The position numbers and the translations under genes were made by a program. Positions 1 to 33,349 of a stretch of DNA of 33,349 nucleotides are shown piece by piece. Source of the stretch: a virus. The stretch is taken from the IMG/VR virus record IMGVR_UViG_3300046794_000698, positions 1-33,349 of that record, one strand, 5' to 3'. Every line of letters starts with the position of its first letter. Position 1 is the first letter of the stretch. A model generated the notes under the pieces. The model was not told the DNA's origin. It searched no databases and saw only the letters and a program-made list of their open reading frames with translations.

Positions 1-219
1 TTACATCAACATGCTTTGCTGGCCGTAATGGGTCGGGTGAGGTAACACCGGCACCACATGGCCGGGTTTCATAATGGTGCGTTCAATGGTTTCCATGGTG
101 ACAAATGTATGACTGCAATTGATGTTCTGACACTGGTGATAACGCTCCTTTGTGTTCTCGCTGAGATAACGACTTGAACGAGCATGTGCAGCGGTTCCGC
201 AGATATTGCAATGAAACAT
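1..219 (-). CDS. ogr: Ogr/Delta late-gene transcription activator
   Basis: This 72-residue protein activates phage late promoters by contacting host RNA polymerase. It has the zinc-binding pattern of the Ogr/Delta family: C4-x2-C7 followed by C30-x4-C35, and the conserved stretch SENTKERYHQCQN. Length equals P2 Ogr (72). The ATG at 219 is preceded by a strong ribosome binding site (GGAGGTG). It lies downstream of gpD in the P2 order, next to the phage end, and the window begins exactly at its stop codon, so attR-side sequence is not seen. Confidence 0.96.
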   Translation of the reverse strand: MFHCNICGTAAHARSSRYLSENTKERYHQCQNINCSHTFVTMETIERTIMKPGHVVPVLPHPTHYGQQSMLM

Positions 220-286
220 AATTTATCACCTCCACCATTCAACATTGATAAAGTGATTTTAATCTTTTTTTCTTTAATATCAATAA

Positions 287-292
287 ATTATA
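287..292 (-). promoter_or_regulatory. possible -10 box for ogr
   Basis: The 85-base AT-rich gap between D and ogr contains a perfect TATAAT on the minus strand. In P2, ogr has its own promoter as well as readthrough from D. No good -35 box stands 17 bases upstream (AAAGTA), so the assignment rests on the -10 match and position only. I see no terminator hairpin in the gap. Confidence 0.3.
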
Positions 293-304
293 AATAATTA
301 AGTC

Positions 305-1468
305 TTATTTACTTTCCTCCTCGTACTCCACATCTGAAAGCTTAACCTCAAGCTCTAACGCCGTCGTGTAGCCGCTATTACTGAGCGAATGGGTCACCTT
401 AGTGATTGTCCACGCCTGCTCGTCTATGACGCGCTTAAACCCTCTCACCGCGACCGGCGTTTCTGGGAATAAATCCGCTCGCCCCATGGCAAGATTGATA
501 GAAAACTCAGCAACACCGCGTTGCAACTTATCCCATTTTGCCAGTGCGGCGCGCATCGCCTGCGTCTTGCTGGCATAGACCGTGGTGATAGCAAACACAT
601 TATCGGCTTCGCCGGTCATGTATTCCCCTTCCCGTTCCTCTTTCGGCTTGCTCGCTGCTTTCTTGGCGGCCACCGGCTTTGCCTTTGGGTGTTGCAGCGC
701 ACGCAAGTGCTGCGGTTTCGGTTTGCGTTTGAGTTTCACCTGCTGTTTTTGTGGCTTAGGGTCTTTGGTGTGCAGCCATTTGGCCGTGACGCCGGTATAG
801 GCCGCGCGGTCTGCAATGGCAAACTGATGCCCGTCACCGTCGCGACGCTCAATCGTCATTCGCGGGATAGGCTTGCCGCTGGCGGTCACACCATTCCCGG
901 CCCTGATAAATAACAGCCGCCCGGCTTTTATCGAGACCTCCGCGCCGTTACGGGTGGCGAGGCGCGTCAGGAACTTGGCGTCAGACTCCTGCGACTGGTC
1001 GATATGCGGGACTTTAATCTCGGCCAATCCTTTCGCGACGCTGGCTGTCAGCTTGTTCCTCTCGGCAATCTTGCTAATCACCGCGCTTAGCGTGGTGTCG
1101 TGATACGACTCTTCCCGGCGGGAGTTGAGCGAGCCGCGAAAATCAGCGGAGCGAGCGCGAATCGTCAGCGTGTCCGGCGCGCCCCGGTGCTCTATTTCGT
1201 CAACGGTAAAACTGCCCTTATTGAACAGTGGCGCACCCTGCCAGCCGAGGTGGAGCGTCAGCACTGCACCCCGGTTAGGCATCATGACCTGACCGTCGGC
1301 GTCATCCAGCTCGATATCCAACTGGTCGGCGTCAAATCCGCGATTGTCCGACAGCGTCAGGGATAGCAGGCGGTCACTAATATTGTGAGTGATATCTTTA
1401 TCACCCATTTTGAGCATGAACGCCGGGGCGATGGTTGCCCCGGCATCCAATGTCATCCCGGTAATCAT
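305..1468 (-). CDS. D: tail protein gpD (tail terminus/baseplate hub, late control D family)
   Basis: This 387-residue protein matches P2 gpD in length and place. The family forms the baseplate hub/tail-tip protein and resembles T4 gp27 and VgrG N-terminal regions. The N-terminal half (LTLSDNRGFDADQLDIELDD) and the segment KFLTRLATRNGAEVSIKAG are typical. A Lys/Pro-rich linker at about residues 235-280 separates the hub part from the C-terminal part. Its ATG overlaps the gpU stop as ATGA, so translation is probably coupled to U. It is the last structural gene of the FI-to-D operon. Confidence 0.93.
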   Translation of the reverse strand: MITGMTLDAGATIAPAFMLKMGDKDITHNISDRLLSLTLSDNRGFDADQLDIELDDADGQVMMPNRGAVLTLHLGWQGAPLFNKGSFTVDEIEHRGAPDTLTIRARSADFRGSLNSRREESYHDTTLSAVISKIAERNKLTASVAKGLAEIKVPHIDQSQESDAKFLTRLATRNGAEVSIKAGRLLFIRAGNGVTASGKPIPRMTIERRDGDGHQFAIADRAAYTGVTAKWLHTKDPKPQKQQVKLKRKPKPQHLRALQHPKAKPVAAKKAASKPKEEREGEYMTGEADNVFAITTVYASKTQAMRAALAKWDKLQRGVAEFSINLAMGRADLFPETPVAVRGFKRVIDEQAWTITKVTHSLSNSGYTTALELEVKLSDVEYEEESK

Positions 1469-1950
1469 TGGAATAACCCTCCAGCCACGTTCCCCACTCT
1501 GGCTGTCAGTTCGCTCAACTGGCCGAGCATCCCCTCGGCCTGCGCCTGCAAATCGCCATACATCGCGGTAAATGACTCATCCACGCGGGTAAGCGTGAGC
1601 GAAAACTCAATGCGTCGGGCGCTGCCGGTGGAGAAAAACTCCGTGCGGGTTTCACTGACGCTGTTCACGACAAACATACCGTAAATGGTGCCTGTGCCTT
1701 CCAGCAGCGGCCACGCCTTGCCCTCGGCGGCCATGGCATCAAGCAGTTGCAGCGAGATTTTACCGCCGGTAATTTCCGGCAGCAGGACGCCGGATAGCGT
1801 GATTTTCTCCTCATTGACGCCGAGAAATTGCAGAGCCGGCCGCTGGCCGACACGGCTGTTTGACGGCCAGCGATAGTCTACCGAGCGCGCTAGCGTTTGA
1901 TAGGGCACGGTCTGCAACTGGAACACAAACAGCCCGAGAATTAACATCAT
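1465..1950 (-). CDS. U: tail protein gpU
   Basis: This is a 161-residue homolog of P2 gpU (159 residues), a small tail protein required for tail assembly. I chose the ATG at 1950 because AAGGAGG stands 8 bases upstream and the resulting start MMLILGLFVFQLQTVPYQT aligns with the usual gpU N-terminus. An in-frame TTG at 1968 overlaps the gpT stop but has no such site. It lies 14 bases after T and overlaps D by 4 bases. Confidence 0.93.
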   Translation of the reverse strand: MMLILGLFVFQLQTVPYQTLARSVDYRWPSNSRVGQRPALQFLGVNEEKITLSGVLLPEITGGKISLQLLDAMAAEGKAWPLLEGTGTIYGMFVVNSVSETRTEFFSTGSARRIEFSLTLTRVDESFTAMYGDLQAQAEGMLGQLSELTARVGNVAGGLFQ

Positions 1951-1964
1951 CAGCACACCCTCCT

Positions 1965-4412
1965 TCAATCCGTCGCCATGTTTGAGCGCTGTGCCGCACG
2001 GCGTTTGCGCTCCCGTTCTTCCACCACTTCCAGCAACATCCGTTTGGTTTCGGCTGCGCTGGTGCCGCCGGGGTGCTGGCTGCCGACGTGGAAGTTGTTG
2101 ACGCTGTTATCGACAAAGGCTTTCCCACCCCCGGCCGTAACCGGCACATAGCCGCCGGTCAACAGACCACCAGAGGGGGAATATCCGCGCCCGTTCGCAC
2201 CGTTGGCGTAGTCATTAGCCTTCTGCGCTTTCTTGTCGAGGTCACTGGATTCGGAGTTGATAACCCCGAGCTTTTCCAGCACCCAATCAATGCCCTGTCG
2301 CAGTTTATTGAATGCTTTTAGTGGTAGGCCAAGCACATTAGCCAGCCCCCGGCCAAAAGCCAGCCCCGCGTTTTTGCAGCTATCGAGGGTCTCTTTGGTG
2401 GACTCCACCGGCTTGATTAAATCCTTGAACCACTGCCAGACCGCCTTTAGCTTATCGCCGAGCCAGTCAAAAACTGGTTTCAAGGGTTTGAACAGTTCAC
2501 CCACCGGCGCAAACGCCTCCATAACCCCCTGAATCACACCGCTGAAAAAGGCGCTAATAGGTTGCCAATATTTGCGAATCAACAGCACCCCGGCCACAAT
2601 AGCCAAGCCAATCGCGACTATCGGCCACGTCAGTGCGCCAAGTGCTGTCATGATTGCGGTGCCAGCCACGCTAAAGGCCGTCCCCATCACGCCAGCAATC
2701 GCAACGATACCGTTAATCCCCATGATGACCGGCCACGATGCCAAGCCAATCGCCCCCAAAATGCCGACAATAGCGAGGCCACCAAGGGCAATTTTTCCCA
2801 TTGTCCCGGCCAGCTCTTTGTTGTCTTTGATCCAAAGGTCAATTTTCAGCAGGAACTTTGTCGCCCGATTTGTCAGTGCACGGAATGGCGTTTCCAGTTG
2901 GTCATACAGGTCAATGCCGATGGCCTCATAGGCGGATTGAAGCTCTTTCAAATCCCCGCCGAGATTGTCCTGCATGATTTTGACCAGCTCGGCAGTCTTG
3001 CCGTCAGACTCCCTGAGTAATTTGGTCAGGCGGTCAAGCTTGCCGGATGCGGCGTCCCCCATCAGTACGGCAGCGGCCGACGATGCCTCCTCACCGAAGA
3101 TGACCTTCATGTACTCCGCGCGCTGAGCAGTGCCGAGCTTGTTTTTATCGAAGCTGTTTTGCATTTCTTTCAGGATGCTGAACAGCGGTCGCATATTGCC
3201 TTTGCGGTCCGCAGTCCTGACGCCCAACTCCCCCAGTGCATCCTTGGCTTTACCCATGGGTGCCTGTAACCGGGTAATCACCGCGCGGCTCCCCGTACCG
3301 GCCATAGATCCAGTGATTTTGGCATCGGCCAACGCACCGGCAATGGCGGCCGTCTCCTCGACGCTGATACCGGCATTTTTCGCCACTGGCGCGGCATAGG
3401 TCAGGGTGTCGCTCAGGCCCTCAAAGTTAGCGGCGCTCTTGTTCATGGTCTGGGAAATCACGTCACCAATGTGCGCGACCTTGTCGTTTGTCAGCCCGAA
3501 AGCCGACTTTACCCCCATCAGCAGGGTGGCGTTTTCCTCCATGGTTTTACGGTTGGCCAGCGCCATATTGAGCGTGACCGGCGTTGCGGCGGTAATGGCG
3601 TCTTTGTCACCGCCCGCTTTGGCAATGATGATTTGCGCCCCGGCCGCGTCATCGGCGGATGCGGCCGTGTTATCACCAAGCTGTCGCGCCTGCGTGCGAA
3701 GCGCCACCATGTCGGCGGAGTCTTTTGCCACACCGAGCACGGCCTGCAACTCAGAGTTTTTTTGCGCAAAATCATACCCCGGCGTAAGGAGTTTACTTGC
3801 AGCAAAACCACCGACTGTCGCCGCCCCAACGCCAGCAGCACCGGCACCTGCCACACTGCCCGCTAGTTGTTTACCGGCCTGATAGCGCTTGTTCACGGCG
3901 CTGAGTTTGGCCTGCTGTTGGCTGACGCGAGATAGCGCCTCACGCTGGCGGTTAAGCTGGTTAGTAGTTTCACTCAGGGACGATTTAAGGCGGCGCTCGT
4001 CGGCGGCCAGGGTGCGGGTATTAATCCCAGCCTGTGCCAGCTCTTGGCGCTGACGCTGTACCGACTGCCGCAACCCGTTGTATTTGAGCTGCAACTCGGC
4101 GGCCGAGCGCTTGGCCGCATCCATCAATTGCGCCTGTGCTCGGGTCGGCTTCTCGGTGTTTTTAAACTGCACCGCCAATGCGGCGGCTTCCTGCTTGGCC
4201 TTTGCCAGTGACTGGCCGGTGACCGCAAGCTGCGCGCTCGATTTGCGGAATCCCTCGACGCGCCCGGCTTGCGCATTCAGCTCTTTCAGGTTCTGCCGGG
4301 TATCGCGGATATCGGCAGACAGCGATTTACTCGCTGTCTGGATGCTTTTAAACGGGCGGGTCGCTTGGTCAACGGCTTTGAGTAGCACCTGCAACTTGAC
4401 GTTGTTACTCAT
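1965..4412 (-). CDS. T: tail tape measure protein gpT
   Basis: This 815-residue protein sets tail length and is ejected with the DNA. It matches P2 gpT in size. The N-terminal 190 residues are Ala/Gln/Lys-rich and predicted coiled coil. A TP901-1-like tape-measure core follows (about 200-520; FEGLSDTLTYAAPVAKNAG). Several hydrophobic, glycine-rich membrane segments follow at about 540-611. It is encoded directly after the frameshifted E/E' pair, as in P2 and lambda where the frameshift product chaperones the tape measure. Its start overlaps the E' stop by 8 bases. Confidence 0.95.
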   Translation of the reverse strand: MSNNVKLQVLLKAVDQATRPFKSIQTASKSLSADIRDTRQNLKELNAQAGRVEGFRKSSAQLAVTGQSLAKAKQEAAALAVQFKNTEKPTRAQAQLMDAAKRSAAELQLKYNGLRQSVQRQRQELAQAGINTRTLAADERRLKSSLSETTNQLNRQREALSRVSQQQAKLSAVNKRYQAGKQLAGSVAGAGAAGVGAATVGGFAASKLLTPGYDFAQKNSELQAVLGVAKDSADMVALRTQARQLGDNTAASADDAAGAQIIIAKAGGDKDAITAATPVTLNMALANRKTMEENATLLMGVKSAFGLTNDKVAHIGDVISQTMNKSAANFEGLSDTLTYAAPVAKNAGISVEETAAIAGALADAKITGSMAGTGSRAVITRLQAPMGKAKDALGELGVRTADRKGNMRPLFSILKEMQNSFDKNKLGTAQRAEYMKVIFGEEASSAAAVLMGDAASGKLDRLTKLLRESDGKTAELVKIMQDNLGGDLKELQSAYEAIGIDLYDQLETPFRALTNRATKFLLKIDLWIKDNKELAGTMGKIALGGLAIVGILGAIGLASWPVIMGINGIVAIAGVMGTAFSVAGTAIMTALGALTWPIVAIGLAIVAGVLLIRKYWQPISAFFSGVIQGVMEAFAPVGELFKPLKPVFDWLGDKLKAVWQWFKDLIKPVESTKETLDSCKNAGLAFGRGLANVLGLPLKAFNKLRQGIDWVLEKLGVINSESSDLDKKAQKANDYANGANGRGYSPSGGLLTGGYVPVTAGGGKAFVDNSVNNFHVGSQHPGGTSAAETKRMLLEVVEERERKRRAAQRSNMATD

Positions 4413-4859
4413 TCGTTTGTCCGCTTCGTTGGAGCGCTTTGTCGCGCCAGTTGAGGAGTTCTTGCGGGGTCATCGGGTAAAGCTCTGACGGCGGCCAGTG
4501 GAAAATCGTCGCAATATCCGCCATCAGGTCATCAACCGACAAGCCTGCCGGGAAATCTAGAGTGCCGAACTCGGTGCCAAAAAACCGATTACCTTCCCGG
4601 CCAGTGCCACAAGGTCAGGTAGATCCAACGCCGTGACTTCGCTTTCGGTCAGTGCCGGATAGGTCATACGCGGCAACACCTTAATCAGTGCATCGACTTC
4701 GGAGCTTGCCAGCGAGGCCAGCCCGACACCGCGCAATGTACCGGTGTTGGGTTTAATCAGCGTGACGGTGGTGATGGTGGTATCGCCGCGTTTTACCGGG
4801 GTATCCAGTTTCACGACATTCGGGTTTTCGGTAGCAGTGATGGTGTTTTCGTTTTTCAT
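4405..4859 (-). CDS. E': gpE+E' tail assembly chaperone, -1 frameshift product
   Basis: Shifting -1 at the heptamer 4578-4584 joins the first 94 codons of E to a second frame of 57 codons that ends with TAA at 4407-4405. The fusion is about 151 residues (142 in P2). The shifted frame reads GTEFGTLDFPAGLSVDDLM and continues with FHWPPSELYPMTPQELLNW, which is the typical P2 E' C-terminus. Its stop overlaps the gpT start. The product is thought to load onto gpT during tail assembly, like lambda gpGT. The frame was read by hand from the sequence. Confidence 0.92.
4557..4859 (-). CDS. E: gpE tail assembly protein (unshifted)
   Basis: This 100-residue protein (91 in P2) is the normal-frame product of the E/E' pair, a tail assembly chaperone related to lambda gpG. 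It ends LAPSSAL just after the slippery site. The 63-base gap before it (4860-4922) contains nothing I recognise apart from its leader. Most ribosomes should make this form. Confidence 0.93.
   Translation of the reverse strand: MKNENTITATENPNVVKLDTPVKRGDTTITTVTLIKPNTGTLRGVGLASLASSEVDALIKVLPRMTYPALTESEVTALDLPDLVALAGKVIGFLAPSSAL
4578..4584 (-). promoter_or_regulatory. -1 programmed frameshift heptamer TTTTTTG
   Basis: On the minus strand the E reading frame passes GGT TTT TTG, giving T TTT TTG in the right register for simultaneous slippage. It is the same heptamer as in P2 E/E'. The -1 frame downstream is open for 57 codons and encodes a conserved E' sequence, which supports use of this site. 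Confidence 0.93.
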
Positions 4860-4922
4860 GGAGTGCTCTCAAATTAAATGAGTCAGGAGGAATGGCGGCC
4901 AGCGTCGCTGAACGCCCGGTAA

Positions 4923-5441
4923 TTACAGCCCGATATTGCGGCGGTGCTGTTCCAGCATGTCGACGCCGTTCACGCGCTCAATCATGTTGACGGTGTCAAC
5001 TTCGATGCGCTCTTTGCCGTCGACAGTCAGTTTGAAATAGGTGCATTGGGTCGAGATTTTTGTCTCGGTATCCTCGCCCTGTTTCTGGTCGCCAAAATCA
5101 AACTCTTTGTGACGGCCACGCATCACGATTTCCACGGCCATCATGTCGCCCGTATCATCGCGCTGGTAGGAGCCACAGAATCGCAGCGGTACCGATGCCG
5201 CACTGGCAGCGGCGTACTGCTCCCAGAGCTGGTCATCCGGGAAGCCGCCGACAGTCCATTCCATGCTCAATGCGTCATCGTCCAACCCCATATCCGCCGG
5301 GGCCGCACCGTTCATGCCGCCGCCGCGGTAGTTCTCCAGCTTGCGGGTCAATTTCGGCAGGGTCACAGAGCTGACCACGCCCATATAGCTCAGGCCGTCG
5401 TTAAACAGGTTGAGATACTTCAGTTTGCGCGGGAGTGCCAT
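4923..5441 (-). CDS. FII: major tail tube protein gpFII
   Basis: This 172-residue protein (P2 FII: 172) polymerises into the inner tube of the contractile tail. The start MALPRKLKYLNLFNDGLSY and the segment PKLTRKLENYRGGGM are characteristic. It lies 16 bases after the sheath gene FI and before E. Confidence 0.97.
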   Translation of the reverse strand: MALPRKLKYLNLFNDGLSYMGVVSSVTLPKLTRKLENYRGGGMNGAAPADMGLDDDALSMEWTVGGFPDDQLWEQYAAASAASVPLRFCGSYQRDDTGDMMAVEIVMRGRHKEFDFGDQKQGEDTETKISTQCTYFKLTVDGKERIEVDTVNMIERVNGVDMLEQHRRNIGL

Positions 5442-5457
5442 GGTTTAACGCGTCCTC

Positions 5458-6627
5458 TTAGCTGTTGACGCCTGCAGCCAGATTCACCAGATACTTATCG
5501 GTGATGCGCTGGCGCAGGGTCAGGTCTTCCAGTGGGGGAACCGGGGTATAGTCGTAATCGATATACAGCTTCCCGGCTTTCAGGGTCTCTTTGTCATTGG
5601 CCGACTCGTCGTACCAACAATCCGCGTCGATGATGTAGCCATTGGATTTCAGCTCACGGAATTTGGCTTTAATGCCGTCGACAATGTCGCGGATGAGCGA
5701 TGCAGTGACCGGCTTATCCACCGCCCACATGTGCGCTTCGGCCATGGTGTCAGCCAATACTTGCGCGGTGCGGGTGTAGTTCTCAAACAGGAACAGCGGG
5801 TCATCAGAACAGGTGCGGTTACCCCAGAAGCGGAAACCATCTTTGCGCACCAGCGTCGTGACCCCGGCCTCATTGAGCAAGTCGGCATCGGTGCCGGGTG
5901 CCTGTAAATCCCAGAACACGCTGGCGGAAATGCCGGTCACGCCGTTGACACCAACGTTAGACAGGGTCTTATGCCAGCCGGTTTCCGTGTCGATTTTTGC
6001 GCGCAGGCCCAGCGCGCGAGCGGTGGCGAATGCCGTGGCGCTCACATTGCCGGTGGTATCCCATGCGAGGAAATCCGGCCAGATGAGCATCAGCTCGCGC
6101 TGGCTGAAATTGTCGCGGTAGGCGATGGCCTCGGAAATGGTTTTGCAGCCATACGCACTGATATAACCGTACGCGCGTAACTGCTGGCAAATACCCGCCA
6201 GCGCCGTCGCCACCTCCAGCGTATCCAGTCCCGGCACGCCCAGAATGCGCGGTTTTACACCGGTGACGGCCTGCGCAGTAAGCAGGGCTTTCATGCCGGT
6301 ATAGCGGCCGTTTTCATCCGCGCCACCGATGATGTTCGACGTGGTTTCCGCCGCGTCTTTGCCCTCTTCAACGCGCACAACCACCGTTACCGGCTTGCAC
6401 TGGTCGCCGATGGCGGCCAAGGCATTCGCCAGCGTGCCGGATTTCCCCGCCTTACCGGCGGCGGCAATCACATCGGTAATCAATACCGGGGTGTTGAGCG
6501 GGAAAACCTTCGGGTCGGCATCTTTGCCGGTGCAGACCATGCCGACGATGGCCGTCGATACGGTGGAAATGACGCGCGTACCGTCATTGATTTCAAGGAC
6601 GCGCACGCCGTGGTGATAATCACCCAT
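5458..6627 (-). CDS. FI: tail sheath protein gpFI
   Basis: This 389-residue protein (P2 FI: 396) is the contractile sheath subunit. I chose the ATG at 6627 (MGDYHHGVRVLEINDGTR) because GGAG stands 8 bases upstream and the family begins there; the open frame runs further upstream without homology. The C-terminal domain (DADCWYDESANDKETLKAG, ending LVNLAAGVNS) is the conserved sheath domain that contacts the tube. It is the first gene of the FI-FII-E-T-U-D late operon. Confidence 0.96.
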   Translation of the reverse strand: MGDYHHGVRVLEINDGTRVISTVSTAIVGMVCTGKDADPKVFPLNTPVLITDVIAAAGKAGKSGTLANALAAIGDQCKPVTVVVRVEEGKDAAETTSNIIGGADENGRYTGMKALLTAQAVTGVKPRILGVPGLDTLEVATALAGICQQLRAYGYISAYGCKTISEAIAYRDNFSQRELMLIWPDFLAWDTTGNVSATAFATARALGLRAKIDTETGWHKTLSNVGVNGVTGISASVFWDLQAPGTDADLLNEAGVTTLVRKDGFRFWGNRTCSDDPLFLFENYTRTAQVLADTMAEAHMWAVDKPVTASLIRDIVDGIKAKFRELKSNGYIIDADCWYDESANDKETLKAGKLYIDYDYTPVPPLEDLTLRQRITDKYLVNLAAGVNS

Positions 6628-6901
6628 ATTGTGACTCCGGTTGTTGGTGGTGTGCCTAGCTTGCCGCCGGGCTTGCGCAGGCGCACGCAATGGCCGGTGG
6701 ATGACCGACCAGACAACGGAGTAAAAAGACAGGAGGAAGGGGAAACACATTGCGATCGATTTGGCCGATCAATATCAATGTATTGATCTGTGCAATCGAT
6801 TGGACGGAATTTAGCCGGAACGGTTAGGGTGGCGTTATCTATCCGGCAACATCAGGGAAATGCCGTAGGTAGACAACGGCCCGCACATGCGGGCCATTTT
6901 T
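6628..6901. other. non-coding spacer at the Z/fun position
   Basis: This 274-base spacer between the tail fibre gene and FI holds the FI leader, a possible degenerate Ogr box and a plus-strand terminator, but no gene I can support. In P2 the cargo genes Z and fun lie at the equivalent place; here the site is empty. Confidence 0.7.
6789..6806 (-). promoter_or_regulatory. possible imperfect Ogr/Delta box upstream of FI
   Basis: P2-family late promoters carry TGT-N12-ACA centred about 55 bases before the start of transcription. Here TGT at 6789-6791 is followed, after 12 bases, by ACG, so one half-site base is off. Its centre would place transcription start near 6742, 115 bases before FI. The match is weak. 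Confidence 0.25.
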
Positions 6902-6903
6902 TT
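6878..6903 (+). terminator. strong intrinsic terminator facing the plus strand
   Basis: A perfect 7-bp GC-rich stem (GGCCCGC, loop ACAT, GCGGGCC) is followed by A and seven T on the plus strand. Read on the minus strand the T run becomes an A run before the hairpin, so it should stop plus-strand transcripts only. All neighbouring genes are on the minus strand. The T run reaches into the fibre gene stop codon (6902-6904). Confidence 0.75.
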
Positions 6904-8065
6904 ATGCTATGCGGTGCCAGCACATTTGCAGTACGTGGCTTTCGACAATGCTGACAGCCTGACCGCTACCCAGCGCATCCGTTTCCCCCGCAACATTATG
7001 GCCATGCGGCCCGAGTTCGAGTTCGTGGTCATGTTCGCCAGCTTCATCCGTATCACCTTCGGCATACGGGTCAAAGAATACGCGGTTATTCCCGCCCAGC
7101 TCATAATTGCTATTACGTTGTGGCGTGCCATGGTGAACGTGCTTCCCTGACATCTTGGTTCTCTTGGTACCAAGGTCGGTATCGTGGGCCGTACCATTCA
7201 CGCTAATCTTTTCGGCGGGCAAATTTTCCCGGCTGATTGTCACGGTATCACTGCCGCCGGTTTGCCCCACATTGGAGCCGTCCCGCTTGGCAATGCGGAC
7301 TGTTCTACCCTCCCCGGTATATTCCCACTTTGACCACGGCCAGCGGGCGTTAGGGTCGACGTTGGCAAAAAAGAAATGGCTGATGCCAACGGGATTAGAC
7401 AGCTCCCAACTCTCGCGCACAGCGGCAGCAATGGCCTTTTTAATCGCTGCTGGGGTGGCAGCCAGCGCCTCACTATCGCTGTCCGTTTCGCTGCTGAGCT
7501 GCGCAAAACCTTTTTCGGTGAGCGTCGCGTCTGGATGATTACGCGACTTTTCATGGTCTGATAATTGCTCGTCCGTGTAATCCTTTAGCCCTTCCTCCAA
7601 CGCATTAACATCCTCAACCGTTACCAAAATAACGGATGGGTTTACTATCAGCTCCACATCGGCCGTATTGCTGACCACTAACTGCATTCTGATAATTTGA
7701 AATCGCCCCGCCCCCTCAGTCAATAACGGCTTGTAGGTGGGCGGTAAATTGCCAATAGCAATACACGTATCATCAGACGCGTAGACCGCGATTTCATTCA
7801 ACCAATAACCGCCAATTTGCGGCGGCATAATCATTTCCGCCTCAATAATGCGCGCATCACGGTCAGCAATTTCCAACCGATTCAAGGGCGCGCGGTATTG
7901 CTCACCAATGAGGCTGGATTGTTCCGGCATTGGCGTTACTCCCTCGCGATTCCCAGACCCGACTCCCATAGTGACGATATCAAGCGGCACGCCAAGAATG
8001 CCAGCGGCGGCAAGCCTTTCACAGCCTGCCGTTGTTAGAATCGTATTGAACGCCTTGCTTTCCAC
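6902..8065 (-). CDS. gpH-type tail fibre with collar-like, His-rich tip
   Basis: This is a 387-residue fibre. Residues 1-150 match the P2 gpH N-terminal domain (DUF3751) that attaches fibres to the baseplate (FNTILTTAGCERLAAAG, PPQIGGYWLNEIAVYASDD). A short fibre repeat follows at about 170-205 (HPDATLTEKGFAQLSS). The C-terminal part resembles tail-collar tips (GQTGGSDTVTISRENLPA). H309-V-H-H312, H345-D-H347 and H354-G-H356 could bind metal, as in T4 gp37-type needles. The start is GTG with GGGGGG upstream. It is shorter than P2 gpH (669), and no gpG/Tfa chaperone follows. Confidence 0.85.
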   Translation of the reverse strand: MESKAFNTILTTAGCERLAAAGILGVPLDIVTMGVGSGNREGVTPMPEQSSLIGEQYRAPLNRLEIADRDARIIEAEMIMPPQIGGYWLNEIAVYASDDTCIAIGNLPPTYKPLLTEGAGRFQIIRMQLVVSNTADVELIVNPSVILVTVEDVNALEEGLKDYTDEQLSDHEKSRNHPDATLTEKGFAQLSSETDSDSEALAATPAAIKKAIAAAVRESWELSNPVGISHFFFANVDPNARWPWSKWEYTGEGRTVRIAKRDGSNVGQTGGSDTVTISRENLPAEKISVNGTAHDTDLGTKRTKMSGKHVHHGTPQRNSNYELGGNNRVFFDPYAEGDTDEAGEHDHELELGPHGHNVAGETDALGSGQAVSIVESHVLQMCWHRIA

Positions 8066-8079
8066 GCTACCCCCCGTAA

Positions 8080-8787
8080 TTATCCGATGATAATGCCTTT
8101 GTCTTTCATGACAGCTTTACCCTTCTGAATCAGGGTCATCATTTCCGACTCGCTGAACGCCCCTTCATAGACGCCAAATAAACCAATGTGTCCGCTGATG
8201 CCGATATTGTGCGGCGCTCGGTAACCACCACCTAAAATCATCGGGCGCTTGGCATAATTACGGGTTCCGGCAACAGGTGCTTTGTACGCATCACCGTTCA
8301 TACGAAGACAAGAAATACCCTCATCACTGAAACTCGTCGCGAATATCGTCCACCCGCCCACGGCGTGACCACAGTCCCGAATGGTAACGCTTGGAGATGA
8401 CCCCATTGATGCAGTCAGCGTCCCGGTGTTGGTAATTGCCAAGCGACAGCCGGACAGCGGGGACGCAGACTCAGCCATTGAAATAAAAATCTGAGACGTT
8501 TGTGCGGGGGCCGTCGGGATATTAATCGCCGTCAGCACGGTAAAGTCATCAGGCTCTGACAGACCGGTATACGCACCATGTCCCTCGACGCCATCACAAA
8601 CCAGCCCCAACGCATCAATCACAATATCGTTGAGAATGAGGTGATGGCCGCTCGGGCTGCGGTCATAGATACTGTTCATCTCGTACAGCGCTTTGGTACT
8701 GTCGAGCAATAAAGGTGACCCCACGGTCGAAGACTGTAGAAATGGATTATTAAATCTATCAGTGATAGTCAGGCGGAGACCGTGCAT
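8080..8787 (-). CDS. LamG/concanavalin-like tail fibre-associated protein
   Basis: This 235-residue protein looks like a beta-sandwich. The C-terminal part (ISGHIGLFGVYEGAFSESEM) matches the closing strands of LamG/concanavalin-like carbohydrate-binding domains, where a small acidic helix follows GLFGVY. No signal peptide or membrane segment is seen. Its ATG overlaps the tailspike stop as TAATG, so it is translated with the tailspike. I infer a role in receptor binding or as a tailspike partner; an unrelated structural role is possible. Confidence 0.6.
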   Translation of the reverse strand: MHGLRLTITDRFNNPFLQSSTVGSPLLLDSTKALYEMNSIYDRSPSGHHLILNDIVIDALGLVCDGVEGHGAYTGLSEPDDFTVLTAINIPTAPAQTSQIFISMAESASPLSGCRLAITNTGTLTASMGSSPSVTIRDCGHAVGGWTIFATSFSDEGISCLRMNGDAYKAPVAGTRNYAKRPMILGGGYRAPHNIGISGHIGLFGVYEGAFSESEMMTLIQKGKAVMKDKGIIIG

Positions 8788-10760
8788 TATTCAACCCTCA
8801 TGTAAAAATGAACGCAGTAGTTTTGTCGTGGGTATGGCTTTCCATCCAGACCCGTTAATTCAGTTGTTGTCGGATCCGAATCTCGCAGTAACGTCCGTAC
8901 ACCGGTAGTCGGGCCAGCGAACCACGTTTTATAACGGTTATCCGTGATTTCCCCTCGGTTATCCGGCGTGTAAGCAGCCGCAATGAACACCTCTCCCACA
9001 AAGGGACGGCCTGCCGTCACCTTGAGTTGTGTCCCGGCAATAACCTCAGTGCTGGCAATTGGCACGCGACCTTTATCGTCCCACGCCTCAATCCCGTTAT
9101 TACCGTCAGGAAGCTGTTTAACGACGGAGTCATCAAACACCATGGGTGGCTTCGGCACATTGAAACGCCCCAGCGCCACCGTGTCGGAAATCCGACGAAA
9201 ATTGATAGGCTCAAGCGGGCGGAATTTTTCACCCGTGAGCATGTGGTGGCGGATCGCCTTATCAACTTGCAGACCCATCTGCCGATAACCGTGATTGGAT
9301 TTATGCACGTTATCAGAACGGGCAAACATGTAGTTTGGGCCGAAACATTGAATATTTTCGTCTTCGTGCGACAGCTCCCAATGGGCCAAAGGGATTTCAA
9401 CCGACGGATGCTCTGGGGAGCCCACGTAATAACCATGGCTCGCCATCTGATAAATCATCATTGTCAGGGGGCGAGACGGGTCGCGAATATCAGCCAGGGC
9501 CTCCTCAACATCCTTTCTCAGCCGCTTTACTCGCGTTTTATACTCAACACCTGACATTCCATCCGCCGCCGCTGATTCTCCATGTACCCAGATAATATAA
9601 TCAGGCGCGTGCTCACGGCCCTCCTGTTGGTTATACGTGTGACACCACCGAATTTGATTAATCAGGTCGTTAAATGCAGGCGTGCCCTTTTCAAGGTTCT
9701 GAATTTTCTCACCGTTGACCCCGCCAGAGTTCAAAATCACCTGACGGCCCCCCATTCCGTTAGCATCTTCAACGTGACTAACAAAGCTGTTAGCCAAAGA
9801 AGATGCCATCGTTTCAACGCCGCTTTCCTTTAGCGGTACGAGTGACGACGGGGTCTTACCTCGACTGAGAACACCCGTGTTATACATCAGGGCTTTTGGA
9901 GCCGGTGTATTCAGCGTCGGCGAACCCAATGCGCCATTGCACAAGGATTGCCCAAACAAAAAAGCATGCAAGCGCTCGGCGAAATCGTAGTATTCCGTTT
10001 TCACTGTCGGTTGAGTAGGCGCTGACGTTAGCGAAACGCCGTTTTTATTGAAGCCACCGGCAATCAACCCGGTTTTGTCTATGACCTCTAATAAATTTTC
10101 AATATTGGCAATTTCAATGCGCACGCCCAATATTTCTACAAATGCAGTTTTGCCGATACCAAACACTACGCGACCACTGTCGTCGTCAATCACGAGCAGA
10201 TATTCACTTTCAGGTGGTAGTGGTTGAATTTTAGCGCCCAATAAATCCGCAACCCCAGCAGGTATTAATGCCTGCCCCCGCTGATTAACACCTAACGCCA
10301 ATTGGCCTGAACCTGACATCACTTCCAGTGGGTGCGTCGACTCTCCGGGGTGAATGCCATTGTCCGGCAGTAAATTAATCGCACGAAAAATATTGTTGAT
10401 GAGTTGCTCATCAATATATTCACCATTAGCCAGTGTTTCCCCAGTCGGCGTGGCAATACCGTCGATGTTTTCAAATCGTTCCGCCCAAGATTTTCCATCT
10501 TGTCGAACTGGAAAGAATCGGCGCGTTTCCGTACCGGCGGTGATGGCCGCCTGTGCGACCTCCGGAGAGTCATACACTCCCATGCCCGCCATTGCCATCG
10601 TTCCCAGAATTTCAAATTCTTGTTTTAAATAAGCAGTGCGGGCAGCTAATTGTCGGGCTTGAATATTGGCGACACCATCACGACCACCGGCAACAGCGTC
10701 GCCCCGCTTAATTTGATAAACATCCTTCTCCCAACGCGCTGATTCATTAATCGTCGTCAT
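8787..10760 (-). CDS. tailspike with SGNH-type esterase domain
   Basis: This 657-residue protein sits directly after gpI, where P2 has fibre gene H. Residues 1-60 (WEKDVYQIKRGDAVAGGRDG) resemble fibre baseplate-attachment segments. From about 255 a carbohydrate-esterase domain carries SGNH motifs: GQSLCNG with S272, WVHGES with E395, and DNVH with D483 and H486. This resembles sialate O-acetylesterase-like proteins. I infer that it removes O-acetyl groups from surface polysaccharide during adsorption. The C-terminal part (about 530-657) is unrecognised. The ATG lies 3 bases after the gpI stop. Confidence 0.8.
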   Translation of the reverse strand: MTTINESARWEKDVYQIKRGDAVAGGRDGVANIQARQLAARTAYLKQEFEILGTMAMAGMGVYDSPEVAQAAITAGTETRRFFPVRQDGKSWAERFENIDGIATPTGETLANGEYIDEQLINNIFRAINLLPDNGIHPGESTHPLEVMSGSGQLALGVNQRGQALIPAGVADLLGAKIQPLPPESEYLLVIDDDSGRVVFGIGKTAFVEILGVRIEIANIENLLEVIDKTGLIAGGFNKNGVSLTSAPTQPTVKTEYYDFAERLHAFLFGQSLCNGALGSPTLNTPAPKALMYNTGVLSRGKTPSSLVPLKESGVETMASSLANSFVSHVEDANGMGGRQVILNSGGVNGEKIQNLEKGTPAFNDLINQIRWCHTYNQQEGREHAPDYIIWVHGESAAADGMSGVEYKTRVKRLRKDVEEALADIRDPSRPLTMMIYQMASHGYYVGSPEHPSVEIPLAHWELSHEDENIQCFGPNYMFARSDNVHKSNHGYRQMGLQVDKAIRHHMLTGEKFRPLEPINFRRISDTVALGRFNVPKPPMVFDDSVVKQLPDGNNGIEAWDDKGRVPIASTEVIAGTQLKVTAGRPFVGEVFIAAAYTPDNRGEITDNRYKTWFAGPTTGVRTLLRDSDPTTTELTGLDGKPYPRQNYCVHFYMRVE

Positions 10761-10763
10761 ATT

Positions 10764-11363
10764 CTATTTCCCGGTGTAATGATAATTACCATCAAATCGC
10801 GGCTTACCGTTGTAAATAACTGAATCTTTCGGCGTATACCCCACTGGATAAACAGTGACAATATCGCCATCCGTCGTGTTGGCGGCCGCGTAGATAGCGC
10901 CAGCGCTACGCGTCGAAATAGACAATTGCGCAATATGTCGGCTTGCAGATTTTGCCTCACCGATTAATCGCTCAAGTTCATTAACGATGTCCTCAGTGAT
11001 GCCGATGTCATTCACATCAATGGTCAGGCGGAACGTTCCGGCGGGGTCAGCCACTTCCCACCACTCGGCAATGCTCATGCTGAAACCCATGTTTTCAATC
11101 ACACGGCGAATTGCAGCAACTGTGCCTTTGCGCCTGTGGATGTAAAATGCGTCGCTGACGGCCTTGCGCTTTTCCACCTCCGGCCAGTCCTCATCCCAGC
11201 GGTCAACACTGAACGCCCACGCCAGATAGGGCAGGAATTTGACCGGGCATCGTATCGGGTTCCACAAGTCGCGCAGCGGCACATGTAAATCCATACCCAC
11301 CGCACAAGCCTCGGCCGCGCGGCGCTCCAGCGCAGATGACCCCGGCGGCAGCAGGCTACTCAT
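10764..11363 (-). CDS. I: baseplate/tail protein gpI
   Basis: This 199-residue protein belongs to the P2 gpI family of baseplate proteins. I chose the ATG at 11363 (MSSLLPPGSSALERRAAEA) because it overlaps the gpJ stop by 8 bases and matches the family start. The core LRDLWNPIRCPVKFLPYLAW and SVDRWDEDWPE is typical. P2 gpI is slightly shorter (176); the extra C-terminal 20-odd residues (about 176-199) may contact the unusual tailspike that follows. Confidence 0.93.
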   Translation of the reverse strand: MSSLLPPGSSALERRAAEACAVGMDLHVPLRDLWNPIRCPVKFLPYLAWAFSVDRWDEDWPEVEKRKAVSDAFYIHRRKGTVAAIRRVIENMGFSMSIAEWWEVADPAGTFRLTIDVNDIGITEDIVNELERLIGEAKSASRHIAQLSISTRSAGAIYAAANTTDGDIVTVYPVGYTPKDSVIYNGKPRFDGNYHYTGK

Positions 11364-12264
11364 CAGAGCCGCCGATAATGATTTGATAGTCGGTACAGTT
11401 GGCCGCCTGCGTCTTGTCCAGCACCACATCAGATTGTGGGGCCGCCAGCTCGACACGCTGCACCCCGCTCACATGCAGCGCTGCATAAATGGCCGAGCGG
11501 CGAATGTCGCGGCCGAGACGGCGCTGCGCGTTGATGTAGGCTTTTAGGCGCTGCTCAGCGGCGGCTTTGATGGGTTCGACGGCCGGGTCGGGCAAGACAA
11601 ACAGCGTGGCGTTAATCTGGTAATCAATAATCTTTGCCGATGCCACAGTCACCCGGTCAGCCACCGGGCGCACGCCCTCGTCATTCAGCGCCTTGGCAAC
11701 CACCGCGAGCAACTCATCAGGGGCGGTGCCGTCCCCATCGCGCGCCAGCACGCTGACCGAGACCATAGCCGGGGCCGGACTGAATACCGAGGCATCGGCG
11801 ACCCGCCCGTCAGCGCTCAGGGCGTGAAACTCATACGCTCCCACCGGCCCCGCGACTGACATTCCCTCAAAGGCCGACGGGATGCGAGGGCGGAAATCCT
11901 CGTCTGACTCCATGACGGCAGCAATGGGCGGGATAGCAGAATCATCCGCCGGGGCAATGGTCAGTCGCGGGGTGTTGTTGTTCGCACCGAGCTGGTCGAG
12001 GTCTGCTCCGCCTGCATAGGCCACCATGACCGCCTGTGCGGCCTCATTGACGCGCTGGCGCAAGATAACCTCACGATAGGCGTTCTCCTGCAGGAGCTTG
12101 ACGATAGGCTCAGACTCCAGCGACAACGTGCGGGCAATGGCCTCCTGCTGGTCTGCCGGATACAAAGAAATCAGCGTTGCCTTGCGCTCGGCAAGCAGGG
12201 TTTCGTAGTCCAGCGGTTCAACGACATTCGGCGCGGGTAGCTGGCTTAAATCGATAGTTGCCAT
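11356..12264 (-). CDS. J: baseplate protein gpJ
   Basis: This 302-residue protein equals P2 gpJ in length. It is a wedge component at the edge of the baseplate, in the baseplate_J family (related to T4 gp6). It starts MATIDLSQLPAPNVVEPLDY and contains the usual RQRVNEAAQAVMVAYAGGAD. It is 4 bases after W and overlaps I by 8 bases. Confidence 0.95.
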   Translation of the reverse strand: MATIDLSQLPAPNVVEPLDYETLLAERKATLISLYPADQQEAIARTLSLESEPIVKLLQENAYREVILRQRVNEAAQAVMVAYAGGADLDQLGANNNTPRLTIAPADDSAIPPIAAVMESDEDFRPRIPSAFEGMSVAGPVGAYEFHALSADGRVADASVFSPAPAMVSVSVLARDGDGTAPDELLAVVAKALNDEGVRPVADRVTVASAKIIDYQINATLFVLPDPAVEPIKAAAEQRLKAYINAQRRLGRDIRRSAIYAALHVSGVQRVELAAPQSDVVLDKTQAANCTDYQIIIGGSDE

Positions 12265-12268
12265 GGTG

Positions 12269-12619
12269 TCAGCTCAGTGGAACGGTTAACGAAAATGTGC
12301 CGCCGGTGGTGTCTTGGCGCACGCCGGTAATATCAACGAACATCTGACCGTTGAAGCTTTTCTCGAAGGTGATAGAGGTCAGCCGGACGCGTGGCTCCCA
12401 TTTGAGGATTGCCATGTAGCAGGCGGCCATCACCTGCCCGTTCACTGCCGGGCTTTGCGGCTGGTCAATCAGGGCCGACAGCAACGAGCCATACTCCCGG
12501 CGCATCAACCGCGAGCCGACAGGCGTGATGAGGATATCGCGCACGCTCTGGCTGATATGTTCACTGTCCGTCAGGGTCTGGCCCGTTTCCCGGCTCATGC
12601 CGGTATAGCGCACGGTCAT
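12269..12619 (-). CDS. W: baseplate protein gpW (gp25-like lysozyme-fold wedge)
   Basis: This 116-residue protein (P2 gpW: 115) is the gp25-like baseplate wedge. ISQSVRDILITPVGSRLMRR is the family signature. The start overlaps the gpV stop as ATGA. It works with J and I in baseplate assembly. Confidence 0.95.
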   Translation of the reverse strand: MTVRYTGMSRETGQTLTDSEHISQSVRDILITPVGSRLMRREYGSLLSALIDQPQSPAVNGQVMAACYMAILKWEPRVRLTSITFEKSFNGQMFVDITGVRQDTTGGTFSLTVPLS

Positions 12620-13257
12620 TTAGTTCCCTCCGTCCAGTCATTGCCGCGCTGCACACCACCGTGACCGTGTTTATCTACCTGCACGCCGTTGGATTTAAAG
12701 ATGCCGTCGGCATGTTCGATATCCCCCGACATTTTCCCGCCTTTTTTCACCTCCAGCGTGCCGGTGGTCAGCTTGTTAGTGCAGACCACCTCCGGCGTGT
12801 CGAGGGTGATGCTTTCTGCGGCGTTTATCATCACCACTTTGGTATTGGCGGTTATCGACTCGGACGCTTGCACGTCAGCAGTTTTAATACCGGTAACGGC
12901 CAACGCACCGGTTTCCGGCTCGTATTCGATGACAGCACCGTCGGGAAAGCTAACGTGATAGGCTTCGGCAGACGCCGACGGGGCCGGAAAGTCGTCGGAA
13001 AAAATACCCGGCAGCACAAAAGCGGTGTCGAGTTCGCCGCCCAACGCCAATAGCAATACCTGCTCGCCAATGGACGGCGCCCACCATGCGCGGGCACCAC
13101 CGGCGCGACAGGTCAGCCATTGCAACCAGTCCGACGTATTGCCGCCAAGTTGAACGCGACAACGCGCCTGCACGGTGTCAACGTCTACGATGACGCCAAT
13201 ACGGATGAGGTTGCGCACTGCGCGTGCGAGTTCTGAAATCGTTTCGAGTGTGTTCAT
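12616..13257 (-). CDS. V: baseplate spike protein gpV
   Basis: This 213-residue protein (P2 gpV: 211) forms the trimeric membrane-piercing spike. It has an N-terminal OB-fold part (IGVIVDVDTVQARCRVQLGG), a beta-helical stretch, and a C-terminal GVQVDKHGHGGVQ. The H-x-H near that end is where the spike tip binds iron in P2. No good ribosome binding site is evident upstream, and I found no Ogr box for the expected late promoter in the preceding gap. Confidence 0.95.
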   Translation of the reverse strand: MNTLETISELARAVRNLIRIGVIVDVDTVQARCRVQLGGNTSDWLQWLTCRAGGARAWWAPSIGEQVLLLALGGELDTAFVLPGIFSDDFPAPSASAEAYHVSFPDGAVIEYEPETGALAVTGIKTADVQASESITANTKVVMINAAESITLDTPEVVCTNKLTTGTLEVKKGGKMSGDIEHADGIFKSNGVQVDKHGHGGVQRGNDWTEGTK

Positions 13258-13268
13258 AGGGAAAGGAT

Positions 13269-13315
13269 GCCGCTGAAGAGATCCAGCGGCAATTTACGGG
13301 CGTAGGATAGCCCGT
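13269..13315. repeat. two adjacent hairpins between the cargo gene and V
   Basis: Two perfect inverted repeats stand side by side: a 7-bp stem 13269-13290 (GCCGCTG/CAGCGGC) and a 6-bp stem 13296-13315 (ACGGGC/GCCCGT). Neither is followed by a real T run on the minus strand. They may slow or end transcription leaving the cargo gene, or shape the V leader. Confidence 0.5.
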
Positions 13316-13330
13316 CAGACAACACTACTT

Positions 13331-14062
13331 TTATTTATCTTTTCTTCGATACTCTCTCACGTCGTGGAGAAACCCTCCGAGCTGTCTATAGGTGCTAATT
13401 CTCATATGTTCTATCTCATCATCGGTAAATGTTAGGTTATCCAATGGGTCAACATAGCCTTTCTCCCAATCAAGAAATTTATAAATAACAACTAATGATG
13501 GTTCACTTAACGGGGATCTATCACGCGAACTCCACCCACCCATTTTCTCAGCAGACTCGGCATAATATTCAGCAGGAAAATCTTTAACTAACCCTCTAAA
13601 CTTCACACGCCAGTACTGTCTTTCCTCACGATACATATCTTTATGTGAGGTCATCATTATTTTCGCCGCCAGCCTCTCCGAAACCTTTAAAAATCTCGCT
13701 GCTGTTAGCCAAATGTATCTATCATTAGGCGGCCAAACATCACCCTCTTTTGGTTGTAATATTTCGAAAGCTTTCTCCAAATGTTCTTTGGCATCTTTAT
13801 AATAGTCTTCGGAGACATGCCGCCTGATATTATAAACTAGTGTAAGCAGTGTCACGCTAACAGCCAGCAAGATAAAATATTTGGCATACTCCCCAGTGCC
13901 ATCAGAAACAAAAAGGAAGGTAAAGACGAGAGAGAAAAAAACAAGAGCAATTATAATGCCATAAAAAAACAAATTTATAGCTGTGAATGGCTTAGCACTA
14001 TTGAGACCATATAAAAGCAAGTTCCTTATTTTCACACGCAATTTCTTAAAATCAAATTTCAT
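13331..14062 (-). CDS. two-helix membrane protein, cargo gene of unknown function
   Basis: This 243-residue protein has no function I recognise. It has a basic N-terminus, membrane helices at about 30-52 and 60-77, and a soluble charged C-terminal domain that should lie in the cytoplasm. The ATG at 14062 has GGGG 5-6 bases upstream; a TTG at 14089 is less likely. The gene is visibly AT-rich beside V and S, which suggests separate acquisition. In P2 an unrelated small gene (orf30) sits between S and V. Membrane topology plus cargo position suggests exclusion of other phages, but this is inference. Confidence 0.8.
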   Translation of the reverse strand: MKFDFKKLRVKIRNLLLYGLNSAKPFTAINLFFYGIIIALVFFSLVFTFLFVSDGTGEYAKYFILLAVSVTLLTLVYNIRRHVSEDYYKDAKEHLEKAFEILQPKEGDVWPPNDRYIWLTAARFLKVSERLAAKIMMTSHKDMYREERQYWRVKFRGLVKDFPAEYYAESAEKMGGWSSRDRSPLSEPSLVVIYKFLDWEKGYVDPLDNLTFTDDEIEHMRISTYRQLGGFLHDVREYRRKDK

Positions 14063-14104
14063 AGCAACCCCAGACGGTTTTATTTTCAAATATTATCGCC
14101 AGTT

Positions 14105-14557
14105 TCAGTCAATTATCAAACGATGAATAATCACATCTTCCACAATCTGCCGGTCAGCCTCACTGAAACCCAATAACGGCCGCGCGTCATATTGCACATC
14201 CCGGCTATGGCGGTTCGGGCGGTCACGCAGCCCCTCCTGATGCACGCGGGCGATGCGTTGCACGCGCCCGGCAAACTCGACCAGCGCCTCATCAGCCGTG
14301 CCTTTGGCTTTCATATAGCGATTAGTGCGCAGCTTGGCGAACATCTCACGCTTAACCCGCCCTTTCTTGCTGCGAATCGGTTGACGCTTACGGTCGGCAT
14401 AGGGCGTGCTGTCCGGTGCCTGCTGGCGCTTAATTCGACCCTGTTGACTGGTGCGCAGGCGCTTCGCAATCTCGGCGGCCATCTGGCGTCGGCTGGAGGC
14501 GGACAGCCCGGCAATCAGCGCAGCCAGCTTGTCATCAAAGGGCTTTAACTCATTCAT
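14105..14557 (-). CDS. S: tail completion protein gpS
   Basis: This 150-residue protein equals P2 gpS in length, a virion morphogenesis/tail completion protein. I chose the ATG at 14557 (MNELKPFDDKLAALIAGLS) because it overlaps the gpR stop by 8 bases and fits the family. The middle (residues about 35-75) is very basic. Confidence 0.94.
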   Translation of the reverse strand: MNELKPFDDKLAALIAGLSASSRRQMAAEIAKRLRTSQQGRIKRQQAPDSTPYADRKRQPIRSKKGRVKREMFAKLRTNRYMKAKGTADEALVEFAGRVQRIARVHQEGLRDRPNRHSRDVQYDARPLLGFSEADRQIVEDVIIHRLIID

Positions 14558-15017
14558 CCCATGCACTCACCAACTCGCCATTAGCATAAAGATGCGTCGG
14601 GCTTTCCACCGGCATCGGCAAGGGGGGTTCCGGCGCGTGCGAGACATGCAGCTCGCGATTGACCTCTTTCACTATCGTGCGCTCAGTCAGTTGCAGGCTG
14701 ATGCTGATGTCATAGCTGTCGTCTTTATTAATATCGGCGATGTAGGTAAAGCCCTTTTTCTTGCCCTCGGCCGTGGTCATGGCATCGGGCTGATTTTCCC
14801 GCAACCATGCCTCAATGGGTACCAGCAGGAAATCAATATCATCCGGGTAGTCGGTGACCATGACGTTGAGCGTATAGCGATTTTCAAAAGACAGGGACGC
14901 GGCCAGCGTTGCATTGATGACACCGCTATCGATAAAAATGCGCAGCATATCCGGGTTGGCCTTGAGTTTCGGCACCGCGTCATAGAGCGCCTTACGCAGA
15001 CTTTTCGGCTTTAACAT
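14550..15017 (-). CDS. R: tail completion protein gpR
   Basis: This 155-residue protein equals P2 gpR in length and closes the tail at the head-proximal end together with S. The start MLKPKSLRKALYDAVPKLK is typical, and AGGAGG stands 6-7 bases before the ATG. It overlaps the end of the Rz1-like gene by 26 bases. Confidence 0.95.
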   Translation of the reverse strand: MLKPKSLRKALYDAVPKLKANPDMLRIFIDSGVINATLAASLSFENRYTLNVMVTDYPDDIDFLLVPIEAWLRENQPDAMTTAEGKKKGFTYIADINKDDSYDISISLQLTERTIVKEVNRELHVSHAPEPPLPMPVESPTHLYANGELVSAWDE

Positions 15018-15270
15018 CGTTTTCCTCCTGACATTTTTTCACGGCCTCAACCTGTAGCGCGCAGCTCACCAGCGCACGTTCAAGATTGAAAATATCCGCG
15101 CTTAAATCACCGTTGGTTTTCGGGCTGCTGCCGGGCAGCGGGCAACTGCTGACCCTCGGACAACCAGCGTAAATAATCGTCGGGGGTGGCAAAGTCGGGG
15201 CGGGTGTGCAGCCCGATAACGTCATCAGGCAAAGCAGACTGATACCAGCGACGCAGAACTTCATTTTCAT
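14992..15270 (-). CDS. lysC: Rz1-like outer membrane spanin lipoprotein (LysC)
   Basis: This 92-residue protein has a signal peptide with a lipobox ending LSGC (MKMKFCVAGISLLCLMTLSGC), followed by a Pro-rich segment (TPAPTLPPPT), as in Rz1 lipoproteins. The ATG at 15270 has GAGG 7 bases upstream. It lies partly inside the Rz-like gene in another frame. Together they would fuse inner and outer membranes in the last step of lysis. Confidence 0.9.
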   Translation of the reverse strand: MKMKFCVAGISLLCLMTLSGCTPAPTLPPPTIIYAGCPRVSSCPLPGSSPKTNGDLSADIFNLERALVSCALQVEAVKKCQEENDVKAEKSA

Positions 15271-15544
15271 TGAGAAGCCTCGTAATGGTGTGGTTTCGAC
15301 GGTTCGCCAACAGGTCAGCGGCGGCGATGCGCTGGCGCAACATAACCTGTGCTCGTTCATTACTCAGGGCACTTTCCTGTAAGGCAGCTATTGCTGTGCG
15401 GCTTTCGGTTAGCGCCGCCGCTATTTTGACGTTTTCCAGCTTGGTGGCATCCAGCCGATCGCCAAGGGTAATAACCTGCCATTTCATCAATGCAATGACC
15501 GCCAGCAACACCAGCGCCAGAAAAAGCTTGCTACTGCGACTCAT
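15107..15544 (-). CDS. lysB: Rz-like inner membrane spanin (LysB)
   Basis: This 145-residue protein has one N-terminal membrane helix (about 7-20, LFLALVLLAVIAL), then a long Ala/Glu/Arg-rich coiled-coil periplasmic part. That is the shape of an i-spanin. The ATG at 15544 overlaps the endolysin stop as ATGA. Its C-terminal half shares DNA with the Rz1-like gene. A separate lysA gene between K and lysB, present in P2, is absent here. Confidence 0.9.
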   Translation of the reverse strand: MSRSSKLFLALVLLAVIALMKWQVITLGDRLDATKLENVKIAAALTESRTAIAALQESALSNERAQVMLRQRIAAADLLANRRNHTITRLLNENEVLRRWYQSALPDDVIGLHTRPDFATPDDYLRWLSEGQQLPAARQQPENQR

Positions 15545-16050
15545 AACGCCCCCGTCATACACAACGCCACTTCCCGACCCCGGCGATTCTCCAGTCCGGC
15601 AGACCTGACTCCGTTGACAAACACCCAGCGGGGAAGCTGATTGCATGCGGCTGGCCACTGCTTTTTATTGATGAAATTCGCCAACGCCGACGAGCACGCT
15701 GCGCCGGTGCCGACATTAAACGCAAAGCTGACCACGGCGTCATAGACCGGTTGCGGCATGGTCACCGGCATGCACTGCGCGAGGCGTTTCTCGACCTGCA
15801 TGACGTCAGCCACCAGATTGACCGCCGCCTCCCGTTCGGTAATTTGTCGCCCTGGGTTAACCCCGGCAGTGTGACCGATGCCACTTGTCCAGACGCCCGC
15901 ACTGCACTGATATGGACTCAGGCGGCACCCTTCCAGATTGGCGATTAGCTCAAGGCCTGCCATCGACGTATGCAGCCGGGTAAAGTCCGGCAACAAGGCC
16001 GCCAGTGCCAACACGACGGCGACGCTGCAACGTTTAACGATTGATTTCAT
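15541..16050 (-). CDS. K: SAR endolysin (lysozyme) gpK
   Basis: This 169-residue phage lysozyme cuts peptidoglycan. I chose the ATG at 16050 (MKSIVKRCSVAVVLALAALL) with GGAGG about 7 bases upstream. The weakly hydrophobic, Ala-rich N-terminal helix (residues 9-21) fits a signal-anchor-release domain. The T4-type active site E40-x8-C49-x5-T55 is present, with Cys in place of the usual Asp. C8 lies at the edge of the helix and C42 is 7 residues before C49. This resembles P1 Lyz, which is held inactive by a disulfide until its anchor leaves the membrane. It overlaps the holin by 17 bases. Confidence 0.92.
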   Translation of the reverse strand: MKSIVKRCSVAVVLALAALLPDFTRLHTSMAGLELIANLEGCRLSPYQCSAGVWTSGIGHTAGVNPGRQITEREAAVNLVADVMQVEKRLAQCMPVTMPQPVYDAVVSFAFNVGTGAACSSALANFINKKQWPAACNQLPRWVFVNGVRSAGLENRRGREVALCMTGAL

Positions 16051-16255
16051 CGAAAACCTCCCGGGGGATGCCGACATTTTTCAGCAGCAAATAGCTTTTG
16101 CGGCGGTAATACCAGTTAGTTAAAAAAGTGCCGACGCCGACCACCGCGCCAACAATCAACGCAATATCCTGCGCGGAATACTTCCCAGCCCACGCCAGCA
16201 GCACCGCAACGACGTAGGCAATAAACGAGGTGACTTTCTCCATGGTTAATCCCAT
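16034..16255 (-). CDS. Y: holin gpY, two membrane helices
   Basis: This 73-residue protein has two membrane helices (about 10-25 and 30-49) and a basic C-terminal tail, like class II holins. Two in-frame ATGs lie 4 codons apart (16255 and 16243). The second has GGGA about 6 bases upstream, while the first has no clear site and overlaps the X stop. P2 gpY is 93 residues. With a SAR endolysin next to it, it may act as a pinholin that depolarises the membrane. Confidence 0.85.
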   Translation of the reverse strand: MGLTMEKVTSFIAYVVAVLLAWAGKYSAQDIALIVGAVVGVGTFLTNWYYRRKSYLLLKNVGIPREVFDEINR

Positions 16256-16449
16256 AGCTGAACGGTTTCGGATGCCGGGGCTGTGTCAATCACTGGCAGC
16301 GTGACCACCGTGCCATGCGGCAAGATGACACCCAGCTCAGCCAACCCCGGATTAGCCAGCAGCACCGCCTCGACCACGCCCTCGGTGCGGCCGTAAGCGC
16401 GATAACACAGCGCGTCGAGCGTGTCCCCTTGAAGCGCGATGACGTTCAT
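16246..16449 (-). CDS. X: tail protein gpX
   Basis: This 67-residue protein equals P2 gpX in length. It has a LysM-like fold signature (LQGDTLDALCYRAYGRTEG) with a C-terminal half for tail attachment. The ATG at 16449 overlaps the gpL stop as TGATG, so it is coupled to L. Confidence 0.95.
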   Translation of the reverse strand: MNVIALQGDTLDALCYRAYGRTEGVVEAVLLANPGLAELGVILPHGTVVTLPVIDTAPASETVQLWD

Positions 16450-16955
16450 CAGATTTGCCCGACAATGCAACGCGGCTTACCCTGTAACCGGGCGATTGAC
16501 CAGCGCATATCCCGCCAGTGCTCATCAATGGACACCTCGACGCTGTCGGCTTTTTTGTCCCCCTTGGCGCTGGCATCCGCGCCCCGATAACGTTCGTACA
16601 GCGTTGCCGTGGTCATGGCGCAGACCGCGCTCAGGTAGTGGAAACACTTCTCGCTTTCGCCGTCGATTTCATCGGCAGGAACGACGGCCAGCGTCTTGAA
16701 CCCAGCGGCGATTTGCTGCTCGCGATAGAGATAAAGCTCCGCATTCGTCTCCGCGATACCGCTGCGAATGGCAAAGCGCAGGCGCTCAGGCGTGACCGTG
16801 TACTCCAGCCGCATCAATTCGCGGATGCGCTTCGGGTCAACGTCCGGGAAAAAGAACGTGTTTTTAATCACCGGCTCTGGCGCATCCGGCTGCGGGATAA
16901 TGGCCGTCGGCTCGTCCTTCGGTTCGACCGGGTTACGCATAATCACTGTCGTCAT
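16449..16955 (-). CDS. L: head completion protein gpL
   Basis: This 168-residue protein (P2 gpL: 169) finishes the head after DNA packaging. I chose the ATG at 16955 (MTTVIMRNPVEP) with GAGG 5-6 bases upstream. The C-terminal stretch ending IVGQI is typical. It follows M with a 93-base gap that holds only its leader. Confidence 0.94.
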   Translation of the reverse strand: MTTVIMRNPVEPKDEPTAIIPQPDAPEPVIKNTFFFPDVDPKRIRELMRLEYTVTPERLRFAIRSGIAETNAELYLYREQQIAAGFKTLAVVPADEIDGESEKCFHYLSAVCAMTTATLYERYRGADASAKGDKKADSVEVSIDEHWRDMRWSIARLQGKPRCIVGQI

Positions 16956-17048
16956 GACAACCTCAAAATAGGTGGGCGGTGAACGATGGCGTTGATAAGT
17001 CAAAAGACACTCTCGGCCATCGTGCCGCCCGGCACGGGGTGCGTTCTG

Positions 17049-17798
17049 TTAACCGCCGGTTTTTTTAACCGGCTTACGTGGACGCCCGCGCTTGGCCGGA
17101 GTTGCGGCGGCCTTGCGCGTGCGCGTGGTTGTTCTTTTTGCGGCGGGCGCGGGCTTCGGCTTGAGGGCGCTCTCGCATTTTTGGATCTCTTTTTTCACCC
17201 CGGCATTGCTGTCGAGCTGCATTGCGCGGACGAGGTACTCCAGCGCCTGCGCTGGGTCACCGCTGTCACTCAACATAAGACCGGCCACCTTGTAGAGCTT
17301 GGCCTTGACCATGTCAGGCATATCCTCGGCGGCGGTCATTTCGATGGCGGTGCGCAGGTCATCGATGCTGGCCGGGCTTCCCGCCTTGCGGCTGCGTTCT
17401 GCCGACAGTGCCACCTCTTCGGCAAACAGATACGCGACCGGCCGTTTGTTGTTCGGCACCTTAAGACGGTATTTCAGGGCATAAGGCGCAATGTCCAGCG
17501 CGCCGGGAATGTCATCGGCGTCGAGCTTCCACTGCATGACCGTCATCAGAATGTCATCCTGCGCCCCCCGCCCCTCGGCCAGCACCCCCGCCACCCATGG
17601 TGCGTATAACGGCAACATGGCGCGCTTGTGGTCGGCCTTTCTCTCGACGGAATGAATAAGTTTCAGCTTGGTGCGGTCTGCGGCCAGCTTGACGAGCATT
17701 TGCTCGTAGGCGGTGGCATGGCGCAGCGGGTTATCCACCCGCTGCGCGGCCTCCACGGCCGAGACCCGCATCATGTGACGCTGTGCGGGACTCGTCAT
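17049..17798 (-). CDS. M: terminase small subunit gpM
   Basis: This 249-residue protein (P2 gpM: 247) cuts cos and is the endonuclease part of the P2 terminase. The start MTSPAQRHMMRVSAVEAAQ is typical. The last 40 residues are very basic and contain RGRPRK (237-242), an AT-hook core, inside a Lys/Arg/Ala repeat. This tail may bind DNA beside cos. It starts 2 bases after the N stop. Confidence 0.94.
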   Translation of the reverse strand: MTSPAQRHMMRVSAVEAAQRVDNPLRHATAYEQMLVKLAADRTKLKLIHSVERKADHKRAMLPLYAPWVAGVLAEGRGAQDDILMTVMQWKLDADDIPGALDIAPYALKYRLKVPNNKRPVAYLFAEEVALSAERSRKAGSPASIDDLRTAIEMTAAEDMPDMVKAKLYKVAGLMLSDSGDPAQALEYLVRAMQLDSNAGVKKEIQKCESALKPKPAPAAKRTTTRTRKAAATPAKRGRPRKPVKKTGG

Positions 17799-17800
17799 GG

Positions 17801-19003
17801 TTACTCTTCGCCTTTGGTTTCTGGAGTTTCTTCAGCGACTGGCGCAGGTTGCGCGGCCGCTCCCTTGCTAACTGCCAGCACGATAGCGTCAGCCAACGCA
17901 TTGATATCCGTGCCGGATGACTGCTGGATCACGTTCGATACCAGCGCGGCCGATTTCTCAGTCGGTGCGGGCAGCAGCTCGATGTTTTCAATCAGGCAAC
18001 CGGCCGGATAGTCTTCGACCACATAGTCAATTTTCATCGACTCGTAATTCTCGACGCGGTCACGCTTGGCGTTCTCTTCAATGTGACGACGGTGACTGTC
18101 ATCCATGATGTAAATCGACAGATTGGCGAGCGTGGTGATAAAGATGGCGTTAGCCGGGAAGAACGGCACACGCACCGCAGGCAGGTTACCGATGCGCTTC
18201 TGACTGACAATCACGTCGGCGGCCAGTGCCTCGGTGTTGGGTTGCGCTTGGTTAACCAACGGGAAGTATTTGTCGGCCAGCAATTTACGGCCACAAATCA
18301 CCACAAGGTCGGGCGACTCCTGATGCCATGGTGCAATCAGGTTGTTAGTCGCATCCATCACCACCGCGTCGAGGTTGGCATAATCGCCACCCTCACCAAT
18401 GCGAATGACCGTCGAAATTACCGCGCCGTCCTCACCGGTAATTTTGCTCATCACGCGGGATGGGGCTTCTTTGCGGTATTTTTCCAGCCAGCCCTCAGCC
18501 ACATCTTGCAGCATCGGATTTTTGGCACGGTCGGAGGTTGCCGCACGGCTGGTGCCATTGAACCCGGCCATGATGAAATCCAGCGCCTGACGCTTGGCAA
18601 TAGCGTTGCGAATGCGCAACTGGAAATCCTGATAGCGCGCCCATAAATCGAGCTGGTTGTAGCGCATATGGAAATCAAAGTTCACCTGCTGGCATTCGTA
18701 TTTGTTGGACTCCAGCGAGGTGAAATCAGCGGTCTGGCGTTCTTTGCCGCCGTCGGTGTCGGTGGTGCTGGCAATCGAACCGTTGACACCCACACCCACC
18801 TTCTCACCCTTCAACTCGGCAACCGGGGTCATGTTGATGCGGGTCAGGAACTCGGAGGACTCCTGTACGATGTTCATCAGCGATTGCGTCACTGACGGCT
18901 CTACGCTGAATTTTTTGCCGACGTCGCCGACGTCCGTGATGCCGTTCAGCTTGGCAACCTGTTTCAGATAGGCGTTAAATTGAAAGCGGGTCGTTTTTTT
19001 CAT
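17801..19003 (-). CDS. N: major capsid protein gpN
   Basis: This 400-residue protein is the HK97-fold capsid subunit precursor. Typical segments are MKKTTRFQFNAYLKQVAKLNG at the start and TDFTSLESNKYE-like sequence in the E-loop region. P2 gpN is 357 residues and is cleaved at its N-terminus by gpO. The extra length is a C-terminal Ala/Pro/Glu-rich tail from about 380 (PAPVAEETPETKGEE). A 63-base gap separates it from O. Confidence 0.96.
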   Translation of the reverse strand: MKKTTRFQFNAYLKQVAKLNGITDVGDVGKKFSVEPSVTQSLMNIVQESSEFLTRINMTPVAELKGEKVGVGVNGSIASTTDTDGGKERQTADFTSLESNKYECQQVNFDFHMRYNQLDLWARYQDFQLRIRNAIAKRQALDFIMAGFNGTSRAATSDRAKNPMLQDVAEGWLEKYRKEAPSRVMSKITGEDGAVISTVIRIGEGGDYANLDAVVMDATNNLIAPWHQESPDLVVICGRKLLADKYFPLVNQAQPNTEALAADVIVSQKRIGNLPAVRVPFFPANAIFITTLANLSIYIMDDSHRRHIEENAKRDRVENYESMKIDYVVEDYPAGCLIENIELLPAPTEKSAALVSNVIQQSSGTDINALADAIVLAVSKGAAAQPAPVAEETPETKGEE

Positions 19004-19066
19004 TACATTTTCCTGATTCGATGAATTCTGGTTACTACACGGCGGCGCGCCCCGCCCTGGCTGTTA

Positions 19067-19912
19067 TCAGCAGTTGGTCAACAGACTGTCTTCACCGTTG
19101 CCGCCGGAGGCTTTCGGGCGTCGCTGTTGGCTCAGGTTCTCGGTGGTGTCGAGGGTGATTTGAAGCTCGGAAAGCTGCTCCTGACCAGCCGTTACCTCGC
19201 CTTTCAGTCCTGCGATTTCCTGCTCAAGCTGAGCAAAACGCGTTTCGGCGCTGTCGCCGTTGGTTTGCACCTGCTCGGCGATAACGGTGACCGCGTCATG
19301 CACATCGCTGAATCGCATGTCATCGCTGGCTTGTTTACGGCTGAACATGCCTTTTACACGGTCGGTCAGATTGGTCAGAAGACTGTCAGGCAGCTCCTCA
19401 AATTCCAGCAGCACCTCAGTCGCCACCGAGAACACATCACCCGGCTCAGCTTTTTTACCGCCCAGCGGGTTTTTCTTGGCGCGTGCGCAGAATTCGAGGT
19501 ATTCGGTGCCGAGGCTGGCCGGGTCATCAGTGACCGCCAGACCGACTAAGTAGCATTTGCCGGTATTGGCAAAGTTCGGGCGGATTTCCATGGAGGTGTA
19601 AACTTTCTGGCCTGCTTTCACCATGGCGACCAGTTCGTCCAACGGCGTCATTTTGGCAAACAACGCTAACTTGCCATTGAGAACGGAATCATCATCAATG
19701 GTTTCGGCCTTTAGCTCGACCACGTCGCCGAGTCGTTTAAAATCGCCGTTTGGAAGCAATCCTTTAAAGTGCTCCAGATTGATACGGCAGCCATAAACAC
19801 GCGGGTCAAAACTGTCCGCCATCTGCTGGATATCATTGGCGTCAATCACGCGGCCGTCACAGGTGTCACCCTCGACACCGATGCGGAACCATTTCGAAAC
19901 TTTCTTTGCCAT
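19067..19912 (-). CDS. O: capsid scaffold and maturation protease gpO
   Basis: This 281-residue protein (P2 gpO: 284) is both internal scaffold and serine protease. The catalytic triad D19, H48 and S107 falls at exactly the P2 positions (IGVEGDTCDG, NLEHFKG, YTSMEIRP). The C-terminal third (residues about 185-270) is a coiled-coil scaffold (FAQLEQEIAGLKGEVTAGQE). It is the first gene of the O-to-S late operon, divergent from P. Confidence 0.96.
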   Translation of the reverse strand: MAKKVSKWFRIGVEGDTCDGRVIDANDIQQMADSFDPRVYGCRINLEHFKGLLPNGDFKRLGDVVELKAETIDDDSVLNGKLALFAKMTPLDELVAMVKAGQKVYTSMEIRPNFANTGKCYLVGLAVTDDPASLGTEYLEFCARAKKNPLGGKKAEPGDVFSVATEVLLEFEELPDSLLTNLTDRVKGMFSRKQASDDMRFSDVHDAVTVIAEQVQTNGDSAETRFAQLEQEIAGLKGEVTAGQEQLSELQITLDTTENLSQQRRPKASGGNGEDSLLTNC

Positions 19913-20072
19913 GTGTCATCGTCCTGAGTGGTTAAGGTCGGGGCTAGTTTCCCGACTGACCACCCTCACGGCCAGCGACTGCCGACGGACTATCCCCCAG
20001 ACAACAGCACCTTAGCGCGCGGCCGTCGTGGCTTGCGTAGCCTTGCCCTCGTCATCCACATGAGGGTATATC
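19913..20072. promoter_or_regulatory. divergent late promoter region between O and P
   Basis: This 160-base gap separates the minus-strand O operon from the plus-strand P-Q operon, so both late promoters should lie here, as in P2. I looked for TGT-N12-ACA and did not find a perfect copy. The assignment rests on gene orientation. P has GAGGG 8 bases before its ATG. Confidence 0.45.
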
Positions 20073-21845
20073 ATGCAAATCCAGACCGACACCTCGTTAC
20101 TCAGCGACCCACGCCGACAGGCTGCGTTGCTGTACTGGCAAGGTTTCTCAGTGAAGCAAATCGCGGAAATGTTGAAGCAGAAAGCACCCACGGTGCAGAG
20201 CTGGAAACAGCGGGAAAAATGGGACGATATCGCGCCAATTTCCCGCGTGGAGTCCAGCATCGAGGCGCGAATGGTGCAGCTCGTTCTCAAGACAAAAAAA
20301 GAGGGCAGCGACTACAAAGAAATTGACCTGTTAGGCCGCCAGATTGAACGCCTTGCGCGCGTCAGCCGTTACATGAATTCCGGCAACGAAGCCGACCTCA
20401 ACCCCAACGTTGCCAACCGCAACAAAGGCGAGCGCAAAAAGCCGACAAAGAACTATTTCAGTGACGCGGCTATTGCGAAGCTGGAAGAGATTTTTTATGA
20501 CGAGTCTTTCGATTATCAGCTCGGCTGGCACAAGGCCGGACTGGCCCACCGCATCCGCGATATTCTGAAATCGCGCCAGATTGGGGCAACCTTCTATTTT
20601 TCCCGCGAGTCACTGCTGCACGCGCTTAAAACTGGCCATAACCAGATATTCCTGTCAGCAAGCAAAACGCAGGCTTATGTGTTCCGCGAGTACATTATTC
20701 AGTTTGCCCGGCGGGTTGACGTTGAGCTGACCGGTGACCCGATTGTGCTCGGCAACAACGGCGCGAAATTGATTTTCCTCGGCACCAATTCCAACACCGC
20801 GCAGAGCCATAACGGCGACCTGCTGGTCGATGAAATCTTCTGGATCCCCAACTTCCAAAAGCTGCGCAAAGTGGCCTCCGGCATGGCCTCGCAGAAGCAC
20901 CTCCGGTCAACCTACTTTTCCACCCCGTCAACACTGGGGCATGGCGCGTTTCCGTTCTGGTCTGGCGAGCTGTTTAACAAGGGCCGAAAAAACGCCAGCG
21001 AGCACGTCGAGATCGATATCAGCCACAGCGCATTATCCGCCGGTAAACTGTGCGATGACGGTCAATGGCGGCAAATCGTCACCATTGAAGACGCCCTGCG
21101 CGGCGGCTGTAACCTGTTTGACCTCGACGTGTTGAAGCGCGAGAACAGCGCCGAAGATTTCCGCAACCTGTTCATGTGTGAATTTGTCGACGATAGCGCG
21201 TCGGTGTTCCCGTTTGAGGAGCTGCAGGGCTGCATGGTCGACAGTCTGGTCGAGTGGACGGACGTTAACCCATACGCTGACCGGCCATTCGGTGACCGGC
21301 CGGTGTGGGTCGGCTATGACCCGGCGCACTCCGGCGATAGCGCCGGGTGCGTGGTGCTGGCCCCACCGATGGTGACGGGCGGTAAGTTCCGCATACTGGA
21401 GCGCCACCAGTGGAAAGGCATGGACTTTGCCACGCAGGCCGAATCCATCCGCAAACTGACCGCGAAATACAACGTGGAATATATCGGCATCGATGCCACC
21501 GGCATCGGGCAAGGCGTTTTCCAGTTGGTGCGCGCCTTCTACCCGGCCGCCCGTGAAATCCGCTACAGCGCCGAGGTGAAGACCGCCATGGTGCTCAAGG
21601 CAAAAGACACTATCGGCAGCGGCCGGCTTGAATACGACACCGCCTATACCGATATCACAAAATCGTTTATGGCCATCCGCAAAACCATGACCGCCAGCGG
21701 CCGAGGCATGACCTACGAAGCGAGCCGCAGCGAGGAAGCCAGTCACGCCGACGTCGCGTGGGCCACCATGCACGCGCTGCTAAATGAACCCCTGACCGCC
21801 GCCAACGGACAGCCCTCTAAATCCATTCTGGACTTCAACCGATGA
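20073..21845 (+). CDS. P: terminase large subunit (ATPase) gpP
   Basis: This 590-residue protein (P2 gpP: 590) is the packaging motor. It begins with a helix-turn-helix (about 25-50, GFSVKQIAEMLKQKAPTVQS). The ATPase core has a non-classical Walker A region at about 166-178 (SRQIGATFYFSRE) and a Walker B with D253-E254 (LLVDEIFW). A C-terminal RNase H-like nuclease domain has D416 (VGYDPAHSGDSAG) and D474 (IGIDATGIGQG). It is coupled to Q through ATGA. Confidence 0.96.
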   Translation: MQIQTDTSLLSDPRRQAALLYWQGFSVKQIAEMLKQKAPTVQSWKQREKWDDIAPISRVESSIEARMVQLVLKTKKEGSDYKEIDLLGRQIERLARVSRYMNSGNEADLNPNVANRNKGERKKPTKNYFSDAAIAKLEEIFYDESFDYQLGWHKAGLAHRIRDILKSRQIGATFYFSRESLLHALKTGHNQIFLSASKTQAYVFREYIIQFARRVDVELTGDPIVLGNNGAKLIFLGTNSNTAQSHNGDLLVDEIFWIPNFQKLRKVASGMASQKHLRSTYFSTPSTLGHGAFPFWSGELFNKGRKNASEHVEIDISHSALSAGKLCDDGQWRQIVTIEDALRGGCNLFDLDVLKRENSAEDFRNLFMCEFVDDSASVFPFEELQGCMVDSLVEWTDVNPYADRPFGDRPVWVGYDPAHSGDSAGCVVLAPPMVTGGKFRILERHQWKGMDFATQAESIRKLTAKYNVEYIGIDATGIGQGVFQLVRAFYPAAREIRYSAEVKTAMVLKAKDTIGSGRLEYDTAYTDITKSFMAIRKTMTASGRGMTYEASRSEEASHADVAWATMHALLNEPLTAANGQPSKSILDFNR

Positions 21846-22879
21846 GCAAACGTAATCGCAACCGCAACAAAGGAAAAGAGACTCTGACCGTTGCTGAACC
21901 TGACCAGAAAATGCAGGCGTTTACCTTTGGTGAACCGTCGGCCGTTCTGGATCGCCGCGAGATTCTGGATTACACCGAATGCGTCGGTAACGGCAAATGG
22001 ATTGAACCGCCTATCAGTTTCTCCGGGCTGGCGAAAAGCCTGCGCGCCGCCGTTCACCACAGCTCGCCGATTTATGTCAAGCGCAACATTTTAGCAAGCA
22101 CCTATATCACGCACCCCCTGCTATCACAGCAAGATTTCAGCCGGTTTGTGTTGGATTATTTGGTGTTCGGCAACGCCTTTTTGGAAAAGCGCCAGAGCGT
22201 GAGCGGCAAGCTATTGAAGCTGGAGACCTCCCCGGCCAAATACACCCGGCGCGGTGTTGAACCCGGCGTTTATTGGTTTGTGCAATCGTTCATGGAGCCG
22301 CACCCATTCGCCGCTAACAGCGTTTTCCATTTGCTGGAGCCGGATATCAACCAAGAACTGTATGGGATGCCGGAATATCTGTCGGCGCTTAATTCAGCCT
22401 GGCTGAATGAGTCCGCCACGCTGTTCCGCCGCAAGTATTACCAGAACGGCGCACACGCGGGCTATATCATGTACGTGACGGACGCTGCGCAAAACAGCAC
22501 CGATGTTGAGTCGTTGCGCAGCGCCATGAATAGCTCAAAAGGTATGGGGAACTTTAAAAACCTGTTCTTCTACGCGCCGAACGGAAAGCCCGACGGTATC
22601 AAGATTGTGCCGCTCAGCGAAGTGGCGACAAAGGATGATTTCTTTAACATCAAAAAGGTCAGCGCCGCCGACCTGCTGGACGCCCACCGCATCCCCTATC
22701 AACTGATGGGCGGTAAGCCGGAGACCGTCGGGTCAGTGGGCGACGTGGAAAAGGCCGCAAGGGTGTTTGTCCGCAATGAGCTGACACCGCTACAGCAACG
22801 CATCACTGAGGTGAATGACTGGATCGGCGAGGAGGTCATCCGCTTTAAAAAATACACCCTCGACAACGACGACGAATGA
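21842..22879 (+). CDS. Q: portal protein gpQ
   Basis: This 345-residue protein (P2 gpQ: 344) forms the dodecameric portal through which DNA enters the head. It belongs to the PBSX/P2 portal family (YGMPEYLSALNSAWLNESAT, QLMGGKPETVGSVGDVEKAA). Its ATG overlaps the P stop. A terminator follows 6 bases after the stop. Confidence 0.96.
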   Translation: MSKRNRNRNKGKETLTVAEPDQKMQAFTFGEPSAVLDRREILDYTECVGNGKWIEPPISFSGLAKSLRAAVHHSSPIYVKRNILASTYITHPLLSQQDFSRFVLDYLVFGNAFLEKRQSVSGKLLKLETSPAKYTRRGVEPGVYWFVQSFMEPHPFAANSVFHLLEPDINQELYGMPEYLSALNSAWLNESATLFRRKYYQNGAHAGYIMYVTDAAQNSTDVESLRSAMNSSKGMGNFKNLFFYAPNGKPDGIKIVPLSEVATKDDFFNIKKVSAADLLDAHRIPYQLMGGKPETVGSVGDVEKAARVFVRNELTPLQQRITEVNDWIGEEVIRFKKYTLDNDDE

Positions 22880-22885
22880 TAAACC

Positions 22886-22908
22886 GGCCGCCTGATTGGC
22901 GGCCTTTT
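22886..22908 (+). terminator. intrinsic terminator after Q
   Basis: A perfect 7-bp stem GGCCGCC with loop TGATT and GGCGGCC is followed by four T. It ends the P-Q operon before cos and shields the downstream island. Confidence 0.85.
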
Positions 22909-23049
22909 CATACTCACCCTCAAACGCTCTCAGACGCCCACCACAGCCCACTCCACCGCACACACCCACGAATCAAACCAGAATATCAAAACGCCACCAC
23001 GCCGCGCTGATGCCGTCAATTCTGATAATTAAATACGTGCCTGCGCGCA

Positions 23050-23068
23050 ATGCTATCCCCGCCACGCC
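23050..23068. other. cos: cos site (19-base cohesive end sequence)
   Basis: The sequence ATGCTATCCCCGCCACGCC, read on the other strand as GGCGTGGCGGGGATAGCAT, differs at only a few bases from the 19-base P2 cohesive end as I remember it. It lies downstream of Q, the P2 position. The terminase should make staggered cuts here. The stretch 22910-23353 holds no gene that I can support. Confidence 0.88.
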
Positions 23069-23092
23069 TGCCCGCTTTATGGGTCGGTTTTA

Positions 23093-23210
23093 ATGCAGTT
23101 GCATGAGGCATCCGGGGCCAGAGCAGCACGGACAAAAGACAGTTAGGATAATCCCTTTGACGTCATGCGGTTTCATGCAGCCGCAAGCCCCCCCTCATGT
23201 GGTTACATGA
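23093..23210 (+). repeat. three imperfect 14-base repeats beside cos
   Basis: ATGCAGTTGCATGA (23093-23106), ATGCGGTTTCATGC (23165-23178) and ATGTGGTTACATGA (23197-23210) share ATGnnGTTnCATG. Each is itself a rough inverted repeat around CATG. Their place, 25 to 142 bases from cos, suggests binding sites for the terminase small subunit. Binding by another protein, such as a regulator of the following island, is possible. Confidence 0.6.
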
Positions 23211-23270
23211 ATTACAATGTGTAAACGAATTTCTCTTTCACGGAGGAGCAATATTCATCCATAATAAACC

Positions 23271-23276
23271 TATAAT
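23271..23276 (+). promoter_or_regulatory. possible -10 box for the methyltransferase gene
   Basis: A perfect TATAAT stands 78 bases before the ATG at 23354 in an AT-rich stretch. No clear -35 box is seen at 16-18 bases. The preceding terminator at 22886-22908 makes a local promoter necessary. Confidence 0.4.
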
Positions 23277-23353
23277 TACGTCGCCGAATTGCAGTACTTT
23301 ACTTGCCATGCGACAATCTCAATTCTTTATCAAATTTAGTTACTAGGTGGTGT

Positions 23354-24355
23354 ATGGATAAGCGAATTCTTGAGCATGAAGCAATCAAGCAACTTAGCAA
23401 GAAATCCGTGCGTAAGTTGTTTGGCGTTCATGACATACCGCGAGCCAGTTCGCCATTCCGTTACCCTGGAGGCAAGGACAAACTTGCATCATTTCTTGCT
23501 ATCTTTCTTGCTCATAACAAGTTAGATGGGGCAAGATTTATTGAACCATTTTGTGGGGGTGCGGGAGCATCTCTCTCATTACTTTTTGGTGGTTATGTTA
23601 AAGAAATTCATCTAAATGATAAGAACCATGCCCTATATTGCTTCTGGGAGCAATTACTGAATAATACCGATAATTTATTGGATCTTGTATACCAGAACGT
23701 ACCGAACATTAGCGACTGGCATAAGCAGAAAGAAATTTATCAAAATAGTATTTCAGATGATAAGAAATATTCAAACTTAGAATATGGATTTAGTGCATTC
23801 TATCTAAATCGTTCTAATCGATCTGGTATCCTTAGCGCTGGCCCGATTGGTGGTTTAGATCAGTCAGGGAAGTATAAAATTGATTGTCGATACACTGTTG
23901 GCACTTTAATTAAGAAACTTGAAAAAATTGCCAGCATGAGAGACTCAATTTTTGTTTACAATGAGGATTGTATTGATTTTTTGAAAAGATTTGATAAAAA
24001 AAGTCACTACGATAAAGATTTTGTATATTTAGATCCGCCTTATGTTAAGGAAGGGAAAAACATATACTCTAAAAATTTCTGTTTCGACGACAGTAAACAC
24101 AAAGATCTAAAGGACTATATTTCAGGCTATGCAAATCGCTGGTTAATTTCTTATGATGACCATCCTTTAGTTCATGATCTCTACTCCAAACATGGAGCTA
24201 GAGCTGTTGAGATAAGTTATGTAATGAATCAAGCTAAGGTTGGCAAAGAGTTAATTATTGCAGATTCCAGACTAAGAATGCCAGAATCTCTATTTACCGT
24301 TGATACAGCAAGTCACGTTGAAGACAACTTTATCGATGAAGTGAAAACGGCCTAG
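23354..24355 (+). CDS. D12-class (Dam-like) adenine-N6 DNA methyltransferase
   Basis: This 333-residue protein carries the D12 adenine methyltransferase motifs in order: motif X FRYPGGK (35-41), motif I EPFCGGAGA (64-72, S-adenosylmethionine binding) and motif IV DPPY (227-230, catalysis). The target site cannot be read from sequence. The ATG at 23354 has AGGTGG just upstream; an in-frame TTG at 23303 is less likely. The gene is much more AT-rich than P-Q and lies where P2 carries its exclusion genes. It converges with the two-gene operon on the other strand, 2 bases away. I infer self-protection for that operon; an anti-restriction role is the main alternative. Confidence 0.92.
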   Translation: MDKRILEHEAIKQLSKKSVRKLFGVHDIPRASSPFRYPGGKDKLASFLAIFLAHNKLDGARFIEPFCGGAGASLSLLFGGYVKEIHLNDKNHALYCFWEQLLNNTDNLLDLVYQNVPNISDWHKQKEIYQNSISDDKKYSNLEYGFSAFYLNRSNRSGILSAGPIGGLDQSGKYKIDCRYTVGTLIKKLEKIASMRDSIFVYNEDCIDFLKRFDKKSHYDKDFVYLDPPYVKEGKNIYSKNFCFDDSKHKDLKDYISGYANRWLISYDDHPLVHDLYSKHGARAVEISYVMNQAKVGKELIIADSRLRMPESLFTVDTASHVEDNFIDEVKTA

Positions 24356-24365
24356 TATTAGGCCG
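24344..24365. terminator. hairpin terminator shared by two convergent genes
   Basis: A perfect 7-bp stem CGGCCTA, loop GTAT, TAGGCCG (24348-24365) spans both stop codons of the convergent genes. On the minus strand it is followed by TTTT (24347-24344), giving a terminator for the operon. On the plus strand it is followed by CCTCTTCTT, a weaker tail. One hairpin may therefore serve both units. Confidence 0.7.
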
Positions 24366-25377
24366 CCTCTTCTTGCAAGTTTGCTGTAGTGGATATTACG
24401 TATTGGCAAATACCATCGACCTCTCCCCCACGTTCAATTAGTAACTCTGGATTGTCCCTAAGTAAATCCATGCCTTTCTTAAAACACGTGGGCAATCTCA
24501 ACCGATGCAGAACTGCGCCAAACTCATCAGCAACTAAAGAAACATAATCTCTTTTAAGTGTCTCATCATCACTCTCAAAATCAAAAGGAATAACGATGGC
24601 ATCCATAACTCTATATATACGCTGTGACAACCAATATCTCTGAATTGCCTCTACATCATCCTTAACAGGCTTAGAACGCCAATTATTCCCACTAGCTACC
24701 TGAGCAAAATAGATAATTTTACCCCCTGGTAACCGATCATTTGGGTTGTGAACACTCCAACCAATGACATCTACACCAGCATCCTTATGAGGCCGTGATT
24801 GCAAATAGGTATTTATATCTTCTAACGGCCTAACTTTTCCTTCACCTATCAATTCAACAGCTCGAGTTAATGCGTCATAGAAATCTGAACTATCGGGTCT
24901 TGGCCATCCAAAAGAAACACCATGCCCTTGAACAAAACCGGCCAAACCAATTGTTGCTGCGATCTGAAGCAAATCTCGGTGGGCATTGGTAGGGGCGTCT
25001 AACCCACTGAAAAGTCTTGATTTTGATATATGAGAAAAATACAAGCAATATAAATATATATGTTGATCAACAGATAACTCTTCAACAGTATTTTCTTTTA
25101 GTTCGAGACATTGAGTTTCTTCATCGAAAATGAATGGATAACTTTCACCAAGAATGCTTTCTCTCTGCCTATATTGCTCAAGAGCCCTTTGAATTTCGTT
25201 TTCAACCTCAGCATCTTCCTCACCAATATCATTTGAAGTGAAGGACTCAAGATTTTCTAAAATATTTCTTAATTCTGAAATTCTCAAAGTGAAATAAACA
25301 TTAGACAAGCAAGTCAATTCCATCCAGTCCAATTTAACTTGAATTGGATGGCTTTCAGGATAAGGCAGCAACTGCAT
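24358..25377 (-). CDS. putative PD-(D/E)XK-like nuclease of a candidate defence module
   Basis: I do not recognise this 339-residue protein with certainty. The stretch DAGVDVIGW (199-207) with D203, then IIYFAQVASGNNW with Q226, resembles the core of PD-(D/E)XK-like nucleases, where an Asp after a hydrophobic strand is followed by a (D/E/Q)-x-K strand. The expected Lys is replaced by Ala228, and a Lys about seven residues later could stand in. The N-terminal half is acidic and helical. It has GAGG 8 bases before the ATG and lies 3 bases after the ParB-like gene, so the two form an operon. A non-nuclease role cannot be excluded. Confidence 0.6.
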   Translation of the reverse strand: MQLLPYPESHPIQVKLDWMELTCLSNVYFTLRISELRNILENLESFTSNDIGEEDAEVENEIQRALEQYRQRESILGESYPFIFDEETQCLELKENTVEELSVDQHIYLYCLYFSHISKSRLFSGLDAPTNAHRDLLQIAATIGLAGFVQGHGVSFGWPRPDSSDFYDALTRAVELIGEGKVRPLEDINTYLQSRPHKDAGVDVIGWSVHNPNDRLPGGKIIYFAQVASGNNWRSKPVKDDVEAIQRYWLSQRIYRVMDAIVIPFDFESDDETLKRDYVSLVADEFGAVLHRLRLPTCFKKGMDLLRDNPELLIERGGEVDGICQYVISTTANLQEEAA

Positions 25378-25380
25378 ATT

Positions 25381-26496
25381 TTATCCCTCAACATTTGTCA
25401 ATTGGAACTGAACCTTCAAAACTTTCTTTTTAAACTGTTCTATATAGTTTTTAGTGGTATCGTCCAATGATTCAGTTCGGTCTAATACAGATGAAATCGT
25501 GTCCAATTGTTTATTTATTTCTAAGAAAGCATCTTTTATGTGCTGTAAAGGGTCTCCCGCCTGCTTATACAGTTCAGAAAGGCTTTCTACACCAGATTTA
25601 AATGCTTCATATGATGCTTCATTCGCGAGCACTTCACCAAAATATTTTAAGTCAGGATTCTGAGATGAAATTAGCGATGCTCTTTTGTCTTTTTTATAAC
25701 CATACAAGCCTGTTAAAACATCCTTCAACTTACCTAGATTATCTAGTGGGACCGGGTTATCACTAAGAGTTATATTCCAGTCTCTTTCTAAACCTAAAAA
25801 ATCCTTATACTCAGATCTATTTAATGCGGTATATAGGTGAGAGAATGAGAATTTTGGTGATACTCTATCGCTGTGAATATCATAAATCTCTTGGTTCTTA
25901 GCTTGCTCCAGAACAAACATTGCACTAACAATCGAACGTACCGTATTATTACTGTCACCAAGTTTCTTGGTAATATCATCAATTGTTAGACCTTGGTCTC
26001 TTTCACTAATAAACCATTTGTATGCAAATTGTGCCTTCGCAAATGAATCCCACTTATGAGGTCCATTGACATGTTTAAAACCAATAAAAGCACGAGCTTC
26101 TGACTCATTATTCACCAGATAGACCGCTATTTCTTTCAAACTCTTTGTGACTTTTTCGGAAAGAGTTTTAGGAACAACCACCCGGCATTTTTGTGCCAAG
26201 CCAGATTCTGTAAGAAGCTTTATCGCAGCTAGACGCCTATTTCCTTCAAGCACAACATATTTATCACCCCTTTTCATTACTATTAGAGGTTCAATAGACA
26301 TATATCCATTTTCAGATATAGACTTTATTAACTCATCAAGATCAGCACTATCTGATAACGCCTTAACTAGCTCGTGAGGATCAGCATTATCATTAAAGCT
26401 TTTTCCGTTGAATAGTCTAGGGTTCCTAGCGTCCAAAATTAACGCTTCAGGGGAAATTTTATCTGTCACATGAGGGTGTAAGATAGGTAGAGTCAT
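25381..26496 (-). CDS. ParB/Srx-fold DNA-binding protein
   Basis: This 371-residue protein has an N-terminal ParB-like domain: a first motif DARNPRLF (22-29) and the nucleotide-binding loop LEGNRRLAA with G85-N-R-R88. A helix-turn-helix region follows (LTIDDITKKLGDSNNTVRS). The C-terminal part has coiled-coil character (ISSVLDRTESLDDTTKNYIE). ParB-like proteins of this kind occur beside methyltransferases and nucleases in mobile DNA as well as in partition. No ParA is present, so partition is unlikely. The ATG at 26496 is preferred to a TTG at 26508; neither has a strong ribosome binding site. Confidence 0.85.
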   Translation of the reverse strand: MTLPILHPHVTDKISPEALILDARNPRLFNGKSFNDNADPHELVKALSDSADLDELIKSISENGYMSIEPLIVMKRGDKYVVLEGNRRLAAIKLLTESGLAQKCRVVVPKTLSEKVTKSLKEIAVYLVNNESEARAFIGFKHVNGPHKWDSFAKAQFAYKWFISERDQGLTIDDITKKLGDSNNTVRSIVSAMFVLEQAKNQEIYDIHSDRVSPKFSFSHLYTALNRSEYKDFLGLERDWNITLSDNPVPLDNLGKLKDVLTGLYGYKKDKRASLISSQNPDLKYFGEVLANEASYEAFKSGVESLSELYKQAGDPLQHIKDAFLEINKQLDTISSVLDRTESLDDTTKNYIEQFKKKVLKVQFQLTNVEG

Positions 26497-26554
26497 AGCA
26501 CCAACCAAATCAGCACAAAAGTATGATCATTTTAATTTTTTTTCTCCCTAATGC

Positions 26555-26588
26555 CATGTTTTTTCCCATTTAACCATAAAAAAACATG
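26555..26588. repeat. 10-bp inverted repeat upstream of the ParB-like gene
   Basis: CATGTTTTTT (26555-26564) and AAAAAACATG (26579-26588) form a perfect inverted repeat with a 14-base loop in the AT-rich gap between A and the island operon. It may be an operator for the operon or part of an end for the A transcript. No T run follows either arm. The remainder of the gap (26497-26667) holds no gene. Confidence 0.5.
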
Positions 26589-26667
26589 ACGTTACGCCAG
26601 TACCCACATTTTCCCTAGCACTAAAAATAAAATAAATTCAATAAAATCAAAAACATAATAAAAAAAT

Positions 26668-28911
26668 CTAATCACAGTTTTTTTCCAGACTCGTCAACTG
26701 AAAACCTAACCACTCATTAGGTACCGTATATAGGAATGATTTATCTCCGATTATCACCGTTGCCCCTCTAACCAATGCTTTCAGTTCCCAGAGCTCTGCT
26801 GTAGTACCCTGTTGTGCCAACTCAAGCCTAATTTGCGGAATTCTCGCCCGTTCTGCCGGTGTCAGACGCGCCGATGGCGCATCATTTCGGGATTTCTTAC
26901 GATTCCGGGCGATTTCTTGGTGGTTAGCCTTCGGTGACTGCTGTCTTAGAGCGTCTCTCATCGTCTTGGCGACGTCGGCATCATCCCAGCTAACATCCCC
27001 GCTCTCAATCAAATCCATCACCGCCGTGAAATACTCAGGCGTTGCTACCTGCATATCTGGATCAGGTTCTCGCTGAACCTCCCCACAGTTATTGACAGGA
27101 CTCCGAGGCGCGCCAGAGGCGCTTTTTAAAGTCAAAGGATTAACATCAACGTCAACTGCCTTGCGGACGATGCGCCATTCTGTTGACCGGGTTTCGTGGA
27201 TATGGCCCGCGCCAAGGTGCGGCGCAAAAATGCCGACAACCTTTTGCACCTCTTCGTCATACGCGTTCGGCTCATCAGCCACCTTGCGGGCCACACGAAC
27301 GGTCTGCACATCACGCGGGACATTTGCGCCACCCTGCCCGGCCATATAGGCGGCGAAGTTTCCGGCGCTGGCCGCTTCACGCACGGCTTCGACTCGTTCA
27401 TCAAAGGAATCAGCCAGACTGATATGACGAAGGCAGGCGGCGCGGCATTCACGGTAAGCGCCCATGGTGGGAATTCCGATGGGTTTAAACTGAGGGATGC
27501 GCCATGTTGACGCCCATGAGGTCACCGCCGCAGCCATATCGCGCAGCGGCTTGCCGGTGTCGTGGTCAATCTGGCCATCGAGCGCATAACCGTCGATATT
27601 CTTGGCGATGTATTTTGCGATATACCCCGCCGCACCGCCCTTGTTCATGTGCTTGGCTTCAAACCGGTTCTTTGCCGCGCCTCGCTCGTCGCCGTCCTCT
27701 TTCAAGGCATAGCGGCGCATGATATCGATGACGTCCTGACGCTGCTTACGCTGGCAAAAAAGCATCATATGCCAGTGCGGCGTACCGTCATGGTGCGGCT
27801 CAACGACACGCATACCGTAGACACTCAGGCGATTATCTTTAAATGCGGTGCGCATTTTTTGCCAGATACTAACAAGATAACGCTGGCCGTCTTTCGGTGA
27901 AAAAGCCTCTAAATCCCAGTTGTGATTAAACTGGACTTTCTCGGGCCCCTCTTTGCCAACGACGCGGGTCGGGTGATATTTCGACGGAGTGGTGATGGTG
28001 ATAAACATGCCGACATGCTTCTCGCTAGCGGCATATTTTTCTATTCCGGCGATGGTGCTCATCAGCTCCATGCGACGGATTTCCGGGTTAGATATGCTTG
28101 CCATCACTTTATCAATCAGGTCAACGCGCTCACCGGTAGCAACGTTCTCCAGCTCACACCCTTTCAGATAGTCCATATTTGCGAGTCGCCGGGCCTGCAC
28201 CTCACGGATAGCCTGCTTACTCGCGTAAGGGTGTTTTTTTAGGTTCACTTCACCGGCCGCAATGAGCAACGCCTCACGCCAGCGCGTGCGCTGGGCTTTC
28301 AACTGGCGCTCCCACCACTCGGAGTTAACAAGGCGTGACAAACTGGCAACCGCTGATGTAGCGTCCAGCCTACCTTTGAGGTATTTGCGCCAGTGCATCG
28401 GAGTAATGTTAAACGCCCGTGCCATAAGCGCGATACGTCCATAGAATTCAGCCTGAACACTGTCGCTAATTAGTTGTGAATTATCCCCGTTATTTTCAGC
28501 GATAAACTCCTCGCAATAGCGGTCATAATTTTGCAGCAATTGACCGGCAACGCGGTCAGCAAAGCGGCGTAACTCCTTGTCATCCATCCCCGGCAGACTC
28601 GCATAGTTGTCTACCTCCGCCATAAAGCACGGCGACGCGTTAAGGTTCATCGCATTCTTTTCGTTAACGACTTCGATACGCGGCCAGATGCGACGTTGGA
28701 ACTGGAGCACCAGCCATTTATTAGCGGTGTGGATCCCCTGCTCTTTCAGTAAATAGGTATGGCGGCCAAGAAAAATAAGGCTGAGGAAATGCGGCAAGGA
28801 TTGGATATTACGCAAAACAGCTTGCCCCTGAGCGTGTTGCTCACGGGTAAGCGGTCTTTCTTTGCCAATGGCAAGACGTGGTTCATTCCATGGGTAAGCG
28901 TAACCGGTCAT
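26668..28911 (-). CDS. A: rolling-circle replication initiator gpA
   Basis: This 747-residue protein (P2 gpA: 761) nicks the phage origin and starts rolling-circle replication. It has an HUH motif PHWHMM at about 378-380 and the two catalytic tyrosines in YIAKY (about 430 and 434), the P2 spacing. I chose the ATG at 28911 (MTGYAYPWNEPRLAIGKER) because it overlaps the upstream stop as ATGA and has GGAG upstream; a longer frame begins at 28959. In P2 the origin lies within A; I did not locate it here. Confidence 0.95.
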   Translation of the reverse strand: MTGYAYPWNEPRLAIGKERPLTREQHAQGQAVLRNIQSLPHFLSLIFLGRHTYLLKEQGIHTANKWLVLQFQRRIWPRIEVVNEKNAMNLNASPCFMAEVDNYASLPGMDDKELRRFADRVAGQLLQNYDRYCEEFIAENNGDNSQLISDSVQAEFYGRIALMARAFNITPMHWRKYLKGRLDATSAVASLSRLVNSEWWERQLKAQRTRWREALLIAAGEVNLKKHPYASKQAIREVQARRLANMDYLKGCELENVATGERVDLIDKVMASISNPEIRRMELMSTIAGIEKYAASEKHVGMFITITTPSKYHPTRVVGKEGPEKVQFNHNWDLEAFSPKDGQRYLVSIWQKMRTAFKDNRLSVYGMRVVEPHHDGTPHWHMMLFCQRKQRQDVIDIMRRYALKEDGDERGAAKNRFEAKHMNKGGAAGYIAKYIAKNIDGYALDGQIDHDTGKPLRDMAAAVTSWASTWRIPQFKPIGIPTMGAYRECRAACLRHISLADSFDERVEAVREAASAGNFAAYMAGQGGANVPRDVQTVRVARKVADEPNAYDEEVQKVVGIFAPHLGAGHIHETRSTEWRIVRKAVDVDVNPLTLKSASGAPRSPVNNCGEVQREPDPDMQVATPEYFTAVMDLIESGDVSWDDADVAKTMRDALRQQSPKANHQEIARNRKKSRNDAPSARLTPAERARIPQIRLELAQQGTTAELWELKALVRGATVIIGDKSFLYTVPNEWLGFQLTSLEKNCD

Positions 28912-29738
28912 GCTATGGCTAGCTCCAGTTGCGATGGCGCGTAACCTTTCGATGACCACTCAGCAATTGACGGGGGATATACAGACTCGATAGAACCTTT
29001 CAGAATTGCACAGCGGGTTTTCAAAATGACCGCTTTTAGTTCTCTTTCAGAAAGCTTTTTAGAGTAGTCAGCCTCACTGATTGCCCTGGTAAGCTCAGGG
29101 TATTTGCTATGAAACTTAGGCACATTACAGGCAAGATTTGTGCTGTCAGCAGTTGCCAGGGGGTAATTTCCAAGTATGCGCCCATCCAGCATCCGCAACC
29201 CGTGAACGCTGGTCTTAAAATTGTGCTTAAGGTAGATAGTCTCGAAGGCATCCTGCATCCTGCGATGCCAGCGTTCGGTTCTGATTGCTGCAAACTCGCC
29301 TGAAGATCCAAAACAAACGCGAGGCCACTCACGACATAACTCAACCAGACGATGTAATGATTCATGAAGGTGCCAAACAGGTGTCGCTTTATCTCTAAAA
29401 CAACGTGGCAATGCCGAAATTAGGATATCGTTATCTTTCTCTCCCCCCTCAACTACATCTGGAATAACAAAAAATGTCAGTTTTGGATGGTGGTAGTGGG
29501 GAATGAGCCATTGATAAAATTGCTGCCAGTCTATGGCGAGGCCGCGTTTCCATGCGGAAAAAGCCCCGTTATCGATAGCCACAGAAAGCGCTAATTTAAT
29601 CGACGCTGCGAGCTGGTCAGGGCGAGCATATGACACAAACGCCCCAGCACCCGCCACCGCAATTCGATGAACGCCTCCCGCGTCACCCCATACTGGAGTC
29701 CCGTGGTAATGAACGACTTTCTCCACGACCGGCAGCAC
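28908..29738 (-). CDS. TGT/DpdA-like protein (possible DNA guanine transglycosylase)
   Basis: This 276-residue protein has spaced motifs of the tRNA-guanine transglycosylase barrel: DNGAF (D56), an IPDVV strand (D94), PVWH, GSSGE (144-148), HGLRML and TADSTN with D198. The DNGAF and ADST pair resembles the two catalytic aspartates of TGT and of the phage DpdA enzymes that put 7-deazaguanines into DNA. The usual TGT zinc cysteine cluster is not evident. The start is GTG with AGGGA upstream. It lies between the DUF5405 gene and A, coupled to A by ATGA. No preQ0 synthesis gene is in the window. The assignment comes from motif reading only. Confidence 0.55.
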   Translation of the reverse strand: MLPVVEKVVHYHGTPVWGDAGGVHRIAVAGAGAFVSYARPDQLAASIKLALSVAIDNGAFSAWKRGLAIDWQQFYQWLIPHYHHPKLTFFVIPDVVEGGEKDNDILISALPRCFRDKATPVWHLHESLHRLVELCREWPRVCFGSSGEFAAIRTERWHRRMQDAFETIYLKHNFKTSVHGLRMLDGRILGNYPLATADSTNLACNVPKFHSKYPELTRAISEADYSKKLSERELKAVILKTRCAILKGSIESVYPPSIAEWSSKGYAPSQLELAIA

Positions 29739-29741
29739 TGA

Positions 29742-30017
29742 TTATTTCCCTGCCTGTTTGTTGAAAGCATCAAGACATTGCTTACCAATACGTTCAATTT
29801 CAGCGGCCAGACCCGCGATACTGGCAACGGTTGAGTCACGGACGTGGTGATGCGTCAGCCCGGAAACCAACTGCGAGACAGTCGGGTAATAACCAACAGC
29901 GTCGAGCCATACCTCACCCTTCTTGCTGCCGGTTTTAACCAGTTTTTTCTGGTTTAAAATGAACTGATGAGCGTCACTGGTGATAATCCAGTCTTTACCG
30001 ACAGGAATGCGCAGCAT
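29742..30017 (-). CDS. DUF5405-family early protein
   Basis: This 91-residue protein of unknown function matches small proteins found between B and A in P2-like phages (LRIPVGKDWIITSDAHQFIL, VGYYPTVSQLVSGL). GGGGG stands 5 bases before the ATG at 30017. It is 2 bases after the zinc-finger gene and 3 bases before the transglycosylase-like gene. Confidence 0.8.
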   Translation of the reverse strand: MLRIPVGKDWIITSDAHQFILNQKKLVKTGSKKGEVWLDAVGYYPTVSQLVSGLTHHHVRDSTVASIAGLAAEIERIGKQCLDAFNKQAGK

Positions 30018-30019
30018 GA

Positions 30020-30235
30020 TTACCCCCTGAAATGCTTGGTTTGTTGTTCGTGGATAGTCTGGCAGGACACGCAACGGGTCACACCGGGAAAAGCTGCACG
30101 ACGCGCGGCCGGGATAGCTTGGTCGCACTCCTCGCAAATTGACGCAGACACTCCGCCTTTAATCCGTGTCGCTTTAATTTGTGCAGTGAGCGTCTCCTGC
30201 TGGCGCTGTTGCACCAAATCCATTAAATCCGGCAT
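30020..30235 (-). CDS. TraR/DksA-type zinc finger protein
   Basis: This 71-residue protein has a four-cysteine finger C34-x2-C37 and C55-x2-C58 in a TraR/DksA pattern (ICEECDQAIPAARRAAFPG). Such short proteins can enter the secondary channel of RNA polymerase and alter host transcription without ppGpp. A gene of this type is standard in P2-like early operons. Confidence 0.92.
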   Translation of the reverse strand: MPDLMDLVQQRQQETLTAQIKATRIKGGVSASICEECDQAIPAARRAAFPGVTRCVSCQTIHEQQTKHFRG

Positions 30236-30237
30236 CG

Positions 30238-30537
30238 TTATAGCTCCGATTCGTTATTCAGTTGATTGAGTGCCTGCTGGCCCAACTCCGCAATACGGTG
30301 CGATTCCTTCATCACGTCACTAATGCTGGTAATCGTTTTAAGATAAACACCACGTTTCACAGAAAGATTAATAAGGTCAGCAACCAGTTTTAACTCGCTC
30401 GCGTAAATAGCTCTAGTTGGGTAGTGTTTTTCTTTTGTCTCTTTATCCGTTTTCACTTCGGCCAGAATTAAACTACCCGTCTTCATTTTCATGATGGCGA
30501 ACACGTTATTTATTTCCACATAATGACGTTCAACCAT
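30238..30537 (-). CDS. small early protein of unknown function
   Basis: This 99-residue protein is not one I recognise. The N-terminal half (VFAIMKMKTGSLILAEVKTD) looks like beta strands, the rest helical. It overlaps the DUF2732 gene by 8 bases and precedes the zinc-finger gene by 2, so it belongs to the early operon. Confidence 0.7.
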   Translation of the reverse strand: MVERHYVEINNVFAIMKMKTGSLILAEVKTDKETKEKHYPTRAIYASELKLVADLINLSVKRGVYLKTITSISDVMKESHRIAELGQQALNQLNNESEL

Positions 30538-30787
30538 GATTAAAGCCCTGCCTATTCACGCGGCCTTCATGGTCAAATTTCTCCGACTCTTGACGCAGTA
30601 GTTCAATAATCTCAACGCTAGACAGGTGATTGACGGCGGCATGTGTTGCGAGGCGGTCAAGGTGAGATGAGAAGCTAACAGCGGCATCGGCCCTTGCATC
30701 AACGCGTGCGTTGTTCAACATAAAATTACGTGAGTCCGCATCAGCCTTATTTCGCATTTCTTGGCCCACGGTTTTATACATGTGCAT
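30530..30787 (-). CDS. DUF2732-family early protein
   Basis: This 85-residue protein matches DUF2732 proteins of P2-like phages (ARADAAVSFSSHLDRLATHA, LSSVEIIELLRQESE). Its function is unknown. The ATG at 30787 has GGAG 6-7 bases upstream. A 63-base gap to B contains no feature I can support. Confidence 0.82.
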   Translation of the reverse strand: MHMYKTVGQEMRNKADADSRNFMLNNARVDARADAAVSFSSHLDRLATHAAVNHLSSVEIIELLRQESEKFDHEGRVNRQGFNHG

Positions 30788-30850
30788 AGAGAACTCCAGA
30801 TAAAAGAATGCCCGACGCAATAAAGCGCCTTTAAATTTAGAACAAGTTAA

Positions 30851-31351
30851 TTAATGGAAATATGCTTCGGGTTTAACCGAGGTTAATATAGTGGGCGCAT
30901 GGTCAAATAAATTAAATAGCTCACGCAACGCTCTAAATAAAGCCTCGCGCCATGTGCAAGCCTCGTCATCAATACGCCAGTAGGGCTGATTATATTCAGC
31001 CTCAGTTAGCCCAGCATGCAGAAATAAAGTGCGCCTTTGGCTGATAGTCAGTCGGCCAATAAAACCAGACTTACTAATGCCGTGTTTACGATAGGTAGCG
31101 AAGGCACTGCGAAGCTCATCAATGGCGCAAACAACGCGCTCACGTTCGCAGTCACCCATTTCCTCCAGTCGCATAACAGCATGGCGCTGCTTTAAGTCCG
31201 CGTGAAAACAGACCGTCAGGCGCTCACGCTCCATCATCTGATTGTAAAAATTACAGGTGCTTTTCCAGCGAGGAGCAGCAAGGCGTTCCCCGACTAAAGC
31301 ACGCAGCCCGGCGGGCTGGTTGCGAACAATACCGGCTGTGATAGCTGTCAT
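30851..31351 (-). CDS. B: replication protein gpB
   Basis: This 166-residue protein equals P2 gpB in length. gpB helps load the host DnaB helicase for lagging-strand synthesis. It has a basic N-terminal half and the conserved SKSGFIGRLTISQRRTLFLH. I chose the ATG at 31351 with GAGG 9 bases upstream; it overlaps the preceding gene as ATGA. Confidence 0.8.
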   Translation of the reverse strand: MTAITAGIVRNQPAGLRALVGERLAAPRWKSTCNFYNQMMERERLTVCFHADLKQRHAVMRLEEMGDCERERVVCAIDELRSAFATYRKHGISKSGFIGRLTISQRRTLFLHAGLTEAEYNQPYWRIDDEACTWREALFRALRELFNLFDHAPTILTSVKPEAYFH

Positions 31352-31536
31352 TTTGAAAAGCCTCGCAGTGCTGATTTGATGGAGGAGATCCAACGGGTAG
31401 CCCGACGGGTACGAATGACGATACCTTTCCGGCCCTTGCCATGGGTGATAGTGATATCAAGCACGCGGCCGGTCTGATGGTTCCAGAGCATCGGAGCGAT
31501 TGAGATAGGTCGCTGGCTCATTGTATTAAGCTGCAT
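31348..31536 (-). CDS. small basic early protein, possibly Fil-like
   Basis: This 62-residue basic protein lies between cox and B, where P2 has orf78 and 186 relatives have fil. SIAPMLWNHQTGRV and KGIVIRTRRATRW vaguely resemble the DUF2724/Fil family linked to cell filamentation. The ATG at 31536 overlaps the cox end by 11 bases; another ATG at 31521 is possible. The family call is uncertain. Confidence 0.6.
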   Translation of the reverse strand: MQLNTMSQRPISIAPMLWNHQTGRVLDITITHGKGRKGIVIRTRRATRWISSIKSALRGFSK

Positions 31537-31888
31537 TGTGACTGCGCCCCCGGCCCGGTTTGCTGGTGCTGATGCGGTCTTTCCATCCGTGCCACTCTTC
31601 AGCGGCTTCCTCAACCAGTTGGTCGGCGTACTTGTCCCATTCTTTCCTGTTAATCCACAGCTCCGCATTGCTTCCCGGCTTCAATGGGTCTGCCATATAA
31701 AACGCTGGGAGTTTTCCAGCCTTGGCCATAGCAACGATGGCCGCCGGAGTCTTACCGACATAAAGAGCAAAACCCTCTTTCGACAACAGTGTGGAAGGTT
31801 GCATTGAGAGGCTGATAGCGCGCTTCTTCGCGCTTTCATCCATGTCGGCCGCATCTTCCTGAGTAATGGTTTTAGCTTCGTTACGCAT
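31526..31888 (-). CDS. cox: Cox-family regulator and excisionase
   Basis: This 120-residue protein has the Phage_Cox pattern: a winged-helix DNA-binding part (LLSKEGFALYVGKTPAAIVA) followed by KAGKLPAFYMADPLKPGSNA and WINRKEWDKYADQL. Cox represses the repressor promoter and drives excision with Int. P2 Cox is 91 residues; extra residues lie at both ends. GGAGG stands 8 bases before the ATG. It is the first early gene, divergent from C. Confidence 0.88.
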   Translation of the reverse strand: MRNEAKTITQEDAADMDESAKKRAISLSMQPSTLLSKEGFALYVGKTPAAIVAMAKAGKLPAFYMADPLKPGSNAELWINRKEWDKYADQLVEEAAEEWHGWKDRISTSKPGRGRSHNAA

Positions 31889-31993
31889 TTGCTATCCTCC
31901 GCGTAGGTTTACATACTTTCTATGTAGAACCACTTAGAACCAGCCTAGCTATACATGGCTGCATTGAATTTACACACAAGATAGTGAGATTAA
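31889..31993. promoter_or_regulatory. lysis-lysogeny control region between cox and C
   Basis: This 105-base gap holds the divergent early and repressor promoters. I see an inverted repeat TACATA-N5-TATGTA (31910-31926), two direct copies of TAGAACCA one helical turn apart (31925-31932 and 31935-31942), and TATACA (31950-31955) as a possible -10 for C. TTAGAACCA resembles the P2 Cox box TTAAAGNCA. Which repeat binds C and which binds Cox cannot be settled by reading. Confidence 0.65.
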
Positions 31994-32299
31994 ATGCAAG
32001 TGTCAATATCGATAGCAGAGAAGATAAAACTCATCCGTGAATCAGAGCGTCTAACTCAGCGTCAAATGGCTGAATTAACTGGAATTCCTCATGGTTCATT
32101 CTTCCAATATGAACAAGGTCGCAGCAAGCCTGGCTTAGAAGCCACTATCAAAATTTTCCAACATCCTCAATTCCGTAAGTATCGGGATTGGTTCATGTTC
32201 GATGAGATCAATCCCGAGGCCGGTCAAATTGCACCGGTTCTCGCACACTTTGGGCAAGACTCAACAACATCACCCCAATCCGGCCAAAAGAATGGCTAA
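31994..32299 (+). CDS. C: C repressor, helix-turn-helix
   Basis: This 101-residue protein (P2 C: 99) keeps lysogeny by blocking the early promoter. The helix-turn-helix is at about 20-42 (LTQRQMAELTGIPHGSFFQY). It has no protease/autocleavage domain, as expected for a non-SOS-inducible P2-type repressor. Confidence 0.92.
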   Translation: MQVSISIAEKIKLIRESERLTQRQMAELTGIPHGSFFQYEQGRSKPGLEATIKIFQHPQFRKYRDWFMFDEINPEAGQIAPVLAHFGQDSTTSPQSGQKNG

Positions 32300-32362
32300 C
32301 TGTTTATAAAGAATACATTTTCACAATTTGTTTCCAAGACGAATGCGTCGGAGGGCTGTCTT

Positions 32363-33349
32363 ATGTCGATTAAGAAGCTCGATGATGGTCGTTATGAAGT
32401 GGACGTCAGACCGCAGGGAGCCGAGGGAAAACGGATCCGGCGGAAGTTTGAAACCAAAGGCGAGGCGTCAATTTTTGAACGTCACATATTGGTTAATTTT
32501 CACAACAAAGAATGGGTCGAAAAGCCAGCAGATCGCCGTAAATTGACGGCGTTATTAGACCGTTGGTGGGTGTATCACGGCAAGAGTCACATCAGAGGGG
32601 AGATAGAGCACGGCCGGTTAAAGGCAATCATTGCGAAACTAGCTGAAATGGGAGTATCCAGAGCGGATCAGTTAACGAGGAAAGCTATCTTAGATTACCG
32701 AGTCCATATGCTGAATCAAGGGCTGAAAGCTTCTAGCGTTAATCGCCACCATGCGATTTTAAGCGGAATGTTTACTAAGCTAATTGATGCTGAGGAGTAT
32801 CACTCACAGCATCCGTTTAAGGACATAAAGCAGTTTAAAGAACCTGAATCAGAAATGGCTTTCCTTGCAAAAGAGGAAATCTGCACTCTTCTTGATCTGC
32901 TCGATGGTGATGACCGTAAAGCTGTATTAATTTGTTTGGCGACTGGTGGGCGCTGGGGCGAGGTTGCTAGTTTGAAGGGTGAGCACATCATCAACAACAT
33001 GTTAACGTTCATGAAGACGAAGAACGGTAAACGCCGCACAATTCCTCTGTCGGCCGAGTTGGTTAGTCAGGTGAAAATCAAGGCTACTGGCCTGTTGTAT
33101 AGCCCAGATTATAAGAACGTTCGAAATGTGCTCCGCCGGATGAAGCCAGACCTCCCCGATGGTCAGGCAGTACATGTGTTTAGGCACACATTCGCCACAC
33201 ATTTTATGATGAATGGGGGTAACATTATTACATTGCAGAGGATACTCGGGCACTCAACGATACAGCAGACCATGATTTACGCGCATTTTGCGCCAGACTT
33301 TTTACATGATGCTGTAGCGTTAAATCCGCTCAATGGAATGTCCATATAA
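32363..33349 (+). CDS. int: tyrosine integrase
   Basis: This 328-residue protein (P2 Int: 337) inserts and excises the phage. The N-terminal arm-binding domain is MSIKKLDDGRYEVDVRP; the catalytic residues are R197, H271-x2-R274, H297 and the nucleophile Y306 (LGHSTIQQTMIYAHFAP). GGAGGG stands 8 bases before the ATG. The frame ends at the last base of the window with its stop codon, so attP/attL is just outside. Confidence 0.96.
   Translation: MSIKKLDDGRYEVDVRPQGAEGKRIRRKFETKGEASIFERHILVNFHNKEWVEKPADRRKLTALLDRWWVYHGKSHIRGEIEHGRLKAIIAKLAEMGVSRADQLTRKAILDYRVHMLNQGLKASSVNRHHAILSGMFTKLIDAEEYHSQHPFKDIKQFKEPESEMAFLAKEEICTLLDLLDGDDRKAVLICLATGGRWGEVASLKGEHIINNMLTFMKTKNGKRRTIPLSAELVSQVKIKATGLLYSPDYKNVRNVLRRMKPDLPDGQAVHVFRHTFATHFMMNGGNIITLQRILGHSTIQQTMIYAHFAPDFLHDAVALNPLNGMSI

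What the first reader, a model, noticed from the sequence alone, without database searches (positions are those of the whole stretch)
23354..26496. Candidate undescribed defence or restriction-modification module at the tin/old site
An AT-rich island between cos and gpA holds a D12 adenine methyltransferase facing a two-gene operon: a ParB-like protein with a GNRR nucleotide-binding loop and a protein with a PD-(D/E)XK-like motif. In P2 this place carries the tin and old exclusion genes, so cargo here is often anti-phage. Methyltransferase, ParB-like protein and nuclease candidate do not match any named system I know.
Basis: partly seen in the sequence, partly recalled or inferred. Interest (0 to 1): 0.78.

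Follow-up and report, generated by a model that had tools for sequence, protein, structure and literature searches.

The report
Phage-borne ParB–nuclease restriction module
Three genes carried by a P2-like phage form what is very probably a restriction-modification immune cassette, in which a chromosome-partition-like (ParB) protein and a previously unnamed nuclease candidate always travel together beside a DNA-modifying enzyme; the same pair occurs in about 1% of sampled proteobacterial genomes with four different kinds of DNA modification, so it looks like a general-purpose "restriction" half that has not been described.

Summary
The island holds a D12 adenine methyltransferase (23354-24355 +) convergent with a tandem pair: a ParB-like protein (25381-26496 -) and a 339-aa protein, "ORF2" (24358-25377 -). 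It is not nameless: the methyltransferase matches PADLOC's PD-Lambda-5_B (E 1e-95), and the ParB-like N-terminus matches PD-Lambda-5_A (1e-20). It is still not PD-λ-5: the A protein lacks that family's C-terminal half, and ORF2 matches no Pfam or PADLOC family.

In 103 distinct loci ParB and ORF2 are adjacent and often overlap. Of 97 loci with enough flank, 96 have a DNA-modification gene beside the pair (42 C5, 37 D12, 13 N6_N4, 4 Dnd), and 10 of 10 further loci from randomly drawn genomes do too. The pair's tree splits into a C5/Dnd clade and an amino-methylation clade. ParB is modelled as a full ParB NTP-clamp fold. ORF2 is modelled as a PD-(D/E)XK-type fold with a conserved D…Q…K site whose lysine has moved.

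Best reading: a new R-M architecture, sister to PD-λ-5, with an NTP-binding ParB-like sensor licensing a nuclease. Restriction, nucleotide and target site are untested.

The parts
23354..24355 (+). D12-class (Dam-type) N6-adenine DNA methyltransferase, 333 aa; motif X FRYPGGK, motif I FIEPFCGGAG and catalytic DPPY present; predicted modification (self-protection) subunit
   Evidence: Pfam PF02086 E 1.4e-21; PADLOC PD-Lambda-5_B E 1e-95; motifs read from the translation
24358..25377 (-). ORF2, 339 aa, candidate restriction nuclease: winged-helix-like N-terminal region (about 8-120) and PD-(D/E)XK-like core (about 100-310) with D203, Q226, K236 (Lys at 228 in a subgroup)
   Evidence: phrog_14650, unknown function, E 1e-118; no Pfam family in any of 78 members and no credible PADLOC one; AlphaFold2 pLDDT 94; VIA-align nearest MspJI, FokI, NgoMIV, Shedu, AspBHI; residue counts
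25381..26496 (-). ParB-like protein, 371 aa: ParB/Srx NTP-binding N-domain with EGNRR loop (10-147), ParB-type HTH domain (148-298), C-terminal helices; predicted sensor/clamp. Translation can also start 12 bases upstream at TTG 26508
   Evidence: PADLOC PD-Lambda-5_A E 1e-20 over residues 12-175 only; AlphaFold2 pLDDT 92.5; KorB Foldseek E 1e-6, VIA Z 10.4; M. xanthus ParB-CTPgammaS Z 10.2
24348..24365 (.). Hairpin CGGCCTAGTATTAGGCCG spanning both stop codons of the convergent genes; candidate shared terminator
   Evidence: pattern match only; sequence read
22877..23353 (.). Left junction: end of portal gene Q and the presumed cos region of the P2-like phage
   Evidence: Portal/terminase about 77% nt identical to P2-like phages; same order as P2
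26668..28959 (-). Right junction: replication gene A (gpA)
   Evidence: gpA of P2-like phages, 72-75% nt over about 40% of the query

Best explanation
A three-gene restriction-modification-type defence cassette of the prophage. The D12 MTase methylates adenines of a short sequence on host and prophage DNA. The ParB-like protein (nucleotide-binding ParB fold plus HTH) inspects DNA and, in an NTP-dependent way, loads on or stays at sites that lack the mark; it then recruits or activates ORF2, a PD-(D/E)XK-type nuclease, which cuts incoming phage DNA. Shown here: the genes, their obligate pairing, near-universal linkage to a modification gene, the link between pair lineage and modification chemistry, the ParB-fold model, and a conserved nuclease-type active site in a confident model. 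Inferred: nuclease activity, nucleotide use, clamp behaviour, the target site and the anti-phage effect.
For: (1) ParB and ORF2 are adjacent in 144 of 151 loci in hand (103 distinct pairs at <95% ParB identity; gap -124 to +19 nt), plus one fused as a single 707-aa protein. (2) Of 97 distinct pairs with enough flank, 96 have a modification gene within 1.2 kb: 42 C5, 37 D12, 13 N6_N4, 4 Dnd. (3) Unseen test: 10 new ORF2 loci from about 1,150 drawn genomes; 10/10 have ParB directly upstream and an MTase adjacent. (4) The pair's tree splits 99*/99* into C5/Dnd (47) and D12/N6_N4 (50); 8 label changes against 41 when shuffled; pair and MTase distances correlate within each class. (5) ORF2: D203 78/78, Q226 77/78, Lys at 228 or 236 in all; 3 of the 4 with K228 (QCK) lost K236. 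(6) ORF2 model nearest to restriction and PD-(D/E)XK nucleases; ParB model nearest to KorB/ParB/Noc. (7) Purifying selection on all three genes. (8) The site is a known P2 defence hotspot (PMC9519451, PMC9122126), and PD-lambda-5, which shares two of the parts, protects E. coli from many phages (PMC9519451).
Against: No experiment. Structural support for ORF2 is moderate: VIA Z at most 6.3, Foldseek E at best 0.16 in PDB and 8e-3 in the viral library (an Mrr-domain protein), and the tool warns that Z under 8 can be a common arrangement. The lysine is not at the canonical place in most members. ParB lacks the canonical ENxQR motif (here FKHVNG), so CTP use is uncertain. Co-occurrence shows functional coupling, not restriction as such. 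The Dnd cases are one clade of four and also carry DptH (L056, L058, L059 checked) and, in L056, a PT-dependent endonuclease.
Confidence: 0.72

Rival explanations
1. It is a PD-lambda-5 system in the strict sense, merely split into more genes, working by the RM-plus-abortive-infection scheme proposed for PD-lambda-5.
For: MTase = PD-Lambda-5_B (E 1e-95); all 79 ParB homologues match PD-Lambda-5_A models; a long PD-lambda-5_A-like protein sits next to the pair in L032 and L049; PD-lambda-5_A is itself split in Vibrio phage ValB1MD-2.
Against: Shared sequence ends after about 220 residues (hhalign E 1e-35 over 219 columns). The PD-lambda-5_A C-terminus has no similarity to ORF2 (E 0.93). Canonical PD-lambda-5 is A (438-506 aa) followed on the same strand by a D12 MTase, whereas this pair also serves C5, N6_N4 and Dnd partners. 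The composite loci carry both, so one does not simply replace the other.
Confidence: 0.13
2. The pair is a modification-dependent (type IV-like or PT-sensing, cf. SspE/DndI/GmrSD) effector that senses its own mark as a self signal or foreign marks as a trigger, rather than cutting unmodified DNA.
For: ParB-superfamily NTPase domains do sense modified DNA in SspE, DndI and GmrSD (PMC11662687, PMC10952713). The pair's lineage tracks the type of modified base and includes Dnd loci. Nearest folds include the modification-dependent MspJI and AspBHI.
Against: A co-encoded MTase would make the host a target under a simple type IV scheme. No SRA-, DUF262- or DUF1524-type domain was matched in the three window proteins or in ORF2 homologues.
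Confidence: 0.15
3. Phage housekeeping rather than defence: the MTase protects phage DNA from host restriction and ParB/ORF2 do partitioning or regulation.
For: Phages often carry lone MTases; ParB homologues partition plasmid-prophages (own knowledge); PMC12704722 suggests anti-defence or phage-host roles for ParB-MTase fusions in prophages.
Against: The pair is found on bacterial chromosomes and on a plasmid record (Mesorhizobium) as well as in phages; it is cargo at a hypervariable defence site and in the opposite orientation in Wphi-type phages. A conserved nuclease-type active site is not expected for partitioning. No ParA HMM search was made.
Confidence: 0.06

Closest known systems
PD-lambda-5 (PADLOC PD-Lambda-5_A/_B; Vassallo et al. 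2022, PMC9519451)
   Same: D12 MTase of the same subfamily (46.5% identity to the MTase of Marinobacter phage AS1, whose A and B proteins match PD-Lambda-5); shared about 220-aa ParB N-domain plus HTH region with EGNRR and H...W motifs; prophage cargo
   Different: ParB protein 371 aa instead of about 440-590 aa, lacking the A C-terminus; extra ORF2 gene unrelated to that C-terminus; MTase convergent rather than co-directional; relatives use C5, N6_N4 and Dnd partners
ParB-superfamily + HNH restriction enzymes GmrSD, BrxU, SspE, DndI
   Same: A ParB/Srx-fold NTP-binding domain working with a nuclease in modification-linked defence (PMC10952713, PMC11662687)
   Different: Those use DUF262 (DGQQR) with an HNH DUF1524; here GNRR ParB plus HTH and a separate PD-(D/E)XK-like protein; no Pfam hit to DUF262 or DUF1524
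Type II restriction-modification systems
   Same: Separate MTase and nuclease-type genes inherited as a unit
   Different: Has a third, ParB-like nucleotide-binding-fold subunit, and the restriction pair partners MTases of unrelated classes
Canonical ParB/Noc/KorB CTPase clamps
   Same: N-domain, HTH domain and order of domains in the model (KorB Z 10.4, ParB-CTPgammaS Z 10.2)
   Different: GNRR instead of GERR; the ENxQR motif replaced by [FY][KR]H[VI][NT]G; partner is a nuclease candidate plus MTase
Dnd/Dpt phosphorothioate defence
   Same: The pair sits convergent with dndBCD in L056-L058, as it does with MTases elsewhere
   Different: Only one clade of four loci; DptH is also present there
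phrog_3694 and phrog_14650 (PHROGs)
   Same: Sequence families of the ParB-like protein and ORF2
   Different: Listed as unknown function; no link between them or to an MTase stated there

Membership tests
PD-lambda-5 | B: D12 adenine MTase | tested here: met
   PD-Lambda-5_B PDLC04018 E 9.9e-96 over 31-315
PD-lambda-5 | A: N-terminal ParB-like region | tested here: met
   PDLC03998 E 9.5e-21 over residues 12-175; hhalign with 9 PD-lambda-5_A-like proteins E 1e-35 over 219 columns
PD-lambda-5 | A: full length (about 440-590 aa) including the C-terminal half | tested here: not met
   Protein is 371 aa; the PADLOC match stops at model position about 130-235 of 428-503, whereas PD-lambda-5_A hits in drawn genomes reach position 461-465 in six loci (four in one stretch, two as second halves of split matches); ORF2 is not that half (E 0.93)
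PD-lambda-5 | Two-gene, co-directional A-B order | tested here: not met
   Three genes, MTase convergent; A-B order seen in L167-L171 and L175
PD-lambda-5 | Broad anti-phage protection | not testable with these tools
   Needs plaque assays; shown for PD-lambda-5 in PMC9519451
Type II R-M | MTase with intact catalytic motifs | tested here: met
   DPPY, motif I and FRYPGGK motifs; Pfam and PADLOC hits
Type II R-M | Restriction endonuclease gene linked to the MTase | tested here: inconclusive
   Linkage near universal; nuclease nature of ORF2 from motif and modest fold matches only
Type II R-M | Cleavage and methylation of the same sequence | not testable with these tools
   No methylome or cleavage data
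PD-(D/E)XK nuclease superfamily (ORF2) | Conserved D...(E/Q)xK-type active site | tested here: met
   D203 78/78, Q226 77/78; K228 (QCK) in 4 and K236 in the rest, 3 of the 4 with K228 lack K236
PD-(D/E)XK nuclease superfamily (ORF2) | Core fold | tested here: inconclusive
   The top 18 VIA rows are nearly all PD-(D/E)XK restriction or CRISPR nucleases but Z is 6.3 or less; Foldseek not significant
ParB/Srx superfamily (ParB-like protein) | ParB N-domain fold with G-x-R-R nucleotide loop | tested here: met
   Foldseek KorB E 1e-6, VIA Z 10; E84 G85 N86 R88 invariant in 79/79
Canonical ParB CTPase | ENxQR Mg/CTP motif | tested here: not met
   Position holds [FY][KR]H[VI][NT]G, H142 and G145 invariant; equivalence to ENxQR is by eye, from memory of ParB sequences
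GmrSD/SspE/DndI | DUF262 + DUF1524 HNH | tested here: not met
   No such Pfam match in the window proteins or ORF2 homologues

The most novel reading that the evidence does not exclude
A clamp-type restriction system: an NTP-gated (possibly CTP) ParB-like DNA clamp loads at unmodified sites and licenses an orphan PD-(D/E)XK nuclease, forming a general restriction half that evolution has plugged onto exocyclic-amine methylation (two unrelated MTase folds), C5-cytosine methylation and phosphorothioation, with the clamp lineage tuned to the type of modification.
Probability: 0.3. Interest if true: 0.88.

Novelty: new variant of a known kind. Interest (0 to 1): 0.7.

Why it matters
If true, it adds a restriction architecture in which the DNA-reading switch is a ParB-type nucleotide-binding fold, so far known mainly from chromosome segregation, and in which one restriction half works with several unrelated DNA modifications. 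The tree split by modification type makes 'how does a restriction complex read the mark?' directly testable by comparing or swapping clades. It also suggests that part of what a PD-Lambda-5_A model picks up in genomes may be this different system.

Tried and rejected
Pfam, NCBIfam and PADLOC on ORF2: nothing credible. PDB sequence search: nothing for ORF2; only weak ParB/Spo0J matches for ParB. Foldseek with ORF2: no significant match in PDB; best viral match an Mrr-domain protein, E 8e-3. Megablast of the island in 5,426 E. coli genomes: no match. tblastn of ORF2 in phage records: no match at 1e-2, though annotated relatives were reached through the ParB hit. PD-lambda-5_A query in viral contigs: no pattern match. 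Rfam: nothing in the island. Literature: no held paper found that describes the pair; the library is open-licence only and supplements could not be read, so hotspot tables of PMC9519451 or PMC9122126 may list this cassette as uncharacterised. Rejected: that L037 lacks an MTase (a frameshifted D12 MTase lies convergent there, about 39-44% identity over 250 aa). Promoter matches in the island are fewer than in shuffles and were not used.
Full report
WHAT IS THERE. The window is a whole P2-like virus record (33,349 b) whose terminase/portal region is about 77% identical to E. coli, Salmonella and Klebsiella P2-like phages. Between the portal gene plus presumed cos region and gene A lies an AT-rich island with a D12 MTase (23354-24355 +) converging on a tandem pair on the minus strand: a ParB-like protein (25381-26496, or from TTG 26508) and ORF2 (24358-25377). 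The MTase and ORF2 stop codons are 2 bp apart and share an 18-nt hairpin. In P2 the same place holds tin and old. It is a published defence hotspot (PMC9519451; PMC9122126).

IT IS NOT NAMELESS. The MTase is PD-Lambda-5_B in PADLOC (E 1e-95) and the ParB-like protein matches PD-Lambda-5_A (E 1e-20), but only over its first 160-240 residues. PHROGs hold both minus-strand proteins as families of unknown function. ORF2 matches nothing in Pfam or NCBIfam and nothing significant in PADLOC; nor do 77 relatives in Pfam, or in PADLOC beyond three chance-level hits.

IT IS NOT PD-LAMBDA-5 EITHER. In drawn proteobacterial genomes, PD-lambda-5_A-like proteins of 438-506 aa are followed on the same strand by a D12 MTase in six of the loci read out (L167-L171, L175). 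Profile comparison of nine such proteins with this family's ParB aligns 219 columns (E 1e-35) and stops there; comparison with ORF2 gives nothing (E 0.93). In two genomes (L032, L049) a long PD-lambda-5_A-like protein and this pair stand side by side at one locus with a single D12 MTase in sight. So the two are sisters sharing a front end and an MTase type, with different effectors.

THE PAIR IS A UNIT. Loci were gathered separately by ORF2 and by ParB. Of 79 loci found by the ParB profile, 76 have ORF2 next door; two of the three exceptions (L019, L144) end at a contig edge, and L105 does not. The only ORF2 locus without ParB begins at the contig edge (L075). In all, 144 loci, 103 distinct, hold the pair with a gap of -124 to +19 nt, mostly overlapping or nearly so, and L053 fuses both into one protein.

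THE PAIR SITS BESIDE A MODIFICATION GENE. Neighbours were not used to find the loci. Among 88 neighbouring proteins Pfam names 34 D12, 30 C5 and 11 N6_N4 methyltransferases. In L056-L058 the neighbours are instead DndB, DndC and DndD, with DptH on the other side where checked (also in L059, whose held stretch ends before any dnd genes). Six of 103 pairs run off their contig. Of the other 97, 96 have a modification gene within 1.2 kb: 42 C5, 37 D12 (including L035, L106 and the frameshifted L037), 13 N6_N4 and 4 Dnd (L059 counted by clade and DptH). L026 has C5 about 4.7 kb away beside a Z1 gene and a second pair. The usual order is convergent (59 of 89 called), as in the window.

PROSPECTIVE CHECK. 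I then drew about 1,150 further genomes (Pseudomonadota, Alpha-, Gammaproteobacteria; partly overlapping draws). ORF2 occurs in about 1%. All ten new loci have the ParB-like gene directly upstream and an MTase adjacent: five D12, two N6_N4, three C5.

THE TREE. A maximum-likelihood tree of 97 concatenated pairs has two sides with 99% SH-aLRT support each: 47 rows with C5 partners or Dnd, and 50 with D12 or N6_N4 partners (four rows unlabelled). The modification label needs 8 changes, against 41 when shuffled; within the second side D12 and N6_N4, two classes that both methylate exocyclic amines, replaced each other at least five times. It is the quick method and some branches are long (L130). 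Within each class, distances of the pair and of its MTase correlate. So the restriction half is tied to the type of mark, not to a particular enzyme. N6_N4 enzymes may also make N4-methylcytosine, so 'adenine' is not certain for them.

ORF2 AS A NUCLEASE. The model is confident (pLDDT 94). Its nearest solved structures are almost all PD-(D/E)XK enzymes (MspJI, FokI, NgoMIV, VC1899, Card1, Shedu, BspD6I, AspBHI, Can2), at Z 4.8-6.3, which alone is modest; the first 120 residues resemble winged helices (CapW, PafBC). Stronger is the site: D203 is invariant, Q226 is kept in 77 of 78, and a lysine is always found at 228 (giving QCK, the classical QxK) or at 236. Three of the four proteins with K228 have lost K236. 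Lysine migration is known in this superfamily (my knowledge).

THE ParB-LIKE PROTEIN. The model has the whole ParB order of N-domain, HTH domain and C-terminal helices; KorB, ParB with CTPgammaS, Noc and PadC are nearest. E84 G85 N86 R88 are invariant. Where ParB has ENxQR this family has [FY][KR]H[VI][NT]G, so the nucleotide may not be CTP; ParB folds binding ATP or GTP are known (PMC12704722).

SAME SITE, TWO ACQUISITIONS. Wphi, P2 SIAC10 and 12474III carry a 19-24% identical pair at the same site, reversed in orientation, with a C5 MTase. Two distant versions of one cassette type have thus been taken up at the same P2 hotspot. In Pseudomonas phage D14A a C5 version lies beside tail gene D.

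MECHANISM AND CONFIDENCE. R-M-type defence with MTase protection and ParB+ORF2 restriction: about 0.72. Modification-sensing variant: 0.15. Strict PD-lambda-5: 0.13. Phage housekeeping: 0.06. These overlap and need not sum to one. An NTP-gated clamp as the sensor is about 0.3. No step beyond sequence, structure prediction and comparative genomics has been shown.

Noticed in passing
window 13334-14062 (-): AT-rich (38% GC) orphan gene of about 241 aa with hydrophobic segments, set among GC-rich structural genes; no Pfam or PHROG match. Could be cargo at a second P2 variable site.
   Followed up: partly
L032:2336-7838 and L049:903-5427: Composite loci: a long PD-lambda-5_A-like protein next to the ParB-ORF2 pair with one D12 MTase in sight; in L032 an Mrr_N plus T5orf172 (GIY-YIG-like) protein lies between them.
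   Followed up: partly
L056-L058: ParB-ORF2 convergent with dndBCD and downstream of dptH; in L056 a phosphorothioated-DNA-binding endonuclease lies between dptH and the pair.
   Followed up: partly
L052, L054, L055, L060, L062-L065: Actinobacterial group: a Z1-domain ATPase gene overlaps or abuts the start of parB, with a C5 MTase nearby; a four-gene version.
   Followed up: no
L053:4804-6924: ParB and ORF2 fused into one 707-aa protein (Brevundimonas).
   Followed up: partly
L026:4779-9618: Two ParB-ORF2 pairs facing each other in one phage contig, with Z1 and C5 genes farther off.
   Followed up: no
L027:3132-4681 (Vibrio phage ValB1MD-2): PD-lambda-5_A split into two genes at the boundary between ParB domain and C-terminal effector.
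   Followed up: partly
L037:6975-7715: The convergent D12 MTase is frameshifted while ParB and ORF2 stay open; sequencing error or a lost MTase, which a strict R-M model would find hard to tolerate.
   Followed up: partly
L101, L102, L104, L107: ORF2 subgroup with classical QCK in place of QxAS; three of the four lack the otherwise conserved K236.
   Followed up: yes
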